DNA of 64,000 bases, taken from contig NZ_CP100355.1 of the NCBI RefSeq assembly GCF_024204665.1, positions 186,001-250,000 on the forward strand. The letters are read 5' to 3'. The notes beneath the pieces were generated by a model. The model was not told the DNA's origin and made no database searches. It was given only the letters and a program-made list of their open reading frames with translations. Of the stretch, positions 1 through 64,000 are shown one piece after another. Numbering within the stretch: position 1 is the stretch's first letter; every line of letters starts with the position of its first letter. Source of the stretch: Natronosalvus rutilus. Lineage in GTDB: Archaea > Halobacteriota > Halobacteria > Halobacteriales > Natrialbaceae. Both the position numbers and the translations under genes were made by a program.

Positions 1-851
1 CGCTTCCTCGTAAGTCACTCGCGCCGCCAGCGTTCTCCGCGCGCGAACTCCTCCCGCGGGTCGGCCTGGCCGTCTACGGCGTGATCGCCCTGTTCGTCTT
101 CGTCGCCCCCATCGCGAGCCTGCTCGTCCGGAGCGTCTCCACCCCCGGCGGCGAGTTCACCCTGGCTCACTACGGCTTCCTCCTCGAGCGCCAGGCGTCC
201 GCGGCGGCGTTCCAGGTGCGACCCTGGCCCGCCATCCGTAATTCCCTGCTGTTCGCCGCCGCGGCACTCGCCGTGTCCCTCCCGATGGGGGTCGTCGTCT
301 CGGTGCTGACGACGCGCCGGTACCGCGGGCGAAAACTCGTCGACGTGGTCGCCATGGCCCCGCTCGCCGTCTCCGGCATCGTCGTCGGCATCGGCCTGCT
401 CCGCGGTCCCGTTTTCGGGTTCGAGGTCTGGCACTATCGAATCACCGTCACGGGCGCGGTGGCCATCGTCGCCGCCCACGCCGTCGCCTGTTACCCGTTC
501 GTCGTCCGCACCGTCGCGCCGGGACTCGAGTCGATCGACCCCAGCTTGCTCGAGTCCGCTCGCGCGCTTGGAGCCTCTCGAACCAGGGCGCTGCTCGACG
601 TCGAGTTGCCCCTGGTTTGGCCCGGCGTAGTCGCGGGCGCGGCGTTCGCGGTGGCCATCTCGATGGGGGAGTTCTCCGCGACGGTGATCCTCGCGACGGG
701 TACCGACCAGTACACGATGCCGATTGCGATCGAACGATTCATCGGGCGCCGCCTCGGACCGGCGACCGCCATGGGTGTCGTCTTGCTCGTCGTCACCGCG
801 TTCAGTTTCGTCGTCATCGACCGCCTCGGGGGTGATCGCGTTGGCCTCTGA
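1..851 (+). CDS. ABC transporter permease (3' part; starts before window)
   Basis: Inner-membrane permease of a binding-protein-dependent importer. The reading frame is open from the window edge, so the N-terminal part is missing; the first ATG inside (base 81) lies in a membrane segment and is not the true start. About five membrane segments remain. The cytoplasmic EAA loop, which docks on the ATPase, is visible as ESARALGASRTRALLDVELP, followed by GEFSATVIL. The layout is that of the ThiP/FbpB family (thiamine or ferric iron uptake). It overlaps the ATPase gene by 20 bases, so the two are translationally coupled. The substrate cannot be told from this fragment. Confidence 0.85.
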   Translation, partial: LPRKSLAPPAFSARELLPRVGLAVYGVIALFVFVAPIASLLVRSVSTPGGEFTLAHYGFLLERQASAAAFQVRPWPAIRNSLLFAAAALAVSLPMGVVVSVLTTRRYRGRKLVDVVAMAPLAVSGIVVGIGLLRGPVFGFEVWHYRITVTGAVAIVAAHAVACYPFVVRTVAPGLESIDPSLLESARALGASRTRALLDVELPLVWPGVVAGAAFAVAISMGEFSATVILATGTDQYTMPIAIERFIGRRLGPATAMGVVLLVVTAFSFVVIDRLGGDRVGL

Positions 852-1977
852 GCGCAACGGACTCGAACGAGCGCAGGTGGCCGACCACCAGGCCGACGCG
901 GTCGACCCGGACGCTCCCGTCGCGCTCGAGCTCGACGGCGTCTCGAAAACGTACGGCGAAACGACGGCCGTCGACGACGTCTCGGTCCGCGTCCGCGAGG
1001 GCGAGTTCTTCACCCTCGTCGGCCCCTCGGGCTGTGGGAAGACCACCACGCTCCGGCTCGTCGCCGGGTTCGAAGCGCCGAGTGCGGGGACCGTCCGATT
1101 CCGCGGCGAGGACGTGACCGACGTCCCGCCCGAGGATCGCGACGTCGGCGTCGTCTTCCAGAACTACGCGTTGTTCCCGCACATGACCGTCGGCGAGAAC
1201 GTCGCCTACGGGCTCAACTTCGCCGAGCCGCCAGGGGACGTCTCGCGCGAGGAACGGGTTCAGGAGTTACTCGAGCTGGTCGACCTCGAGGGGATGGCCG
1301 ACCGCGACCCCAACGAACTTTCCGGCGGCCAGCAACAGCGCGTGTCCATCGCCCGCGCGCTGGCGCCCGGCCCGGACGTCCTCCTGCTCGACGAGCCGAT
1401 GAGCGCTCTCGACGCGCAACTCCGCGAGCGCCTCCGCGTCCAGGTGAAGGCGATCCAGCGGGAGCTAGCGATTACGACGGTGTACGTCACCCACGACCAG
1501 GAGGAGGCCCTCGCCATCTCCGACCGCGTGGCCGTGATGCGTGCGGGGGCGCCCGAGCAGATTGCCCCGCCGCGAACGATCTACCACCGGCCCGAGACGC
1601 GCTTCGTCGCTGAGTTCGTCGGGGACAACAACGTCTTCGAAGGCGAGGTCGTCGGCGTCGACGTCGACGGCTACAGGGGCGAGGCGCGGACTCGAGTCGA
1701 CGTCGCCGGAACCGAGTTCGACGTCGTGACTGGCCGGAACAACGTACCGAACCGAGGCGAGTCGCTGACCTTCTGTGTTCGACCCGAACACCTCACGCTC
1801 GAGGCGCCGGCCAACGTGATCGCAGGCACCGTCGAGAGTTCGGAGTTCCTCGGAGAGACGACGCGCGTCAACCTGGAGTGGCAGGGCCGGGACGTCGTGT
1901 TGCGAACGCGCGAGCCGCTCTCGGGCGAGGTTCGAGTCGGGTTCAGGCCGGGCGACGCCCACGTCGTCAGTCGGTGA
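832..1977 (+). CDS. ABC transporter ATP-binding protein (PotA/FbpC/ThiQ type)
   Basis: ATPase partner of the permease just upstream. Walker A GPSGCGKTT is at about residues 64-72, the Q-loop Gln near 110, the signature LSGGQQQR at 163-170, Walker B VLLLDE at 183-188 and the switch His near 221. After the nucleotide-binding domain comes a roughly 130-residue TOBE-like regulatory domain typical of PotA/FbpC/CysA ATPases. The start is taken as GTG 832 (a TTG at 841 is possible), because any earlier start would run deep into the permease. The last codon abuts the end of the convergent gene with no spacer. The substrate is likely thiamine, iron or a polyamine; the binding protein is outside the window. 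Confidence 0.9.
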   Translation: MIALASERNGLERAQVADHQADAVDPDAPVALELDGVSKTYGETTAVDDVSVRVREGEFFTLVGPSGCGKTTTLRLVAGFEAPSAGTVRFRGEDVTDVPPEDRDVGVVFQNYALFPHMTVGENVAYGLNFAEPPGDVSREERVQELLELVDLEGMADRDPNELSGGQQQRVSIARALAPGPDVLLLDEPMSALDAQLRERLRVQVKAIQRELAITTVYVTHDQEEALAISDRVAVMRAGAPEQIAPPRTIYHRPETRFVAEFVGDNNVFEGEVVGVDVDGYRGEARTRVDVAGTEFDVVTGRNNVPNRGESLTFCVRPEHLTLEAPANVIAGTVESSEFLGETTRVNLEWQGRDVVLRTREPLSGEVRVGFRPGDAHVVSR

Positions 1978-2730
1978 TCAGATCTCGTCCGTCGGAATCG
2001 GCGCGCGAGCCGTCACGAGGTCAGCGTTTCGCTCGAGGTCGTCCAGGGTGACGTCGGTCGGGCCGAAGAGAAACTCGAGGAAGCCACGAATCCGTTCGTC
2101 GTCGAGCCCTCGTCCTTCGGTCGTGAGCACTATCGCGACGGTCGCCGTCGACTGCTCCGGCGCGATCTCGTAACCGATGCCGAAGCCGCGCCACTCGTCG
2201 TTCGACGGCGTGAGCGAAATTTCGACGTACGTGTCCGTCGAAACCTTGTTGGACAGTCGTTTGAAGACCGAGTTCTTCTCGACGAGGCTGTCGGACCCCT
2301 CGCGCGCGTCGACGATGGACTCGAGGGTGAGACCGTCGACCGACGACCCGATCGTTCGGACGATCGCCTCGCCGTCGCGCACCGCGTGTTCCGTGCCGTG
2401 ATCGTCGACGATACGGTCGAACGCCCCGACGGACCCTTCGGTGGTGGCGTTCAGCCCGTCCGTTACGGTCGCGGCGTCGAACGAGCCGACGAGAATACGA
2501 TAGGGGTCGATCAATACGCGAGCGTCGACCTGGGACGCCTCGAGGACCGAAATCGTCTCGCCGACGGCGTCCTGGAGCGAGTATCCCTCGTCGTCGACGA
2601 GAGCCGCGGGGGCGTCGGCCGTGACGACCAGCTCGTAGTCGTCGGACGCGACCGCGTTCGGAACCCAGTTCAGAATCGATTGGAGGGACTCGTCGCGCTC
2701 GGACTCGTCGCTACGATCGGCCTCGAGCAT
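1978..2730 (-). CDS. Hypothetical haloarchaeal protein, 250 aa
   Basis: I do not recognise this family. The protein is acidic and soluble, with no membrane segment or Cys cluster. It looks like two alpha/beta repeats, with related phrases such as LDDLERNADLVTA and VSVLEAS. I start it at ATG 2730 because a clear TATAAA element (minus strand, 2791-2796) would put the transcript start near 2766. The frame stays open upstream to 2985 but then encodes no sensible N-terminus. It is convergent with the ABC ATPase, stop to stop with no gap. The next gene upstream (2988) is divergent. Confidence 0.7.
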   Translation of the reverse strand: MLEADRSDESERDESLQSILNWVPNAVASDDYELVVTADAPAALVDDEGYSLQDAVGETISVLEASQVDARVLIDPYRILVGSFDAATVTDGLNATTEGSVGAFDRIVDDHGTEHAVRDGEAIVRTIGSSVDGLTLESIVDAREGSDSLVEKNSVFKRLSNKVSTDTYVEISLTPSNDEWRGFGIGYEIAPEQSTATVAIVLTTEGRGLDDERIRGFLEFLFGPTDVTLDDLERNADLVTARAPIPTDEI

Positions 2731-2790
2731 CGTCGTACAACCGGCGCTCGAGGCGGAGAATCCGCGATTCCGGCGAGGTATCCGCGTCTC

Positions 2791-2796
2791 TTTATA
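2791..2796 (-). promoter_or_regulatory. TATA element for the 250-aa hypothetical gene
   Basis: TATAAA on the minus strand, in the otherwise GC-rich divergent region between this gene and the metallo-beta-lactamase gene. Its position predicts transcription from about 2766 and a leader of about 35 bases, which supports ATG 2730 as the start. Confidence 0.5.
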
Positions 2797-2987
2797 CGCA
2801 TCGCTACCCGTCGCAATATATCGGTCTTTTGGTGTCAATGAGTGGGATTGTTTGACGTCGCGTCGCCCGACGCACCCGGCTCGCCAGATAACGAGCGACG
2901 GTGTCGCGGCGTTCGGACCTTGGCGCGAACGCAGACCGGTTCGGGCGAGTGCCACAGATTCATCGTCCTCGAGTCGAAGGGACACGT

Positions 2988-3788
2988 ATGCCAGTCGAGC
3001 GACTCTACCGGCTGAACACGGCGACGTGGACCTTCGACAACAGCGCCGCGACCCAGCTCCAGGACCCCGGCGAACCCTACGTCGGCTGGTGTCCGTGCTA
3101 CCTGCTCGAGCACTCCGACGGACTCGCCCTGTTCGATACGGGCGTCAGTCACGAGATGGCGACGGCGCCGCTCGAGTACGGCCCGCGAGGGGCGCCGCAC
3201 ATGGCCGAGTTCGCCGAGACAATCGATCTCTCGGCGGGGAAGCCCCCGGTCGAGCACCTCGCGGACCTGGGTTACGAGCCAGGGGACGTAGACACGGTCG
3301 TTCTCTCACACCTCCACACCGACCACGCCGGCAACCTCGATTCGTTCCCCGAGGCGACCGTCGTCGTCCGGAAGGAGGAACTGCGCTACGCGTTCTGGCC
3401 CGACGGCCCCCAGCGACTGTTCTACCTCGAGGGCGACTTCCGCCACCTCCGGGAACTCGATGCCGACGTCGTCGCGATCACGGACGAGTACGACATCTTC
3501 GGCGACGGATCGGCCGTTGCCTTCCCGACACCAGGGCACACGCCGGGTCACCAGTCCCTCGAGGTGGACCTCGCCTCGGGGACGACGATCCTCGCGGCCG
3601 ACGCGGCGAACAGTCGCACGGGCTACGAGCAGGAACTGGCCGCCTCGTTCGCGTGGTCGCTCGAGGCGTCGGTCGACTCGATCGCCGCGATCAAGGATCG
3701 TGCCCGCGTCGCCGACGCGGACGTTATCGTCCACCACGATCCAGACGAACAGCGACGCCTGCCGGACCCGCCGAACGCGCTCGAGTGA
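2988..3788 (+). CDS. Metallo-beta-lactamase-fold hydrolase (AHL-lactonase-like)
   Basis: A 266-residue MBL-fold hydrolase. The metal motif HLHTDHAGN is near residue 105, a downstream His lies in TPGHTPGHQS, an Asp is in AADAANS, and a final His lies in VHHDP. This is the dinuclear-zinc arrangement of the N-acyl-homoserine lactonase (AiiA/AttM) branch, including the DTGVSHE loop near the N-terminus. The true substrate is unknown; in haloarchaea this group need not act on homoserine lactones. The start ATG 2988 is the first good Met, and the protein begins with the usual beta-strand. It is apparently monocistronic; the following 168 bases contain a TATA-like sequence for the next gene. Confidence 0.85.
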   Translation: MPVERLYRLNTATWTFDNSAATQLQDPGEPYVGWCPCYLLEHSDGLALFDTGVSHEMATAPLEYGPRGAPHMAEFAETIDLSAGKPPVEHLADLGYEPGDVDTVVLSHLHTDHAGNLDSFPEATVVVRKEELRYAFWPDGPQRLFYLEGDFRHLRELDADVVAITDEYDIFGDGSAVAFPTPGHTPGHQSLEVDLASGTTILAADAANSRTGYEQELAASFAWSLEASVDSIAAIKDRARVADADVIVHHDPDEQRRLPDPPNALE

Positions 3789-3823
3789 GTCGTGTCACCT
3801 GGGCATACAAAATAACACATGGT

Positions 3824-3833
3824 TATATTTATG
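3824..3833 (+). promoter_or_regulatory. Candidate TATA element for the terpene-synthase-like gene
   Basis: TTATATTTAT is the most AT-rich stretch between 3789 and 3956. If used, it gives a leader of about 100 bases before ATG 3957, long for a haloarchaeal mRNA. A second AT stretch (ctatata) touches the ATG itself and is too close to serve as its TATA box. The long leader could hold regulation, but I see no convincing fold. Confidence 0.35.
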
Positions 3834-3956
3834 AGGTTGTCACACGCTACTATGGCCCATAGCACACCCGCCGCTCTGTAGACGACACCAACGAGTCGCA
3901 CCCTCGGTGACACCTCGGGCCGAAAAACGTCCTTCGTCGTACCGACTCCCTATATA

Positions 3957-4943
3957 ATGACCACACGGAACACAAATCTCACCGGCACGACCCACCTCGA
4001 GCGGATCGAGCGAACGGCCCTTCCCGCGTCCGTTTCGACCCTCCTCGAGACCTACGAGGAAACCGTCGACGAACGGGACCGTTTCCTCTGGAAGTGGCTC
4101 TACTACCTCTTTCCGGAGATTACCCTCTCGTGTGTCCGCCCCGACGACAGCCAGCAGGTCCGAGAGAGTAAGCTGCTGGCGTCGCTGTACGTCACCATCC
4201 TCGACGATCTCGCGGAACGCGACGAGGACGTACACACGTTTCGGGAAGCCGCGAAAGCGCCGTTCGACCACCGGGTGGCCGACGAGACGCGTCCGGAGGT
4301 CGACGCGGCGGCCGTCGCACTCGCCCACGAGGTCTGGGAGCACGTCGCTGACAGGCTCGAGTCGGCACCCCAGTACCCGGAATTTTGTGACCTCCTCCAG
4401 TTCGACCTCGACCGGACCACCACCGCCATCGAGTACACCTACCTGCTGAACCACCACCTCGAGCTGGCGTCCCTCGAGGAAACCGCCATTTACGACAGTC
4501 ACAACATGATGCTGTTCACCTACGCCGCCATCGACCTGCTATACTCGCCGGCGTTCGACCGTTCCGAACTCGGACAGCTGCGGGAGGTACTCAGACGCGC
4601 CCAGCAGATGACCCGCATCGGCAACTGGGTCACCACGTGGGAGCGCGAACTCGAGGAGGGAGACTGCAGTTCCGGCGTCGTCGTCTCCGCCGTGGAACGA
4701 GGCGTCGTTTCACGCGAGCAACTCGAGCGATTGCGGGCCAATCCCGCGACCGCCAATCGTGACGAGATCGTCGCGCGGATCCACGAGGCGAATATCGAAG
4801 ATCGATTACTCGAGCGGTGGTCGGAGCACTACGAGCACGTCGAGGGGGACGCCGCCGACATCGAGACCGTCGATATCGGAGCGCTTCTCGAGGGGCTCGA
4901 GACGGTGCTCGCGTGCCATCTGGAAAGCCGGGGGCGAAAATGA
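3957..4943 (+). CDS. Class I terpene synthase-like protein, 328 aa
   Basis: Length and motif layout match bacterial and fungal class I terpene cyclases. An aspartate-rich motif DDLAE (residues 83-87, DDxxE) follows a hydrophobic helix. The NSE-type motif is N223, T227, E231 within GNWVTTWERELEEGD, including the basic-Glu pair and trailing Gly-Asp seen after the cyclase motif. The 140-residue spacing equals that of sesquiterpene cyclases such as pentalenene synthase. The protein is mostly helical with no membrane anchor. The usual phosphate-sensing Arg about 46 residues before the NSE motif is not obvious. The C-terminal RWSEHY could stand for the Arg-Tyr pair. Expected role (inference): magnesium-dependent ionisation of a prenyl diphosphate. 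The next gene, 157 bases on, is a regulator. A non-catalytic relative is possible. Confidence 0.65.
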   Translation: MTTRNTNLTGTTHLERIERTALPASVSTLLETYEETVDERDRFLWKWLYYLFPEITLSCVRPDDSQQVRESKLLASLYVTILDDLAERDEDVHTFREAAKAPFDHRVADETRPEVDAAAVALAHEVWEHVADRLESAPQYPEFCDLLQFDLDRTTTAIEYTYLLNHHLELASLEETAIYDSHNMMLFTYAAIDLLYSPAFDRSELGQLREVLRRAQQMTRIGNWVTTWERELEEGDCSSGVVVSAVERGVVSREQLERLRANPATANRDEIVARIHEANIEDRLLERWSEHYEHVEGDAADIETVDIGALLEGLETVLACHLESRGRK

Positions 4944-4963
4944 AGGCGCGTGTGAAAACGGAA

Positions 4964-4987
4964 GCGAACGCAAATGCGAATGCGAGA
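4964..4987 (+). repeat. Four degenerate 6-base units after a stop codon
   Basis: GCGAAC, GCAAAT, GCGAAT and GCGAGA follow one another 21 bases after the stop of the terpene-synthase-like gene. No gene is seen in the rest of 4944-5099. Confidence 0.5.
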
Positions 4988-5099
4988 ATGACCGCCCGGA
5001 GAGCGACGTCGTCACCGCGTCGCCGGACAGACGGACACCGACTCGCCACGACCGGGGGCAGCCGACCCCACGAACGTCCCACTCTGATGGTGATCGGAC

Positions 5100-5891
5100 G
5101 TGACTGACCGAGAACGAACCGATCAGGAACCCCGCTGGGATCGAGACTTCGTCCAGGAAGTGATGACCCGGTCCGAACTACTGGAACTGTTGGCCGACCG
5201 ACCGCGGACGGCCCGCGAACTGGCCGACCAACTCGAGATGGCCCGGTCGACCGTCCACCGGGCGGCCGATGCGCTCGAGGCGCACGGACTGGTCGAGAAA
5301 CCGGCCGACCGCTTCGAGAGCACCGGCCTCGGCGACGTCGTCGCCGACGAACTCCGCACGTTTCGAACGAACCTCGAGGCCGCGAGACGGATCGAGCCGT
5401 TCTTGAACACGATCGACGACTCGGCGCCGGAGCTCCCGATCGAGCACTTCACCGACGCGACCGTGACCTGTTCGGGCCACCGGCAGGCACACGTCGGCAT
5501 CAAGCGCATCACCGAGCTCATCGAGGCGACGGACTCCCTCCGGATGTTCTCGAGCATCATCTCGCCGCTCTACGTCGACGTGGCCCGACGGGAGATCCTG
5601 GATGGTATGGAAATCGAAGTGATCTTCGACCAGCAGGTCATCGAGATCATCCTCGAACAACACGTCGAGGAGGCAATGGAGGCGTTCGAAACCGGCCGGT
5701 TCGAGGTCTACGTCGCCGAAAACGTTCCTTTCGAACTCTTTCTCTTCGACGAGCGGGTGGGCCTTGCGGCCCACGACGAGTCGGGTATCGCCCGCGCGTT
5801 CGTCGAAACGACCGATGCCGGGGCGCGAACGTGGGCCGAATCGCTCTACGCGGAGTACGCGGCGGACACGGACGCGTTTCGAATGGAGTGA
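5100..5891 (+). CDS. Winged-helix transcriptional regulator with FilR1-type C-terminal domain
   Basis: A 263-residue archaeal regulator. Residues 20-80 form a winged helix (TARELADQLEMARSTVHRA is the helix-turn-helix). The remainder (about 95-260) matches the FilR1/DUF1724 ligand-sensing domain common in methanogens and haloarchaea: ITELIEATDSLRMFSSIISP, then IEVIFDQQVIEIIL and FELFLFDERVGLAA. The start is GTG 5100. It follows the terpene-synthase-like gene on the same strand after 156 bases, so it may be co-transcribed or may control it. The effector is unknown. Confidence 0.85.
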   Translation: MTDRERTDQEPRWDRDFVQEVMTRSELLELLADRPRTARELADQLEMARSTVHRAADALEAHGLVEKPADRFESTGLGDVVADELRTFRTNLEAARRIEPFLNTIDDSAPELPIEHFTDATVTCSGHRQAHVGIKRITELIEATDSLRMFSSIISPLYVDVARREILDGMEIEVIFDQQVIEIILEQHVEEAMEAFETGRFEVYVAENVPFELFLFDERVGLAAHDESGIARAFVETTDAGARTWAESLYAEYAADTDAFRME

Positions 5892-6219
5892 CGGGAACGT
5901 CGATTCCGTCACGCGAGACGCTGGAATCGTGACTGCTGCCGTCTCGAGACGCCGTCCTCGACGGTTCGACATCGTCTCAAGGTCGCTCGTGATCGTTGCT
6001 CGGGTTCGTTGCTCGAGATTGCCGCACCAGCATATACTGTTCGATCGATACAATCCGTTCGGCTGATGCAAAGCCGTCGAACGTTCGGACGTCTCTCATT
6101 CGTGCAATTCAGCCGATTCGTCACCGAATTATTCCATCGAGTATATACAACTCGCTGGTGTCCCTCTCGAACGATGGGACGTCGGTCCCTTCGAACGGAC
6201 TACTCACAGGAATCCACCA
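5892..6219. other. 328-base gap without a gene
   Basis: No coding frame shows haloarchaeal composition here. The region is AT-richer than its surroundings. It holds TATA-like tracts near 6028 (catatactg) and near 6139-6147 (gtatataca). The second is the better candidate promoter for the HalOD1 gene at 6220. Confidence 0.5.
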
Positions 6220-6510
6220 ATGACCAGTATGGACCCTAATCTCGATATCGTGGCACGGGACCCCTCCACGGACACGTATGAATTTCGACTCGACGACAAT
6301 CGCGAAACGACGGTGTCGATCGCCGAGGCCATGGCGACGATTCGAGGCTGTCCGTCGACCGATCTGCGACCACTTTACCACGACGTCGATCCAGCATTGC
6401 TCGAACGCGTCGGCTCCCGGTCGAGTCGACAGTCATTTCACTTCGTCAGCAACGGTTTCGACGTCACTGTCAGTGGCACCGGGACGGTTCGAATCGAGCG
6501 CCTGGACTGA
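6220..6510 (+). CDS. Stand-alone HalOD1 output-domain protein
   Basis: A 96-residue protein consisting of one HalOD1 domain, a haloarchaeal output module usually fused to receiver or PAS domains. Family landmarks are TVSIAEAMATIRGC, then DLRPLYHDVDPALLERV, and near the end FHFVSNGFDVTVSGTGTVRIE. There is no receiver, kinase or DNA-binding domain. The start could be ATG 6220 or the Met at 6229. It lies between two regulatory genes. A second stand-alone HalOD1 protein sits at 62524-62865. The biochemical function is not known. Confidence 0.8.
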   Translation: MTSMDPNLDIVARDPSTDTYEFRLDDNRETTVSIAEAMATIRGCPSTDLRPLYHDVDPALLERVGSRSSRQSFHFVSNGFDVTVSGTGTVRIERLD

Positions 6511-6786
6511 TCGTTCGAGCGGTCGGGCGGTCGAGAGGTAGAGCACTCGCGCGTCCGAACGCACAACGGGAAGCAAACAGATTCCCTCCGAGCTGCAACT
6601 GGCGTGCATAGCGCGACTCGTCGTTCACGAACAGCCTCCGGTTTCTGGCCGACGGGTCCGGGAGTCGTCGATCATTGGGTGCTCGAGGAACGTTCACGTG
6701 GTCCGAACGGTACGGAAAATCCGGTCAAAACACGTAGGAACCGAGATTATTCCCGTCACCACCCAACCCCAGCGTACGATCAGCAC

Positions 6787-7188
6787 ATGACGACGAACAT
6801 CCCATCACCAGCGCTATTCGAGCAGGCCGGCGAAGTTACCTCGACGTTCGACCTTCTGGCCGACCAGCGGCGCCGCGTGGTGGTACGATACCTCGAGGAA
6901 ACGACCGGCCCGGCGACCCTCGGGGAACTGGCCGAGGAAATCTCGGTTCGCGAATCGAGCGGTCGGTTGCACTCGATCTCCGACCACGCGGACGCCCAGC
7001 ACGACCACCTCCGGTCGATCACGATCTCGCTCCACCACGTACACATTCCCAAGCTCGCCGACGCGGACGCGATCGACTACGACCCGGAGACGAAGACGGC
7101 CCTCCTCACCGAAACCGGGGAACGCATCGCCGCTCGGATGGACGCAATCTGTGGCGAGCCACGGGATACCTACGACCGCTCGTCGTAG
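6787..7188 (+). CDS. Winged-helix protein, DUF7344-like
   Basis: A 133-residue protein that starts, like many haloarchaeal regulators, with a short leader and then FDLLADQRRRVVVRYLEE, a helix-turn-helix opening (ATLGELAEEI), and a wing ending with IDYDPETKTALLTETG. This is the pattern I associate with the DUF7344 family. Its middle part is His-rich (SDHADAQHDH, LHHVHIP), which could reflect metal binding but is not diagnostic. It ends 60 bases before the aldehyde ferredoxin oxidoreductase gene on the same strand and may regulate it (inference). Confidence 0.75.
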   Translation: MTTNIPSPALFEQAGEVTSTFDLLADQRRRVVVRYLEETTGPATLGELAEEISVRESSGRLHSISDHADAQHDHLRSITISLHHVHIPKLADADAIDYDPETKTALLTETGERIAARMDAICGEPRDTYDRSS

Positions 7189-7248
7189 CCTCCACGACCG
7201 AACTCGACAACCGGTACCGTTTTGCACGGCCGCGTGACACAGTGAGGT

Positions 7249-8934
7249 ATGAACCACGCCAGAGGACCGCTGCTCACGATCGACCTCGAGGACCGTTCGT
7301 GGGAGACCGAATCGATCGACGACGTACTCGAGCGCTACGTCGGCGGTCGCGCAGTCGGAACGAAACTCGCTCACGACCGGATTCCGTTCGACGCGGACCC
7401 GTTCGGTCACGAGAACCGCCTCTTCTTCGCGACGGGACCGCTCCAGCACTCGACGATGAGCTTCACCGGGCGAATGTCGGCGACCGGGCTCTCGCCGCTG
7501 ACCGACGGCCTGCTCTCCTCGAACGCCGGGGGTTTCCTCTCGCGGAACTTCACGGCGACGGGCTACGGCGCCGTCGAGGTCGCAGGCGAGAGCGACGACC
7601 TCGTGATCGTACACGTTACGGACGATAGCGTCGAATTCGAGGACGCGTCGGCGCTCGAGGGGGCAGAGACGAGCGAAATCTGTGACTACATCGAGGACGA
7701 ACACGGCCTCGCGGCCGAACACACCGTCACCATCGGCCCCGCGGGCGAGAACCAGGTTCGATTCGCCTCGATCATGACCTCCCGCGAGCGCGCGTTCGGC
7801 CGCGGCGGTCTCGGAGCCGTGCTCGGGTCGAAGAACGTCAAAGCGATCACCTTCGACGGGGACTCGACGCACGACGTCGAGATTCCACCCCTCCAGATGG
7901 ACGTCCACCGGGAGGCTGCCCAGTCCGACCACATCATGAAACGGCAGGGCACCTCCTCGATGACAGAGTTCGCCAGCACGGTCGAGGCCCTGCCGACGCG
8001 GTACTTTTCGGAACTGAGCTTCGAGGGCGCCGAGGGCATCAGCGGCGACCGCGTCGAAGAGAAGAAGTACAAGAAGGGGACCTGCTCGGCGTGTGCGTTC
8101 GCCTGCAAACTCCCAACCAGGGACGAGGAATCCGGCCTCGAGACCGAGGGCCCGGAGTACGAGACGGTGATGGCGTTCGGCTCGAACGCCGGCGTCGACG
8201 ACATCGTCGACGTGATGCAGTCGAACAAACTGTGCGACGAACTCGGGATGGACACCATCTCCGCGGGCGACGTCGTCTCGGCGTACCTCGCGAGCGAGGA
8301 CGCATTCGGCGACGCCGAGTTGATCCACGAAACCGTCGAGAAGATCGCCCATCGGGAGGGAATTGGCGACACGCTCGCCGAGGGCGTCGACCGCATCCAC
8401 GATGAACTGGGCGTCGACAACTGGTCAGTCAAGGGCCTCGAGTTCCCCGCCCACGACGGCCGCACGCTCAACGGTCAGGGGCTGTCCTTCGCCACCTCCA
8501 ACCGCGGCGCCGATCACATGTACGCCGAGTTCTACTCGCTAGAGTACCCGTTGGTCGACCAGGACCAGGCCATCGACAAGGAGGGGCTCGAGGGGAAACC
8601 CCCGAAGGTCGTCGAGAAGGAGAACCTGAACGTCATCAAGGACAGCGCGGTCCTGTGTAAGTTCTCCCGAGACTTCGTCGACGCCGACCGCCTCGAGACG
8701 CTCCTCGACGCGGACTACGACGACCTGCTCGCCGTCGGCGGCGAGGTCGTCGCGATGGAGCGCCACTTCAACAACCGGCGCGGCATGGACCGGGCGGACG
8801 ACCGACTGCCCTACGAACTTCCGGGATTCGACGACGCCCTCTCGGCGTACTACGCCGAGCGCGGCTGGAACGACGACGGCACCGTCCCGGCAGAAGCCGT
8901 CGGCGCAGGCGAGGCGGTCTCGAGCGACGACTGA
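7249..8934 (+). CDS. aor: Aldehyde ferredoxin oxidoreductase family protein
   Basis: A 561-residue tungsten (or molybdenum) bis-pyranopterin enzyme. It would oxidise aldehydes to carboxylic acids and pass electrons to ferredoxin in the cytoplasm. The N-terminal half has the cofactor phrases GRMSATGLSPLTDGL and GGLGAVLGSKNVKAI. The [4Fe-4S] ligands are C279, C282, C286 (CSACAFAC) and C470 (VLCKF). A second pterin loop is near CDELGMDTIS. Length is slightly short of the usual 600 residues but all domains are present. Start ATG 7249. A winged-helix gene lies just upstream on the same strand. Substrate unknown. Confidence 0.92.
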   Translation: MNHARGPLLTIDLEDRSWETESIDDVLERYVGGRAVGTKLAHDRIPFDADPFGHENRLFFATGPLQHSTMSFTGRMSATGLSPLTDGLLSSNAGGFLSRNFTATGYGAVEVAGESDDLVIVHVTDDSVEFEDASALEGAETSEICDYIEDEHGLAAEHTVTIGPAGENQVRFASIMTSRERAFGRGGLGAVLGSKNVKAITFDGDSTHDVEIPPLQMDVHREAAQSDHIMKRQGTSSMTEFASTVEALPTRYFSELSFEGAEGISGDRVEEKKYKKGTCSACAFACKLPTRDEESGLETEGPEYETVMAFGSNAGVDDIVDVMQSNKLCDELGMDTISAGDVVSAYLASEDAFGDAELIHETVEKIAHREGIGDTLAEGVDRIHDELGVDNWSVKGLEFPAHDGRTLNGQGLSFATSNRGADHMYAEFYSLEYPLVDQDQAIDKEGLEGKPPKVVEKENLNVIKDSAVLCKFSRDFVDADRLETLLDADYDDLLAVGGEVVAMERHFNNRRGMDRADDRLPYELPGFDDALSAYYAERGWNDDGTVPAEAVGAGEAVSSDD

Positions 8935-8945
8935 CGGGTTCAGCT

Positions 8946-9008
8946 GTTCTACCGTTTCCGCCGTTTTCGCCGCTCTCACCGTTCCCGCTGTTCTCGTCGT
9001 TTTCGTCG
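8946..9008. repeat. Seven degenerate 9-base tandem units
   Basis: Units such as TTTCCGCCG, TTTTCGCCG, CTCTCACCG, TTCTCGTCG and TTTTCGTCG run head to tail. They fill the gap between the stop of the aldehyde ferredoxin oxidoreductase gene and the stop of the convergent membrane-protein gene. T-runs at regular spacing could act as a terminator. Confidence 0.7.
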
Positions 9009-9010
9009 TT

Positions 9011-10675
9011 TCACTGGTCGACGCCAGGTTCGAACGCCTCGAGCCGCCGTCTCGCGTATCGATAGCCGCCGAGCCCCGCGACGCCGCCGAAGACGCCACA
9101 GAGGCCCACCGTCGCCGCGACTCCCGCGAGCGAGTCGGCGACCCCCGTCCCGAACCCGACGAAGAGTGGGCTCGCGACGACGACCATCGCGGCGAGGTAC
9201 GCGAGCATGGCGTACAGTTCGGGCGGCGACAGGGAGGCAGGCGTCGGTCCCTCGAGGTTCGGGAGGTAGGCGCCGACGGCGAGCGAGAGGCCCGTCCCGC
9301 CGATGGTCACCAGCGTCGAGGCGGCCGCGAATCCGACGCTCGTCAGGGGCGGATAGCCGGCAGCGGCACCGACGAGGAGTGCAGCGGTAGCGACGACTGG
9401 CGTGCCCGGAACGAGCGCGGCGAGGGCGTGCCCGCGGAGGATGGCGTCCGGCCCGCCCGGCGTGGTCCGCACGAGCGCCAGGGCGACCCGTTCGTTCCCG
9501 AGGGGGTTGAGCGTCGTCCCGAGGCCGACGGCCGAGGCGGCGTACAGGACGACGAGCGGCGCGAGTAGGGCGGGCGCCGTCGTCGATACGTCGGCCGTCA
9601 CCGGACCCACGAACGCCAGCGGCAGGACGACGTAGAGCATCGCCCGTGGCGACCGGCGCATCCGACGCCACACCACCGCCGTCGCTCCCGCCGTCGCCCG
9701 GCCGAATCGCGCCTCGAGCACCCGCCCCACGAACCGCGTTCGCCGGCCGGGACGCGAGTCGGAGACGGTGCCGTCGTCGAGGACGGTCTCGGCGAACCAC
9801 AGCGAGCGGCCGGAGACGAGGGTCGTTCCTAGGGCGAGGGGGATCACGCAGGTGGCGACGAGCAGTGCAGCCCCGGCCTGGATGGCCCCCGCCTCGAGGC
9901 CGGGCGTGGTCGCGAGCGCGAGGTCGCCGTACCACCCCAGCGGCGTCGAGCCGAGCAGGCCGGCGGTCCGACGGCTGACGGCGAGCCCGACGAACGTGAC
10001 GAACAGGAGGAGGACGCTCACGGCGTAGCGGGCGCTGTAGAGTCGTGGGGATCGACGGATGGCGGCCCGGATGGCGACGCCAACGGCGGTTCCGGCCAGC
10101 AGGCCGGTCAGGAGGATGGCGCCGCCGCCGACGACTGCGCCGACGAACGTCGCGGGCGACCCCGTCCCAACCGTGAACGCCAGGACGGCTCCCAGGGTTG
10201 CCGGCGCGACGAACCAGCCGTGCTCAAGCAGGGCCGCCCCGAGGACACCGGTGATCGCCGACGGGAGCGGGACCGCGGTGACGGCCTCGGTCGGTGGGGT
10301 CTCCCAGCCGTCGCTCGTCGTCGCGCCGAGCGCGCCCAGGCCCGCCGTCAGAACGAGTCCCGTGGCCGCGAGTTCGCGCGTGCGCTCCAGAACGCGGTCG
10401 CTCTCGGTGCCGACGAGGGTGCCGTAATGGTAGGCGCCGGGTTCGGGCCAGACGGACTCGTAGACGGGGACCGGAACGGTGCCGACGAGCAACAGCGTCG
10501 CGAACGTCGCACCCAGGACGACCGCGGCCGCCAGTTGCGGGTGGCGACGACGGCGCCGGAGTTCGACGCGGTGGCGAACCGCCGCAATCTGCCCCGCGGC
10601 GCGAGCGGCGGCGAGGACGCGCTGACTCGAGGAGGTCACTGCTCGAGGTTGCACCGGGGGGTGGTTCACTCTCAC
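9011..10675 (-). CDS. Large polytopic membrane protein, function unknown
   Basis: About 554 residues with some twelve or more hydrophobic segments separated by short Arg-rich loops, for example AAIRRSPRLYSARYAVSVLLL and VWRRMRRSPRAML. The overall shape suggests an ABC-2-like exporter component or permease, but I see no diagnostic motif and no ATPase gene nearby. The start is probably GTG 10675 (or GTG 10669). The frame is open farther upstream, but a TATA element (minus strand, about 10718-10730) places transcription near 10698. It is convergent with the oxidoreductase gene, separated only by the 9-base repeat array. Confidence 0.65.
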   Translation of the reverse strand: MRVNHPPVQPRAVTSSSQRVLAAARAAGQIAAVRHRVELRRRRRHPQLAAAVVLGATFATLLLVGTVPVPVYESVWPEPGAYHYGTLVGTESDRVLERTRELAATGLVLTAGLGALGATTSDGWETPPTEAVTAVPLPSAITGVLGAALLEHGWFVAPATLGAVLAFTVGTGSPATFVGAVVGGGAILLTGLLAGTAVGVAIRAAIRRSPRLYSARYAVSVLLLFVTFVGLAVSRRTAGLLGSTPLGWYGDLALATTPGLEAGAIQAGAALLVATCVIPLALGTTLVSGRSLWFAETVLDDGTVSDSRPGRRTRFVGRVLEARFGRATAGATAVVWRRMRRSPRAMLYVVLPLAFVGPVTADVSTTAPALLAPLVVLYAASAVGLGTTLNPLGNERVALALVRTTPGGPDAILRGHALAALVPGTPVVATAALLVGAAAGYPPLTSVGFAAASTLVTIGGTGLSLAVGAYLPNLEGPTPASLSPPELYAMLAYLAAMVVVASPLFVGFGTGVADSLAGVAATVGLCGVFGGVAGLGGYRYARRRLEAFEPGVDQ

Positions 10676-10709
10676 GGTTTCGCATTTGGTGCGACCGGGG
10701 ATGTGAAAA

Positions 10710-10732
10710 TGGTATAGAAAATATAGTAATGA
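10710..10732. promoter_or_regulatory. AT-rich motif, promoter of the large membrane-protein gene; near-copy at 30679
   Basis: TGGTATAGAAAATATAGTAA lies upstream of the minus-strand membrane-protein gene. Read on the minus strand it contains ACTATATTTTC, a plausible TATA box. Twenty of 22 bases are the same at 30679-30700. Confidence 0.55.
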
Positions 10733-10861
10733 GTTGTGTCGAGGTGGGTGGGCTAGCTGGCGTGGCTCACCAGTTACTGGAGACGCCGTGCTCGTCACTC
10801 GACCTGACATCGGTGGTCCCGTCAGTCCGTGCCGGCCGAGTGTCCCGGGGACGTTCGGCGC

Positions 10862-11257
10862 TCACTCGCGGTCGCCGTCGTCAGTCCCGGGGTCCTCGAG
10901 GTCCTCGAGCGGAACGGGGTCGTTCCACTCGTTTGCGGGTTCGTCGCCGTCGTCTCCGCCCTCACCCGCGCCTTCGTCGTTCCCCGACCGAACCGTCCAG
11001 GGCACTTCGTCGGCCCGCGAGGGATGGACGTTGACGGCGCCGCCACGGTAGGGATCCGTCTCGGGGTCGTAGTCCAGTTCGCTCCGAGCGAGCAGGTAGA
11101 CGATCGCGCCGTAGACCGGCACCGCGAACACGATCACGGCCCACTTCCGCGGGTTGGACATCCCCACCTCGCGGGCGTCGCGGTAGACGTACGCGGCGAG
11201 GCCGGCGAAGAACGCCAGCGAGGCGAGAGCGAGCGCGGCGAGCGCCAGCGGATCCAT
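10862..11257 (-). CDS. Small membrane protein with acidic tail
   Basis: 131 residues. Two hydrophobic segments (about 5-22 and 38-56) flank a short polar loop YRDAREVGMSNPRKWA, a layout resembling the PLDc_N-type two-helix domain. An acidic C-terminal half with no fold signature follows (GEGGDDGDEPANEW). I start at ATG 11257, because the eight upstream codons add only polar residues before the first helix. It is the next gene on the minus strand after the reductase-like flavoprotein (47 bases), so it may share that transcript. Function unknown. Confidence 0.7.
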   Translation of the reverse strand: MDPLALAALALASLAFFAGLAAYVYRDAREVGMSNPRKWAVIVFAVPVYGAIVYLLARSELDYDPETDPYRGGAVNVHPSRADEVPWTVRSGNDEGAGEGGDDGDEPANEWNDPVPLEDLEDPGTDDGDRE

Positions 11258-11304
11258 GTCGGTCGTTGGCGCTCGAGGCATCTAAACCGATTGCCTCCCG
11301 ATAC

Positions 11305-12543
11305 CTAGTTGTACCAGTCCCGCCGAGCCCGAAGCACGCGGGCGATCAGCGGCAGATCCCGAACGCCGAGCAGTTTCGCGAGCGCGAGTCGGCTCCCTTT
11401 GTTGGCCTGGGCCAGCGTATCGGTGTCGAAGCGGTTCAGGTCCGCCATGAGGTCGTCGTAGCGGTCGTTCGAGGCGAGGTAGAGCAGGTGCGTCATCAGG
11501 AGCCGCGTGTCCACGTTCGGGGCGACATCGCGGTGCCAGAGCGTGTCGTAGACCGCGAGGTTGTCGGCGGTGGGCTCGATCTGGCCGTGTTTGAGACAGC
11601 TGTCGGCGGCGACGGCGGCCGCCCGACCGGACTTCATGCAGGTGTGAATCCCCTCGCCCCAGAGTGGGTCGACGGTCGGGACGGTGTCGCCGATGGCCAT
11701 GAACCGGTCGGTGTGGATCTGGCCCGGCGGCTGGATGTGGGCCGATCCGCGGTGCTGACGGCCCTCGATTCGCTCGGCGTTCGCGAAGCGGGGGTCGGTG
11801 TCGATCCAGTGCTGGAGGTAGTCGTCGATGTTGAAGTTGTCCCGGCCGTGCTGGTGGTGGCTCTCGTTCTGGATGTAACAGACGCCCACCTTCGCGGTGT
11901 CCGCGCCGGTGTGAAAGATCCAGGAGTAGCCTCCGGGGGCGATGTCGTGGTCGAGGCGCAACATCATCGCGTCGGTCAGGTCGGCGTAGCCAGGATGGTC
12001 GACCTCGATTCCCTCGAGTTCGAACTCGATCCCGATGGCGTGGTTCTCCCGCTTGAGGTCGCTCACACCGAGTTTCTTCGCCAGCGGCGCCGCGGGCCCC
12101 GTCGCGTCGATCACGATGTCGGCGTAGAGTTCCTCGGACCCGCTGTAGGTGACGCCGACGGGTTCGCCGCCCTCCGTAATCGGTGCCGTCGCTCTCGAGT
12201 CGAAGCGGTACTCCGCACCATTCTCGCGGCCGTCCTCGACCAGGAACCGCTTGAACTTCCCGAAGTCCAGCACCGCGCCCGGCTGATCCTGTACGTAGTA
12301 GTCGTTCGGCGACTCGAGCACCACGGATTCGGTGAACTGCTGGACGACGTCGTCGGGGATCCCGAACGAGGCCATCATCGACGGGAACGTGCCGGCCGTC
12401 GACTTGTTGCTCTGTTTCGGGAACTCGTCTTCCGCCTCCGTCTCGAGGACGACGACGTCGTACCCGCGGGTGGCCAGATCCCGCGCACACTGCGCACCAG
12501 CAGGCCCAGCCCCGGCGATCACTACGTCGCAATCTCCGTTCAT
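11305..12543 (-). CDS. Geranylgeranyl reductase-family FAD oxidoreductase
   Basis: A 412-residue flavoprotein of the geranylgeranyl reductase / digeranylgeranylglycerophospholipid reductase family, which saturates isoprenoid double bonds in archaeal lipids or carotenoid and quinone side chains. The FAD-binding GAGPAGAQCARDL is near residue 10, an acidic partner ends VVVLETEAE, and the second FAD motif is IGDTVPTVDPLWGEGI near 280. The start ATG 12543 is chosen over an upstream in-frame Met because it places VVIAGAGPAG at the usual distance. It is divergent from the CBS gene. The exact substrate is not readable; haloarchaea carry several paralogues. Confidence 0.85.
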   Translation of the reverse strand: MNGDCDVVIAGAGPAGAQCARDLATRGYDVVVLETEAEDEFPKQSNKSTAGTFPSMMASFGIPDDVVQQFTESVVLESPNDYYVQDQPGAVLDFGKFKRFLVEDGRENGAEYRFDSRATAPITEGGEPVGVTYSGSEELYADIVIDATGPAAPLAKKLGVSDLKRENHAIGIEFELEGIEVDHPGYADLTDAMMLRLDHDIAPGGYSWIFHTGADTAKVGVCYIQNESHHQHGRDNFNIDDYLQHWIDTDPRFANAERIEGRQHRGSAHIQPPGQIHTDRFMAIGDTVPTVDPLWGEGIHTCMKSGRAAAVAADSCLKHGQIEPTADNLAVYDTLWHRDVAPNVDTRLLMTHLLYLASNDRYDDLMADLNRFDTDTLAQANKGSRLALAKLLGVRDLPLIARVLRARRDWYN

Positions 12544-12714
12544 AAGGCACAGACTGTGCTGGAGCATTATGAGTATACCCAGTTATGTCCGCAAATGAAC
12601 GTCACACTCGCGTGAGGTATGCGACCGACTGGCACCCGTCGGCCGAACGAACCGGCCGCTACGCCTGCAATCACTGGTGGCGATACTACATATCTCGACC
12701 CCGTAGCACGACAC

Positions 12715-13137
12715 ATGTCACTCGAGACGCTCGCCCGGAGCGACGTCGTCACCGCGTCGCCGGACAGTTCCATTCGAGACGTTGCGGCCATGATGGACGA
12801 GGAGATGGTCGGCAGCGTGGTCGTCACCGAGGGGGACGAACCGGTCGGTATCGTGACCGACCGCGACCTCGCGCTCGCGGTCCTGGTCGACGGCGACGAC
12901 CCCGAATCGACGACCGTCCAGGACGTCATGTCCGGGACGGTTCACACGATCGGCGTCGACGCGGGATTCTACGACGCGACCGAACGAATGAACGAACGCA
13001 ACGTCCGGCGGTTGCCGGTCGTCGACGACGACGGCTTACTCGTGGGAATCATCACGCTCGACGACCTGAGCGAACTGCTGGCAGACGAACAGAGCGAACT
13101 CGTCGGCGTGATCCGCGAGCAGCGCGCGCCGTACTGA
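12715..13137 (+). CDS. Two-CBS-domain protein
   Basis: 140 residues, consisting of two CBS motifs and nothing else. The first is DVVTASPDSSIRDVAAMM with GIVTDRDLALAVL. The second is SGTVHTIGVDAGFYDATERM with LPVVDDDGLLVGIITLDDL. Paired CBS domains bind adenosyl ligands (AMP, ATP, SAM) and act as energy or metabolite sensors. Start ATG 12715. It is divergent from the flavoprotein gene across 171 bases and convergent, with 12 bases between stops, with the HNH-like gene. Confidence 0.9.
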   Translation: MSLETLARSDVVTASPDSSIRDVAAMMDEEMVGSVVVTEGDEPVGIVTDRDLALAVLVDGDDPESTTVQDVMSGTVHTIGVDAGFYDATERMNERNVRRLPVVDDDGLLVGIITLDDLSELLADEQSELVGVIREQRAPY

Positions 13138-13149
13138 TCGCACTCGCGT

Positions 13150-14058
13150 TCACGTTTCGAAGAGGCACTCGGCGACGACTTGCGTCCGCGCCGTGAGCGC
13201 CGTCGTCGTCTTCGAACTCGCCTGGAGCGAGTCGTTGATCGCCCCGTAGAGCGCGTCGAACGCGAGGTCGCCGTCCCCATCGCGCCAGCCCTCGAGCGCG
13301 GGCGACTCGAGGCCGCAGGTCGGACACTGGCGGGACGAATCGGGATCGAGAACGGCAGGGTCGTCCGCGCCCTCGAGCCCCGTGAAGCAGCCGTAACAGC
13401 ACCCGAGTCCGACCGCAATGCCGTCGGAGAGTTCGACCACCTTGCGGAGGTCACGCTGGAGGCTCCGCGCTGCGGTGCAGAACGACTCGAGTGCCGTCGA
13501 GAGCGTTTCGGCTGGCGGGTCGTCGCCCGCCTCGTCACCGTCGTTCGGCACCGCGTCGCTCGTTCCGTCGGCCGTCCCCGCCGCGAGCGCCTCGAGATCG
13601 GACTCGGCCGGCGCCCGCTCGAGCGGGTCGAGGGTCGCGTCGACCATCGCGAGCGCGAGGCAGGCGTCCTGGCGAGCGATCACGTAGGTCGCGCGGTCGT
13701 TCTCGCCGTCCTCAATCGCCGCCGGCAACTGCGTCGCGAGGGAGGCGAACGAGGCGACGGTCGAGATGACGTCGCTCTGTCGTCTCGTCACGTCGCGAAT
13801 CGTCTCGAAGAGGCGCGTTCGCTCGTCGAAGACGGCGTCCTGGGAGCGGTGCAGCGTCCGAAAGCAGTCGTCACAGACGGTGACGAGCGCGCTCTCGTGA
13901 ACCGTGCCCTCGAGGGCGACGTCGCCGACCGCCGCGACGCGGCAGGACGACGAGTCGGTATCGGGACCGGAGTCGCTGTCGCAGTATCGGCACGCGTGAT
14001 TGTCGCGTTCGAAGATCGCCTCGCGATCCGCCTGCCAGGGTCGAGAGTCGGATTCCAC
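13150..14058 (-). CDS. HNH-like N-terminus plus C-terminal zinc ribbon, 302 aa
   Basis: The first 75 residues resemble an HNH nuclease: REAIFERDNHACRYC (C23, C26) and later LVTVCDDCFRTLHR (C62, C65, H70). The central His-His pair of active HNH enzymes is absent; the expected segment reads RVAAVGDVALEG. Residues 90-215 are helical with an acidic Asp/Glu-rich linker. The C-terminus has a zinc-ribbon-like CCYGC followed by CPTCG. The fold is probably retained for metal-dependent nucleic acid or protein binding rather than cutting (inference). Convergent with the CBS gene. Confidence 0.7.
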   Translation of the reverse strand: MESDSRPWQADREAIFERDNHACRYCDSDSGPDTDSSSCRVAAVGDVALEGTVHESALVTVCDDCFRTLHRSQDAVFDERTRLFETIRDVTRRQSDVISTVASFASLATQLPAAIEDGENDRATYVIARQDACLALAMVDATLDPLERAPAESDLEALAAGTADGTSDAVPNDGDEAGDDPPAETLSTALESFCTAARSLQRDLRKVVELSDGIAVGLGCCYGCFTGLEGADDPAVLDPDSSRQCPTCGLESPALEGWRDGDGDLAFDALYGAINDSLQASSKTTTALTARTQVVAECLFET

Positions 14059-14131
14059 GACTGCTGGTCACGCCGGCGGCGCAAAAACGCTCCGGCTGTC
14101 GGTGCACGAGCTCGGGCGCTTCGTAGTCATG

Positions 14132-15025
14132 TCAGACTGTCGCCGTCGTGGTCGCTGACACTTCCGCAAGGAACGACTCGAGCACGTCGTTCACCCGGTC
14201 GGCCTGCTCGAGGAAACAACCGTGTGAACCACCTTCGAGCTCGAGGAACTGAACGTTCGGGAGTTTCGCCTCGAACAGACGACCGTTCTCGACCGGGACG
14301 ATCCGATCCCCGCTCCCGTGGATCACGAGCGTCGGCAGGCGAAGGCCCTTGAGGCGGTCGCTCACGTCGAACCCGGTCATCGCTCCTAGCTGGGACTCGA
14401 GCGCCGGGTTCGACGGCGCCTGGGCGAGTTGCCATTCGATCAGCCGATCCAGCAGGTGGGGGTTGCGGTTGGTGAAGCGTTCGGCGAAGAGCGGACGCAG
14501 TCGCTCGCGAGCGGTCTCGCGCGGCGAATCGGCGCTCGCGAGGAGTTCCGACAGGACGTCCTCGTCCATCGCCATCGCGTCGACCCCGCCGTGGCTCGTC
14601 CCGATTAGGGTGAGCGAGGCCGCACGCGAGTACTCGAGCGCGTAGCGCTGGGCGACCATCCCGCCGAGGTCGAGGCCGACGAGGTGGGCGTCTCGAACCC
14701 CAGCGTCCTCGAGTACGGCCTCGAGGTCGGCGGCGAGTCCGCCCACGGAGTAGCTCAGGCGAGATTGCAGGAGCGGCGACCGGAGGCGCCGCGGGAGTCG
14801 ACCGACGAGCGGGGGGAGTCCGGCGTCGGAGCGATCCGTTCCCCGCGTGTCGGGGGCGATCAGGTCGTACTCGCCGGCACTGGCGAGCGCCTCGCGCTGC
14901 CAGCGCCACTGCCAGCGCCCGAGGCCCAGTCCCTGCAGGAAGACGACGGGCACCCCCTCGCCTCGTCCGTCCCCTCGCTCTCGATCGTAGTGAATCGACA
15001 CTCCGTCTCGCGTGACCCGTGGCAT
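14132..15025 (-). CDS. Alpha/beta hydrolase with Asp nucleophile
   Basis: A 297-residue alpha/beta hydrolase. The nucleophile elbow reads VGLDLGG (D119) instead of GxSxG. The acid is D240 (HGSGDRIVP) and the base H268 (GGSHGCF). The oxyanion loop is LQGLGLGRWQW. Asp at the elbow is the hallmark of haloalkane and haloacetate dehalogenases and of epoxide hydrolases, which form an alkyl-enzyme ester. No dehalogenase halide Trp next to the Asp is visible, so epoxide hydrolase or a relative is equally possible. Start ATG 15025, divergent from priL. Confidence 0.8.
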   Translation of the reverse strand: MPRVTRDGVSIHYDRERGDGRGEGVPVVFLQGLGLGRWQWRWQREALASAGEYDLIAPDTRGTDRSDAGLPPLVGRLPRRLRSPLLQSRLSYSVGGLAADLEAVLEDAGVRDAHLVGLDLGGMVAQRYALEYSRAASLTLIGTSHGGVDAMAMDEDVLSELLASADSPRETARERLRPLFAERFTNRNPHLLDRLIEWQLAQAPSNPALESQLGAMTGFDVSDRLKGLRLPTLVIHGSGDRIVPVENGRLFEAKLPNVQFLELEGGSHGCFLEQADRVNDVLESFLAEVSATTTATV

Positions 15026-15172
15026 GCCTCGAGATACGAGGTCCGGCCTCTTGAACGGACACCACTGCCGACTCGGACCCAGGTCGATCGCGTTCTGGAA
15101 CCGGCCCGACGAGATAAAGGGCCGAACTGGTAAACCGTGTGTTTAACCACCCCCGGCGGAATGTATGGATTG

Positions 15173-16258
15173 ATGAAACGGCTCCACGCTCGCTACCCCT
15201 TCCTTGAGGCCGCCCGCGAGGCCGTCGCCACCGAGGCGGTCGACCTGGCGACGGTCGTCGAGCAGGGTCAGGCGGTCGTCGAGCGCGCCCGCGAGCGCGT
15301 CGTCGCCGCCCTCGAGGACGGCGGAACGGGCGAGCCGAGTCGCGACGCCCGCGTCGAACTGCTCTCCTACCCGGTTGCACGCGTCCTCGTGTCTCTGGTC
15401 GCCGAGAACGTCCTGATTCGAAAGTACGCCCGCGCGGAGGCCGAGACGGCGTTCGATCGGTTCACGGCCGACTTCACCGATACGACCGAACTCAAGAGCG
15501 TCGAGTCGACCGGGGTCGACCTCGAGATGCTGCTCGCGGAGTTCGACCTCGGGCCGTCGGTGCGGTCGGTCGGCGACGGCCCCCCGGCATATCGGATCGA
15601 CGTCGGCGCCTACCTCCCGCTCGCGGACGACCTCTGGGCGGACGAGTGGCGCCTGGTCAACCGGGCGCTCGCCGACGGCGAGGTGCCGATCACCGAAGCT
15701 GAACTCCTGACGCTCGTTCGCGAGGCCGTCCGGACCCGCGTCGAGGAGGGGCTCCCCTTCGACGTGCCCGAATCGATCGCGGCTGCCCTCGAGGACGAGG
15801 CCGCCGAAATCCGCGAGGTGCTGGCCGAGATGGACCTCACCCGGGAGATCGACACCGTCGTCCCGGACCTGTTCCCGCCGTGTATGAAGGCGCTGCTCGA
15901 CGACGTCCAGAAGGGCGAGCACCTGCCCCACCACTCGCGGTTCGCGATCACCGCCTTCCTGACGAGCATCGGGATGACCACCGACCAGATCGTCGACCTC
16001 TACCGCGTCAACTCGAGTTTCGGCGAGGAGATGACGCGCTACCAGACCGACCACATCCGAGGCGATAGCTCCCCAACGGAGTACTCGCCGCCGTCGTGTG
16101 CCACCATGCAGTCGTACGGCGACTGTGTGAACAAGGACGACCTCTGCGAGCGGATTCCACACCCGATGGCCTACTACGAACACCGCATCGACGACGCCGA
16201 CGAGGACGAGCTCGAGGACTGGCGCGCCGAGAGCGGGCAGTCGGCCGAGGGCGACTGA
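15173..16258 (+). CDS. priL: DNA primase large subunit PriL
   Basis: The iron-sulfur subunit of the archaeal/eukaryal-type primase, which works with PriS to make RNA primers. The N-terminus MKRLHARYPFLEAAR is typical. The helical N-domain is followed by the C-terminal Fe-S domain with four Cys: PPC near residue 242, then SCATM, GDC and LCERI within the last 60 residues. They would hold a [4Fe-4S] cluster. I use ATG 15173; ATG 15161 would add four residues. A TTTAA tract about 30 bases upstream suits a leaderless transcript. PriS is not in the window. Confidence 0.93.
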   Translation: MKRLHARYPFLEAAREAVATEAVDLATVVEQGQAVVERARERVVAALEDGGTGEPSRDARVELLSYPVARVLVSLVAENVLIRKYARAEAETAFDRFTADFTDTTELKSVESTGVDLEMLLAEFDLGPSVRSVGDGPPAYRIDVGAYLPLADDLWADEWRLVNRALADGEVPITEAELLTLVREAVRTRVEEGLPFDVPESIAAALEDEAAEIREVLAEMDLTREIDTVVPDLFPPCMKALLDDVQKGEHLPHHSRFAITAFLTSIGMTTDQIVDLYRVNSSFGEEMTRYQTDHIRGDSSPTEYSPPSCATMQSYGDCVNKDDLCERIPHPMAYYEHRIDDADEDELEDWRAESGQSAEGD

Positions 16259-16382
16259 CGACTGACTTCTGGCGTTGCGGGTTCTCGGAGATCGTGTCTC
16301 GACGGAACGAACACGAAAAGGCGAGTGCGAAGAAGCGAGCGCGAAGCGTAGGCGGTGTGAGCGGGGACGAATCGATTTGAGT

Positions 16383-16610
16383 TCAGGCCGACGCGTCGGT
16401 AGAATCGTTCGTTACGTACGCGAGCGCGATGCCGACTGCCAGCATGAGCACGACGAAACCGATGATCGTCCCCACGAGCAGCTGTCCGCCCTCGGGGGTA
16501 AGCGTCCCGTTCGTCTTGTGGTTCTCGCCGACGACCATCATCGCGCCGATCATGATGGCCACCATCGGGATCGCGATGCCAATTTCGATGAGTCGCTCGC
16601 GCTCGAGCAT
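16383..16610 (-). CDS. Small two-helix membrane protein, 75 aa
   Basis: Two hydrophobic segments (about 9-26 and 43-65) are separated by a polar loop GENHKTNGTLTPEGG. The N-terminus MLERERLIEIG and a short acidic tail are typical of the tiny membrane proteins common in haloarchaea. No function is known to me. It is divergent from the sec61-beta gene across 91 bases; the 124 bases before it (from 16259) hold only degenerate GCGAAG-type repeats. Confidence 0.7.
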   Translation of the reverse strand: MLERERLIEIGIAIPMVAIMIGAMMVVGENHKTNGTLTPEGGQLLVGTIIGFVVLMLAVGIALAYVTNDSTDASA

Positions 16611-16701
16611 GATAGCGTGGATTTCGTCGCTGCAATCAAAAGCGCTTCGAAGGGTCGGTCGGGGTCGAAAGACTTAGTGTGGGGCTGACGTATGATTGAG
16701 T

Positions 16702-16863
16702 ATGGATAAAGGACAGAACACCGGCGGGCTGATGTCCAGCGCCGGACTCGTTCGCTACTTCGACTCCGAGGACGACCGCGGGATCCGCATCGATCCGAAG
16801 ACGGTCATCGCCTTCGGCGTCCTGCTCGGCGTGCTCGTACAGCTGTTGACGTTCGTCGCGTAG
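16702..16863 (+). CDS. secG: Preprotein translocase subunit Sec61-beta
   Basis: A 53-residue tail-anchored protein, easily missed because of its size. It starts at ATG 16702 with a Gly/Asn/Ser-rich leader ending [14 protein letters not shown], followed by a charged stretch [13 protein letters not shown] and a single C-terminal membrane helix ([18 protein letters not shown]). The [11 protein letters not shown] / IDPKTV core is conserved in archaeal Sec61-beta, the small non-essential partner of SecYE in the protein-conducting channel. It is followed by 183 bases without a gene, then pdxT. Confidence 0.92.
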
Positions 16864-17046
16864 GTCACTTTTCGGTGCCTGTGGCGCCTTTCACGAATTT
16901 GGCGCCGTCGAACGCCTCGAGCCACCGCGTAAAGAGACCCCGGTGAGTCACCACTATGTGCTCCGGCGCTCGTCCGTTCGAGGCCTGAGTCGCCGTCTCG
17001 CATTCGTGACGCGTCATTTTTCTCCCTACCCCCACTACGGCAAGCT

Positions 17047-17625
17047 ATGTCACTGATTGCGGGCGTCGTCGGGGTGCAGGGGAACGTCAGCGAACACGCG
17101 ACGGCTATCGAACGCGCCTGCGAGGCTCGAGGCGAGGGGGTCATCGTCCACGAGATTCGAACCGCCGGCGTGGTACCCGAGTGCGACCTGCTGGCGATGC
17201 CCGGCGGCGAGTCGACGACCATCTCGCGGCTGGTCCACCGCGAGGGAATCGCCGAGGAAATCGTCGACCACGTCGATGCCGGGAAGCCGTTGCTCGCGAC
17301 CTGTGCGGGCCTGATCGTCGCCGCGGCCGACGCCCAGGACGACCGTGTCGAGACGCTGAATCTCCTCGACGTCCACGTCGAGCGCAACGCCTTCGGCCGA
17401 CAGAAAGACAGCTTCGAGGCTCCGCTCGAGGTCGCCGGGCTCGAGGAACCGTTTCCCGGCGTCTTCATCCGCGCGCCGGTGATCGACCGGGTCGGCGACG
17501 CGACGGTCCTCGCCGAGTGGGAGGGGCGCCCGGTCGCGGTTCAGCAGGGATCGGTCGTCGGCACGTCGTTTCACCCGGAGTTGACGCAGGACAACCGAAT
17601 CCACGAACTGGCGTTTTTCGAGTGA
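17047..17625 (+). CDS. pdxT: Pyridoxal 5'-phosphate synthase glutaminase subunit PdxT
   Basis: A 192-residue class I glutamine amidotransferase that releases ammonia from glutamine for PdxS in the deoxyxylulose-independent vitamin B6 route. GVVGVQGNVSEHA opens the protein and MPGGESTTISRL lies at 51-62. The nucleophile is C86 in LLATCAGLI and the His/Glu pair is in SFHPELTQD near 179. Length is normal. PdxS is not adjacent, which is common in haloarchaea. Start ATG 17047. Confidence 0.95.
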   Translation: MSLIAGVVGVQGNVSEHATAIERACEARGEGVIVHEIRTAGVVPECDLLAMPGGESTTISRLVHREGIAEEIVDHVDAGKPLLATCAGLIVAAADAQDDRVETLNLLDVHVERNAFGRQKDSFEAPLEVAGLEEPFPGVFIRAPVIDRVGDATVLAEWEGRPVAVQQGSVVGTSFHPELTQDNRIHELAFFE

Positions 17626-17779
17626 GCCGAGACAACGCGTGCGCGTTCGAACCCGAACGAGCAGTGTGTCTGCTGTCGAACGGCCGCTCGCGTGTTCAGA
17701 CCGCTACCGCGTCGGCGACGAGACGGTCCGCTCGAGGTAGCTGTCTCCGTCGGGGAAGAGTCATACGAACACCACATCT

Positions 17780-17795
17780 TTTAGGGTGGCCTAAA
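17780..17795. promoter_or_regulatory. Upstream iron-box-like palindrome
   Basis: TTTAGG-GTGG-CCTAAA, perfect 6-base arms. It lies about 12 bases upstream of a TATA-like TTATAG (17807-17812) before the siderophore-binding-protein gene. It resembles DtxR/IdeR-type operators. Confidence 0.6.
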
Positions 17796-17816
17796 GATCG
17801 AGGGGGTTATAGTGGT

Positions 17817-17830
17817 TTAGGCGAGCCTAA
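17817..17830. promoter_or_regulatory. Iron-box palindrome TTAGGC-GA-GCCTAA
   Basis: Perfect arms directly downstream of the TATA-like TTATAG. A bound repressor would cover the transcription start. It is identical in 13 of 14 bases to the palindrome at 33147-33160. The sequence fits the DtxR-family consensus (TTAGGnnnnCCTAA core), so iron-dependent repression of the siderophore-binding protein is likely. Confidence 0.7.
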
Positions 17831-17886
17831 CTCGTATCTCGAGAGAAACGGCGACTCGCCGAGGGCTAACGCGGCGAGAGGCGATC

Positions 17887-19083
17887 GTGTACAGTGGAAC
17901 CGCCCTCGGCGGTAGCGTGTTGTCCGGCTGTCTGGCCGGAGAGGAGAACGGAGACGGGGATTCTCCCTCGTCGACCGAACCGAACGCCGAAAACGAGTCG
18001 GACGGCGAAGACACTCGGTCCGAAGACGGACCTCACACCGCCACGCTGGCACCAGTGGGCGAAGTGACGTTCGACGCGGTTCCGGAAACCGTCTTCACCG
18101 TCTTCCCCTGGTACGCCGACATGGCGGTCGCGGTCGGGCACGGCGACAGCATCAACTCGCTGTGGTGGGCCGAGGAGTTCGACTCGATCATGCAGTACTT
18201 CACCGCGGACCTCGAGGGCGTGTCGGTCTCGTGGGCGGACCTCGAGGGCCAGTACGGGGCGAACGAGGAGCGACTGTACGAACTCGACAGCGACCTCCAC
18301 CTCGTCGACCCCGCCTGGCTGTCGACCCAGGACGGCTGGGACCGCGACGCCATCGATCGAATCGCCGACACCGTCGCGCCGTGGTTCGGCAACCAGTACA
18401 GTAACCTCCACCAGACGGCGCCCGAGGCGTGGGCCGCCGACTACGAGTACTACACGCTCTGGGAACTGTTCGAACAGGTCGCTGCCGTCTACCGGGAACG
18501 AGCCCGGTACGAGGCACTGGCGTCGGTCCACGCGGACCTCGTCGCCAGAATCGAGCGCAATCGCCCGGCAAAAGCTGATCGCCCGACCGTCGGCTACCTC
18601 CAGCTCCCGACCGACCTCAGCGCCGTCTCCGTCCTCCGGTTGAACGCCGCTGGTTACTACAACGCACACACGCGACCGCTCGGTTCGACCGACGCGTTCG
18701 AGGACCTCGAGACTACCGGCGAGTTCGCCTCGGTGGACTTCGAGACGCTGCTCGAGGCCGACCCCGACGTCCTCCTCATGCTCTGGGGGATGACATCGTC
18801 GGTGGACCTCGAGGCGTTGCGCGCAAATCTCGAAGATCACTCCATCGGCGGCCATCTCTCCGCGGTCCAGGAGGGACGAGTGTTCACGCAGGGGACGCGG
18901 TTCCAGGGACCGCTCATGAACCTGTTTCAGCTCGAGATGACGGCCAAACAGCTCTATCCGGAGCAGTTCGGCGAGTGGCCAGGATACGAAGACGGCGACA
19001 GCTATCCAGACTTCGACGCGGACGAGCAGTTGTTCGATCGACAGCGGGTGAGTTCCATCGTTACGGAGGGCAACGACGCATGA
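17887..19083 (+). CDS. Iron-siderophore ABC transporter substrate-binding lipoprotein
   Basis: A type III (FepB/BtuF-like) binding protein of 398 residues from GTG 17887. The lipobox LSGC is near residue 15, followed by an acidic linker and then two lobes (VTFDAVPETVFTVFPWYADMAV; VGYLQLPTDLSAVSVLRL; PDVLLMLWG). The in-frame codons just before GTG 17887 encode TRRGLTRREAIVYSG, a good twin-arginine signal. The real start is therefore likely upstream, but only non-standard codons (such as ACG 17848) are available there. Two iron boxes precede it. No permease or ATPase is adjacent. It overlaps the next gene by 4 bases. Confidence 0.85.
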   Translation: MYSGTALGGSVLSGCLAGEENGDGDSPSSTEPNAENESDGEDTRSEDGPHTATLAPVGEVTFDAVPETVFTVFPWYADMAVAVGHGDSINSLWWAEEFDSIMQYFTADLEGVSVSWADLEGQYGANEERLYELDSDLHLVDPAWLSTQDGWDRDAIDRIADTVAPWFGNQYSNLHQTAPEAWAADYEYYTLWELFEQVAAVYRERARYEALASVHADLVARIERNRPAKADRPTVGYLQLPTDLSAVSVLRLNAAGYYNAHTRPLGSTDAFEDLETTGEFASVDFETLLEADPDVLLMLWGMTSSVDLEALRANLEDHSIGGHLSAVQEGRVFTQGTRFQGPLMNLFQLEMTAKQLYPEQFGEWPGYEDGDSYPDFDADEQLFDRQRVSSIVTEGNDA

Positions 19084-20324
19084 GCAGCGACGACTCACGT
19101 CCCCGGAACCGACAGCGCCGGTCGGATCGATCGCGAGCGGAAACGAGATCCGGCCCGTCGACCGACGACCGCCCCCGCATGCTGGCCCGGACGTGGGTCC
19201 TGGCGGCCCGGTTCGGCGACCCGGCCGACTACGACGTCCCCACGGTTGCCGGCGTGGACCGTCCTCGAGCCGGAGTCGGGTGGCATCGCGTTCGCCGCGG
19301 ACGGTTCCGAGCCGTTTATCCACGCCGAACGGCCAGCGATCCTGCAGCGGTAACGAGAGCGATGGTCGGAACGACGCTCCAGACCATCCGAACCCACCTC
19401 GAGGGGCTCGCCAGCGAGGGCGGCGAGTATTCGCTCGTCTGCGCCCGGTACGGCGACCGTCCGGTACCGGTCGCCGACCTCCGGTTCGAGAGCCGAGCGA
19501 CCGCCCGCCTGGCTGCCAGGGCCACCGAGCAGTATCGCGAAACGCTCCGTCGGTACGACCCACAGTTGCTCTACTACGACGTGATCGTTCGTCAGGAACA
19601 CCCGCCAGGCGACTGGAACGTGGTCGGGAAACGGGACTCGAACACCCGTGCAACCGACGACTTCGCTGCGAACGCTCGTTCGAAATCGGATGACGAACGA
19701 CGAACCGACGAGAGACGCAATCTCGTCGAGTTCTGTCATCGCGTCGTCGGTGCCGCGTTCGAAACGATGTCGACCCACGGCTACGACGCCCTCGAATCCG
19801 CGGTCATGGACGCCTACCTCTCGCTCGCCGAACGCCTCACGAGTCCCGACAGGCTCTGTCTCTGCTTGCTCGAGAGTACGGCGATCGAACTCGCTACTCA
19901 GCTGTCGCCGGCCGAGCAGGTGACGTTCCTCTCGGCGACGGCGGCTCGGCTGAACGCGAGCGACGACCCGAGCGACGTTCGAGTGGAACGGTCCATCGAC
20001 AAATCACTCTCGCGACTGCGAGCCGTCGGCATCCTCGAGACGGTCGAGTGCGTGGGAACGGGAGCCGCCGAGACGACGACTCGTACCTCGAGACGGGCCG
20101 TGATCAACCTCGGCGAGTACGCGCTGTCGCCCAACGGCGGTCGGCTTCCGCTCTTGCCCGTCGTCGTCGAGTGGTTCCGCTGTCAGCAGGCGTGGCTCCC
20201 CGTGTCCGCGACCGCGAGCGATTCGACGAACGGGTGGTGTGTCGAGGTCGTCGGCCCATCCGAGCGTCTCGAGGCTCCGGGTGTGGATGGGTCGAAGAGC
20301 CCGCTCGCGCCGCTCATCTCCTGA
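19080..20324 (+). CDS. Unknown protein coupled to the siderophore-binding gene
   Basis: 414 residues starting at ATG 19080 inside the stop of the binding-protein gene (ATGA overlap), so it is probably under the same iron control. The first 35 residues are Arg/Ser-rich and disordered. Residues 38-165 form a compact alpha/beta part (TWVLAARFGDPADYD; LLYYDVIV). The rest is helical, with a possible winged-helix near the end (SIDKSLSRLRAVGILETVE). There are no signal peptide, membrane helices or catalytic motif that I can name. The association suggests a role in siderophore handling or iron sensing (inference only). Confidence 0.65.
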   Translation: MSSDDSRPRNRQRRSDRSRAETRSGPSTDDRPRMLARTWVLAARFGDPADYDVPTVAGVDRPRAGVGWHRVRRGRFRAVYPRRTASDPAAVTRAMVGTTLQTIRTHLEGLASEGGEYSLVCARYGDRPVPVADLRFESRATARLAARATEQYRETLRRYDPQLLYYDVIVRQEHPPGDWNVVGKRDSNTRATDDFAANARSKSDDERRTDERRNLVEFCHRVVGAAFETMSTHGYDALESAVMDAYLSLAERLTSPDRLCLCLLESTAIELATQLSPAEQVTFLSATAARLNASDDPSDVRVERSIDKSLSRLRAVGILETVECVGTGAAETTTRTSRRAVINLGEYALSPNGGRLPLLPVVVEWFRCQQAWLPVSATASDSTNGWCVEVVGPSERLEAPGVDGSKSPLAPLIS

Positions 20325-20465
20325 TCTCCCTCACACTCGGGAACCGAAAACGCGAACCGCGTTCGAACGCGGTCGCCGGCCGCTGTATCGCTTCGTCGGC
20401 CATCCGAAATCGGCGAAGCCAGCGCGTACCTACTCTTTTTCTCACCCGCCGTCGTGAGAACACGC

Positions 20466-20930
20466 ATGAAGGCATCGATCGACGCGGTTCGCGTCGCGGG
20501 GACCCCGCAAGGACCGGTCCCGGTCGTCGTCCTGGGGGTCGAGGGGGAGACGGACGTGGTCCCGATATTCATCGGCTTCGAGGAAGCGACCAGCATCGTC
20601 CGCGGCCTCGAGGCTGAGGACATCGGTCGGCCACTGACCCACGACCTGTTGCTCGACGTGATGGAGGAACTGGGCGGCCGGGTCGACCGCATCGTCGTGA
20701 GCGAACTCTTCGAGCGCGACGACGGGCAGGGCGGCACCTACATCGCGGACCTGCACGTCCAGACGCCACGGGAGACGGTCGTCGTCGACGCCAGGCCGAG
20801 CGACTCGCTGGCGCTGGCAGCCCGGACGAACGTCCCGATCGAGGTCACCGAAGGCGTCTTCGAGGCCGGACGAGACGACAGCGAGAAGTTCGAACAGTTA
20901 CAATCCCTCGACGAGACCGGTGACCTGTAG
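20466..20930 (+). CDS. Bifunctional nuclease (BFN/DUF151) family protein
   Basis: 154 residues with the conserved BFN order: VVLGVEGETDVVPIFIGFEEA near 22, DIGRPLTHDLLLDVMEELG, a beta-strand pair with TYIADLHVQ, and ARPSDSLALAARTNVPI near 110. The family is found in bacteria, archaea and plants. The plant member degrades RNA and DNA, but the role in haloarchaea is not known. Start ATG 20466; an ATG 12 bases upstream is less likely. The next gene, hisE, begins immediately after the stop, so the two form an operon. Confidence 0.88.
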   Translation: MKASIDAVRVAGTPQGPVPVVVLGVEGETDVVPIFIGFEEATSIVRGLEAEDIGRPLTHDLLLDVMEELGGRVDRIVVSELFERDDGQGGTYIADLHVQTPRETVVVDARPSDSLALAARTNVPIEVTEGVFEAGRDDSEKFEQLQSLDETGDL

Positions 20931-21215
20931 ATGGACGACACGCTCGAGGCCCTGTTCGCGGTGATCGAGGATCGCAAAGAAACGCTCCCGGAAGATTCGT
21001 ACACGGCGTCGCTGTTCACCCACGAGAAAGGGGAAAACGCTGTTCTCGAGAAACTCGGCGAGGAGTCGACGGAACTCGTACTGGCGGCCAAAGACGACGA
21101 CCGCGAGGAGATCGCCCACGAGGCCGCCGACATCGTCTACCACCTGCTCGTCCTGCTCTCGATGAAGGATATGGAACTTTCGGAACTCGAGGCGGAACTC
21201 GAGGCGCGCCGCTGA
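20931..21215 (+). CDS. hisE: Phosphoribosyl-ATP pyrophosphatase HisE
   Basis: 94 residues of the MazG-like all-helical pyrophosphatase fold. It catalyses the second step of histidine biosynthesis, removing pyrophosphate from phosphoribosyl-ATP. Diagnostic sequence: KGENAVLEKLGEESTELVLAAK, then REEIAHEAADIVYHLLVLL, where the acidic residues bind magnesium. ATG 20931 abuts the preceding stop with no gap. Other his genes are not in the window. A histidine phosphatase-fold gene follows 12 bases later. Confidence 0.95.
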   Translation: MDDTLEALFAVIEDRKETLPEDSYTASLFTHEKGENAVLEKLGEESTELVLAAKDDDREEIAHEAADIVYHLLVLLSMKDMELSELEAELEARR

Positions 21216-21227
21216 CGGCCGTTTCTC

Positions 21228-21833
21228 ATGACTGCTTCTCCGACAACCGACGCGACGACGCTCACCTTCGTCCGCCACGCCCACTCCCCCTACGTGCCGA
21301 ACCGGGAGGCCGAACGAGGACTCTCCGGGCGCGGACGACGGGATGCCGCTCAGGTCGCCGACGTGCTCGCTCGTGACGACCGTACCGTCGACGCCGTCGT
21401 CTCGAGCCCCTACGCGCGGGCGGTCGAGACCGTCCAGCCGATAGCCGAAGCTGTCGGAACGAGCGTCGTCACGGACGACGGGTTTCGGGAGCGGGCGCTG
21501 GCGAGGAGCCACGTCGAGGACTTCGAGGTAGCAATCGAAAGGGTCTGGTCGGAACCCACGTTCGCCTGGCCGGGCGGCGAGTCGAACGACGGGGCGCAGG
21601 TGCGCGGCCTCGAGGCCGTCGAGCGAACGCTCGAGCGGTGGCCCGGCGATCACGTGATCGTCGGCACCCACGGCAACCTCCTGGCGCTGATCTTGCGCGC
21701 CTACGACGACCGATACGACTTCGACTTCTGGCGGGAAATGGCGATGCCGGACGTGTACCAGGTGTCCTACCGGTGCGGAACCCCGGAGCAGATTACGAGA
21801 ATCGACCCCGGCGCTCGAGGCACCGGCGATTGA
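21228..21833 (+). CDS. Histidine phosphatase superfamily protein
   Basis: 201 residues with the catalytic RHAHS motif at the N-terminus (LTFVRHAHSPY), LSGRGRRDAAQ, a middle Arg in SSPYARAVETVQ, and the second catalytic His in IVGTHGNL. The fold is that of phosphoglycerate mutase-like phosphatases. Substrate unknown. It is the third gene of a likely operon with the BFN gene and hisE (12-base spacing). The following 90 bases hold no gene. Confidence 0.9.
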   Translation: MTASPTTDATTLTFVRHAHSPYVPNREAERGLSGRGRRDAAQVADVLARDDRTVDAVVSSPYARAVETVQPIAEAVGTSVVTDDGFRERALARSHVEDFEVAIERVWSEPTFAWPGGESNDGAQVRGLEAVERTLERWPGDHVIVGTHGNLLALILRAYDDRYDFDFWREMAMPDVYQVSYRCGTPEQITRIDPGARGTGD

Positions 21834-21923
21834 TGGGGTGGTCGGAGCCCGGACTCTCGAACGCCGGCAGAGACGAAGAACATTGGCAAGGCCGAACGGC
21901 CGACCGTTAGAGCGTCACGGGAA

Positions 21924-22796
21924 TCACCACGACTCCAGGAGGTCTCCAGGCTTCAGGTTCGGGACCACGTCGTCCGGCAGGACGTCCCAGTCGAGGCGCG
22001 TCTCGTCCGGATCGGCGTCGGTCTCGAACCCGGGGTCGTTGGCCGGCGGGCCGCCGCGTTCGGCCGGGGGCGGCGCGCCGTGAGCGTGGGTGCCGTCGGG
22101 GTGTGGAACGGTCCAGACGTGCAGCACGCACGGCGTCCGACACGGAAGCGAGAGCTCCCCCTCTCGGTAGTCGTGTTCGTACACCTGACGGTAGTACTTC
22201 CACGCGAAACGGCCGGGCAGGCCACGGTGATAGTGCCAGGGCGAACACCGACGCTCCGCGGCGGGCAAGTCGTCGGTTCCCTCGCTCTCCGCGTCCTCTC
22301 GCGCGTAGAGCGCGGGCGGCCGCTCGACCGGGTCGCCGTCGACGGTGGCGATAAACATGACGCCGATGGGTCGCCAGAACTCGTTGTCGACGAGGACCGC
22401 CTCGGGTCGGTCGGGGTCCAGGACAGTGTCGTCGCCGATGTGGGCCGGGTGCAGCCAGTGTGACCACCCGTTCTCGGACTCGAGGCGCGCGGCATCGAAG
22501 TACGGAACGAATCCTCGATCGATCAGATCGCCGACGGTGGCGTACCGGCGTTCCATCGCCGCCCTCGCTCGCTCCCTGAGTTCGACCGTTGTCGGATGGT
22601 CGTCCGCACACCCGTCCGTGCTCGCACCGTCGCACGGGGCCGCGTCCGTTCCGATCGTCGCCTCGGGGCAGCGTCGACTCGACCGTTCAGACCGCTTCGC
22701 TGTCGCCGTTCCGGTCACGGACGAACCTCCCATCGAGGCGGCGGACGCGAGCAGCGTCCGGCGCCGAATCGTCGAGGCGTCACGTTCGCTGGCCAT
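21924..22796 (-). CDS. Twin-arginine exported protein, function unknown
   Basis: 290 residues from ATG 22796. The N-terminus STIRRRTLLASAASMGG is a twin-arginine signal, followed by a low-complexity linker, so the protein is exported folded. There is no lipobox Cys. The body is rich in Trp, Tyr and His (NGWSHWLHPAHIGDD; CSPWHYHRGLPGRFAWKYY) and has two Cys near LPCRTPC. The His/Trp clusters could bind metal or a cofactor, but I recognise no family. It stands alone, convergent with the histidine phosphatase gene. Confidence 0.7.
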   Translation of the reverse strand: MASERDASTIRRRTLLASAASMGGSSVTGTATAKRSERSSRRCPEATIGTDAAPCDGASTDGCADDHPTTVELRERARAAMERRYATVGDLIDRGFVPYFDAARLESENGWSHWLHPAHIGDDTVLDPDRPEAVLVDNEFWRPIGVMFIATVDGDPVERPPALYAREDAESEGTDDLPAAERRCSPWHYHRGLPGRFAWKYYRQVYEHDYREGELSLPCRTPCVLHVWTVPHPDGTHAHGAPPPAERGGPPANDPGFETDADPDETRLDWDVLPDDVVPNLKPGDLLESW

Positions 22797-22989
22797 GCTG
22801 ATTGTTAGCACAGCAGTGCAGATTGTAAATCGTATCGGCGATCGATCGAACTGTCGGTCAGTCCGGACGGTCACCGTCGCTCCACCAAACGCGTCTCGCC
22901 TATGGCACGCCCAACCCCGCGTAACGCACCTCCGACACGGCCGGGTTCGGTCGGCGTCGATATCGATCGCTACCGGTTCGGTGACGCCG

Positions 22990-24168
22990 TCAGAACAGAT
23001 CCTGCGTAATCTCGAGCGTCTCCTCCCGGTCGTCCCAGTCGACGAAGATGGCGACGCTGGTCGCCGACGTGATGAGGTCGTGGACGTTGATGCGGGCGTC
23101 CGCAAGCGGGCCGACGATGCCCTGGATGACCCCCGGCTGGTTCGGGAGTTCGCCGCCGGTGACGCGGACGACGGCGAGCGGGGCGTCCACGGTGACGCTC
23201 GAGAGTTCGTTCCGGGCGATGACCTCGCGGTGGAGGATGTTCTCGGCGCGCTCGGAGGCTTCTTCGTCGACGTAGAAGGTCACCGAGTCGAGGCCGCTGG
23301 CGACGGCGTCGATGTTGATGTCGCTCTCCCCGAGGGCGGCCGACAGCGACTGGAAGACGCCCGGTTTGTTCCGAATAGCGCGACCGGCGACCGTGAGACA
23401 GGCCAGGGGTTCCTCGCGCATGTCCACGAGGCTCTGGAACTGGCCCTCGATGTTGGTCCCGCCCGCCAGCAGGTCGCCGTGCTGGTAATGGACGACGCGG
23501 ACGCCGAGTTGCCCGTGCTTGTACGAAAGTGCAGAGGGGGCGACGACCTCCGCGCCGCGGAACGAGAGGTTACGAAGTTCGTCGACGGATATTTCGCCGA
23601 CGTTGCGGGCGCCCTCGACGACCCGCGGGTCGCCGGTCATGACGCCCTCGACGTCGGTCACGATGACGACCTCGTCGGCGTCCATGTAGTTGCCGAGCAT
23701 GACTGCGGTCGTGTCCGACCCGCCGCGGCCGAGGGTCGTCACGGAACCGTCTGGCCCCTCCGCGAGGAAGCCCGTGATGACCGGCACGGTGTCCCCGAGT
23801 TCCGCCGAGAGGGCGGCTGCGCGGCGCCTGGTCTCCTCGACGTCGACCTCGCCGAACTCGTCGGTGATGACGGGCCAGCCCTCGCTCCCGGGTTCGTAGA
23901 AGGCGGCGTCGACCCCGCGGGCGGAGAGGGCCGCCTTGAGCATCCGGACGGAGGTTCGCTCGCCCATGCTGACGATCTGGGCGCGGTCGGCGTCGTCGGC
24001 CTCGAAGGTGATCTCCTCGAGCAGGTCGTCGGTGGTCGAGCCCATGGCGCTGGCGACGACGGCGATCTCGTGGCCGTCGGCGACGGCGGCGGCGATGGAG
24101 TCGGCCGCGCGGTTGATCCGGTCGCCGCTGCCGAGGCTCGTCCCGCCGAACTTGGCTACGACGCGCAT
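22990..24168 (-). CDS. lysC: Aspartate kinase
   Basis: 392 residues. It phosphorylates aspartate, the entry step to threonine, methionine and lysine/diaminopimelate. KFGGTSLGSGDRI starts the protein. The nucleotide/substrate motif GRGGSDTTAVMLG is near 205 and EGVMTGDPRVVEGA near 232. Two ACT domains follow (about 250-390; AALGESDINIDAVASG and VIQGIVGPLADARINV), implying feedback control by an amino acid. Start ATG 24168. No other pathway gene is adjacent. Confidence 0.95.
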   Translation of the reverse strand: MRVVAKFGGTSLGSGDRINRAADSIAAAVADGHEIAVVASAMGSTTDDLLEEITFEADDADRAQIVSMGERTSVRMLKAALSARGVDAAFYEPGSEGWPVITDEFGEVDVEETRRRAAALSAELGDTVPVITGFLAEGPDGSVTTLGRGGSDTTAVMLGNYMDADEVVIVTDVEGVMTGDPRVVEGARNVGEISVDELRNLSFRGAEVVAPSALSYKHGQLGVRVVHYQHGDLLAGGTNIEGQFQSLVDMREEPLACLTVAGRAIRNKPGVFQSLSAALGESDINIDAVASGLDSVTFYVDEEASERAENILHREVIARNELSSVTVDAPLAVVRVTGGELPNQPGVIQGIVGPLADARINVHDLITSATSVAIFVDWDDREETLEITQDLF

Positions 24169-24371
24169 CGACTCACCCGCGCAGTCGACGGCGTCACGGT
24201 GGCATCGCTCATATGCCAGACCGTTACCAGAGCGGCCAGATAACTGTGTCCCTCCGTCGCATTTTTACCGTCGTCTGGTTGCCTCGAACAGTTCTCCCGA
24301 CCCCCGTCACTGATCGCGTTCGTCCGTCGAATCGACGCGGGAGATCGACCTCACGACGAAAGCGAACGACC

Positions 24372-25784
24372 TCAGGCCGACGACGGCTCGCGGAAGTATT
24401 CGTCGCGCTCGAACGGTTCGTCCTCGCCCTCGACGGCGATCACGTCCAGGGCCGTCACCTCGGCGCCCACCTCGAGCAGCCCCGCCAGGCTCGGTTCCGT
24501 CCGGCCGTTGTCGCCGCTGATGAGTTCCTTGATGTAGAGGCCGCCCTCCCCGTGGACCGACACCTCGGCGCTGGTCGGCTCGATCAGGTCGCCCTCGATG
24601 GCGTGGACGGTTCGCTCGCGGGTGAGGCTCGCCCGCCGGTGGTCGACCCGTTCGGGCGTGTACTGCTCGAGTGTCGCCCCGTCGAGCGCCTCGAGGGCCG
24701 CGTCGAACGTCGCCTGATCGACGGGGTCCTCAAACGCGACCTGCGCCCGGTAGCGCTTGCTCGCGTCGTGTTCCTTGACGCGCTCGACCATCTCGTAGGT
24801 GGCGAGTCGCAGTCCCTCGACCTCCACCGACCCGTCGGCGGCCTCGTTGATCACCGCTTCGAGGGCCGCCGGGTCGGGCGACCGAATTCGCGGGCGTTTC
24901 ACCTCGAGGACGAACGGCCGGCCCGTCCCGAGCATCAGCGCGTCGACATCCTCCCGGCCGGCGCCGTGGAAGGTGCCGGACTCGCCGTCCATCGCCTTGA
25001 CGACGTGGGGACGGACGAACTGCTCGACGCTCTCGTCGTAGAGGTAGCCCGAGCCGCCGCAGTACTCGCAGGGCTCCTCGCCCTCGTCGCCCAGCTGGAC
25101 GCCGTCGCCGCCGCACTCCCGGCAGGGCCACTCCGTCTGGGGGATGTCGCGCTCGAGTTTGCGGTAGCGGCCGTAGACGAACGCGGGGTTGACCTGCAGG
25201 TCGACGGTGTGGCTCGTCACGGGTACGCTCGCGTCGCCCTCGCTCGCGCTTTCACTCTCGTTCACAGCCTCGCTCTCGCTCTCCTTCACGGCCTCGAGCA
25301 CCTCGAACGGATCGAACGCCTCGAGATCGATCACCGCCAGCACGTCGGGACGCTCGACCTCGAACGCGGCGCCGGTCCGAGCGCCGACCCGGCGGCCGAC
25401 CTCGCGGTTGAACTCCCGTTTCAGCGGTTCGCCAGCGTCGAGGTCGAAGCCGGCGTCCTCGCGGAGCAAGCGGTCGTTCTCCTCGACCAGCGGCGGGACG
25501 CGCGTCCCCACCTGGTAGGTGTCGAAGTCGATTCCCTCGAGGGCTGCGACGACGGTGTCGGCGACGGCGTCGAACGTCCCGCAGTACCCCTCACAGACCC
25601 AGCAGTCGAGCGGATCGACTGGCTCGAAATCTTCGTCGTCGGCCAGTGCGACCGTCGTCCGCAGCGCCCGCCCCCGTTCGGCGTTGGCCAGCCCGAAACT
25701 CCGGTCGGCGACGGGCCTGCCCAGGCAGGCGTCACAGACCGGTCCCGACGCGAGGAGCGCCCGGGCGTCTTCCGTGAGCGTCAT
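24372..25784 (-). CDS. pus10: tRNA pseudouridine(54/55) synthase Pus10
   Basis: The archaeal enzyme that makes pseudouridine 54 and/or 55 in the tRNA T-loop. 470 residues. The N-terminal Cys motifs CDACLGR and CWVCEGYC bind zinc. A THUMP-like part is followed by the zinc-ribbon-like CRECGG and CEYCGG and the catalytic segment GREDVDALMLGTGRPF. It carries an acidic, repetitive insertion (ESESEAVNESESASEG) before the middle domain that most relatives lack. Start ATG 25784. Divergent from the HtrA gene. Confidence 0.93.
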   Translation of the reverse strand: MTLTEDARALLASGPVCDACLGRPVADRSFGLANAERGRALRTTVALADDEDFEPVDPLDCWVCEGYCGTFDAVADTVVAALEGIDFDTYQVGTRVPPLVEENDRLLREDAGFDLDAGEPLKREFNREVGRRVGARTGAAFEVERPDVLAVIDLEAFDPFEVLEAVKESESEAVNESESASEGDASVPVTSHTVDLQVNPAFVYGRYRKLERDIPQTEWPCRECGGDGVQLGDEGEEPCEYCGGSGYLYDESVEQFVRPHVVKAMDGESGTFHGAGREDVDALMLGTGRPFVLEVKRPRIRSPDPAALEAVINEAADGSVEVEGLRLATYEMVERVKEHDASKRYRAQVAFEDPVDQATFDAALEALDGATLEQYTPERVDHRRASLTRERTVHAIEGDLIEPTSAEVSVHGEGGLYIKELISGDNGRTEPSLAGLLEVGAEVTALDVIAVEGEDEPFERDEYFREPSSA

Positions 25785-25951
25785 GTCCCGGTATGGGGAG
25801 GCCGGGGGTAACACGCTTTCCCTTCCCGTCCGCACTCGAGTCGCGGCGAAGCCGTGGGCCGCGAATGGAGAGAGCAAAATCCGACAACCTGCGGAAAGCC
25901 AGTTCACTGATAGGCGATGACTTTTACACGCCTCTGGCCCGTCTCTCCTGT

Positions 25952-27079
25952 ATGACCGACCCACGACCGAGCCGTCGCCGCGTCCTCTCGATGGCCGCCA
26001 CCGGCGCGTTCGCCGCCGTCGCGGGCTGTGCCGAACCCGGCTCGTCCTCGAGCGCGGTGCCGTTCGACCAGGACAACACGACGATCGACGTCGACCAGGA
26101 AGACCGGGCCGACGGCTCGGCGTACACCGAGGTGTACGAGGCCACGGGCGATGCCGTGACGCTCGTCCGCGTGGCGGAGAACGGTCAGGACGGGAGCCAG
26201 ATCCCGACGCAAGGTGAGGGATCGGGGTTCCTGTACGGCGACGGCTACCTCGTGACCAACGACCACGTCGTCTTCAGCAGCACGGACGTCGACGTCGACG
26301 TCCAGTACGCCGACGGCCGCTGGGCGAGCGGTGAGGTGATCGGCACCGACTTCTACAGCGACCTGGCTGTCGTCGAACTCGAGGAGGTTCCCGAGTCGAC
26401 GACGCCGCTCTCGTTCGCCGAGGAGCGGCCCGTCGTCGGCCAGGAGGTGCTCGCCATCGGCAACCCGGTTCGCCTCGACGGCTCGATGTCCCAGGGGATC
26501 GTCAGCGGCGTCAACCGGGCCGTCTCCCCCGGCTGGCACGACTTCTCCTACCCAAATGTCGTCCAGACCGACGCGGCAGTCAACCCCGGCAACAGCGGTG
26601 GCCCGCTCGTAGACATGAACGGCGCAGTCGTCGGCGTCGTCCACGCCACCCAGGGCGACAACATCGGCTTCGCCATCTCCGCGGCGCTCTCGCGTCGCGT
26701 GGTCCCAGCGCTCGTCGATCAGGGCGAGTTCCGCCACTCTCACATGGGGATTCGTCTCGTCCCGGTCGATCCCACGCTCGCCGAGGCCAACGACCTCGAG
26801 CGCGCCCAGGGGGTCCTGGTGGTCGAGACGCCGGACGGCGGGCCCGCAGACGACGTCCTGGAACCGAGCGAGATCGAGAACGGGATTCCGGTTGGCGGCG
26901 ACGTAATCCGGGAGATCGACGGCGAACCGATCCCGGACAATCACGCGCTCTCGACGTACCTCGCCCTCGAGACCGACCCCGGCGATACGGTCTCGATTGC
27001 GGTGATGCGCGACGGCGAGGAGCGAACCGTCGAGTTGACCCTCGGGGAGCGACCCGAGCCGGATCGGGGTCCGTTCTGA
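25952..27079 (+). CDS. Tat-exported HtrA/DegP-type serine protease lipoprotein
   Basis: 375 residues from ATG 25952. The twin-arginine signal SRRRVLSMAATGAF ends in the lipobox AGC (C26). The trypsin-like domain has H105 (NDHVV), D137 (SDLAVVEL) and S215 (NPGNSGGPL), all intact. A C-terminal PDZ domain (about 265-365; GDVIREIDGEPI) completes the HtrA layout. It would degrade or refold damaged proteins outside the membrane. It is not linked to its neighbours. A tandem 11-base duplication spans its stop codon. Confidence 0.93.
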   Translation: MTDPRPSRRRVLSMAATGAFAAVAGCAEPGSSSSAVPFDQDNTTIDVDQEDRADGSAYTEVYEATGDAVTLVRVAENGQDGSQIPTQGEGSGFLYGDGYLVTNDHVVFSSTDVDVDVQYADGRWASGEVIGTDFYSDLAVVELEEVPESTTPLSFAEERPVVGQEVLAIGNPVRLDGSMSQGIVSGVNRAVSPGWHDFSYPNVVQTDAAVNPGNSGGPLVDMNGAVVGVVHATQGDNIGFAISAALSRRVVPALVDQGEFRHSHMGIRLVPVDPTLAEANDLERAQGVLVVETPDGGPADDVLEPSEIENGIPVGGDVIREIDGEPIPDNHALSTYLALETDPGDTVSIAVMRDGEERTVELTLGERPEPDRGPF

Positions 27080-27093
27080 AGTCGTTCTGAAGT
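27072..27093. repeat. 11-base tandem duplication across a stop codon
   Basis: CGTTCTGAAGT occurs twice in a row, followed by a partial third copy. The first copy contains the TGA of the protease gene. Confidence 0.6.
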
Positions 27094-27485
27094 CGTTCAA
27101 ATCGAACCGGATCGAACTAAACCGGCTCAAACGAAACCCCGCCGATCCCCCGGAGAAGGCAATCCCTACGCTCGAGTACGTGGTCCTCGTTCGAGTAAGC
27201 CACCCGTACAGATCAGTTCTCGTGAGCGTCGGTATCGGTCGACGAACGGAATCGAAACGCCCGGTTGCTGAGAGAAATCCACGGAGGACGGCCGTTAACC
27301 GGTCGATAACAATAGGGCTCGTCGTTAACACTTCGAACTGTCGCTCCCGCCTCAGCCATGAATCCCCCTCACTCGAGCCGTACCGTACCGCCTGCTCGCG
27401 CTGGTTCGTTCGACGGACCCCGCGCCCGTCGAGCCACCGACGCGACAGTGACCGCACTCCCCACTACACAGGAGACACCGTGACC
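27080..27485. other. 406-base gap without a recognised gene
   Basis: No frame has haloarchaeal coding character. Besides the 11-base duplication at its start, it contains two CGTTAAC hexamer-type palindromes 30 bases apart (27293-27299 and 27323-27329). These could be a binding-site pair upstream of the small membrane-protein gene at 27486. Confidence 0.4.
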
Positions 27486-27674
27486 ATGTACCTCGGAGAG
27501 ACCGTGACGACCGTCGGGTTCTGGGTCGGCACACTCCTGCCGTTCGTCTACCTGCCAGTGTTTCTCACTGGCCTCAACTCGACGACCCGACTCGGCATCT
27601 TCTTCGCGCTCGTCGCGTTCAACGTGCTCGCGCTCGTCGTGGGCCACGACTATCCGGGGTCGCAGCCCCAGTAG
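27486..27674 (+). CDS. Small two-helix membrane protein, 62 aa
   Basis: Starts at ATG 27486. It has two hydrophobic helices (VGFWVGTLLPFVYLPVFLTG and LGIFFALVAFNVLALVVG) and a short polar tail ending DYPGSQPQ. No cofactor or catalytic residues. Function unknown. It may be exported as a membrane accessory. The 86 bases after it are unusually pyrimidine-rich. Confidence 0.6.
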   Translation: MYLGETVTTVGFWVGTLLPFVYLPVFLTGLNSTTRLGIFFALVAFNVLALVVGHDYPGSQPQ

Positions 27675-27678
27675 CGGG

Positions 27679-27722
27679 TTTCCGTTTTCCGATTTCCGGT
27701 TCTTCAGTTTTCCAATTTTTCG
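27679..27722 (+). terminator. T-rich repeat tract, possible terminator
   Basis: Three 7-base units (GTTTCCG, TTTTCCG, ATTTCCG) and further T-runs follow 5 bases after a stop codon. Oligo-T stretches are the known archaeal termination signal. Termination here is inferred. Confidence 0.45.
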
Positions 27723-27760
27723 GTGGGCGATTGATAGTCCTGGGCCGCCAACCACACGAC

Positions 27761-28786
27761 ATGCAGGTGTACTGCCAGGGCTGTGCTGGCTGTTGCATCG
27801 ACTGGCGACCGTTGCTCGAGTCCGATCAGCGAGACGCCATCGAGCACGAGCGACGTGGCCTGGGCGTCGTTCCAGACGAGGGGACTGCGGAGGAAACGGA
27901 GACGGAGGCGGGAACGGAAACGCGGACAGATGGCACCCCGATTCGCCGTCGAAACGCGATCGACGACGTCTACAACCTCGTGCCGCTCACCCGCGACGAG
28001 GTCCGGGCGTTCCTCGAGGCCGAGTTCGGGGACGTACTAATCCCCCGACTGTGGGAGGCCGACGCGGTCGACGAGTCCGTCTCGATCGATGGCTACGACG
28101 TCGCCGCCATCGCCGGCCGCCCGGCCTTCTTCGTCGGACTCAGGAAGCCCCCGAAGCCGGTCGCTCCCTTCGGTCGCGAGGACGCCGACTGGCTCCCGAC
28201 CTGTACGTTTCTCGACCCCGAAACCCTCCAGTGTCGCATCCACGGCGACGACCTGTACCCGAGCGAGTGCGCGGAGTACCCCGCTCACAACGTCGCTCTC
28301 GAGCAGCAGACCGAGTGCGAACGCGTCGAAGAGGCGATCGGCGGCGAGCGAATACGGTTCGAGGAATCGAGCGACGACGAACGGACGAGCCGGGACGAGG
28401 AGGGCGTCACCGTCGACGTCGAAGCCACCGACGGCCTGCTCCTCGGCCCCCAGGCGATCGGCCAGAAGCTGTTCGTCCACCCCGATCCCGACGCCCTCGA
28501 GGGGCGCCTCGAGCGCCTCGTGTCGGACGACCTCACGACCGAGGATCGGGCGGCCTTCGTCGCCGTCGCTGCCGCCTCCGCGCCCGGGACGCTCGCAATT
28601 TCCGACAACCATTACGACCAAGCGTACGAGCGGGTTCTGGAGGCCGACTCCTGGGCGGGAGCGGCTATCCGCGAGTGGGAACGGCGCGCGTCGGAAACGT
28701 CGGCCGACCCGTCCCAGGGCGAGGCCGTCGAAGTCGCTCGCGGCGCTCCCGAGACGCCGGGCTGGCCCGACTCGAGCGAGGAGTAG
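27761..28786 (+). CDS. YkgJ-family cysteine-cluster protein
   Basis: 341 residues. The N-terminus MQVYCQGCAGCC (C5, C8, C11, C12) and later CTF, CRIHG and PSECAEYPAH supply the Cys set of the YkgJ/CxxCxxCC family, thought to bind zinc or an iron-sulfur cluster. An acidic low-complexity loop (about 43-60) and the C-terminal 40 residues are not conserved-looking. Start ATG 27761. The function of the family is not established. Monocistronic. Confidence 0.8.
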   Translation: MQVYCQGCAGCCIDWRPLLESDQRDAIEHERRGLGVVPDEGTAEETETEAGTETRTDGTPIRRRNAIDDVYNLVPLTRDEVRAFLEAEFGDVLIPRLWEADAVDESVSIDGYDVAAIAGRPAFFVGLRKPPKPVAPFGREDADWLPTCTFLDPETLQCRIHGDDLYPSECAEYPAHNVALEQQTECERVEEAIGGERIRFEESSDDERTSRDEEGVTVDVEATDGLLLGPQAIGQKLFVHPDPDALEGRLERLVSDDLTTEDRAAFVAVAAASAPGTLAISDNHYDQAYERVLEADSWAGAAIREWERRASETSADPSQGEAVEVARGAPETPGWPDSSEE

Positions 28787-28841
28787 CGGTCGCTACAGAC
28801 GGCTCTCGAGGGGCGGTAACGTCGAAAATGGGCCGCAGCCC

Positions 28842-29015
28842 TCAGTTCGACTTTATCTCGCGGAACTTATCGAGTAGCGCGTCGGCGGAGTCGCCGGAGT
28901 CGTACTCGATCGTTCCCTCGTGGATCGTTCGTTCGTCGTCGAAGTCGGTGTCAACCCGGGACACCTGGCGTTCGCGTCGCTCGTGTTCGTCTTCGTCATA
29001 GGCACCCATTGACAT
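28842..29015 (-). CDS. Small acidic haloarchaeal protein (DUF5786-like)
   Basis: 57 residues beginning MSMGAYDEDEHERRE and containing DFDDERTIHEGTIEYDSGD and a C-terminal helix ALLDKFREIKS. I recognise this as the short, highly conserved haloarchaeal family I believe is DUF5786. ATG 29015 is preferred to the in-frame ATG at 29030 because family members start at this point. No enzymatic motif. Divergent from the 29098 gene by 82 bases, so they may share a promoter region. Confidence 0.8.
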   Translation of the reverse strand: MSMGAYDEDEHERRERQVSRVDTDFDDERTIHEGTIEYDSGDSADALLDKFREIKSN

Positions 29016-29097
29016 GGCAAGTACACTCATTGTAGGAACGATCGCCATATGAATGTAACGGTCGTTCACAGCACCACTTCGAAAGAAAGGAAGACGT

Positions 29098-30138
29098 ATG
29101 CCGGTTCGGTCCGTAGGATCGCTCGTGGCACGGCCGCTTCGCTTTCGATACTCGCCCCAGCGCTGGTCCGACCAGCGCGTCAGACAGGAGATTTTCAACC
29201 CGCTGAACGGTAATATCGGGGCTCGAGACGCCGGTCCGTGGTACGCGATCGGCGGTTCGTGGAACACCCACCGATTCGAGATGGCCAACGGCGACGTCGC
29301 CCTCTTCGCTCGCTCGGACGACGACGCCTACTGGATGGGCAACACCGAGACCCCGTCCTCGCTGTGGCGAACGGACAAGTTCGCCTGGGAAGACGTCCCC
29401 TACCAGGTCGCCCGGTGGGCCCAGCGGGAACTCCTCGCGACGCTCCACGAGCGCGAACCCTGGCTGGCCGACTACCCCTACCTCTCGTGGTTCTTCCTCC
29501 CGGTCTTCATGTCCAAAGACGGCCGCAAGTCGACGCGAGCGTTCTTCCGCGAACACGCCGCAGGCTTCCCGGACGCAGGCCGGCGAGAAGCGACACGCTT
29601 CATCGAAGAAATCCTCGAGACCGGCGCGCTCGACCCCTACCGCGACGTGATGGCGGGCAAACTCGGCACGAGCCCACACGTCGACCAGGTTCGCATGAGC
29701 GCGGCGATGGCGGAGTTCATCGCGGCGAAGATTCTCGTCGACGCCGGCTACGAGATTACGCCAGAGATTGAAGTGACGACGGGCCACTCGCTCGACTATC
29801 GAGCCGAGGACACCGCGACCGGCACGAACGTGCTGGTCGAGGTCACCCGTCCCCAGCCCCCAGCCAACCGCGCCGCCGCGGGCCCCGTCGCTGCCGTCAG
29901 GGACACCGCGGAAACGAAGACCAGCGGCCAGCTAGCAAATCACGGTGGCGGCGCGACGCTCTTCGTGGACTGCTCGAGTTTCCCCGACGACGCCTGGGCG
30001 GCCGTCCGGGGCGAACAGCCGGACGTTCGCCATCGGCCCGCGGTGGTCTACCGCGCTCGCCCCGACGGGCGCGTCGAAGGGTATCAAAAGGGGTCGGTAC
30101 CGCTCGACCTCGAGGACGCGATTTCGTTCGTCGATTGA
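29098..30138 (+). CDS. Haloarchaeal DUF5784-like protein with nuclease-like C-terminus
   Basis: 346 residues. The N-terminal half starts ARPLRFRYSPQRWSDQRVR and is Trp-rich (GPWYAIGGSWNTHRFEMANG). Residues 200-290 look like a PD-(D/E)xK nuclease core: a helix with IAAKILVDAGYEI, then SLDYRA and VLVEVTRP (Asp and Glu in place, Lys replaced). I associate it with DUF5784. It may be an inactive or divergent nuclease; function is not known. The start may be ATG 29098 or GTG 29125. It lies opposite the DUF5786-like gene. Confidence 0.65.
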   Translation: MPVRSVGSLVARPLRFRYSPQRWSDQRVRQEIFNPLNGNIGARDAGPWYAIGGSWNTHRFEMANGDVALFARSDDDAYWMGNTETPSSLWRTDKFAWEDVPYQVARWAQRELLATLHEREPWLADYPYLSWFFLPVFMSKDGRKSTRAFFREHAAGFPDAGRREATRFIEEILETGALDPYRDVMAGKLGTSPHVDQVRMSAAMAEFIAAKILVDAGYEITPEIEVTTGHSLDYRAEDTATGTNVLVEVTRPQPPANRAAAGPVAAVRDTAETKTSGQLANHGGGATLFVDCSSFPDDAWAAVRGEQPDVRHRPAVVYRARPDGRVEGYQKGSVPLDLEDAISFVD

Positions 30139-30248
30139 CTCTGTACGAGTACGGACTGATGTTCGAACGAGTCTGGTTCTCGAGCGAGGCTGATTCTCGG
30201 TAACGATCGATCTTCTAATCCGCAAAAAACGACGGGTTCGAACGGCGA

Positions 30249-30536
30249 CTAGAACGACATCGGCACGGGCGCGTACGGACTGCCGAGCGGCGTCGGATCC
30301 CGGTCGGAGTAACCCACGCGACCGACCGCCTTGTCGCTCACCGCGGAGTAGACCGCCAACTGGGCGTCGTCGGCGGACTCGAACGTCTCGCCCTCGAGGC
30401 GGCCGAGTACGTCGCCGAGTTGCTCGGACCCGTTCGGGAGTTCGAGATCCCGGTCGCCGTAGGCTTCGATCAGTTCCTCCGTCGTCGCGGGGTATTCGTG
30501 GGCGTCGATGAACTCGCCGGTTCGGTTACGGAACAT
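30249..30536 (-). CDS. Small DUF5789-like haloarchaeal protein
   Basis: 95 residues from ATG 30536. It contains FIDAHEYPATTEELIEAYGD, LELPNGSEQLGDVL and FESADDAQLAVYSAV, the phrases of the DUF2795/DUF5789 group, a small helical domain frequent in haloarchaea. A strong TATA (TTTATAATT on the minus strand, about 30558-30567) lies close enough for a leaderless mRNA. Function unknown. Confidence 0.78.
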   Translation of the reverse strand: MFRNRTGEFIDAHEYPATTEELIEAYGDRDLELPNGSEQLGDVLGRLEGETFESADDAQLAVYSAVSDKAVGRVGYSDRDPTPLGSPYAPVPMSF

Positions 30537-30678
30537 TACACCCAGACCAACCTGAACAATAATTATAAACATTGTCCATAAACATCCCCCAGGAGGGTCG
30601 TATTCCTTTGATTCATTAATGACCCTAGAGTGTAGCCGTTGATCGGCCCATCTCTTGCTCGAGGGAGGAATTAGCCAT

Positions 30679-30700
30679 TGGTATAGAAGATATAGTAAAG
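30679..30700. promoter_or_regulatory. AT-rich motif, near-copy of 10710-10732
   Basis: TGGTATAGAAGATATAGTAA shares 20 of 22 bases with the motif upstream of the large membrane-protein gene. It lies about 100 bases before the PHP gene and 143 bases behind the DUF5789-like start. Confidence 0.45.
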
Positions 30701-30800
30701 GTATCCAATCGACGTGCTCGTCGGTGGCCCTCGAGACGAGCGCTCGACCCGTCCCAGAGGAACTGACAACCGCTTTAACGTCGGCCCGTCAGCACCCACT

Positions 30801-31592
30801 ATGCCCTACGCCGACCTTCACGTTCACACGACGCGCTCGGACGGCAGCCTCGAGCTCGCCGACGTCCCCGCGGCCGCTCACCGCGCCGACGTCGCTGTCG
30901 TCGCCATCACCGACCACGACCGCCTCCAGCCGTTCGACCAGCCGGTCGTCGACCGCGACGGCGTCACGCTCGTCCAGGGAATCGAACTCCGCGTCGAAAC
31001 CGAGGGCGGCCAGCGCGTCGACCTGCTCGGCTACGGCGTCGAGCGAACCGACGCCCTGGTCGCCGAAACCGAACGCATTCAGCGAGATCGGCGCGAACGC
31101 GGGCGGAAGATCGTCAAAAAGGTCGAGGAGCGACTGAGGATCGACCTCGGTCTCGAGGTGGACACCGGCTTCGGCCGACCACACGTTGCTCGAGCCATCG
31201 CAAGCCACCCCGATTCGGGTTACGACTACAGGGGGGCGTTCGACCACCTCATCGGGAACGACGGGCCGTGTTACGTACCGCGGGACGTCACGTCGTTCTC
31301 GGAGGGACGCGAGATCCTCATCGAGGCCTGTTCGATCGTCTCGCTGGCTCATCCCCTGCGATACCCCGATCCCGAATCCGCACTCGCGCTGGCGGCCGAC
31401 CTCGACGCCGTCGAGCTGACCTACCCCTACGGTCGCGAGGTCGACCTCGAGCCGGTCGAGCGAACCATCGAGCGCTACGACCTGCTCGCGACCGGGGGGA
31501 CGGACGCCCACGAGACGGAACTGGGCATCGCCGGGTTGTCGCAGGCGGAGTACGAGGCCCTGGAGTTACCGACACCCGTCGAGAGCGTCTGA
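30801..31592 (+). CDS. PHP-domain phosphoesterase
   Basis: 263 residues. Metal-binding motifs are HVHTTRSDG (H7, H9), AITDHDRL, and LLATGGTDAHE near the end, the trinuclear-metal PHP set. It resembles the nucleoside 3',5'-bisphosphate/oligoribonucleotide phosphatase branch (YciV/TrpH-like). Length and order are normal. Start ATG 30801. Convergent with the lipoprotein gene (12 bases). Substrate unknown. Confidence 0.9.
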   Translation: MPYADLHVHTTRSDGSLELADVPAAAHRADVAVVAITDHDRLQPFDQPVVDRDGVTLVQGIELRVETEGGQRVDLLGYGVERTDALVAETERIQRDRRERGRKIVKKVEERLRIDLGLEVDTGFGRPHVARAIASHPDSGYDYRGAFDHLIGNDGPCYVPRDVTSFSEGREILIEACSIVSLAHPLRYPDPESALALAADLDAVELTYPYGREVDLEPVERTIERYDLLATGGTDAHETELGIAGLSQAEYEALELPTPVESV

Positions 31593-31604
31593 GCCGCTGG
31601 TCAC

Positions 31605-32435
31605 TTACCGCCCGGTCTCGTTTTCGGACGGTTCGTCTAACTCGTCTCGAGTCGCCTCTCTCGCGTCGTCCACCCACTCCGGAGCAGCGACGCTCACGTC
31701 CGGATCACCGACGCGACCGGTCGACAGGTCGGTGACGACGGTGAGCGTCTCCTCGCGCTCGACCTCGTACTCGAGGCGGTAGTCCCGCACGTAGCCCGCT
31801 TCGTGGACGACCATCCGCATCGAGACGTTCTCCGTGTCGTAAGTGCGCTCGTCCGGATCCGTCGACTCGAGGACGTAGTACGTGTCGTCCTCGATAGTTG
31901 CGCGGGAAACCGAGACGTTCTCCATCGACTCGAGACCCGATCGAATCGTTCCCGATCCTCTCAGTCGCCACGGAACGGTAGCAGACCGGTCGTATGCGAC
32001 CGATCCGTTCATCAGTTGGGCACGGACGTAGGTTTCGTTCTCCCGCCAGAGATCCTGTCTGATCACGGAATCCTCGTGGAGAGGGTCGACGTACTCGTGG
32101 CCGAGCATCGACCCGTCAGCGTCGGCAGTCGCGTTTAACCGATACTCTCGAACGACCGAACCGTTTGGGTGGTACCACCTGCCGGTCTGGTTGATCCTGA
32201 AACTGCGTTCGGATAGCGTTTTCTCGTGGCTCGCGGCCAGTCCGTGTGGATCCGCCACGCCCTCCGCCGTCAATCCCGGAAGCAGTTCGTCCGGTTCTGA
32301 AGCCTCCGGATCCACCGGTTCGTCGACACCGTATGGCTCCCGGTCGGGTTCTTCGACACTCGAGCCGAACGCGCTGCAGCCAGCGAGGAGGACGACCGGG
32401 AGAATCACGAGACCAGCACGGAGGGCACCCTGCAT
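31605..32435 (-). CDS. Secreted lipoprotein, DUF7537-like
   Basis: 276 residues with a Sec-type signal LVILPVVLLAGC; the lipid-modified Cys is residue 20. After the anchor comes YGVDEPVDPEA, then a beta-rich body of repeated Thr/Tyr strands (RSFRINQTGRWYHPNGS). It shares its layout and the YG(V/I)DEPV phrase with the lipoprotein at 36714-37493. These resemble LolA-like outer-surface lipoproteins of haloarchaea. Role at the cell surface unknown. Confidence 0.8.
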   Translation of the reverse strand: MQGALRAGLVILPVVLLAGCSAFGSSVEEPDREPYGVDEPVDPEASEPDELLPGLTAEGVADPHGLAASHEKTLSERSFRINQTGRWYHPNGSVVREYRLNATADADGSMLGHEYVDPLHEDSVIRQDLWRENETYVRAQLMNGSVAYDRSATVPWRLRGSGTIRSGLESMENVSVSRATIEDDTYYVLESTDPDERTYDTENVSMRMVVHEAGYVRDYRLEYEVEREETLTVVTDLSTGRVGDPDVSVAAPEWVDDAREATRDELDEPSENETGR

Positions 32436-32563
32436 TACCGACCTGTATCAGGGGTGTCATCTTACGCATTTGGGTTGGGCGCGTCGTCGTGTCGGTGGAC
32501 TTCGGAGTGGTCCCGTCGGACGAGAACGGAGGGTTCAATGCAACTGGTGCCATACTACGCCGT

Positions 32564-32728
32564 ATGAACTGCCACTACTGCGACCAGGAAGCCGCTTTCG
32601 CCGCCGAGTCCGACGGGCTCAGAGTCGGCCTCTGTGAGGAGCACTTCCGGGAGCGGTTGCAGGAGCTCGCCGAGGCAGACGGGCTCGAGACGCTGAAAGA
32701 ACGGGTCAACGTCGACCGGGCGGAGTGA
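32564..32728 (+). CDS. Small CxxC protein (DUF6757-like)
   Basis: 54 residues, start ATG 32564: MNCHYCDQEA, then GLRVGLCEEHFRERLQELAEADGL. A CxxC at the N-terminus and Cys/His at CEEHF make a four-ligand zinc site. I associate it with DUF6757 in haloarchaea. It is too small for the usual gene-length cut-offs. It lies divergent from the lipoprotein gene and convergent with the ferredoxin gene. Confidence 0.8.
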   Translation: MNCHYCDQEAAFAAESDGLRVGLCEEHFRERLQELAEADGLETLKERVNVDRAE

Positions 32729-32748
32729 AAAACCGTTCGCGCCCCTTC

Positions 32749-33160
<412 letters not shown>

Positions 33161-33259
33161 AAGTGCAGGACGGGAACGCCTCTCGAGTTTTTGACTATTC
33201 TTCGCTGTAGTGGCCTATATATTGGATGAGAGGAGAACGTGACCGTCTAACCGGTGATC

Positions 33260-33898
33260 TCAACAGACCGGTTTCGGGTTTGCCCCCAGCCCCTCGAGCG
33301 TCTCGACGTACTCGCCGTAGGCCGCTTCGATCGCTCCCGTCGCGGCGTCCTGGGCCCGGTTCCAGTCGTCCTCGGATTCACAGATCGTCGAGAGCGCCTC
33401 GAGCGTCGCCTCCCGCTGGGTCTCGAGGTCGTCGCCGAAGTCCCGGAAGACCTGGGCGGTCCGGGGGTCGGCACTGCCGACGAAGAAGCCGACGGTCTGG
33501 CTCTTCGAGCGGTCGCTCGCGAGGATGCGGCCGAGGAGGCCACCCAGCCGGGAGACGGTGTCCCCGCGCTCGCGAAGGAACTCGTGGAGCGCGGGCGTCT
33601 CCGCTTCCTCCGGGTCGTGATCGTCCTCGAGGAGGTCAGTGACGGTCTCGTAGTGGTCGTTCTCGTCGCTCGCGGCCGCCGCGAAGGTCTGGCGAGCATC
33701 GTCGTGGGATTCGTCGTCGGCCCACGTCTCGAACGTCTGCCAGGCAGCGTACTCGGCATCGGCGGCCGCCCGGAGGACGGGTTCGGTGTCGATGTCGCCT
33801 TCGGTCGCGGCGTACAGCGACTTCGAGGAGCCGAGTCGCGAGAGGGGAGTCCGGTTCTCGTCTTCGATGGTCTCGAGGAAGGTGTCGGTGTCGGTCAT
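33260..33898 (-). CDS. Ferritin-like/rubrerythrin-type di-iron-fold protein
   Basis: 212 helical residues in four long helices, with Glu/His positions spaced as in ferritin-like di-iron proteins: ADAEYAAWQTFE near 50 and ASDENDHYETV near 78, then LREQ-like helices in the second half. No rubredoxin domain follows. Possible roles are peroxide or oxygen defence, or iron handling. The neighbouring iron-box gene is not on the same transcript (its own start is at 33898). Not all metal ligands are obvious, so redox activity is uncertain. Confidence 0.7.
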   Translation of the reverse strand: MTDTDTFLETIEDENRTPLSRLGSSKSLYAATEGDIDTEPVLRAAADAEYAAWQTFETWADDESHDDARQTFAAAASDENDHYETVTDLLEDDHDPEEAETPALHEFLRERGDTVSRLGGLLGRILASDRSKSQTVGFFVGSADPRTAQVFRDFGDDLETQREATLEALSTICESEDDWNRAQDAATGAIEAAYGEYVETLEGLGANPKPVC

Positions 33899-34049
33899 GG
33901 GTCTGCGTAAACGATGGACGCGGAGAATCGTGTTTCTATCGCTGTGTTCGGCTCTCGTCGGTCACGGCGATGGACGGGTCGAGCGAACTCGAGCGCTCGA
34001 GCGTTCGCCCTTTCGAATCGTGAGTCCGTCGAGATCAGTACAGCGCTGT

Positions 34050-34916
34050 TCAGCTGCCGTCGCCGGTCTCGACCGGCGCGCCGACGAGGTTGCCCCACTC
34101 GGTCCAGGAGCCGTCGTAGTTGACGGCGTCCTCGTAGCCCAGCAGCTCGTGCAGCGCGAACCAGGCGACCGAGGAGCGCTCGCCGATACGGCAGTAGGCG
34201 ACGGTCGTCTCGTCGCCGTCGATGCCCTCCTCGCCGTACAGTTCCTCGAGTTCGTCGCGGCTCTTGAACGTGCCGTCGTCGTCGGTCACGGCCGCCCAGG
34301 AGATGTTCTTCGCGCCGGGGACGTGGCCGCCGCGCTGGGCGGTCTCCTGCAGTCCCGGAGGCGCGAGGACCTCGCCGGAGAACTCCTCGGGCGAGCGAAC
34401 GTCGACGAGCGGAAGGCCCTTGTCGATGGCGTTTTCGACGTCGTCGCGGTAGGCGCGAATGGACTCGCGCGGGCCGGACGCATCGTACTCGACGGCAGGG
34501 AACTCGGGGACCTCGTCGGTCGTCGGGTAGTCGTTCTCAAGCCAGTACTCGCGGCCGCCGTCGAGCAGGCGGACGTCGTCGTGGCCGTAGTACTTGAACT
34601 GCCAGTAGGTGTAGGCGGCGAACCAGTTGGCGTTGTCCCCGTACAGGACGACCGTCGAGTCGTCACTGACGCCGTGACTGCCCAGCAGGTCCTCGAAGTC
34701 CTCCTTCGAGAGGATGTCGCGCGTCGTCTGGTCCTGGAGCTGGGTCTCCCAGTTGAACCCGATGGCGCCGGGGGCGTGGCTCTCGTCGTAGGCCTCGGTG
34801 TCTACGTCGACCTCGAGCAGCCGGTATTCGGGGTCGTCGCTCTCGAACTGATCGAGTCGGTCGGCCACCCAGTCGGCGGTGACCAGAACGTCGTTGGCGT
34901 AAGTGTCGTCTGCCAT
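34050..34916 (-). CDS. Two-domain rhodanese (thiosulfate or mercaptopyruvate sulfurtransferase)
   Basis: 288 residues. The N-terminal non-catalytic rhodanese domain (about 9-130) is followed by the catalytic one with C242 in VAYCRIGERSS. The CRIGERSS loop, starting Cys-Arg and containing Gly and Arg, is typical of archaeal sulfurtransferases. It moves sulfane sulfur from thiosulfate to cyanide or to protein acceptors. Start ATG 34916. Divergent from a second rhodanese across 239 bases that hold an inverted repeat. Confidence 0.92.
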   Translation of the reverse strand: MADDTYANDVLVTADWVADRLDQFESDDPEYRLLEVDVDTEAYDESHAPGAIGFNWETQLQDQTTRDILSKEDFEDLLGSHGVSDDSTVVLYGDNANWFAAYTYWQFKYYGHDDVRLLDGGREYWLENDYPTTDEVPEFPAVEYDASGPRESIRAYRDDVENAIDKGLPLVDVRSPEEFSGEVLAPPGLQETAQRGGHVPGAKNISWAAVTDDDGTFKSRDELEELYGEEGIDGDETTVAYCRIGERSSVAWFALHELLGYEDAVNYDGSWTEWGNLVGAPVETGDGS

Positions 34917-34958
34917 GGCCGGTACTACGGGGACGGCACAGAAAGCGACTGGCGAATC

Positions 34959-34991
34959 GGCCAATACGGTCGTCGCTCGACCATACTGGCC
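34959..34991. promoter_or_regulatory. 14-base-arm inverted repeat between divergent rhodanese genes
   Basis: Left arm GGCCAATACGGTCG, loop TCGCT, right arm CGACCATACTGGCC. Twelve of 14 bases pair, the two exceptions being G-T type. It is the only strong dyad in the gap and sits 43-75 bases from the minus-strand start. It may be an operator for both rhodaneses or a hairpin in a leader. Confidence 0.6.
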
Positions 34992-35155
34992 AATCTTGCC
35001 GCCACTTCGACGCGGGCCGGGACCGCGACCGGCGTTCTCGAGGCGTTTCCGACCGATCGAGTCCGGGGTTCGGAAATTGTTGCCGCTACCTCGGTCAGAC
35101 GGGGACACCTGCCGTGATCGGTGGTCTCTGGAGCCTCGGCGACGAATACTCGTCG

Positions 35156-35995
35156 ATGAGTGAGACCATCGTCGCTTCGGTCGACTGGCTCGAGGACCAC
35201 CGGGAGGACCCGTCGGTCCGCCTCCTCGACGTGCGCGACGCCTGGGAGTTCGACGGTATCGGCCACCTGCCGGAGGCGGTAAACGTCCCGTTCGACGAGT
35301 TTCGCGACCGCGAGAGCGACGACCCGGGGACGCTTCCGGGGCAATCGGTCGTCGAATCCCTCCTGGGTTCGGCTGGCGTCGAGTCCGCGGAAACCGTCGT
35401 CGTATACGACGACACCTACGGCGTCTTCGCCGCCCGGGTGCTCGTCACCCTCCAGCTCTACGGTCACGACGACGTCCGCCTGCTCGAGACCGATTACAGC
35501 GGCTGGGCCCGCGAGCACGAGACGTCCCAGGAATCGACGGCGTTCGAGGAAACAGTGTACGAGGCGCGGCCGCTCGACCCCGACCACAACCACGAGCCCG
35601 ACCACAACCGCGACACGAGCCCCCTGGTCGACGCCGAGACGATCGAGGCGGTGCTCGAGGAACCCGACTCGAACGATCACGTCCTGGTCGACACGCGCGA
35701 ACGCGAGGAGTTCGAGACGGGGCACCTGCCTGGCGCCGTCCGCTTCGACTGGCGCTCGACCGTCGACGAGGACCGCCGTCGGCTCAAACCCAGGGACGAC
35801 CTCGAGGAACTGTTCGCCGATCACGGGATCACGCCCGACAAGCGAGTGATCCTCTACTGCAACACGGCACGCCGGATCAGCCACACGTACGTCGTCCTCC
35901 GCTGGCTCGGGTTCGAGCGTGTCGGCTTCTACGAGGGGAGCCTGACCGAGTGGGAGGCTCGAGACGGCGTGATCGAACGGGGAGCAAGTGGGTGA
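35156..35995 (+). CDS. Second two-domain rhodanese with His-rich linker
   Basis: 279 residues from ATG 35156. The first domain ends with VVVYDDTYGVFAAR, with Asp in place of the active Cys. The second has C235 in ILYCNTARRISH. The domains are joined by DPDHNHEPDHNRD, an unusual His/Asp linker that could bind a metal ion. It is about 30 percent similar by eye to its divergent neighbour, so the pair probably arose by duplication. Sulfur transfer to thiol acceptors is expected. Confidence 0.9.
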   Translation: MSETIVASVDWLEDHREDPSVRLLDVRDAWEFDGIGHLPEAVNVPFDEFRDRESDDPGTLPGQSVVESLLGSAGVESAETVVVYDDTYGVFAARVLVTLQLYGHDDVRLLETDYSGWAREHETSQESTAFEETVYEARPLDPDHNHEPDHNRDTSPLVDAETIEAVLEEPDSNDHVLVDTREREEFETGHLPGAVRFDWRSTVDEDRRRLKPRDDLEELFADHGITPDKRVILYCNTARRISHTYVVLRWLGFERVGFYEGSLTEWEARDGVIERGASG

Positions 35996-36077
35996 GCGCA
36001 GGGTCCAAAAACAGGCCGTGTGGAGGCGTCCCGCGCGGACAAAGGGCTTAACCGGCCCGACGAAGTACACTCGAGGC

Positions 36078-36635
36078 ATGCAGCACGTGAAGATTCCGCA
36101 GGACCGGATCGGCGTTCTCATCGGCGAGGGTGGCGAGACGATGCGTCGGATCGAGTCCGAAGCCGAGGTCCGTCTCGACATCGACTCCGAGAACGGATCG
36201 GTCGCCGTCGAGACCGTCGGTGACCCCGTCCGCGGCCTCAAGGGCCCCGAAATCGTCCGGGCCATCGGTCGTGGATTCGCCCCCGACGACGCGCTCCGCC
36301 TGCTCGCCGACGACATGATGCTCTTCGATCTGGTCGACATCGACGCCGCCGCCCGCAACAAGAACGACCTCCAGCGACAGAAAGGGCGACTCATCGGCGA
36401 GGGTGGGCGCACTCGCGAACTCATGGAGGAACTCTCGGGCGCCTCGGTCGTCATCTACGGGTCGACGCTCGGCATCATCGGCACGCCCCCGGAGGTCGAC
36501 GCTGCCCGGACGGCCGCCGAGATGTTGCTCGACGGCGCCCCGCACGGCGCGGTCTACTCGTTCCTCGAGGACCGGCACAACGAGATGAAACACCAGGGAA
36601 TGCAGTACCACCGCTTCCCCGGCGGCGAGTCCTAA
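36078..36635 (+). CDS. Archaeal Pno1/Krr1-like KH-domain RNA-binding protein
   Basis: 185 residues with two KH domains: the GxxG loops are GVLIGEGGETM (about 12-22) and GRLIGEGGRTREL (about 110-122). This is the Dim2/Pno1 layout, known as a factor in 18S/16S rRNA processing and small-subunit assembly, often partnered with Rio1 and Nob1. Start ATG 36078, followed by a lipoprotein gene after 78 bases. The rio genes are not in the window. Confidence 0.9.
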   Translation: MQHVKIPQDRIGVLIGEGGETMRRIESEAEVRLDIDSENGSVAVETVGDPVRGLKGPEIVRAIGRGFAPDDALRLLADDMMLFDLVDIDAAARNKNDLQRQKGRLIGEGGRTRELMEELSGASVVIYGSTLGIIGTPPEVDAARTAAEMLLDGAPHGAVYSFLEDRHNEMKHQGMQYHRFPGGES

Positions 36636-36713
36636 ACGGCCTGGTCGAGCACCGAGCGTCCCGCCACCCGATCGCCCACACCGTTTTTACGCTTGCCACG
36701 TCTTGACAGACGC

Positions 36714-37493
36714 ATGGACGCCCCGGCCGGGACTCGCGCACTCCTCGTCGTCGCCTGTCTCCTGCTCGCTGGCTGTACCGGCCTGTCCGGTGGCGACTCC
36801 GTCGACAGGGAGGTCTACGGCATCGACGAACCGGTTCGACCCGCCGATGGACCCGAGGTCGCTGGCCTCGGAGCAAACAACGTCACCGACTGGATCGCGC
36901 TCTGGTCCGGTCACGTCGACCGTCTCGAGGGGACATCGTACGAAGCGACCGCCGAGGTGGAATACGCCGACTCGAACGGGACGGTGCTCGAGACCAGACG
37001 ATCGGAGGCGGTCGTCACGAGCAACGGCCCCGAGCGAATCATCGTCAAGATCACCGAACAGGACGAAGGCGCGAACGAGACGACGACGCGAACGATCGAG
37101 CAGTGGACCGACGATAACGAGACCGCATACCGCCTGGCCGAGGGCAACCGAACGACGGTTCACTCGGGAGCCCAGGTTTCGGACCCGGCCACCAGACTGC
37201 TGGTCGAACCGGGGGCCCTGTTCAACGCCGTCGAGACGGTGACGCCGACGAGGTCCGAACGAGGGATGCGATACGTCCTGACTGGGAGTGCCAACGTGTT
37301 TCCCTACCGGGACGCCGAGTTCGCCATCGTCGTTACCGACGACGGGTACATCGAACAGTTGGTCCTGCGAGGCAACGGAACGCGACGAGGTGAACCAGTC
37401 GAGATCACGCTTCGGGTGACCGTCGACCGCGCCGGCGAGGTGATCGACCTCGAGCGACCGGACTGGGTGCCCGCGGACGGCAGGGAGGAGTGA
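36714..37493 (+). CDS. Secreted lipoprotein, paralogue of 31605-32435
   Basis: 259 residues from ATG 36714. The Sec-type signal [12 protein letters not shown] ends at the lipid Cys (residue 20). Then [13 protein letters not shown] and a beta-rich LolA-like body with [19 protein letters not shown] and [16 protein letters not shown]. Same family as the lipoprotein at 31605. The final Trp-rich SPDW-type end (RPDWVPADG) matches the other's APEWVDD. It stops 8-10 bases before an 8-base repeat array. Confidence 0.8.
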
Positions 37494-37502
37494 GCGGCCC
37501 AT

Positions 37503-37534
37503 CGCCACTTCGCCACTTCGCCACATCGCCACAT
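37503..37534. repeat. Four 8-base tandem units
   Basis: CGCCACTT, CGCCACTT, CGCCACAT and CGCCACAT follow head to tail, beginning 10 bases after a stop codon and about 140 bases before the thermosome start. Confidence 0.75.
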
Positions 37535-37646
37535 CGCTCCATCCAGGCGCACGGCAACGGACCACATATATACTCGCCAGCGCCGCCACACACAAACGCA
37601 AGACACGAGCGCTGTGTGTCGATTTGACAAACTCGATAGCGATGCA

Positions 37647-37654
37647 TTTATATA
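37647..37654 (+). promoter_or_regulatory. TATA element of the thermosome gene
   Basis: TTTATATA, 21-28 bases before ATG 37675. The spacing predicts a leaderless message, as is usual for haloarchaeal heat-shock genes. Confidence 0.7.
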
Positions 37655-37674
37655 GAATAGCAAACAATCCATCC

Positions 37675-39366
37675 ATGACTATGTCACAGCAGCAAATGGG
37701 CAACCAGCCCCTCATCGTCCTCTCCGACGACAGCCAGCGAACGTCCGGCAAGGACGCACAGTCGATGAACATCACGGCCGGGAAAGCCGTCGCCCAGGCG
37801 GTACGCACGACACTCGGCCCGAAGGGGATGGACAAGATGCTCGTCGACTCGACGGGCAACGTCGTCGTCACGAACGACGGCGTCACGCTCCTCACGGAGA
37901 TGGAAATCGATCACCCCGCCGCCAACATGATCGTCGAAGTCTCCGAGACCCAGGAGGAGGAAGTCGGCGACGGCACCACCTCCGCCGTCGTCGTCGCCGG
38001 TGAACTGCTCAAGCGCGCCGAGGACCTCCTCGAGCAGGACATCCACGCCACGACCCTCGCCCAGGGGTACCGCCAGGCCGCCGAGAAGGCCGGCGAGGCC
38101 CTCGAGGAGATCGCCATCGACGTCGACGCAGACGACGAGGAGATCCTCGAGCAGATCGCCGCGACGGCGATGACCGGCAAGGGCGCCGAGAACGCGAAGG
38201 ACCTCCTCTCGGAACTCGTCGTTCGCGCGGTCCAGACCGTCGCCGACGAGGACGGCGTCGACACGGACAACGTCAAGGTCGAGAAGGTCGTCGGCGGCTC
38301 CGTCGAGAACTCCGAACTCGTCGAGGGCGTCATCATCGACAAGGAGCGCGTCAGCGACAGCATGCCGTACTTCGCCGAGGACGCCAACGTCGCCCTCATC
38401 GACGGCGCCCTCGAGATCAAAGAGACCGAGATCGACGCCGAGGTCAACGTCACCGACCCCGACCAACTCCAGCAGTTCCTCGAGCAGGAAGAGGCTCAGC
38501 TCAAGGAGATGGTCGACCAGCTCGTCGACGTCGGCGTCGACGTCGTCTTCGTCGACGGCGGCATCGACGACATGGCCCAGCACTACCTCGCCGAGGAGGG
38601 CATCATCGCGCTCCGTCGGGTCAAGTCCAGCGACATGAACCGCCTGGCCCGCTCGACCGGCGCTCGAGCCGTCAACAGCGTCGACGACCTCACCGAGGAC
38701 CACCTCGGCTTCGCGGGTAGCGTCGCCCAGAAGGACGTCGCCGGCGATCAGCGGCTCTTCGTCGAGGACGTCGAGGACGCGAAGGCCGTCACCCTCATCC
38801 TCCGCGGCGGCACCGAACACGTCATCGACGAGATCGACCGCGCCATCGAGGACTCCCTGGGCGTCGTCCGCACGACCCTCCAGGACGGCAAGGTCGTCGC
38901 CGGCGGTGGCGCCCCCGAAGTCGAACTCTCGCTGGCCCTGCGCGACTTCGCCGACTCCGTCGGCGGCCGCGAACAGCTGGCCATCGAGGCGTTCGCGGAC
39001 GCGCTGGAAGTCATCCCGCGCACCCTCGCCGAGAACGCCGGACTCGACCCCATCGACTCCCTGGTCGAGCTTCGCAGCGCCCACGACGGTGGCGACACGG
39101 CCGCCGGGCTGGACGCCTACACGGGCGAGACGATCGACATGGCCGAGGAGGGCGTCTACGAGCCCCTGCGCGTCAAGACTCAAGCCATCGAGTCGGCCAC
39201 CGAGGCCGCCGTCATGCTGCTGCGCATCGACGACGTGATCGCCGCCGGCGAGCTGAAGGGCGGTAGCAGCGACGACGACGGCGACGACGAGATGCCACCC
39301 GGCGGCGGTATGGGTGGCGGCATGGGCGGCATGGGCGGCATGGGTGGTATGGGCGGTGCGATGTAA
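37675..39366 (+). CDS. ths: Thermosome subunit (group II chaperonin)
   Basis: 563 residues. Subunit of the double-ring ATP-driven chaperonin that folds proteins in archaea. Motifs are [12 protein letters not shown] near 50, NDGVTLL near 72, the ATPase loop GDGTTSAVV near 100, and the [10 protein letters not shown] segment near 415. The C-terminus ends in a Gly-Gly-Met repeat tail ([10 protein letters not shown] and on to GGAM), the flexible tail inside the cavity. A second ATG 6 bases downstream is an alternative start. Haloarchaea have several paralogues; which one this is cannot be decided. Confidence 0.96.
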
Positions 39367-39574
39367 GCGCTGCAGGCGCCACCTCACCATCACCCACCGC
39401 ACTCGAGTAACGTACGCGTAGTCGGCCCGTATTTTCCGATTTTCGTATCTGACAACAGTTCGTTTGACGTCCTCGATTCGTCGAGGTAACCTCGAACCCA
39501 ACTATAAAACCTATAGTTATAATCCAGGCTGCCAACCCCTCGAGCGCGCAGTACCTATGCTCGCGGTTGCCGCC

Positions 39575-40441
39575 TCAAACCCGCTTCTCGAGCGCCGTCG
39601 CCAGCCGATCGTAAAATCCCGGTTCGTACTTCGTCGCGGCGTCGATCGTCGGACGGGCGTTGGTCTCGTTGACGACGGCCTCCCCAGCATCCGGCACCAG
39701 GAGATCGACCCCCAGGAACGGAATCTCGAGTTCTTCGGCGACCGCGAGCGCGAGGTCCCGGAGGTCGTCGGGCAGGTCGACACCCGTGGCCTGCCCCCCG
39801 CGGTGGACGTTGTGCTTCCATCGCCCGTCGGCTCGAGCGCCCTCGGGGAGTCGTCGCTCGACTGCGCCGACGTACCCGCCCTCGAGGACCATCACGCGGT
39901 AGTCGCTCGCGCCGGGGACGTACTCTTGGACGAGGAAGGACTTGTCGCCAGTCGCCCGGTAGTCGTGGACCAGCGAGAGGTACTCGCAGATCCCCAGGAA
40001 GGAGTCGAGGTCGTGGGCCTTCGCGACGCCGACGCCCCGGGTCGTCGAGTTCGGCTTGACGACGACGGGCGGCTCGAACCGCTCGAAGACGGCCGTCAAT
40101 TCCTCGTCGTCGACCGGGTTGGAGACATAGACGGAGTCGGGAACCGGGAGGCCGGCGCGCTCGAGACGGGCGAGCACCCCCGCTTTGTTCCGGGACGTGA
40201 CGACGGCCTCGAGGCCGTTGAGCCAGGGCACCTCGAGAAGGGCGTCGGCGACGCCGCCTTCCATCAGCCGACCGGGGTAGACGAAGCCGAGGTCGTAGTC
40301 GTCGGGATCCCAGGGCGGTTCCCTGAGCGGAACGGTTCGCTCGCGAACCGGCACGTGGTGACAGGAAATCCCTCGCTCGGCGAGAGGCTCGTGCATGCGC
40401 TCGAAGGTCTCTTTGCGGTTAGCGACGGCGAGGTCGATCAT
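39575..40441 (-). CDS. RimK-type ATP-grasp ligase
   Basis: 288 residues of ATP-grasp fold: VVVKPNSTTRGVGVAK binds ATP phosphates, LVQEYVPGASDYRV follows, and the metal-binding VNETNARPTID lies near 265. The family adds an amino acid (often glutamate) to a carboxyl group; relatives are RimK, LysX and the coenzyme F420/methanopterin ligases. The partner substrate cannot be read. Start ATG 40441. It lies downstream, same strand, of the dioxygenase/ADH pair with 56 bases between, so co-transcription is possible. Confidence 0.87.
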   Translation of the reverse strand: MIDLAVANRKETFERMHEPLAERGISCHHVPVRERTVPLREPPWDPDDYDLGFVYPGRLMEGGVADALLEVPWLNGLEAVVTSRNKAGVLARLERAGLPVPDSVYVSNPVDDEELTAVFERFEPPVVVKPNSTTRGVGVAKAHDLDSFLGICEYLSLVHDYRATGDKSFLVQEYVPGASDYRVMVLEGGYVGAVERRLPEGARADGRWKHNVHRGGQATGVDLPDDLRDLALAVAEELEIPFLGVDLLVPDAGEAVVNETNARPTIDAATKYEPGFYDRLATALEKRV

Positions 40442-40497
40442 ACCGGTAGTGGGTGCGAGTCGGTAAAAGGTCCAGCGCCTCGTCGACCACCGGCGAG

Positions 40498-41700
40498 TCA
40501 GTACGCGTCCCGAAGGACGGCCTCGATCTCGTCCGCCGTCGGCTCGAGTCCGGGCGGTGCGTTGCCCATGAACGAGTCCTCGAGGATCGCCTCGGCCACC
40601 GCGGGGAACTCCTCGGGTTCGGGGCCGTCGACGTCGCGCAACCGCGAGGGAAGGGCGAGCGCCTCGCGGACGTCCTCGACCGCCTCGACGACCGCCTCGG
40701 CCGGGTCGGCGTCGCGGTCAGGGGCGAGCGCGTCGGCCAGCAGGTCGCGCCGAGTGTCGACGGCATCGAACAGGTACCGGAGCACCCGCGGAGCCACGAT
40801 GGCGTGGGCGGCACCTTGCTGGACGTCGTAGGTGCGGGTCAACCCGTGGCCGAACGCGTGGATAATCGAGAGCGTCGTTTCCCCGGGTCTCGAGACGCCG
40901 TACTGGACGAGTGCGATGCCCTCGACGACCGGCTTCAGAAAGTCCTCGTCGATGGGCTGCTCGCCGAGGTCCACCAGTCCGTCACGGAGCAATCGCAGGC
41001 CGCGCATCGCCGTCGCGTCGGTGATCGGGGTCGCATTGCGGGCGTACAGCGTCTCGAGGCCCTTGTCGAAGCCGTTCATCGCGGACGCAGCGAGAATCGA
41101 TTTCGGCGTCGTCGCGAACAACGCCGGATCGTACACGACCGCCCGCGGCATCAGTCGCCGGTCGGAGACGCCGCCGCTCGCCGGTTCGTCGACCAATCCC
41201 GACTCGGGTGAGGCGGTGACGCCAGCCACGTTCGACTGCTCGGCGCCGGCGAGCGTCGTCGGCACCGCAACGATCGGCGGCAGCGAGCCGTCGGGGACCG
41301 AGATCGAACCGGTTTCGGCGAGTTCTCGGCCGGCCTCGGCGGGGTCGCGGTCATCCGCGGCCAGGACGGCGATCACCGTCGCCACGTCGAGACTGCTACC
41401 GCCGCCCAGGCCGACGAGGACGTCCGCGTCGACCGCGCGCATCGCCTCGAGGCCGTCGACAGCCGTCGACAGACGCTTGCTCGCGGTCGTCTCCGCGAAG
41501 ACGCCAGCCAGCCGCTCTCCCAGTCCCCGCTTGACGGGGTCGATCACCTCGGGCGTACTGCCCACCGTCGACCCGCAGACGACCAGCGCACGGTCGAACC
41601 CCTGCTCGACGAGTTCGTCCGACAGGGTGTCGACAGAGCCCGTGCCGAACCGCAGCACCCCCGGCTCGTACTCGAACCGAAACTGATCGTCGCGCGCCAC
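40498..41700 (-). CDS. Iron-containing-alcohol-dehydrogenase fold protein with degenerate metal site
   Basis: 400 residues. The Rossmann GGGSSLDVAT lies at 99-108 and the PTTLAGAEQSN segment near 147, then AASAMNGFDKGLETLYARN near 205, best matching maleylacetate reductases. Of the four metal ligands of FucO-type enzymes, only the third is conserved: aligned positions are N209 (for Asp), K213 (for His), H281 (kept) and Q295 (for His). It starts at GTG 41700, just after the stop of the dioxygenase gene. Likely NAD(P)-dependent reduction, perhaps metal-free (inference). Confidence 0.85.
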   Translation of the reverse strand: MARDDQFRFEYEPGVLRFGTGSVDTLSDELVEQGFDRALVVCGSTVGSTPEVIDPVKRGLGERLAGVFAETTASKRLSTAVDGLEAMRAVDADVLVGLGGGSSLDVATVIAVLAADDRDPAEAGRELAETGSISVPDGSLPPIVAVPTTLAGAEQSNVAGVTASPESGLVDEPASGGVSDRRLMPRAVVYDPALFATTPKSILAASAMNGFDKGLETLYARNATPITDATAMRGLRLLRDGLVDLGEQPIDEDFLKPVVEGIALVQYGVSRPGETTLSIIHAFGHGLTRTYDVQQGAAHAIVAPRVLRYLFDAVDTRRDLLADALAPDRDADPAEAVVEAVEDVREALALPSRLRDVDGPEPEEFPAVAEAILEDSFMGNAPPGLEPTADEIEAVLRDAY

Positions 41701-41701
41701 G

Positions 41702-42673
41702 TCAGTTCGCCCCCGTCCCGAACCCGATCGTCTCGGGGTCGAACTCGGGAAGCTGTGCCTCGATCCGGTCGCGTTCGTCCTCGATCCACTCCGGGAGCAT
41801 CAGTCCCGATCCCAGGTCGTCGACGTCCTCGTCGACGGTGAATCCTGGTTCCGTCGTCGCCATCTCGAAGAGGACGCCGCCGGGTTCGCGGGAGTAGACC
41901 GAGCGGAAGTACATGCGATCGATAATCTCGGTCGCGTTCAGTCCGTGATCGGCGAACGCCTCCCGCCAGCGCTCCTGTTCATCGAGGTCGGCCGCCTCGA
42001 ACGCGACGTGGTGGACGGTGCCGACGCCCATCTGCCCGCGCCCCACGTCGGTCTCGACGAGGTCGACGATCGAGACGGGGCCGCCGCCCGCCGCGCGGTA
42101 GCGCCGGCGCCCGTCCGCTTCGGCCTCGAGTTCGAATCCGAGGACGTCCGTGAGGACCGACGCGGTCGGCCCGAACGCCGAGACGGCGAGCGTGACGCTG
42201 TGGAACCCGCGAGCCTGGTACTCCGCCGGAACGGGGCTCTCCGGCCACGGCTGCGCATCGGCCTCGAGCGCCTGTTCTGAGGCGACGAACTCGAGACCGA
42301 TCCCGTCCGGGTCGTCGAATCCCAGGACCGGCTCGCCGAACCGTTCGTCCCGGTCGACTTCGATTCCCGCCGACTCGAGTCGGTCGATCCAGTACTCGAC
42401 CGAGTCGGGGGGGATCAGGTAGGCGGTCTCCCGGGTCTGCCCCGCGCCGAACTGGCCCCGTCGGCCACTATTGGTCCAGGGGAAGAACGTAACGTTCGTC
42501 CCGGGCGTTCCCTCGCCGTCGCCGAAGTAGAAGTGGTACGTGCCCGTGTCATCGTGGTTGACCGTCCGCTTGACGAACCGCAGCCCCAGCGTCTCGACGT
42601 AGAACTCGGCGTTTCGTTGCGGATCGCCCGCGATGGCGGTCACGTGGTGAATTCCCGGCGTGGTTGGTGACAT
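41702..42673 (-). CDS. VOC-family ring-cleaving dioxygenase (PcpA/LinE-like)
   Basis: 323 residues made of two vicinal-oxygen-chelate modules. The opening GIHHVTAIAGDPQRNAEFY, then TYHFYFGD and TFFPW, are those of hydroquinone/chlorohydroquinone 1,2-dioxygenases and MhqO. Iron ligands are the first His pair (H9/H10 region), VHHVAFEA near 215, and GVLFEMATTEPGF (Glu) near 270. It would open a dihydroxylated ring between hydroxyl and neighbouring carbon. Its stop abuts the GTG start of the Fe-ADH-fold gene, giving a coupled operon. Start ATG 42673. Confidence 0.88.
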   Translation of the reverse strand: MSPTTPGIHHVTAIAGDPQRNAEFYVETLGLRFVKRTVNHDDTGTYHFYFGDGEGTPGTNVTFFPWTNSGRRGQFGAGQTRETAYLIPPDSVEYWIDRLESAGIEVDRDERFGEPVLGFDDPDGIGLEFVASEQALEADAQPWPESPVPAEYQARGFHSVTLAVSAFGPTASVLTDVLGFELEAEADGRRRYRAAGGGPVSIVDLVETDVGRGQMGVGTVHHVAFEAADLDEQERWREAFADHGLNATEIIDRMYFRSVYSREPGGVLFEMATTEPGFTVDEDVDDLGSGLMLPEWIEDERDRIEAQLPEFDPETIGFGTGAN

Positions 42674-42802
42674 CGTACGTCCTGGTAGGGGCTGGAGGTA
42701 CGTATGGGTTGTTCGGACACCGGCGTTATCGGGTGACGAGGCGGTTAGCACCGGACGTCGGCGTCGCCGAATCGTTATTGGGACGGCCCGTGAAGGACTC
42801 AC

Positions 42803-42994
42803 ATGACCTGCCCGTACCTGGAGTACCACGATGAGGCCGACGGTCGACAGTTCGACCAGCCGCGGGCGTACTGCACCGCCGCCGAGCGGTTCGTCCAGCC
42901 GATGCGCGCCGACATCTGCAACGACCGGTACGCCCTCGAGCACGAGGCCCACTGCGAGATCTACCACGAGCACGCCGAGGTGCCGGAGCCGTGA
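42803..42994 (+). CDS. Small four-cysteine protein coupled to BKACE
   Basis: 63 residues: C3, C24, C39 and C51 are the only Cys, with several His nearby (EHEAHCEIYHEHAE). This is compatible with a small zinc or metal site. It overlaps the next gene by 4 bases (GTGA), so translation is coupled. No known function. It may be a metallochaperone or zinc-ribbon partner of the downstream enzyme (inference). Confidence 0.72.
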   Translation: MTCPYLEYHDEADGRQFDQPRAYCTAAERFVQPMRADICNDRYALEHEAHCEIYHEHAEVPEP

Positions 42995-43833
42995 GCTACG
43001 CGGACTACCTCGCTGGCGAGCCGCTGATCGTCACCGCGGCGCTGACCGGCGGTGTCCACGGCAAGGAGGCCAACCCGAATCTCCCGGAGACACCCGAAGA
43101 GATCGGTCGCGCCGCCGCGGCTGCCGAAGAGGCGGGCGCCGCCGTAGTCCACCTCCACGCCCGGAAACCGAACGGCGAGCGCTCGTTTTCCACCGAGCGG
43201 TTCCAAGCCATCGATGACGCGGTGCGAGCGCACGCCGATAACGTCGTCGTCCAGCACTCCACGGGCGGGACTGGCGCCCCGGCCGCGGACCGCCGCCTCC
43301 CACTTCGCACTGACCCGTCGCCGGAGATGGCGTCGCTCGATATGGGGCCGCTCAACCGGTACGACCACCTGACGAGCGAGAACACGCGCGGCACGGTCGA
43401 CGCCCTCCACGAAGAGATGCGCGACCGCGGGATCAAACCGGAACTCGAGGTGTTCAACGACGGCCACCTCAACGAGGTCCACGGCCTGCTCGAGCGTCGC
43501 GATCTCGCCGATCCGGTGTACACGACGCTCATCTTCGGCGGCGGCACGCTCACGCGCCCCCGACCGCGAAACCTGTTGAACGCCGTCTCCAATCTCCCCG
43601 ACCGCGCGCTGTTCAACACGCTCGGGTTCGGCCGCCACCAACTGCCGCTCACGACGATGGGGATTCTCCTCGGCGGACACGTCCGGGTCGGCCTCGAGGA
43701 CAACGTCTACTACCGACAGGGCGAACTTGCGACGAGCAACGCCCAGCTGGTCGAGCGGGTCGTCCGCATCGCTGGGGAACTCGAGCGGGAGGTCGCGACG
43801 CCGGCGCAAGCACGGGAGATTCTCGGGTTGTAG
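42991..43833 (+). CDS. BKACE: beta-keto acid cleavage enzyme (DUF849)
   Basis: 280 residues. A zinc-dependent TIM-barrel that condenses a beta-keto acid with acetyl-CoA, cleaving it (the prototype is 3-keto-5-aminohexanoate cleavage enzyme of lysine fermentation). Signature: LIVTAALTGG near 12, HLHARKPNG near 54, VVQHSTGGTG near 86, and PELEVFNDGHLNEV near 150. The His pair HLH and Glu bind zinc. Start GTG 42991, overlapping the small Cys protein. The family has many keto-acid substrates, so the exact one is open. Confidence 0.9.
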   Translation: MSYADYLAGEPLIVTAALTGGVHGKEANPNLPETPEEIGRAAAAAEEAGAAVVHLHARKPNGERSFSTERFQAIDDAVRAHADNVVVQHSTGGTGAPAADRRLPLRTDPSPEMASLDMGPLNRYDHLTSENTRGTVDALHEEMRDRGIKPELEVFNDGHLNEVHGLLERRDLADPVYTTLIFGGGTLTRPRPRNLLNAVSNLPDRALFNTLGFGRHQLPLTTMGILLGGHVRVGLEDNVYYRQGELATSNAQLVERVVRIAGELEREVATPAQAREILGL

Positions 43834-43912
43834 ATGGGGACTCGAGTGCTGGTTCAGTGCCCTCGACTACAGTTTGCGGGAGATTGCTCGGTACAGGACG
43901 CAGACTGACTAC

Positions 43913-44368
43913 TCATTCTCGGCGCATTCGAAGGAACTCGTATTCGCCACCGTTAGTCCTTTGAGAATACGTTTCTACGTACTCGAATCCAATGTCCTCG
44001 TAGACAGAGATTGCTCGATCATTGAACGTCGCAACGGCGAGTTCGAACACGTCAGCTTCGAGATCATCACGTGCGTGTCGGAGACCCGCCTCGACGAACG
44101 TTCGTCCGAGCCCCTGGCCGGTGAGGTCAGGGTGCATCCCCAAGCCAACTTCGACGAACTGGTTACGTGGGGTCAGATCGAAGAATCCGACGAGCGTTCC
44201 GTCGCCGTCCTCGACTGCGAACTTCGTTTCCCAGTTCGAGGGGTCCATGAACGCCGCATAGTCCTCGGGATCAGCATCGAGATTGTAAAAGTCGTACGGC
44301 GGTTCGTAGCGCCATTCGGCTATCTTCTCGGCAGCAGAACCGGTCACAGGAACCAGATTGAACTCCAT
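43913..44368 (-). CDS. GNAT-family N-acetyltransferase
   Basis: 151 residues. The acetyl-CoA loop is QGLGRTFVEAGLRHA (GxGxG/A type, near 92-106), preceded by the beta-strand FVEVGLGMHPDLTG and followed by the final strand ISVYEDIGFEYVE. Length is normal for a single GNAT domain. Start ATG 44368 (an in-frame ATG 21 bases upstream adds only MPVYCLC). Acceptor unknown. It is convergent with BKACE. Confidence 0.88.
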   Translation of the reverse strand: MEFNLVPVTGSAAEKIAEWRYEPPYDFYNLDADPEDYAAFMDPSNWETKFAVEDGDGTLVGFFDLTPRNQFVEVGLGMHPDLTGQGLGRTFVEAGLRHARDDLEADVFELAVATFNDRAISVYEDIGFEYVETYSQRTNGGEYEFLRMRRE

Positions 44369-44530
44369 ACAGAGACAGTAGACGGGCACAATGTAACGGA
44401 ATCGTTTTCTGCCAATTCGATAGGCTAGTTTGCCGTGGAATCCGATGATCGTAGTACGGTCAGGAAGCTATCATTCACACGAGAAAGCGGTCGCTCGAGC
44501 ACCCGAACCCGACAAAAACCGAGGAACCGA

Positions 44531-45061
44531 TCAGGAGATCAGCTTCTCTTCGCCGCGCTCGACGACGATCCGGCACGGGGGCGTGATCTTGTTGTACGCC
44601 CGGCGGAACGCGTCCTTCGCGAAGTCGGCGTCCTCGACGTCACACCAGACGGTGAAGAGGCGCTCGCCGCGCTGGATGCGGGCGGCGGTGCCGACGATCT
44701 TCCCGAACGACTGGCGCATCCCGTCGGAGACACGGTCGGCACCCGCACCCGTCGCCTGCTTGTTCTCTCGCAGAACCTGGTGGGGAAACTTTCGGAGGAT
44801 CATCTTGTACTGGAACTCGCCGGCGTTCTTGATCATGTGGCGGTTCGCCGAGAGGCGAGCGGCCTCGAGGCTCCCGTGGCGGATCTGGCACTCCTCATCG
44901 ACGACGAGGCTGATCTGGACGGGGTAGTCTTCTGGCTCGGCGCTGGTGTCGCCCATCTTGTGCTGGGCGATCTTCGAACCGGGGATCCCGGTGATGTACT
45001 CGCGTCGCGTGTAGGCCGGCTTGTCGATTTGCCGGTACATCGAGGCAGGTTTGTCGGACAT
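44531..45061 (-). CDS. rpl10e: 50S ribosomal protein L16 (uL16/L10e)
   Basis: 176 residues. Archaeal L10e/uL16 of the large subunit, near the peptidyl-transferase centre. The opening [21 protein letters not shown], then [16 protein letters not shown] and [20 protein letters not shown], are the highly conserved archaeal stretches. Length normal. It sits alone, not in a ribosomal operon, as is usual for L10e in haloarchaea. Start ATG 45061. Confidence 0.96.
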
Positions 45062-45273
45062 GGTTACTTGGTGGGAACGAGGCCCACCGCGGGAATAAAG
45101 GCTTCGAACCGTTCCTGCGGTACCGTCGGCTGTGATAGGCCGGGATTCGGTCCAGGACGCTCGCAATCGTCCCACCAACTCGGCTCGGAAATGCGAGTCG
45201 GGACGACCGAAATACGTCCCACCGACTGCCGATCGACGGCGCGTTTAAGGGGACTGCCCCGTTAGTCACTATC

Positions 45274-46443
45274 ATGACGAGTTTCCGGATCGGGTCGCTG
45301 TTCGGCATTCCCATCAAACTCGACGTGACCTTTCTCCTGGTGCTCCCCTTCTTCGCGTACCTGATCGGGGTCCAGATCGAGCCAGTCGCCGACCTCCTGA
45401 ACGAGGTGATGGGCGCGGGCATCTCGAGCGAGGCAATCACCACCGGTACGACGCCGTGGATACTCGGCCTCGTGGCCGCGATTGGGCTCTTCGTCGGCGT
45501 CGTGCTCCACGAACTCGGCCACTCGCTGACGGCCCAGCGCTTTGGCTTTCCGATCGAGTCGATCACCCTCTGGCTGCTCGGCGGCCTCGCGGCGCTCTCG
45601 GAGATGCCCGAGGACTGGCGCCAGGAACTCGCGATCGCGATCGCCGGCCCCATCGTCTCCGTCCTCGTCGGATTCGCCTCCTACGGCCTCTTTACCGTGA
45701 CGCCGGCGTCGCTCGACGGCGTACGCTTCGTGCTCGGCTATCTGGCCGTCTTGAACGTCGGCCTGGCGATCTTCAACATGGTCCCCGCGTTCCCGATGGA
45801 CGGGGGACGGGTGCTCCGGGCGCTGCTGGCGCGCAACCAGCCCTACGCCAGGGCGACCCAGCAGGCCGCGAGCGTCGGCAAACTGTTCGCCGTACTCATG
45901 GCGCTCTTCGGCGTGCTGACCTTTCGGGTCCTGCTCATCGCCGTGGCCTTCTTCGTCTACATCGCCGCCTCTGGCGAGTCCCGCCAGGTGACGATGAAGG
46001 CCGCTTTCGAGGGCGTCACCGTCTCGGACATCATGACGCCAGCGACGGACCTCCACACCGTGGCTCCCGAGACGAGCGTCGCCGACCTCATCCGCCGCAT
46101 GTTCAGCGAACGCCACACCGGCTACCCCGTCCTCGAGGACGGCTACCTGGTCGGCCTGGTCACTCTCTCAGACGCCCGGGACGTCAAGCCCGTCGAGCGC
46201 GACGCGTTCACCGTCTCGGACGTGATGAGCACCGAGTTGAAGACCATCGAGCCGAACGCCGACGCGATGACGGCCCTCGAGCGGATGCAACAGGACGACA
46301 TCGGTCGACTCCTGGTCGTCGACAGTGCGGGCGAGGGTGACCTCGTCGGCCTGATTACGCGAACAGACCTGATGACCGCGCTGAACATCATCCGCGAGAG
46401 CGGGGCGTTGAACCCAGCAGCCGAGGTCAGTACGGCCGACTGA
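45274..46443 (+). CDS. Site-2 protease (M50) with two C-terminal CBS domains
   Basis: 389 residues. The membrane zinc protease has HELGH at about 79-83 and the second zinc motif in NMVPAFPMDGGR near 170, with six hydrophobic segments. Two CBS domains (about 250-310 and 315-375) follow, as in archaeal S2P homologues. They may sense nucleotides and switch cleavage of membrane regulators. Start ATG 45274. Convergent with the methyltransferase gene (14 bases). Confidence 0.93.
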   Translation: MTSFRIGSLFGIPIKLDVTFLLVLPFFAYLIGVQIEPVADLLNEVMGAGISSEAITTGTTPWILGLVAAIGLFVGVVLHELGHSLTAQRFGFPIESITLWLLGGLAALSEMPEDWRQELAIAIAGPIVSVLVGFASYGLFTVTPASLDGVRFVLGYLAVLNVGLAIFNMVPAFPMDGGRVLRALLARNQPYARATQQAASVGKLFAVLMALFGVLTFRVLLIAVAFFVYIAASGESRQVTMKAAFEGVTVSDIMTPATDLHTVAPETSVADLIRRMFSERHTGYPVLEDGYLVGLVTLSDARDVKPVERDAFTVSDVMSTELKTIEPNADAMTALERMQQDDIGRLLVVDSAGEGDLVGLITRTDLMTALNIIRESGALNPAAEVSTAD

Positions 46444-46457
46444 CGGCTCGAGCGGTG

Positions 46458-47207
46458 TCAGGCTCCCTTCTCGAGACACGCCACGTAGTGTGCCTCGCGC
46501 TCGAGCGTCTCCACGAGCGTCCAGGGCGTCCCGATCGTGGCCTCCCGTAACCGGTCGGGTGAACACAGCAGGAAGTGCAGCGTCGGGCCGACCAGTTGCG
46601 AGTCGTCGCCCACCGGATGGTACTCGAAGTGAAAACACCGGTGGGCGACCCCGTCACGGGGGTCAGACCGGTATCCCAGGAACGACTCGTCGAGCCCTCG
46701 CGGATCGTAGTTGTCGACCACCGCGAGCGCGCGGTCGTCGGTCACCCGCGCGAATTCCTCGAGAAGCGCCGAAATCCCCTCGATCGAACCGCCCAGCCCG
46801 AGCTGGGTCCCCACGCACTGAAGCGAGCGAAATTGTCCGTTTTCGAACGGGAGGTCGAACATGTCCCCGACCAGCACGTCGTCAGCACCACGCGCTCGAG
46901 CGGTCGCGACGGCCCATCGGTCGACGTCGATTCCCGTCGTCACGCACCCCCGATCCTGAAACCAGCGGACGTGCTGGCCCGACCCGCACCCCACGTCGAG
47001 CATCGGGTCGCCCCGGGCAGCGAGTCGCTCGAGGCGTTCGACCGTCTGATCGGCCCATGCAGATCGCGGCTGGAAGTAGAATCCCTCGACGTTGCCGTCC
47101 CGAGTACGGGTCCCATCGCGATAGCGAAGGGTTCCGTAGACCCCGCGATGGTAATCGTACATCGCCTGACCGAGCGGATCGCTCGCTCGCTGTGGGTCGA
47201 TCCCCAT
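46458..47207 (-). CDS. SAM-dependent methyltransferase
   Basis: 249 residues from ATG 47207. The Rossmann core has motif I LDVGCGSGQHVRWF near 72 and motif II GIDVDRWAVATARARG, then GDMFDLPF (the Asp of motif III). The C-terminal half (HFEYHPVGDDSQLVGPTLHFLL) is not diagnostic. Acceptor unknown; ubiquinone/menaquinone-type C-methyltransferases look similar. The frame is open upstream, but the N-terminus before MGIDPQ has no typical composition. Confidence 0.85.
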   Translation of the reverse strand: MGIDPQRASDPLGQAMYDYHRGVYGTLRYRDGTRTRDGNVEGFYFQPRSAWADQTVERLERLAARGDPMLDVGCGSGQHVRWFQDRGCVTTGIDVDRWAVATARARGADDVLVGDMFDLPFENGQFRSLQCVGTQLGLGGSIEGISALLEEFARVTDDRALAVVDNYDPRGLDESFLGYRSDPRDGVAHRCFHFEYHPVGDDSQLVGPTLHFLLCSPDRLREATIGTPWTLVETLEREAHYVACLEKGA

Positions 47208-47437
47208 GCTCGAGGCGACGAGTCGGATGGTGATAAAATCACGATGACATGTGGTTCCGAGTAACGTGCACCACGTCACTTGTCACCAGACATCTGCCGC
47301 CACCGACCGAACCGCTCACCGCCATCTGCCGAACTGCTCACCGTCGCCTCGAGGTCGCCCGGTCGGCTCGTCGTTCGTGAATCCGCTCTCGTCCTCCGTC
47401 CGTCATCGATTTAGGTTCGCCGCTCGAACCAGCGAGC

Positions 47438-47683
47438 ATGCGAGTCGAGTTCGACGAAGAGACGTGCATCGGGATGTACCAGTGCGTCGCCGAGTGGAGC
47501 GCCTTCGAGAAGGACAAGTCGGCGGGAAAAGCCGTCCTGCTGGAGTCCGAGGAGGTCGAAGACGGCATCTTCGCCCGCGACGTGCCAGAGGACGCCGAAC
47601 TCGACGCGAAGTTCGCTGCCCGGACCTGCCCCGTCGACGCGATCACGATCTACGACGATGATGGCGAGCAACTGATTCCCTGA
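47438..47683 (+). CDS. Single-cluster ferredoxin, three-Cys type
   Basis: 81 residues: C10 and C16 in CIGMYQC, and C64 in RTCPVDAI, with no fourth Cys in the usual place. This is the small Fer4_13-type [3Fe-4S]/[4Fe-4S] ferredoxin often used with cytochromes P450. The acidic body (EDGIFARDVPEDAELD) suits high salt. Start ATG 47438. No P450 gene is near. Convergent with MC1. Confidence 0.88.
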   Translation: MRVEFDEETCIGMYQCVAEWSAFEKDKSAGKAVLLESEEVEDGIFARDVPEDAELDAKFAARTCPVDAITIYDDDGEQLIP

Positions 47684-47738
47684 CGACGCCGTCGCTCGAG
47701 CACTGGTCGTTGGCCAAGAAATCGTCGTGGTGTGCGAC

Positions 47739-48047
47739 TTACTCGTCGAGGTGCTCGATGCCCTTCTTCGAGACGTTCGCCTCGGTGATATCGCTCGGCA
47801 TCCAGTCCGGTTTGTCGTCCGGCGCCTCTTCCTCCCAGGCCCAGCCGTCGTAGATGTGGACCTTCTCCGTCCCTTTCTCGCGGAGTCGGAGTTCGACGCG
47901 GTCGGCGCTGTCCTCGCTGCTTCCGGGATCGAGTCGTCGAGCGGCCTTCAACGCGGCCTGTCGGGGCGTGTTGCCCGAGAAGACGCTCGATTCGTCGCCG
48001 CCGTTTTCGCGCAGTGCAAAGTTTCGCTTACCGTCTTCACGTACCAT
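47739..48047 (-). CDS. Chromatin protein MC1-like
   Basis: 102 residues of the archaeal MC1 DNA-bending family. The core is KRNFALRENGGDES then FSGNTPRQAALKAARRLDP, with the Arg-rich VELRLREKGTEKVHIYDGWAWE, followed by an acidic C-terminal extension found in haloarchaea. It binds DNA and compacts it. A Shine-Dalgarno GGAGG lies at 48057-48061 and a TATA (CTTTATAG, minus strand, about 48085-48092) gives a short leader, so translation is not leaderless here. The 102 residues equal the haloarchaeal MC1 length. Confidence 0.95.
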   Translation of the reverse strand: MVREDGKRNFALRENGGDESSVFSGNTPRQAALKAARRLDPGSSEDSADRVELRLREKGTEKVHIYDGWAWEEEAPDDKPDWMPSDITEANVSKKGIEHLDE

Positions 48048-48056
48048 GGTTTTCGA

Positions 48057-48061
48057 CCTCC
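48057..48061 (-). promoter_or_regulatory. Shine-Dalgarno site of the MC1 gene
   Basis: GGAGG, 9 bases before ATG 48047. Unlike most genes here the transcript has a true leader, with TATA CTTTATAG at 48085-48092. Confidence 0.65.
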
Positions 48062-48286
48062 GTGTCAACCCAGCACACGGTTTACTATAAAGATATCCCC
48101 GAAAACCGGCCGACGGCGCCGGTATCTTTAAGTAGGTAGCGAACACCACCTCTCGGCAAGACTCGTAGACGACGCCGTGGTAAGCGAATTGACTGATTCT
48201 GTCTCCCGTGGGAACGCGAGACACTGGTTGTGGCGTAGAAAACACTTAAGTATATCCTACGGCGAAGTTCGTGCTAGAAACCCGCG

Positions 48287-48484
48287 ATGGTACGGAAAAA
48301 GAAGCTGAGTCCAAGCGGTGCGAAAGACGACGACGGCAACTATCACAACGTTCACCTGAACCTCCACGAGGACGAACTCGCAGTCGCGGGCATGGATATC
48401 GGCGACGAGGTTTTCGTCCGTGTCAGGGACGGCAAGATCATCATCCAGAAAGCCGACGAGGACGACGTCGAACACGAATTCTAA
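48287..48484 (+). CDS. AbrB-like small DNA-binding protein
   Basis: 65 residues: MVRKKKLSPSGAKD, then NVHLNLHEDELAVAGMDIGDEVFVRVRDGKII. The beta-hairpin phrase DELAVAGMDIGDEVFVRVRDGKII resembles the swapped-hairpin AbrB/SpoVT fold, and the N-terminus is basic. A TATA-like CTTAAGTATATCC (48245-48257) precedes it. It stands divergent from MC1. It is probably a small transcription factor or antitoxin (inference); no toxin gene is adjacent. Confidence 0.7.
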   Translation: MVRKKKLSPSGAKDDDGNYHNVHLNLHEDELAVAGMDIGDEVFVRVRDGKIIIQKADEDDVEHEF

Positions 48485-48815
48485 CGCACTCTGCCGGCCC
48501 GGATCGACTCGCTCTCGAGCGCGCCGCTCGCCGGTGAGTATGCGGTCGATAACATCCCGGCGGTTGTCATCGCAGGGTGGTGGTTATATTCTACTTGTTG
48601 GTGTACTCCCGGAGAGAGTGGGCTATCGAACGGGTACGCCAACGCTGCGTCAGCTCCTCGGCGCCGGGGGATCGACCGCGATTACGGCCCCGTTCCCCGC
48701 CCACATCGTCTGAATCGAATCGACCGAACCCGGCTGTGACCGACGGCGGTGCCAGGTATCAGGCACCTGGTGCCAGATCCCACAGGGTACCACGCGACTC
48801 CCCACCAATCACATC
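48485..48815. other. 331-base gap without a gene; nested palindromes
   Basis: No frame looks coding. The region contains CCAGGT-ATCAGGC-ACCTGG (48752-48770), itself embedded in GGTGCC...GGCACC...GGTGCC (48748-48774), about 42 bases upstream of the GNAT start at 48816. TATA-like TTATATTC is near 48585. Confidence 0.5.
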
Positions 48816-50069
48816 GTGACACACACACGTTCGTCGACCCTCTCCGGGTACGCAATCGACTGGTTTCGCGAACACGACCGGGAGTCGTTTCTGGACCTCT
48901 ACGCGACCGTCTTCGACCGCCAGCGAACCGCCGAATGGTTTCGGTGGAAGTACGAGGCCAACCCATACGTCGATCACGTTCCCATCGCCGTCGCGAGACG
49001 ACAGCCTTCGGGGACCGTCGTCGGCTGTCGCGCCCACTTTCCGCTCGAGGTCAGCGTCGACGACGAGGCCCACCTCGCGTTCCAGCCCTGCGATACGATG
49101 GTCCACCCGGATCACCGACGCCGCGGGCTGTTCACGGCGATGAACCGCTGGGGCCTCGAACGATACGACGACGACGGCCCGGCCTTCTTCTTCAACTTCC
49201 CGAATGCGCAGGCGAAACCGGGTAACGAACGACTCGGCTGGCGCCCGCTCGGACCCGTGCCGATGTACTACCGGGTCCAGAATCCCGTGGCAGTCCTCGC
49301 TCGATGGCTCCGGGCGGTCGATTCGACTGTCGACTCCCGCGTGCCAATTACCGCCGATTCAACCGGTTCAGCCGGTTCAGCCGACACGAACGCCGACTCC
49401 GACTCGACCGATCAGTCGGCTACTGGAGAAACAACGGGGCCGACAGACGCGTTCGCCCGCGGCCTCACCAGCGCCGTGACGACGGGCCACCGGCTGGGTG
49501 ATCGACTGCTCGCACGGCGGTCACTGCGCGACGCGGACGTCGACGTGAACGTCGAACGGTACGATCTGGCACCAGTTGGAACGCTCGAGACGCTCGCGCG
49601 CCGGTCACGACTGGACGGCATCCGCGTCCGCCGGTCGTCGACGTTCTACCGGTGGCGACTGGACAATCCTCTCCACGAGTACGTGACCGTTCTCGCGAGG
49701 CGAGCGGACACCGGACTCCCGATCGCCGCGATGATCGTCTCGCCACAGGACGACCACGTCCGACTGGTCGACGCCCTCCCGCGCGGCGTCGACGCGAACG
49801 ACCCCGCCGCTTCGGCGCTTGAGTACCTGCTCCTCGCGGTGCTCGAGGCGTACCAGGAGAAACCGTTTCTAACGGCGTTCGGCGACGTCCTTCCCGATCC
49901 GCTCCGCTACCGGTTCCTTCCCGATACCCGGGCGCCCCTCGAGCCGATCCTCCGGCCGACCACGCGAACGCTGTACGCCCGTGGACTCGACGACGAAGTG
50001 AGTCGGCGACTCGCCTCGAGCACGGTCGATGACTGGCACCTGTCGCGGCTGGACCTGGATACGACCTGA
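48816..50069 (+). CDS. GNAT-family N-acetyltransferase, long
   Basis: 417 residues, start GTG 48816. An N-terminal GNAT-like module (VVGCRAHFPLEVSVDD; MVHPDHRRRGLFTAMNRWG, the acetyl-CoA loop) is joined by an acidic Ser/Thr/Asp linker (about 170-215) to a second alpha/beta domain, as in two-lobed acyl-transferases. Similar haloarchaeal proteins are linked to surface-glycan or lipid-linked sugar modification, but I cannot show it here. Downstream, convergent, are the pheT and pheS genes. Confidence 0.75.
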   Translation: MTHTRSSTLSGYAIDWFREHDRESFLDLYATVFDRQRTAEWFRWKYEANPYVDHVPIAVARRQPSGTVVGCRAHFPLEVSVDDEAHLAFQPCDTMVHPDHRRRGLFTAMNRWGLERYDDDGPAFFFNFPNAQAKPGNERLGWRPLGPVPMYYRVQNPVAVLARWLRAVDSTVDSRVPITADSTGSAGSADTNADSDSTDQSATGETTGPTDAFARGLTSAVTTGHRLGDRLLARRSLRDADVDVNVERYDLAPVGTLETLARRSRLDGIRVRRSSTFYRWRLDNPLHEYVTVLARRADTGLPIAAMIVSPQDDHVRLVDALPRGVDANDPAASALEYLLLAVLEAYQEKPFLTAFGDVLPDPLRYRFLPDTRAPLEPILRPTTRTLYARGLDDEVSRRLASSTVDDWHLSRLDLDTT

Positions 50070-50103
50070 GCCGGGTTCTACAGGCGGAGCAGGTCGAGGC
50101 GAT

Positions 50104-51897
50104 TCACTCCGCCAGCGCCTCGAGGTCGAACTCGAAGCCAGCGACGGGGACCTCCAGATCGTGCTCGACGAGGACCGTCGGGTGGACTTCGCCGATCACG
50201 CCGACCTTCTCGCCGTCGATCACGACGGCCGCGGTCCGACCGGGGATGTACGACGGATGCTTCGTCGGGGGCGTCTCGAGGTCGCCGTCGAAGCTCCGGA
50301 CGAGCGCCTGCAGGCGGGACTTTGCGTCCTCGTAGGCGGCGTCGTGGCGGGTAAGGACGGCGCCGACGTACCGTCCTTCGCAGACGCCCGTGTTCTCGGC
50401 GTCGTCAACCCGCGCGGCGAAGCCGATCTCGGCCAGGTCCTGCGGGTACCGGCGGTGGGTGTTGTTCTCGAGGACCATCAGTAGCGAGGGCGTGATCCAG
50501 GTGCGGAGCATCGTGTAGTCCTCGCTGTAGGGCCCCTTGATCGTCGCGGGCTCGCCCGCGCCGTAGGCATCGTCGTCTGGTCCGAGATCCATCCGATCGA
50601 AGTTCTCGGCTTCGCTGATCATGTGGAAGTTCAGCAGGTCCTGGAAGCCGAGGCCGACCAGTCGGGTCCGAGCGGCGTTCTCGAGGCGGGAGCGCTCGTG
50701 GCGGCCGCCGATGGTCCCCACGTCAGGGTAGCGGGGCTCGAGGTCGTTGAAGCCGTAAGCGCGCCCGAGGTCGTCGATGACGTCGAGGGGGTGGAGGACG
50801 TCGACGCGGTAGGGCGGGATGGTGACCTCGTAGGTGAGGGCATCGTGTTCGTCGCTCTCGTCTCCTTCTTCATCCTCGCCCTCGCCCTCTTCGGCTCCCA
50901 CGGTTCCCGCGGTTCCCGCGGGTTCCGACCGGTCGGAGCGCTCAGCCTCGAGACCCGAACGCTCGGCCAGGTCGACCACCTGCTCGGGCTCGAGGTCGAT
51001 CCCGAGGATGGACTTGATGCGGGCGTGAGGGACGGTCTTGGTCTTCGTCGAGAAGTCGGGCCGGACGACTCGCTGGTCTGGATACTCGACAGCCACCTCC
51101 TCCACCGTCGCCCCGCGGGCCGACAGGGCGTAGCAGACGATATTGAGCATCCGGTCGATCGTCCACTGGTCGGTCCCCGTCATCTCGACGAAGAGGTCGC
51201 GGGAGTCAGTCGAGACCTCCGTCCGGCGCCCGTTGATCACGGGCGGGAACGAGAACAGGCCCAGGTCGTCGTAGATCGCCGGGTAGCGCTCGTAGCCGCT
51301 CACGAGGTCGGCGTACGTCTTGCCCGTCTGGTGTTCCTCGAGCACCTCGGCAGGTGTCAGTTCCCGATCCGAATCGAGGGGCACGAACCGGTCCTCGTCG
51401 GGTTCGACGCCGACGTACTCGATGGTGGGGTTCCCCTCGGTCGCAGCGCTCCCCTTCAGCATGGTGAGGTCGTGAATCCCGATGGCCCCCTTCGCTCGCT
51501 TGCGCCCCATCGTCGCGTGCAACTTCTCCTGGAGCTGGATCAGCGACTCGAGGGCCGCTTCGTCCAGGTCCACGTCCCGGATCACGGCACCCGTGACGTA
51601 CGGGCGCTCGTCGGGCACGGAGTCGTCGACGACGATGGTCCAGTCGTGGGCGTTCGTCGTCGGGACGTATACGCCGCGGGCGTCGCCGTACTGGTAGCGA
51701 AGCGAGCGGGCGACGCCCTCGACCGACAGTCGGTCGAGGCGGTCCGGGGCGAACTCGAGTTCGAACTCCCCCTCGTCCGTACGGCCCTCGTACTCGAGGC
51801 CGAGGCCGAACAGGTCCGACTTGAGTTCCTCGTCGCCTTTCTCCTCGTGGCCGGTCAGTTCGCGCAGTTCGTCGGGGTCAATTTCGACCGTTGGCAT
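50104..51897 (-). CDS. pheT: Phenylalanine-tRNA ligase beta subunit
   Basis: 597 residues. Beta subunit of the tetrameric synthetase. B1 and B5 domains are followed by core catalytic-like modules. Recognisable stretches are RLSVEGVARSLRYQYGDARG, TMGRKRAKGAIGIHDL, GTDQWTIDRMLNIVCYALSARG and LGFQDLLNFHMISEAENFDR. An acidic insertion with Glu/Gly/Asp repeats (about 335-350) is haloarchaeal. ATG 51897 overlaps the stop of pheS by one base (TGATG), so they form an operon. Confidence 0.96.
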   Translation of the reverse strand: MPTVEIDPDELRELTGHEEKGDEELKSDLFGLGLEYEGRTDEGEFELEFAPDRLDRLSVEGVARSLRYQYGDARGVYVPTTNAHDWTIVVDDSVPDERPYVTGAVIRDVDLDEAALESLIQLQEKLHATMGRKRAKGAIGIHDLTMLKGSAATEGNPTIEYVGVEPDEDRFVPLDSDRELTPAEVLEEHQTGKTYADLVSGYERYPAIYDDLGLFSFPPVINGRRTEVSTDSRDLFVEMTGTDQWTIDRMLNIVCYALSARGATVEEVAVEYPDQRVVRPDFSTKTKTVPHARIKSILGIDLEPEQVVDLAERSGLEAERSDRSEPAGTAGTVGAEEGEGEDEEGDESDEHDALTYEVTIPPYRVDVLHPLDVIDDLGRAYGFNDLEPRYPDVGTIGGRHERSRLENAARTRLVGLGFQDLLNFHMISEAENFDRMDLGPDDDAYGAGEPATIKGPYSEDYTMLRTWITPSLLMVLENNTHRRYPQDLAEIGFAARVDDAENTGVCEGRYVGAVLTRHDAAYEDAKSRLQALVRSFDGDLETPPTKHPSYIPGRTAAVVIDGEKVGVIGEVHPTVLVEHDLEVPVAGFEFDLEALAE

Positions 51898-53438
51898 CAG
51901 TAGGTCACCTCCGTCTCGCGCAGCAGTTCCAGATCACACAGCGTCCCGTGGATGTCCCGGATGTCCTCGAAGCCGTACATCAGCATGAGCAGGCGCTCGA
52001 GGGCGAGCCCCCAGGCCATCACGTCACAGTCGACGCCCAGCGGTTCCAGCATCTCCTCGCGGAAGATGCCCGAGTTGCCGATTTCCACCATCTCGCCCGT
52101 CGTCGGGTGGGTGCCGAACAGCTCGAAGCTCGGCTCCGTGTAGGGGTTGTAGTGGGGTTTGAACTCGATGTCCGTGATCCCGAACTGGGCGTAGAACTCC
52201 TCGAAGGTGCCCATCAGGTCCCGCACGGACAGGTTCTCGGCCATCACCCAACCCTCGATCTGGAAGAACTCCAGTAAGTGAGTCGGGTCCAGCGTGTCGT
52301 TCCGGTACACCTTCTCCACGCTGAAGTACCGCTGTGGCGGCTCGAGGTCACCGATCTGGTGACCCGACAGGTATCGCGCCGAGAGCGACGTCGTGTGCCC
52401 GCGAAGCGCGATGGCGCGCGCGAAGTCCTCGTCCCACGGCGAGTTGTAGCCCTCGCCGTCCTCGCCGACGCCCTCGCGGTGGGCGCGCTCGACGCGCTCG
52501 ACGAGATCCTCGGGAAGGTGGTCGATGTGAGTCGGGTGCTCGAGGGCGAACCGGTCCCAGTGCGTTCTAGCCGGGTGGTCCTGGGGCATGAACAGGCAGT
52601 CGTTGATCCAGAAGTCAGCGTCCGCGTGGGGGCCGTCCATCTCCTGGAAGCCCATGCCGACGAGGGTGTCCTTGACCCGCTCGGCGGTCTGGCGCAGGAT
52701 GTGGACGCTGCCGCCGTCGACGGGTGCCGCGTCGGCCTCGACATTGTACTCGGTGAACTCGGCGTCACGCCAGTCGCCGCTAGTCAGGAGGTCGGGGGTG
52801 ACCTGGCCGACCGTTTCGGCCGTCTCGATGCCCGCCATCAATTCCGTGACACCCGTTTCGGTGAGCGTCGCCTCGCGGACGGTCGACTCGCTTCGCTCGA
52901 GCAGGCCCCGCCGCTCGAGGTGCTCAAGGGTGTCGTCGTCGAGCTCGAGGGCGTCGGTCGCGGTTTCGGCGTCGCCGTCGCTTTCGCCGTCGACCAGCTC
53001 CTCGAGCGCGCTCGCCTCGGCGTCCGATTCTGGGTCGGCGTCGGGGTCGGCCGTGATCTCGCCGCCGTCGATCGCGCCGTAGCCCTTGCGCGCGTAGTTC
53101 GACAGCGCGATGTTGACCTGCGGCCCCTCGAGTCCGGACTGGCCGATGACGCGGCCCATCTCGACGGCCTCGTCGTCGGCTCCGGCCGCGAGGGCAGCCT
53201 CGTAGAGGCGCATCTCGGGGAGGCCGTCGGCGGCGTACTCGCGACCCTCGTCGGTGAGAGTGATCGTTTCGTCGATTCGCTCGGTGACGTCGACCAGACC
53301 TGCCTCCTCGAGTTCGAAAACCGCGCCGGTGACGGTCTCGGGGGGCACGTCGGTCGCGTCGGCGAGGGCGTCGACGCTCCGTGCCTCGTCTGCGCTCGCG
53401 GCCTGGACGACCGCGGCCTGTGGTGTGGGTAGCTGCAT
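51897..53438 (-). CDS. pheS: Phenylalanine-tRNA ligase alpha subunit
   Basis: 513 residues, start ATG 53438. Charges phenylalanine onto tRNA together with PheT. Two winged-helix domains at the N-terminus (ADEARSVDALADATDVPPETVT; LEELVDG onward) bind tRNA. The class II core has MDGPHADADFWINDCLFMPQDHPART (motif 2 area) and the C-terminal GLALERLLMLMYG (motif 3). Its stop overlaps the start of pheT. An acidic Asp-rich linker (about 130-170) separates the parts. Confidence 0.97.
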   Translation of the reverse strand: MQLPTPQAAVVQAASADEARSVDALADATDVPPETVTGAVFELEEAGLVDVTERIDETITLTDEGREYAADGLPEMRLYEAALAAGADDEAVEMGRVIGQSGLEGPQVNIALSNYARKGYGAIDGGEITADPDADPESDAEASALEELVDGESDGDAETATDALELDDDTLEHLERRGLLERSESTVREATLTETGVTELMAGIETAETVGQVTPDLLTSGDWRDAEFTEYNVEADAAPVDGGSVHILRQTAERVKDTLVGMGFQEMDGPHADADFWINDCLFMPQDHPARTHWDRFALEHPTHIDHLPEDLVERVERAHREGVGEDGEGYNSPWDEDFARAIALRGHTTSLSARYLSGHQIGDLEPPQRYFSVEKVYRNDTLDPTHLLEFFQIEGWVMAENLSVRDLMGTFEEFYAQFGITDIEFKPHYNPYTEPSFELFGTHPTTGEMVEIGNSGIFREEMLEPLGVDCDVMAWGLALERLLMLMYGFEDIRDIHGTLCDLELLRETEVTY

Positions 53439-53692
53439 TCGCTTGCTCGTATGACTGGGTGTCGGTCAGTTAGCGGTTCCGAAGTCTCGGCCCCGGCTAC
53501 GCGAGTCGAGGCGTCGTCCGGTCGGTTTCGACTCGAGGGTGATCGCTCCCCCTCGAGGTCCACCGGCCGGTCACCGGGTAAAAAAGCCGAATCCCGCGCG
53601 GCGGCTGGTCGGCTGGGCGGCGGTGCGGGCACGCGGTCGGGATTCGGGTGCCATACCCGCTACTGCGGCGAGTTGCATCAAAAGCGTTGTGG

Positions 53693-55165
53693 TCAGGAGA
53701 GCGCCCGCTCGACCGCGGCGGCGACGCTGCGGGCCTTCTCGGCGAGTTCCGGCGAAATCTGGCCGGCGTCGACGGCCGCCTCGAGTTCGTCCTCGTCGAC
53801 GACCGCAACCGAGCCGTCCGTTCGGCGGATCACGTCGACGTGGAGGTCGACGTACCGAGCGCTGTCGGGAAACAGTTCCACGGGCGTACAGACGTTCACG
53901 TAGGTGCCCTTCGTCCTCCCATCGGCGGCTTTGTAGGTCGTCGGGTACCACCAACGCCCCTCCTTGAGTTTGGTAATCGCCACGTCGCCGTCTTCAATGG
54001 GAACCTCGAGGGCGTCGTAGGTCCCGCCCCCGCGCATGCTTCGCTCGAGGGTCAGGCTACCGTCCTCGCTCCAGTCGGTCACCTCGCCGGTCCCGAGGGT
54101 GATGAGGCGGCCGTCGGGCTTGCCGTGGCCGAGCGCGAGGCGGTCGCCCGCCGTCGGGCCGAACTGGCGAGAGACGGCGGCAAAGGGGAACTCTTCCTCG
54201 CCTGTCGGATCGGCGACGGCCTCGGCGAAGTCGACGGCCACGCTTGCCGACCGGTCGCCGGCCTTGATCCGGTGGTGGCCGACCATCGTGGTCTCGACGG
54301 TTCGTCGCACCTCGTCTAGGGCGAGTCGCGACTCGCGGCCGAACCAGAGCCAGGCGGTCGCCTGCGGGTCGGCGAGTCGCGCGGGGTCGCCGGGTTCCTC
54401 GGGCGCGTCCTCGAGATGGGCCTCGAGCGTTCGCACGCGATCGACGGCGTCCTCGAGAGCCGCGGTCATCGCCTCGAGGTCGGCGTCCACGGCGCTGCGG
54501 TGCCACCGGAGGCCCCAGCCATCCGGAATCGAGGTCGAGAGCAGGTCCGTCATCCCGACGAGTTCCTCGGCTCGCGCTCCGTCGAAATCGGCACCGATGC
54601 CGCTTCGGTCCCGGGAGAGGGTACAGAAGCCGCCCTCGACGGCGAGTCCGGGTGACAGGCGAGGAGCGTCGTCGGCCCACGGGGACGTCGGCTCGCGGAC
54701 CTGCAGACGGTAGCGGTCGTCAGCGTCGACGTAACCGTCGGCGTCGTCGTACTTGAGGTACCCTCGTCGTCCGTCGCCGAGGGAGACGGGAGCGCCGCGG
54801 CCGCCGTCGGCCTCGCGGACCGCGCCGTCGAACACCGCTCCCCGAGGGACGGGATCCGCCCAGCGGAACGTGTCGAGCGCCAGCGACTCGAGGTGTGCGA
54901 GCACGCGATCGACGCACTCGGGGTCGCCCGACACCTCGAGACCCTGACGGTCGCGAGTCGTCTCGATCCGGACGTCAGCGGGTGCCGTCGGGAAGTCGGT
55001 CTCAAACCGCGCTCGGATGGGTTCCGAGGCCTGGACGACCGTGTGGCCGGCCTCGAGTAGCCGCTGGGTCACGGCGGTGGTGTAGATGCCGCGGACGCGA
55101 ATGCGAACGTCGACGGCGGTACCTGGATCGGCCGACCCGTCGGTACCGGTACCCCCCTCGCTCAT
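53693..55165 (-). CDS. FAU-1 family RNase E/G-like RNA-binding protein
   Basis: 490 residues. The N-terminal half has the RNase E/G-like S1/RNase H fold: GIYTTAVTQRLLEAGHTVVQ, GRRGYLKYDDADGYVD and the catalytic-like PGLAVEGGFCTLSRD. The C-terminal 200 residues (GHHRIKAGDRSASVAVDFAEAV; WWYPTTYKAADGRTKGTYVN) match the DUF402 part of FAU-1 from Pyrococcus, reported as an AU-rich RNA-binding ribonuclease involved in rRNA processing. Start ATG 55165, overlapped by the preceding gene's stop (4 bases). Confidence 0.9.
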   Translation of the reverse strand: MSEGGTGTDGSADPGTAVDVRIRVRGIYTTAVTQRLLEAGHTVVQASEPIRARFETDFPTAPADVRIETTRDRQGLEVSGDPECVDRVLAHLESLALDTFRWADPVPRGAVFDGAVREADGGRGAPVSLGDGRRGYLKYDDADGYVDADDRYRLQVREPTSPWADDAPRLSPGLAVEGGFCTLSRDRSGIGADFDGARAEELVGMTDLLSTSIPDGWGLRWHRSAVDADLEAMTAALEDAVDRVRTLEAHLEDAPEEPGDPARLADPQATAWLWFGRESRLALDEVRRTVETTMVGHHRIKAGDRSASVAVDFAEAVADPTGEEEFPFAAVSRQFGPTAGDRLALGHGKPDGRLITLGTGEVTDWSEDGSLTLERSMRGGGTYDALEVPIEDGDVAITKLKEGRWWYPTTYKAADGRTKGTYVNVCTPVELFPDSARYVDLHVDVIRRTDGSVAVVDEDELEAAVDAGQISPELAEKARSVAAAVERALS

Positions 55166-55539
55166 CGGAGCGTCTCCCGGTCGGCGGCGAACCGGACCCG
55201 GTCGTTGACCGAGGGGCCGAGCGTCAGTTCGACGAACTCCTCGTCGAGCACCCGACCGTCTTCGACGTAGACGCCCCAGGTGTCGAACCGGAGCCAGCCG
55301 CGCATCTCGGCGGCGTGGGTGGTCAGGTCGAGGCCCTCCACGGCGTGTTCGGGATACTCGGCGCTCGAGTGGGCCATGTCGAGATCCGAGTAGACGGTGT
55401 CGTGACGCTCGAAGAACGACTCGAGGGCCGCAGCGTCTGCGGCGACGGCCTCGACGACGAGTTCCGAGGCTCGCCCGAGGTCGTCGGTCTCGAGGCCGAC
55501 CTCCCGGAGAGCCCGCTGGGTTCGCTGATCGAAGTGCAT
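55162..55539 (-). CDS. Hypothetical protein coupled to FAU-1
   Basis: 125 residues, start ATG 55539: MHFDQRTQRALREVGLETDDLG, then AADAAALESFFERHDTVYSDLDMAHSS and a beta-strand-rich end (GPSVNDRVRFAAD). Small and acidic, no signal peptide. Its last codons overlap the FAU-1 start by 4 bases, so the two are co-translated. The gene may assist the RNase. I recall the family as DUF7532, but not with certainty. Confidence 0.75.
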   Translation of the reverse strand: MHFDQRTQRALREVGLETDDLGRASELVVEAVAADAAALESFFERHDTVYSDLDMAHSSAEYPEHAVEGLDLTTHAAEMRGWLRFDTWGVYVEDGRVLDEEFVELTLGPSVNDRVRFAADRETLR

Positions 55540-55693
55540 GGACGACGGTTAGCACCGGGAGCGTTTGTGGATTGTGGGTTCGCGGCGAACGGCGACTCGA
55601 GTTTGTGAATTCAGTGGTACGGACCCAACAGCAACAGCGGACACGGCGGCGGCTCGAGACGGTGGTGTTGGCAGCGACGGCTCGTCGTCGGAA

Positions 55694-55942
55694 TCAGTCG
55701 TCGGCGTGAGCGCCAGTCAGCGAAGAATAGGTGGGTCCGGACGACAGGGACGTCGTCGGCGTCGGGTCGGCGTCGGGTTGGTCGGGTTCGATGCGTTCGG
55801 TTTCCGGTTCAGGTTCGTCCTCGAGTCGTTTGGCCTCTTTCTCGAGTGTACCGGCGATCGCCGGCGGAAGGTCTCGTACGTGTGTTGTGTCCTCCGGGGA
55901 GGGCGGCGACGTGAGGAGGACCCCACGGGTGGGTCGAGTCAT
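55694..55942 (-). CDS. Short disordered protein of doubtful status
   Basis: 82 residues from ATG 55942: MTRPTRGVLLTSPPSPEDTTHVRDL, one helix AIAGTLEKEAKRLEDE, then an acidic Pro/Asp/Thr linker. An in-frame ATG at 55969 would add nine residues. Upstream the sequence is AT-rich (about 55975-56012), giving possible TATA elements for both this gene and the PrsW gene opposite. It has no family I know, and it may be non-coding. Kept because its composition is haloarchaeal and the helix is well formed. Confidence 0.45.
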   Translation of the reverse strand: MTRPTRGVLLTSPPSPEDTTHVRDLPPAIAGTLEKEAKRLEDEPEPETERIEPDQPDADPTPTTSLSSGPTYSSLTGAHADD

Positions 55943-56062
55943 GGTGGAGGGTGGGCATTCATTCCGCATAAAGCCGATCCTTAAACACCTATTGTCATAT
56001 AATCACATATAAGGAGTGGGTACCCACGAACGTATTTGATCGCTGGCCAATGTATGGTGGAT

Positions 56063-57073
56063 ATGGCCAGCAAGCGCGACCCGATCGAACGAGCGGCCGG
56101 CTCCTCGGCCGACCTCTACGACGTCTCGACCTGGGAACCTCGCTCGCGACTCGACCGATTCGCCGCCTGGCTGTACGCCGCGATCAGTTACGGGCTCCAC
56201 GCCATCGTGCTCGCCGTCGCCCTGTTGATCACGATTTCACTCCTGGCTTCGCCCACGTTTCTCGTGCTCGACGAGCCACTCATCGGCGCGTTCTTCGCAC
56301 TCTCGGTCGTCCCCGCCGCGCTCCTCGCCGCGTATATCTGGTACGCGGACATCACCACGAGCGAACCGCTCTCGCTCCTCGTCAGCACGTTCGTCCTGGC
56401 CGTCCTCTTCGCTACGTTCGCCGCCGTCACGAATACGTTCGCTGGCTCCTTCCTGCAACCGATTCCCATCGTCGGGACGATCCTCTTTTTCTACCTGATC
56501 GTCGGGCCCGTCGAGGAGGCGGTCAAACTCCTCGCTGTGCGCGTCTTCGCCTTCCGGAACGACTCCTTCGACGCCGTGATCGACGGCGCCGTCTACGGGG
56601 CCGTCGCGGGCCTGGGTTTCGCCGCCATCGAGAACGCTCTCTACATCACCCAGTCCGTCGGCACCGTCGGCGCCGAGACCAGCCTGTTCGCTGCCGCGGG
56701 CGGGATCACGACGACCCGCGCGCTCGCCGGCCCCGGTCACGTCATCTACTCCGCCGTCGCCGGCTACTACCTTGGCCTCGCGAAGTTCAACCCGGCAAAC
56801 GCCGGGCCAATCGTCGTCAAGGGCCTGCTCGTCGCCTCGTTCATCCACGCGACGTACAACGTCACCGTCCAGGTCGTGCCGCCGGTGATCGCCGCACTCT
56901 GGGGGATCGGCCCCGCGCTCGCGGTTATCATCTACGTCGTCGTCTACGACGGACTAGCCGCCTTCTACCTCTACCGAAAACTCAGCCGCTACCGGCGAAC
57001 CTACCGCGCCGTCCGCAACGACGGCGGCGACCACGGCGCCGAGATGACGGAGTTCGAACCAGGTCAGCGCTGA
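56063..57073 (+). CDS. PrsW-family intramembrane metalloprotease
   Basis: 336 residues with eight or so membrane helices. The catalytic signature is GPVEEAVKLLAVR (Glu-Glu, about 148-160), then AIENALY, and AGPGHVIYSAVAGYYLG and FIHATYN, giving the Glu/His set of the PrsW/Abi family. Bacterial PrsW cleaves an anti-sigma factor. In haloarchaea the substrate is unknown. Start ATG 56063; ATG 56054 would add three residues. Divergent from the short disordered protein. Confidence 0.88.
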   Translation: MASKRDPIERAAGSSADLYDVSTWEPRSRLDRFAAWLYAAISYGLHAIVLAVALLITISLLASPTFLVLDEPLIGAFFALSVVPAALLAAYIWYADITTSEPLSLLVSTFVLAVLFATFAAVTNTFAGSFLQPIPIVGTILFFYLIVGPVEEAVKLLAVRVFAFRNDSFDAVIDGAVYGAVAGLGFAAIENALYITQSVGTVGAETSLFAAAGGITTTRALAGPGHVIYSAVAGYYLGLAKFNPANAGPIVVKGLLVASFIHATYNVTVQVVPPVIAALWGIGPALAVIIYVVVYDGLAAFYLYRKLSRYRRTYRAVRNDGGDHGAEMTEFEPGQR

Positions 57074-57097
57074 ACATGCGAAATTGACTTCGTTCCG

Positions 57098-57724
57098 TTA
57101 CTGCGTAGCCGCGAGGCGGTCGCGCTCGAGGTGTCCCTCGAGCAACCGTTCGACGTACTTCGCGAGGACGTCGACCTCGAGGTGGACGGGATCGCCGGGC
57201 GATTTTTCCGAGAGGGTCGTCAGGTCGTAGGTCGTCGGGATGATCGCCACCGTCACCCGGCCGTCGTCGGTCAGGTCGGCCACGGTGAGGCTGATCCCGT
57301 CGAGCGTGATCGACCCCTTCTCGACGACGTAGCGGCCGTAGCCCTCGGGAAGGTCGAACTCGAAGAACCAGTCGTCGCCGACGGACTCCACGTCGCGAAC
57401 GGTCGCGACGCTGTCGACGTGCCCCTGGACGACGTGGCCGTCGAAGCGGCCGTCGGCGGGCATCGCTCGCTCGAGGTTGACGGCGTCGCCGACCGCGAGT
57501 GAGCCCAGGTAGGTCCGCTCGACGGTCTCGCTGGCGAGGAAGACCTCGAACCAGGTACCGGGTTCGAACGCCTCGACGGTCAGGCAGGCGCCGCTGACGC
57601 TGATCGACTGGCCGTGTGCCGGGTTCCTGGCGACCTCGTCCGCACCGATCCGGAGTCTGAGGCCCTCGTCCGTCTCGGTTCGGTCGACGATTTCGCCCGT
57701 CTCCTCGACGATGCCGGTGAACAT
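57098..57724 (-). CDS. ribE: Riboflavin synthase alpha-type
   Basis: 208 residues made of two lumazine-binding halves. The first opens MFTGIVEETGEI with SISVSGACLTVEAF. The second has DGHVVQGHVDSVATV and SITLDGISLTV. It joins two 6,7-dimethyl-8-ribityllumazine molecules to riboflavin. The trimeric bacterial-type enzyme is normal for haloarchaea. Start ATG 57724; further upstream is not coding-like. Convergent with PrsW. Other rib genes are not in the window. Confidence 0.96.
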   Translation of the reverse strand: MFTGIVEETGEIVDRTETDEGLRLRIGADEVARNPAHGQSISVSGACLTVEAFEPGTWFEVFLASETVERTYLGSLAVGDAVNLERAMPADGRFDGHVVQGHVDSVATVRDVESVGDDWFFEFDLPEGYGRYVVEKGSITLDGISLTVADLTDDGRVTVAIIPTTYDLTTLSEKSPGDPVHLEVDVLAKYVERLLEGHLERDRLAATQ

Positions 57725-57843
57725 GCTCGAGACTCGCGCGCTCGTGACCAAATACGTTCCGGATCTGTAATGCATCCCACATTCGTTACGGTGCTCGAGC
57801 GTAGTCGTCGTGTTTTTCCCGCTTCCCGACGAATTGGTCCTCA

Positions 57844-58086
57844 ATGGGTGGCCTCATCGACACGATCAAACTCGCCGGTATCCTCGTATTCGCCATTCCG
57901 GCGGGCCTCGCCGGACTCGAGCTGGCGTTGCGGGGGAACACGCTCGTCGGCGGCGCACTCGTCGGCCTGGCGATCATGCTGGTCGTCATCGACCACTATC
58001 TGACGACGCCCGGTGATCTTCCGGGGATGGTCGTGAGTCGAGTGGTCGGAAAAGCGGTTCGGGACCCCGAAGAGTCAGAGGAGTGA
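57844..58086 (+). CDS. Small two-helix membrane protein (DUF7533-like)
   Basis: 80 residues, start ATG 57844. Two hydrophobic helices: IKLAGILVFAIPAGLAGLEL and LVGGALVGLAIMLVVIDHYL. Then LPGMVVSRVVGKAVRDPEESEE. It resembles a family I believe is DUF7533. It is divergent from the riboflavin synthase gene by 119 bases and comes before the acyl-CoA ligase gene, 109 bases away. No function assigned. Confidence 0.7.
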   Translation: MGGLIDTIKLAGILVFAIPAGLAGLELALRGNTLVGGALVGLAIMLVVIDHYLTTPGDLPGMVVSRVVGKAVRDPEESEE

Positions 58087-58195
58087 ATCTCGCCGCTTCG
58101 TTGTAGACGAGTAATTCGCCACCGTCGAGTGCGAGTATACCTAACCCTAACGATAAAAAAGGTAATACCTGCGTTTCTCGTCGTCTCGAGTGGAT

Positions 58196-59842
58196 ATGCC
58201 AGGCACGACGGACCAGACACTTCGACCGTTTTTGTGGCGCGCGGAAACCCTCTACGGCGACACGGAAATCGTCTCTCGTAATCACGACGGGCTCCAGCGA
58301 TACACCTACAGTGAGTACGCTGACCGCGTGAGCCAACTCGCGTACGCCCTCGAGGGCGCCGGCATCGAACCGGGCGATCGAGTGGGCACGTTCTGCTGGA
58401 ACCACGCCCGGCACTTCGAGACCTACTTCGCCGTCCCGTCGATGGGGGCACAACTGCACACGATCAACCCGTTGCTCCCCGACGAGCACATTCGATACAT
58501 CGTCGACAACGCCGACGACGAGATCATCTTCGTCGATCCCTCACTAGCGGGAAAACTCGCGAGCGCCGCGAGCGGCGCGGACGGCGAGTTCGACGACGTC
58601 GACTTCGTCGTCGTGGGAAGCGAGCCGACGGACCACCTCGAGGCGACGCCCTACGAGTCGTTCATCGACGGCTACGGGACCGACTACGACTGGCCCGACG
58701 TCGACGAGGACCAGCGGGCCGGGATGTGTTACACCTCGGGGACGACCGGGAAGCCGAAGGGTGTCGAGTACACCCAGGGGATGCTCTGGAGTCACACGAT
58801 GGCGACGCTGACCCCGCAGGGGATTCCGATGGCCGACGACGACGTGGTCATGCCCGTCGTGCCGATGTTCCACGTCAACGCCTGGGGCATGCCCTTCAGC
58901 GCGACGGCGGGCGGTTCCAAGCACGTCTACCCCGGCCCCTCGCCCGAGCCGGGCGACCTCGCGACGCTCATCGAGGAGGAAGGCGTCACCATCACCGCCG
59001 GCGTCCCGACCGTCTGGCTGGGGCTGATGGAGTACTGCCAGGAGAACGACGTGGACCTCTCGAGCCTCGAGACGGTGGTCGTCGGCGGAGCCGCGGCCCC
59101 GAAGTCGATGATCGAGTGGTTCGACGACCGCGACGTCGAGGTGCTCCACGCCTGGGGGATGACCGAGATGGCGCCCATCGGGACGGTCGCCCACCTCAAG
59201 GCCGACCTGCGCGGCGCGGATTACGAGACGCAACTCGACAAGCGGAGCAAACAGGGCCTGATCGTCCCCGGCCTCGAGTTCCGGGTGATCGACGAATCCG
59301 GCGAGGAGATACCCCACGACGGCGAAGCCTTCGGCGAATTGTGGGTTCGTGGACCCTGGGTCACCACCGAATACTTCGAGCGCCCGGAGGCCAACGAGGC
59401 CGACTTCGAGGACGGCTGGCTCAAAACGGGCGACGTGGTCACCGTCGACCCGGACGGATACCTGCAGATCGTCGATCGGGCCAAGGACGTGATCAAGTCC
59501 GGCGGCGAGTGGATCTCCTCAGTCGAACTCGAGAACGCGATCATGGCCCACGACGACGTCGCGGAGGCAGCCGTGGTCGGCGTCCCTCACGAGCGCTGGC
59601 AGGAACGACCTGTGGCGTTCGTCGTTCCGTCTGAAGGCGCCGATCGCGACCGGCTAATCAAAGAAGTTACCGACGACCTCGCCGCGGACTACCCGAAGTG
59701 GTGGCTCCCGGACGACGTCGAGTTCATCGAGGAGGTACCGAAGACCGCGACGGGCAAGTTCTCGAAGAAGGACATCCGCGAGCGCTACGCCGACCAGTCG
59801 CTCGTCGACGGGAAAGTACCCGAGGACGCCGCGCCGGAGTAG
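58196..59842 (+). CDS. Fatty-acid/medium-chain acyl-CoA ligase (AMP-forming)
   Basis: 548 residues of the adenylate-forming superfamily. The P-loop is YTSGTTGKPKGVEYT near 180, the acyl-binding core VLHAWGMTEMAPIGT near 320, GWLKTGDV near 405, and the C-terminal catalytic Lys in PKTATGKFSKKDIRER near 520. It activates a carboxylic acid with ATP, then forms the CoA thioester. Start ATG 58196. An AT-rich tract (about 58150-58165) is the promoter candidate. The neighbourhood (HalOD1 and methyltransferase elsewhere) gives no substrate. Confidence 0.93.
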   Translation: MPGTTDQTLRPFLWRAETLYGDTEIVSRNHDGLQRYTYSEYADRVSQLAYALEGAGIEPGDRVGTFCWNHARHFETYFAVPSMGAQLHTINPLLPDEHIRYIVDNADDEIIFVDPSLAGKLASAASGADGEFDDVDFVVVGSEPTDHLEATPYESFIDGYGTDYDWPDVDEDQRAGMCYTSGTTGKPKGVEYTQGMLWSHTMATLTPQGIPMADDDVVMPVVPMFHVNAWGMPFSATAGGSKHVYPGPSPEPGDLATLIEEEGVTITAGVPTVWLGLMEYCQENDVDLSSLETVVVGGAAAPKSMIEWFDDRDVEVLHAWGMTEMAPIGTVAHLKADLRGADYETQLDKRSKQGLIVPGLEFRVIDESGEEIPHDGEAFGELWVRGPWVTTEYFERPEANEADFEDGWLKTGDVVTVDPDGYLQIVDRAKDVIKSGGEWISSVELENAIMAHDDVAEAAVVGVPHERWQERPVAFVVPSEGADRDRLIKEVTDDLAADYPKWWLPDDVEFIEEVPKTATGKFSKKDIRERYADQSLVDGKVPEDAAPE

Positions 59843-59983
59843 AGAGCAGACAGGGTCGCCGTCCGTGACCAGGGCCGCTCTCTCGAGGACGTATACGTTC
59901 TGGGCACCCGACACGCGGGCCCTGAGTGCCGATCACCGATCATCGATCCCCCGATTACGGACCCACATTCGCTACGGCACTGA

Positions 59984-61327
59984 TCACGGGGCCGATTCCG
60001 CGATGTCGTCGATCGCGTACACGCGAACGCCCGTCGGTCGCTTCGTGAACTGCCCGAGCAATCGCCCGACGAGGCGGTCGACCCCCGCGTCCGCGCCGAC
60101 GTCGAGCAGTTGCTGGCTCACGATCCCGTCGAAGAGCATCGTCGAGACCGAATCGGGCTCTGCCGCCTCGAGCAACGCCTGGGCGTCGCTCGCCTCGCCC
60201 TCCTCGAGGATCTCGCCGTCGGCGTCGAGGAACCGAACGCGCCCGGTCTCGTTTCGGATCACCTCGGTGGCGTGGTCGTAGACGGTTCGCGGTACTGGTT
60301 CCGCGGAATCGGTGGGCGCCGCTTCGGGTTCTGGAGCGGATTCGGTACCTGGGTCTGACGTCGAACCGTCGTCGACGTCTCCCTCGAGCGACGGTGAATC
60401 GGCCTCGGGTCCTGGACTCGAGTCGGGCTGAACCGAGTCATCGGCTGGTGACTTGGTACTCGCTGGCGGCGCAGGCGTCTGGCTGCCGTCGGTCGCGGCG
60501 ATGGCGTCCCGCGGCTCGTTCGCCCCGGAGACGGATTCGAAGGGGACCTTGTTTCGCAGGGCCGTGAACAGCTGGGTGTGATCGAGGTCCTCGACCGACG
60601 TCCCCGCCGGGGCGAACGTGACGTAGTCGATGTCGCCGACCTGGGAGAGTTCCTCGAAGATCAGGTCGCCGCCGCGGTCGCCGTCGAGGAACACCGTGAC
60701 CGTCCGGTGATGGGTGAGTTCGGCGACCGCGTCGGGGACGTTCGTCCCCTCGACGGCGATGGCGTTCTTGACGCCATACTTGAGCATGGTGAGGACGTCC
60801 GATCGCCCCTCGACGACGATGATGGCGTCGCTGTCGGCGACCCGCGGCCCGGCCGGCAGGCCCTCGAACTCGGTGATGTCCGCGACGCGGACGTACTCGC
60901 GAACCTCCTCGAGGATCTCGTCCGAGGACATGACGGAGTCGTCGAACCCCGTCCGGAGGAGTTCCTTCGCCCGCTCGACGACGTCCTTGCGCTTTGCCGC
61001 GCGAACGTCCTCGATGTCGCCGACCTCGAGGTTCGCTCGACAGGGACCGACCCGGGTGATGGTCTCGAGAGAGGCTGCGAGCGTGGCAGTTTCAACCTTG
61101 TCGAGGCTGGTCGCAATGGTCAGGTGACCCTGCGACGTTCCGTGAGTGCTGGTGATTTCGACGTCGATGTGACCGACCTTGCCCGACTGACGGAGTTCGC
61201 GGAGGTCGAGTTCGTCGCCGAGGAGGCCCTCGGTCTGGCCGAAGATGGCGCCGACGACGTCACTGCGCTCGACCACCCCGTCGGCCATGACGTTCGCCCG
61301 AATGAGATATTTTGACGTGTCTTCCAT
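59984..61327 (-). CDS. dnaG: Archaeal DnaG primase (toprim)
   Basis: 447 residues. The N-terminal part (MEDTSKYLIRANVMADGVVERSDVVG) and the toprim domain (VVEGRSDVLTMLKYGVKN; FLDGDRGGDLIFEEL) give the archaeal DnaG layout. Active Glu and Asp residues are present. Archaeal DnaG associates with the RNA exosome; the C-terminal domain (after an acidic Pro/Ser/Thr-rich linker at 290-370) is its exosome-binding region. Start ATG 61327. Divergent from the methyltransferase gene across 204 bases. Confidence 0.96.
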   Translation of the reverse strand: MEDTSKYLIRANVMADGVVERSDVVGAIFGQTEGLLGDELDLRELRQSGKVGHIDVEITSTHGTSQGHLTIATSLDKVETATLAASLETITRVGPCRANLEVGDIEDVRAAKRKDVVERAKELLRTGFDDSVMSSDEILEEVREYVRVADITEFEGLPAGPRVADSDAIIVVEGRSDVLTMLKYGVKNAIAVEGTNVPDAVAELTHHRTVTVFLDGDRGGDLIFEELSQVGDIDYVTFAPAGTSVEDLDHTQLFTALRNKVPFESVSGANEPRDAIAATDGSQTPAPPASTKSPADDSVQPDSSPGPEADSPSLEGDVDDGSTSDPGTESAPEPEAAPTDSAEPVPRTVYDHATEVIRNETGRVRFLDADGEILEEGEASDAQALLEAAEPDSVSTMLFDGIVSQQLLDVGADAGVDRLVGRLLGQFTKRPTGVRVYAIDDIAESAP

Positions 61328-61531
61328 GGGAGATCCGGTCCGTGTCGGACCTGCGGCGCGAACATCGCGCCCGTAGACCGTTTACTCGTATATAGGTGCT
61401 CGACGGCAAATACCTGTTGACCGGCAGGTTCACCTCGAAGGGCAGTCGGTCCAGCCGAAACGTCGTCGGACAGATGACACGTAGTGACACACCCCCAGTG
61501 CCTTGATAGGCCCGTCGACTCGAGAGAGCGT

Positions 61532-62467
61532 ATGAGCGAGGAGACGCAGGACACCGGTTCGGGCACCGAACGGCGCGAGCACGGCGGGCGTTCGGACCGC
61601 GACGACGACGAAGACGACCGCACTCGAGCGCAGGACCTGTCGTCGCTCGATCCCGAACGCTACTACGACGAGTACGGCCACGAGGAGTGGAACCGTCTCG
61701 AGGCCACGCTAGGCGGTCACCTCGAATTCGAGGGGACGACGACCTACCTCGAGCGCTACCTGCCGAACTCGGGTCACGTCCTGGACGCGGGCGGCGGTGC
61801 GGGGCGGTACGCCGTCTGGCTCGCCGAGCGCGGGTACTCGGTGACGCTCGCCGATCAGAGCCGTCGCCAGTGTGAAATCGCTCGAGCGAAAGTCCGCGAA
61901 CACGGCGTCGCCGACCGCGTGACGGTCGAGCGCGCCGACCTGCGCGCGCTGCCGTTCGCCGGCGACCGGTTCGACGCCGTCTGCTGTACCGGCGGGCCGC
62001 TCTCCCACCTCACCGACGAATCCAGCCGAGAGCAGGCGCTCGCGGAACTCCGCCGCGTCGCCCGGTCCGAGAGCCCCGTCTTCGTCTCCGTTATGGGCCG
62101 ACTCGCGCTCCTCCAGAACCTCGTTCGCTCCGTCGAGTACGCCCCCGGCATCCTGGCGATGGTCGAGAGCGGCACCTACGACGCCGACTTCGCCCGCGAG
62201 CACCTCACCCACCTCGAGGAACCCGGCTTCACCGCGTGTCACTTCTTTCGGGCCGCGGAACTCGAGGCCGTCCTGGAGTCGGCCGGGTTCGAGATCGAAG
62301 CGCTGGTGGGACTCGAGGGAATTGCGGCGAACGTCGGTGAGCGACAGGATCTAGAGGACCTCGAGCCGGACGTGGTCGAGGCTGTCACCGAGGCCGTTCG
62401 CGGCCTGCGGACGGACCCCGCCGTCGTCGACTGGTCGAACCACATCCTCGTGGTCGCTCGAGCCTGA
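61532..62467 (+). CDS. Class I SAM-dependent methyltransferase
   Basis: 311 residues from ATG 61532. The first 45 residues are acidic and disordered (RSDRDDDEDDRTRAQ). The Rossmann core has VLDAGGGAGRYAVWLAERGY (motif I), ADQSRRQCEIARAKV and RADLRALPFAGDRFDAV, then CTGGPLSHL. The substrate-binding half (LEEPGFTACHFFRAAELEAVL) is typical of small-molecule methyltransferases. Acceptor unknown. Convergent with the HalOD1 gene (56 bases). Confidence 0.88.
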   Translation: MSEETQDTGSGTERREHGGRSDRDDDEDDRTRAQDLSSLDPERYYDEYGHEEWNRLEATLGGHLEFEGTTTYLERYLPNSGHVLDAGGGAGRYAVWLAERGYSVTLADQSRRQCEIARAKVREHGVADRVTVERADLRALPFAGDRFDAVCCTGGPLSHLTDESSREQALAELRRVARSESPVFVSVMGRLALLQNLVRSVEYAPGILAMVESGTYDADFAREHLTHLEEPGFTACHFFRAAELEAVLESAGFEIEALVGLEGIAANVGERQDLEDLEPDVVEAVTEAVRGLRTDPAVVDWSNHILVVARA

Positions 62468-62523
62468 GCGCCCACTATTGTTGTTGAACTATTTTACTAT
62501 AGGATCAATAGTATTGGTGCCGC

Positions 62524-62865
62524 CTACTCGAGCGGCTCGGTTACCTTCGTGGGATTGGTGGGCTCGGTGAGGCGGACGCGGCCGTCCCCGTGGACGCTGA
62601 CGTGGTACCCTTCGTAGGTAAACTCGAAGACCCTGTCCTCGAGGTCGGCGCCACTGTTTCGCGGACGAAACAGCGCGTTGAGCGCGTCCGGATCAATGAC
62701 CTCGTAGATCGGCGGCATCTCGACCAGCGACCGCCCGGAGGCCGCAGCGACCAGGTCGACGATCGTCTCGACCGGCCCCTCCGTCGGATCGAACGACTCG
62801 GTGTGCGTGCGCTTCGTTCGGTCGACGGTCGCGGAGGGAGGGAGCGAATCGTCAGCGGAATCCAT
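62524..62865 (-). CDS. Stand-alone HalOD1 output-domain protein (second copy)
   Basis: 113 residues from ATG 62865 (62892 is possible and would suit the TATA at about 62923). It has the HalOD1 phrases SFDPTEGPVETIVDLVAAAS, LVEMPPIYEVIDPDALNALF and FTYEGYHVSVHGDGRVRLTEP, more canonical than the copy at 6220. No partner domain. The role of isolated HalOD1 proteins is not established. Confidence 0.85.
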   Translation of the reverse strand: MDSADDSLPPSATVDRTKRTHTESFDPTEGPVETIVDLVAAASGRSLVEMPPIYEVIDPDALNALFRPRNSGADLEDRVFEFTYEGYHVSVHGDGRVRLTEPTNPTKVTEPLE

Positions 62866-63099
62866 ACACGCATCCACTCGAGTCGCCCCCATGTCTCTGG
62901 TGCTGATTATATTGATCCTTTAAGTACGACCTTTCGAGACAGCGTCACGATACCGCCTTCTCGAGGAGAGCGCGTGAGGGCACGACGAGTCGACGCTCGT
63001 GTGATGGGGAGGAACACGCAGCATTCCGGGAGACAGAGGGTCAATAGCACAACGAGGACGGACGCAACGTTCATAGTTGCCGACTGGAAAGACTACCGT

Positions 63100-63261
63100 A
63101 TGGATTCGCTCCTTCGCCTCGCCGGACTCGGCCTGCTCGCGCTCGTGGTCCTCTGGGTCGTACTCGAGGTCGTCGTCGGCATCGTCTCGGCGGTCATCAG
63201 CCTCGTGGTCCTCGCCGTGGTGGTCGCACTCGCGTACCTGGCGTACTCCGTACTCGCGTAG
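63100..63261 (+). CDS. Small hydrophobic membrane protein, 53 aa
   Basis: ATG 63100 gives MDSLLRLAGLGLLALVVLWVV, then a second hydrophobic helix IVSAVISLVVLAVVVALAYLAY. Only a few polar residues remain. It is typical of tiny haloarchaeal membrane proteins and has no function known to me. A run of 6-base units follows its stop. Confidence 0.6.
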   Translation: MDSLLRLAGLGLLALVVLWVVLEVVVGIVSAVISLVVLAVVVALAYLAYSVLA

Positions 63262-63277
63262 GCGTCGGGGCAGAAAT

Positions 63278-63325
63278 CAGTACCAGTACCAATCTCAGTT
63301 TCAGTCTCAGCCCCAATCTCAGTTT
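63278..63325. repeat. Eight degenerate 6-base tandem units
   Basis: CAGTAC, CAGTAC, CAATCT, CAGTTT, CAGTCT, CAGCCC, CAATCT and CAGTTT start 17 bases after the stop of the small membrane-protein gene and overlap the stop of the phosphohexomutase gene opposite. Confidence 0.7.
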
Positions 63326-64000
63326 TTCGCCGACTCGAGCAACTCGATCGCCTCGGCCCGGAGTTCGTCCGCCCGGTCGGCAGACCGCGCCTCGGCGGTG
63401 ACCCGGATCAGCGGCTGTGTGCCACTCGCCCGGAGCAGGAACCAGCCGTCGCCGCGGTCGACGCGCACACCGTCGAGGGTGTCGACGTCGTCGTATCGCT
63501 CGAGGACCGACTCCGCAACTGCGTCCATCACGGCGCCCTTCTGGTCAACCTCGAGGGAATCGCGCCGGATGGGGTAGGTGTCGACGCTGTCGACGAGCGC
63601 CGAGAGCGGACCGGATTCGGCGACCAGTTCGACGAGTTCCGCGGCCGCGAGCGGCCCGTCCGGACAGAGCGTTTCCGCGGGCCAGATCCAGGCGCCGCTG
63701 GGTTCGCCGCCGAAGACGACGTCCGCGTCGGTCGCCCGTTCGGCCACGTAGACGTCGCCGACCGGCGTCTTCGTGAGCGACGCGCCGACGGCGGCCAGCG
63801 CGTCGTCGACGGTCAGGCTGGTGTCCACCGGTGCAGCCACCCGGTCTCCCTCGCTCGCAGCCTCCCGGGCGAACAGCGCTAGCAGGACGTCCTTCGGGAC
63901 GAACCGCCCCGTCTCGTCGACCGCGACCATCCGGTCGGCGTCCCCGTCGTGGGCGATGCCCAGGTCGGCGTCCGTGGCCGCGACCGTCTCGAGCAGCGTC
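63319..64000 (-). CDS. Phosphohexomutase (GlmM/phosphomannomutase), C-terminal part
   Basis: The frame is open from the window edge, so the N-terminus and the phosphoserine loop lie beyond 64000. Present are the metal-binding DLGIAHDGDADRM (Asp triple), the sugar-binding FGGEPSGAW (GEPSGAW with Glu/Ser), and the phosphate-binding LRASGTQPLIRVTAEA at the end. It interconverts sugar 1- and 6-phosphates (glucosamine or mannose) for cell-surface glycan precursors. The last codons overlap the 6-base repeat array. Confidence 0.92.
   Translation of the reverse strand, partial: TLLETVAATDADLGIAHDGDADRMVAVDETGRFVPKDVLLALFAREAASEGDRVAAPVDTSLTVDDALAAVGASLTKTPVGDVYVAERATDADVVFGGEPSGAWIWPAETLCPDGPLAAAELVELVAESGPLSALVDSVDTYPIRRDSLEVDQKGAVMDAVAESVLERYDDVDTLDGVRVDRGDGWFLLRASGTQPLIRVTAEARSADRADELRAEAIELLESAKN

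Follow-up and report, generated by a model that had tools for sequence, protein, structure and literature searches.

The locus considered here raises the question of whether a haloarchaeon encodes a class I terpene synthase; terpene synthases turn linear isoprenoids into cyclic hydrocarbons. Within the window, i.e., the 64,000-nucleotide stretch of the Natronosalvus rutilus genome that was analysed, the open reading frame at 3957–4943 on the forward strand encodes a protein of exactly 328 amino acids, with a DDLAE sequence and, 140 residues on from D83, N223, T227 and E231 within R220-I-G-N-W-V-T-T-W-E-R-E231-L-E-E-G-D236 (nucleotides 4614–4664). These coordinates, residues (DDLAE at 83–87, N223/T227/E231), spacing and length, which the initial annotation had given in proposing a class I sesquiterpene cyclase, are all correct on re-reading of the sequence. 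The ATG at 3957 is the sole common start (ATG/GTG/TTG) upstream of the invariant R40 and is shared with two congeners. Directly 5′ of it, at 3951–3957, lies a TATATAA sequence, which is too near to be the usual archaeal TATA box of that start.

Table 1. Features of the synthase locus in window coordinates
Feature	Position	Strand	Evidence or remark
Metallo-β-lactamase-fold hydrolase, AHL-lactonase-like	2988..3788 (longer start 2901)	+	PF00753, E = 1.9e-21; 168 bp upstream of the synthase, same strand
Class I terpene synthase-like enzyme, 328 aa	3957..4943	+	PF19086, phmmer to Sat1646, AlphaFold2, Foldseek, 97 homologues
DDLAE, predicted first metal-binding motif, D83–E87	4203..4217	+	Sequence, conservation, Sat1646 alignment; C-terminal end of helix 62–88
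R220, probable pyrophosphate-sensor Arg, helix H	4614..4616	+	Arg in 90/97 homologues; position as in Sat1646/Stt4548
NWVTTWERE, predicted NSE-type second metal-binding motif (N223, T227, R230, E231)	4623..4649	+	Conservation; near C-terminal end of helix 202–233
FilR1-type transcriptional regulator, downstream	5100..5891 (start may be 5163)	+	PF08350, E = 6.5e-33; PF25213, E = 5e-19
DUF7344 HTH-like protein, relation uncertain	6787..7188	+	PF24035, E = 1.8e-21

The motif pair DDxx[DE]-110..170-Nxxx[ST]xxxE occurs in 3 of 510 unrelated open reading frames of 220–500 amino acids and in 81 of 20,000 shuffles of the window protein (0.4%). With a chance rate of about 0.5% and a window that holds some tens of genes, the pair is therefore only suggestive when met in one sequence. 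Judged from the sequences, its recurrence across the family is not due to chance, and since the pair taken alone is weak evidence, the case for a terpene synthase is decided by conservation and fold.

Conservation was counted over 97 different full-length homologues. D84, E/D87, N223, E231 and D236 are present in all of them, as is a Thr or Ser at position 227 (Thr in 95, Ser in 2), while D83 is found in 93 (Asn in 4) and R230 in 96. The DDxx(D/E) metal-binding motif of class I terpene synthases is thus present in the window protein as DDLAE. The second position of the NSE motif is Trp (91/97) rather than Asp, so that the family retains the metal ligands of (N,D)Dxx(S,T)xxx(E,D) but departs from the consensus in its strict form. 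It lacks the C-terminal Arg-Tyr pair, R325 (56/97) being followed by Gly with no Tyr; this pair is common but not universal in class I synthases, and its absence was treated as a subfamily trait rather than a defining one. In one clade (L076, L077, L079 and L080) Asn replaces the first Asp (NDLSD) and all other metal ligands are kept; three of these four synthases adjoin glutaredoxin-like and corrinoid-adenosyltransferase-like genes, the latter named by reading, and the function of this clade may differ.

The two comparisons suggested with the initial annotation, a search against the Pfam terpene synthase family PF19086 and a structure prediction, both bear the class I assignment out. PF19086 matches residues 78–252 of the window protein weakly (E = 1.1e-4, 22.5 bits against a cut-off of 23.7), or with 23.8 bits if every stretch of the open frame is included, and does better in the relatives: when 70 diverse members were scanned singly, 42 matched at E ≤ 0.01 (best 3.1e-7) and many scored above the cut-off. 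No other Pfam family recurs among these 70, and neither they nor the window protein match PF00494 (squalene/phytoene synthase). No NCBIfam model matches the window protein, nor does NCBIfam give a useful match for the family. Against the Protein Data Bank, phmmer returned a single significant sequence, Sat1646 (E = 1e-4); a profile of 14 rows found no match there, and a further profile search recovered Sat1646 weakly (E = 0.041).

AlphaFold2 predicts an all-helical chain, with a pLDDT of 88.9 and pTM of 0.88 when 14 relatives were supplied and 94.6 and 0.92 with 70. In the model, helix 62–88 carries DDLAE at its end and helix 202–233 the NSE motif near its end, i.e., both at or near C-terminal helix ends in the class I arrangement and aligned with the Mg ligands of Sat1646. 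Foldseek comparison with solved structures gave a probability of 1.00 to class I isoprenoid synthases throughout the matches listed, with moderate TM-scores of 0.5–0.67. The top ranks for the 70-relative model include VenA, hydropyrene synthase, Sat1646 and a Streptomyces type I diterpene synthase, as well as pentalenene, 10-epi-cubebol, avermitilol and T-muurolol synthases, so that the predicted fold resembles those of cyclases such as pentalenene synthase; farnesyl and geranylgeranyl diphosphate synthases are intermixed in the list and rank about equally. The open reading frame thus very probably encodes a terpene synthase.

Among the closest known enzymes are two class I diterpene synthases from actinobacteria, Sat1646 and Stt4548 (7e4n/7e4o and 7e4m in the PDB), which share with the window protein the fold, an Asp/Glu-rich motif and the N-(S/T)-R-(D/E) metal ligands. 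In Sat1646 the Mg ligands are D88 and D92 (EDWQVD) together with N223, D224, S227, R230 and D231, the NDLASYERD stretch at 223–231 binding Mg-B, and in both enzymes helix H bears the sensor, which precedes the NSE Asn by three residues (Arg220/Asn223 and Arg236/Asn239) (PMC9814573). In the HMMER alignment, D83, E87, R220, N223, T227, R230 and E231 of the window protein fall in register with these ligands and the sensor. The remark in the initial annotation that the usual sensor Arg is not obvious holds for helix G, but the residue need not be missing: R220, which is replaced by Met in the Methanosarcina-type group and by Gln in two bacteria, is by its position probably the pyrophosphate sensor. 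Sat1646 and Stt4548 nevertheless differ from the window protein, with identity of only about 18% and, in Sat1646, NDxxS against NWxxT here.

The family also stands apart from better-known PF19086 enzymes. With the bacterial members, e.g., pentalenene synthase, it shares DDxx(D/E), NSE and a single α domain, but many of its scores lie at or under the cut-off, and it has no helix-G sensor Arg, no RY pair and a Trp in the NSE motif. A second, canonical synthase type is present in two haloarchaea (G183 and G231; L141–L143). These proteins likewise carry class I motifs in an archaeal setting, but they are 470–480 amino acids long, bear an N-terminal SRPBCC-like domain and score 149–167 bits against PF19086 (three scanned). 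They were not recovered by the profile of the window protein's family, and in a profile–profile comparison both motifs came into register with a score that is not significant (E = 0.066). By most defining features, then, the window protein belongs to a divergent archaeal subfamily of class I terpene synthases at the edge of PF19086. Of the original claim, what PF19086, fold and conservation support is that an archaeon encodes an enzyme of the class I terpene synthase type that falls outside the families already well annotated.

The canonical genes have surroundings of their own. At L141 two divergent synthases with the SRPBCC-like (Polyketide_cyc2) domain are each followed by a polyprenyl synthase (7503–8945 −, 9630–11048 +, 11033–12004 + and 6308–7549 −), with a prenylcysteine-lyase-like FAD oxidase nearby (1691–3034), and the locus has the appearance of a complete archaeal gene cluster for a terpene. 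G231 has two more such proteins (L142, 1959–3389 +; L143, 495–1889 −), and the small contig of L143 also bears a cytochrome P450 (3533–4672).

We propose the following mechanism. D83 and E87, together with N223, T227, (R230) and E231, would bind three Mg ions, and these would hold the substrate, a linear prenyl diphosphate, by its diphosphate group, which R220 would sense. Ionisation would then yield an allylic cation that cyclises, or is quenched unrearranged, and is released as a terpene hydrocarbon or alcohol; sensors or regulators encoded nearby would probably switch the gene on. We put the probability of this reading, in which the protein is a class I terpene synthase with a single domain, belongs to a family centred on the Halobacteriota and has the proposed Mg/diphosphate chemistry and regulation, at about 0.85. 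Alternatively, the protein could be a class I synthase that closes no ring and quenches the ionised substrate to give a prenol or acyclic olefin: the motifs point to ionisation and not to ring closure, and several class I synthases yield acyclic products. This is nonetheless unlikely, as most class I synthases of such fold and size cyclise and the sequence offers nothing that speaks for acyclic products.

The designation as a sesquiterpene enzyme is not supported: the only significant sequence match, Sat1646, is a diterpene synthase, and no sequence feature of the window protein decides chain length. The class II cyclase family PF13249 was found in none of 15 carrier genomes and not among the neighbours of the synthase genes. 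The substrate is therefore probably a linear diphosphate, and direct cyclisation of geranylgeranyl diphosphate (GGPP) is likeliest, with farnesyl or C25 diphosphate as alternatives. GGPP is favoured solely because it is the main, abundant archaeal precursor. Elsewhere the N. rutilus genome encodes three ordinary PF00348 prenyl diphosphate synthases, so the precursors exist, and two squalene/phytoene synthases. A class I enzyme working on copalyl diphosphate that a partner class II cyclase supplies is suggested by Sat1646, the sole significant solved sequence relative, which like Stt4548 works in this way (PMC9814573), but no such partner was found in the archaea tested and, while a very divergent class II enzyme could escape the search, we consider this route highly improbable. 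That the protein is instead a trans-prenyl diphosphate synthase of the GGPPS/FPPS type, elongating with IPP, fits the shared superfold, the shared first Asp-rich motif and the presence of such enzymes among the best Foldseek matches, but is very hard to reconcile with an invariant NSE-type motif in place of the second DDxxD and with the lack of any PF00348 match in the window protein or the 70 members, in a genome that has ordinary PF00348 enzymes.

The initial annotation had called this gene the best candidate in the window for an undescribed pathway, but no obvious dedicated pathway surrounds it, its neighbours being a hydrolase and a FilR1-type regulator, with no P450 or other tailoring enzyme beside it in the window. 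The hydrolase scores 147 bits against NF045700, whose cut-off is 390, and is assigned to the synthase system only by inference; the FilR1-type gene is a candidate local regulator. The order hydrolase–synthase–FilR1 is kept in three congeners, which could be plain synteny. Further downstream, at 7249–8934 (+), a 561-amino-acid protein reads like an aldehyde ferredoxin oxidoreductase and is also kept downstream of the synthase in congeners. In loci of the organism's taxonomic family outside its genus (L062, L065–L070, L082, L084, L096, L099 and L107), the synthase occupies a stable position on the chromosome, close to rpl21e, ksgA and an RNA polymerase Rpb4-like gene, with a divergent metallo-β-lactamase-fold gene.

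A wider pattern emerged from 71 loci filtered at 75% identity, in which sensors and regulators are the most frequent neighbours of the family. A gene of a PAS-kinase, Bat-like, HalOD1, FilR1 or DUF7344 cluster lies no more than two genes from the synthase in 35 of the 71, against 3 of the 52 loci with enough flank when positions five to six genes away serve as control (Fisher p = 1e-7, an optimistic value because the loci share ancestry). A FilR1 cluster is found within two genes in 12 of the 71 loci, DUF7344 proteins adjoin the synthase in six other loci, and in Methanosarcina-type loci a PAS histidine kinase adjoins it directly. Pfam scans gave the same picture: the immediate neighbours on one side (n = 69) include 14 PAS_9, 13 Lactamase_B, 7 HTH_10/BAT, 7 HATPase_c, 4 HalOD1, 4 DUF7344 and 3 FilR1, and those on the other (n = 70) 8 FilR1, 7 HATPase_c and 6 PAS_9, compared with 2 PAS_4 and 2 Lactamase_B among controls five genes away (n = 112).

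This strong association with sensor and regulator genes, together with the clade in which Asn stands for D83, could be read as a sign that the fold has been kept and catalysis lost, so that the protein would now sense or bind isoprenoids on behalf of the regulators encoded next to it. Without catalysis, some of the metal ligands should have disappeared; these are all kept in the window protein and nearly all relatives, which leaves very little room for such a role. For a catalytically active synthase, it is conceivable, if rather doubtful, that the product is a terpenoid signal in archaea, light-, oxygen- or redox-linked or passed from cell to cell, with the neighbouring PAS/GAF sensors and HTH regulators either controlling its synthesis or reading it.

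Five loci (L013, L061, L074, L088 and L098), one of them bacterial, have a cytochrome P450 gene at a distance of one to three genes from the synthase; with about one to seven P450 matches per carrier genome, chance would be expected to give well under one such locus. At L061 (G203) the P450 is two genes from the synthase and another lies about 9 kb from it in the same genome, a possible terpenoid oxidation locus.

By profile search, the family is present in 120 of 391 Halobacteria genomes (about 31%) and 39 of 86 genera, several haloarchaea having two or three copies, and also in several further Halobacteriota families, including Methanosarcina-type archaea. Distant members occur in one Planctomycetota and one Chloroflexota MAG. 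In a maximum-likelihood tree the window protein groups with three congeners (100/98), joined next by two proteins from a different archaeal family (98/93), and the Methanosarcina-type and bacterial members sit on long branches. The Halobacterium bop-linked protein blp, encoded beside bat, was considered as a member and rejected by profile and six-frame searches: the 70-member profile gave no match at E ≤ 1 in any brp-bearing genome among 26 genomes of that archaeal family, and no member was found in six frames of the bop/brp/bat loci (L144–L148).

In the public records checked the family is labelled only "hypothetical protein", as it is on six haloarchaeal plasmids that carry the gene. Our search of the literature, which covered an open-access library, turned up no described archaeal class I terpene synthase and none with a known product. 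Clusters called "terpene" by antiSMASH have reportedly been noted in Halomicroarcula and may well be carotenoid genes. If the assignment is true, it would add terpenoid natural products to the chemistry of archaea, across about 31% of the sampled Halobacteria and in Methanosarcina-type archaea, and would provide a source of salt-adapted cyclases. The conserved link with sensor genes offers a direct lead to the biological role of these synthases.

Follow-up and report, generated by a model that had tools for sequence, protein, structure and literature searches.

The window, a stretch of 64,000 nucleotides from Natronosalvus rutilus (contig NZ_CP100355.1, positions 186,001 to 250,000), carries at one locus the genes of a ring-cleaving dioxygenase, of a maleylacetate reductase (MAR)-like protein with the fold of the iron-containing alcohol dehydrogenases (Fe-ADH), and of a beta-keto acid cleavage enzyme (BKACE). 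Their coordinates, and those of the metal-site codons, are listed in Table 1.

Table 1. Genes and metal-site codons at the locus, in positions of the window
Feature	Position	Strand	Remarks
MAR-like Fe-ADH-fold protein gene	40498..41700	-	400 aa, from the GTG at 41700 to the stop at 40498; metal-site residues N/K/H/Q
MhqO/PcpA-type (VOC fold) ring-cleaving dioxygenase	41702..42673	-	its stop and the GTG of the reductase are one base apart
BKACE, beta-keto acid cleavage enzyme (PF05853)	42991..43833	+	divergent from the dioxygenase
K75 codon	41476..41478	-	second family-specific lysine, 91/91 relatives
N209 codon	41074..41076	-	aligns with FucO Asp196; bacterial MARs have Asn here too
K213 codon	41062..41064	-	FucO His200 and PcpE His172 position
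H281 codon	40858..40860	-	FucO His263 and PcpE His237 position; single ligand retained
Q295 codon	40816..40818	-	FucO His277 and PcpE His251 position

The reductase scores 89 bits with the Pfam model Fe-ADH and 71 bits with ADH_Fe_C, in both cases above the cut-off, and has the two domains (PF00465 and PF25137), the fold and the GGGS nucleotide motif of the Fe-ADH superfamily; none of the NCBIfam models reaches its cut-off with it. The GGGSS nucleotide-binding motif is unbroken, as the first-pass annotation had stated. In an AlphaFold2 run covering 64 proteins of the window and of the relatives' loci, the reductase was modelled with a pLDDT of 93.8 and a pTM of 0.91. A Foldseek search of the PDB with this model ranks 3hl0 and 3jzd as the top two; both are listed as MARs, the latter as HxqD (PMC5125639). 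With VIA-align, the model superimposes on 1,3-propanediol oxidoreductase (Z 49.1, rmsd 2.0, 375 residues aligned), FucO (Z 47.3, rmsd 2.3, 375 aligned) and 3jzd (Z 43.2, rmsd 2.0, 348 aligned), the last showing the highest identity, 29%, among 50 structural alignments. Canonical ADHs reach DALI-like Z-scores of 49-47, above the 43-41 of the MARs, the chains of which are shorter. The predicted structure makes the Fe-ADH fold of the reductase certain, but the fold by itself does not separate MAR from ADH, and absence from the fold matches was not taken to exclude any family. The sole other relative found in the genome of the window (L002, G000:C2:99226-100371) has Asp/Gln/His/His at the metal site, with Gln at the second ligand position, where its near relative L184 has His.

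Metal-site residues and their conservation

The phmmer alignments of the reductase with Zymomonas ADH2 (3owo), 1,3-propanediol oxidoreductase (3bfj) and Escherichia coli FucO are gap-free across both metal-site helices and pair the four FucO ligands with N209, K213, H281 and Q295, as given in Table 1 (the start choice of NCBI puts the FucO residue numbers one lower). A MAFFT alignment of the relatives' loci with FucO places the same residues in the same columns. Thus, the Asp-His-His-His ligand set of the canonical group III ADHs reads N/K/H/Q in this protein, and the replacement of three of the four ligands, which the first-pass annotation had proposed from an alignment by eye, is borne out by both methods.

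This residue set is not peculiar to the window. It was followed in 91 distinct haloarchaeal relatives, which were taken from whole-protein or whole-profile searches (the 30 best and 40 chosen lower rows of one search, and 21 rows of another) out of about 194 genomes of the class with the gene, a few of which contribute two copies. The identity of these relatives to the window protein ranges over 34-100% (median 50%). All 91 have N209, 90 have K213, 90 have H281 and 89 have Q295; in addition, K75 is present in 91/91 and H299 in 90/91. One of the cases without H281 and one of those without Q295 are due to L178, a gene broken in two that was retained in the set. The conservation of N/K/H/Q, the check that had been suggested for haloarchaeal homologues, therefore exceeds chance and is not isolated decay. 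The single exception at K213, L144, which branches first within the family, carries His at this position; since it already has K75, Q295 and H299, it suggests that the lysine at position 213 came last. R271 was also considered as an invariant residue, but it is invariant in the closest 22 relatives and not in the set of 91.

Of 292 genomes sampled from the class, 192 have the family gene at E <= 1e-80, a number obtained by subtracting 31 weaker rows, tallied by hand, from 223 genomes with any match; two of the weaker rows, G202 and G288, are also family members. Across 392 sampled genomes of the phylum, every full-length match to the family, with an E-value of 1e-116 or lower, lies within the class, and the best match outside it has an E-value of 4.6e-42. 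A pattern scan of named genomes yielded 162 loci, of which the 80 that were kept are all haloarchaeal by title; the conservation of N and K in these 80 loci was set aside, because MNGFDKG was one of the two search patterns. Among the 60 matches listed for 388 plasmid records with a match, the bacterial ones are at most 34% identical. A divergent relative on plasmid pMTS1 of Cupriavidus sp. P-10 (L198) has Arg at the position of the ligand Asp (IRAIDHAVE), which, besides Asn, is the replacement reported in metal-free members. The family gene also occurs in broken form, at G202:C3:531412-532579, where it is split across two frames, and at G265:C1:48623-49450, where it is partial and contains an internal TGA.

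Alignment to PcpE, with the numbering checked against 3w5s, places K213 and A282 at the positions of His172 and Lys238, and H281, H285 and Q295 at those of H237, H241 and H251. Mutation of either His172 or Lys238 is reported to abolish the activity of PcpE, while the H237A, H241A and H251A mutants are described as remaining active (PMC5741723). Of the traits of the MAR subfamily (cd08177), the change of the ligand Asp to Asn or Arg is seen in the family, in which N209 is invariant, whereas the essential pair is absent. The earlier remark that the core MAR phrases are intact points in the right direction, but the signature LHHKLCHTLGG is missing and IIHAFGHGLTR stands in its place. Because both residues essential in PcpE are missing, the family is called MAR-like and not MAR. 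Its profile gives higher scores to the FucO and methanol dehydrogenase chains (130-135 bits) than to the MARs (at most 121 bits).

The family forms a single clade in both of two trees (100/99 and 100/100), the second of which was computed without the long branches Cupri_P10 and HALOFE_L185 and up to six family rows, and with long rows trimmed. The sister group is also haloarchaeal and carries N/H/H/H at the metal site (97/91, together with one divergent plasmid row, and 80/91). In the best tree rooted with E. coli GldA (glycerol dehydrogenase), an outgroup with a very long branch, one branch (79/99) has the MARs on the same side as both haloarchaeal groups. A p-AU of 0.036 weakly rejects a union of the family with the canonical ADHs, but a union of the MARs with the canonical ADHs is not rejected (p-AU 0.165), so that the change from Asp to Asn may have happened once or twice.

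The first-pass annotation had left two options for the rearranged site, catalysis without metal or a metal site that has moved. FucO, two bacterial MARs and four other haloarchaeal relatives served as the reference for the residues kept in at least 95% of the 91 relatives. Those specific to the family are K75, K213, Q266 and Q295, and in part T71 and T198. No new invariant Asp, Glu or Cys was found among the 91 relatives, the only His being H299, which the MARs also have; the retained acids D191, E216 and D228 also occur in other members of the superfamily. A metal-free enzyme is therefore favoured as the simplest reading, since no new invariant set of Asp, Glu, His or Cys is available to host a metal. 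A divalent metal could have moved to H281, H285, H299 and another residue, given that three histidines lie in this stretch and that H281 and H299 are nearly invariant. This is nevertheless improbable, because H285 is replaced by Gln or Asn in 7 of the 91 relatives, an invariant family-specific Asp, Glu or Cys is missing, and the same three histidines are present in bacterial MARs reported to be metal-free. That the protein is misaligned, or is an ordinary Fe-ADH that holds iron in the usual site, would fit with an overall similarity to FucO-type enzymes that equals the similarity to MARs; it is the least probable reading of all, as phmmer, MAFFT and profile searches agree on a gap-free alignment in which Lys and Gln occupy two ligand places. 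An alternative alignment that puts Asp and three His at the site was sought and was not found, D212, the sole Asp near the site, being Asn in 9 of the 91 relatives and H285 being variable as well. Of the two options for the rearranged site, that of a metal-free enzyme is thus well supported, whereas that of a moved site lacks an alternative set of invariant ligands. Loss of the metal in the Fe-ADH fold is already known from the MARs, a precedent that the earlier annotation had left unweighed: MARs are reported to be active without metal, with Asn or Arg in place of the ligand Asp (PMC5125639). What is unusual is that the counterparts of FucO His200 and His277 are lost as well, in a class-wide haloarchaeal family with fixed lysines of its own, K75 and K213. 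The N/K/H/Q set is a genuine rearrangement of a known metal site and is strictly conserved in this MAR-like family.

Gene neighbourhood

The dioxygenase matches 3oaj (E 5.6e-80) and PcpA (4huz, E 1.9e-52). Its residues H10, H222 and E270 align with H11, H227 and E276 of PcpA, which we take to be the iron-binding residues, and the H/H/E site is kept. The BKACE neighbour scores 298 bits with PF05853 (cut-off 24.8). It misses the cut-offs of the BKACE specificity models; the model for 3-oxoadipate (NF053568) gives 206 bits, below the equivalog cut-off of 350.

Orthologs of the dioxygenase, defined by at least 66% identity (the next group of full-length matches lies at 58% or less), are present in 35 of the 292 class genomes. 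The family gene is found in 33 of these genomes, within 3.4 kb of the dioxygenase gene in 30 and within 200 bp in 21, and in all 30 linked genomes the dioxygenase lies upstream on the same strand. With random placement, a distance within 5 kb would be expected in about 0.3% of cases per genome, a figure that the relatedness of the genomes makes less extreme. The dioxygenase-reductase pairs span six families of the class (f1, f2, f3, f4, f7 and f8). BKACE (at least 76% identity) occurs in 56 genomes, and in 26 of them no more than 5 kb separates it from the family gene. A dioxygenase lies within 6 kb in 37 and a BKACE in 27 of the 80 named loci. On the other hand, the linked dioxygenase ortholog is missing from about 159 of the 192 genomes of the class that have the family gene. 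MhqO-type paralogues, 41-61% alike, recur near the family gene in other positions. In 39 examined loci with neither a dioxygenase nor a BKACE linked to the gene, such neighbours as could be sorted into groups are unrelated (QueC, MoeA and a ribosomal protein, by sequence) and likely reflect local synteny. The N/K/H/Q set is identical in dioxygenase-linked and unlinked members. A bacterial parallel is seen in Cupriavidus, where a VOC-family gene lies two genes upstream of the MAR gene.

Several loci deviate from this arrangement. In G224 (C1:2841148-2842095) and G246 (C1:97941-98876) a dioxygenase ortholog (71-76%) is present and the family gene was not found; another reductase may serve there. 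The dioxygenase gene contains frame shifts in Halobacterium sp. CBA1126 (L042) and H. bonnevillei (L046). An apparent fusion of dioxygenase and reductase in L042 was rejected, as the end of the dioxygenase is out of frame and a base error is likelier. A PanE/ApbA-type ketopantoate-reductase-like gene, assigned with a Pfam check on L048 only, lies between dioxygenase and reductase in L048 and L091 and before the reductase in L043; a gap of the same size in L045 suggests such a gene there as well. In Natronococcus sp. A-GB7 an OsmC-like gene (L087:4249-4812) lies between BKACE and dioxygenase.

Proposed function

The gene context supports a MAR-like job for the reductase. We propose, with a probability of roughly 0.55, that it is a metal-free, NAD(P)H-dependent MAR-like reductase acting in a chain from dioxygenase through reductase to BKACE. 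In such a chain the MhqO/PcpA-type dioxygenase would cleave a hydroquinone-like ring to an unsaturated keto-diacid, the reductase would reduce the C=C bond of this compound with a hydride taken from NAD(P)H to yield a beta-keto acid of the 3-oxoadipate type, and BKACE would convert the latter with acetyl-CoA to acetoacetate and a thioester of the succinyl-CoA type. The conversion of 3-oxoadipate and acetyl-CoA to acetoacetate and succinyl-CoA is a reaction of the BKACE type, and BKACE would perhaps stand in for a CoA transferase and a thiolase. Since no intradiol dioxygenase (PF00775) was found in the genome of the window, the MhqO-type enzyme is the likelier source of the substrate. Plain hydroquinone as the starting compound would require an additional aldehyde oxidation; no aldehyde dehydrogenase gene was seen beside the dioxygenase, reductase and BKACE genes. 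In the active site, K213 at the former place of the iron, held by N209 and Q295, would probably bind the substrate through its positive charge and stabilise the enolate, while the carboxylates could be bound by H281, H299 and perhaps K75. A more far-reaching version is put forward tentatively. It holds that throughout this class-wide haloarchaeal family lysine replaces the catalytic metal, the ammonium group of K213 doing the electrostatic work of the cation without the Lys282 of MARs, and that the enzyme forms the middle step of a single cluster leading from hydroquinone-type rings via 3-oxoadipate to acetoacetate and succinyl-CoA.

The absence of both PcpE-essential residues, the lack of the linked dioxygenase ortholog in most genomes with the gene, and the unrelated neighbours in the 39 loci would also fit a metal-free reductase of another anionic unsaturated or keto acid, for which the link to the dioxygenase is one of several uses. 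This possibility deserves attention but is doubtful, as linked and unlinked members share one residue set and differing MhqO-type paralogues (41-61% identity) recur nearby. The loss of the metal site could also point to a non-catalytic, regulatory or structural relative, like ErcA as annotated in NCBIfam, the model of which gives 102.7 bits against a cut-off of 550; such a role is hard to reconcile with the retained GGGSS motif, the invariant active-site set with two new lysines and the linkage to genes of two metabolic enzymes, and has little probability.

If the proposed metal-free MAR-like reductase is correct, a metalloenzyme fold would have swapped its metal for a lysine stepwise, with living intermediates D/H/H/H, N/H/H/H, N/H/H/Q and N/K/H/Q. 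A function would also be assigned to a protein that in Halomontanus bears no more specific name than 'iron-containing alcohol dehydrogenase family protein', probably a misnomer as far as the iron is concerned, and a haloarchaeal pathway for aromatic rings would emerge in outline. No description of a haloarchaeal maleylacetate reductase was found in the literature searched.

Comparison with known systems

With canonical iron ADHs (FucO, ZmADH2 and B. methanolicus MDH) the family shares the fold, the GGGS motif, E216, D191 and a similar length, but three of the four ligands are replaced in at least 89 of its 91 relatives. The haloarchaeal N/H/H/H group (L176, L177, L179 and L180) likewise has Asn for Asp, but keeps all three His and has neither K75 nor H299; within 5 kb of its genes, neither a dioxygenase nor a BKACE of the window type was found. 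Bacterial MARs (PcpE, GraC (3w5s), 3hl0, HxqD (3jzd) and 3iv7) resemble the family in the Fe-ADH fold, in Asn for the ligand Asp, in the His pair of the second helix (H281 and H285) together with H299, and in a gene close to that of a ring-cleaving dioxygenase. They differ in having His at positions 213 and 295 and Lys at 282, where the family has Lys, Gln and Ala, respectively; in addition, the family has the extra invariant K75 and is about 45 residues longer.

At the level of gene organization, PcpA-PcpE and LinE-LinF are known pairs of a dioxygenase and a MAR. The haloarchaeal set shares with them the adjacent genes of dioxygenase and reductase and the H/H/E site of the dioxygenase, but it adds a BKACE, and the active site of its reductase is different.
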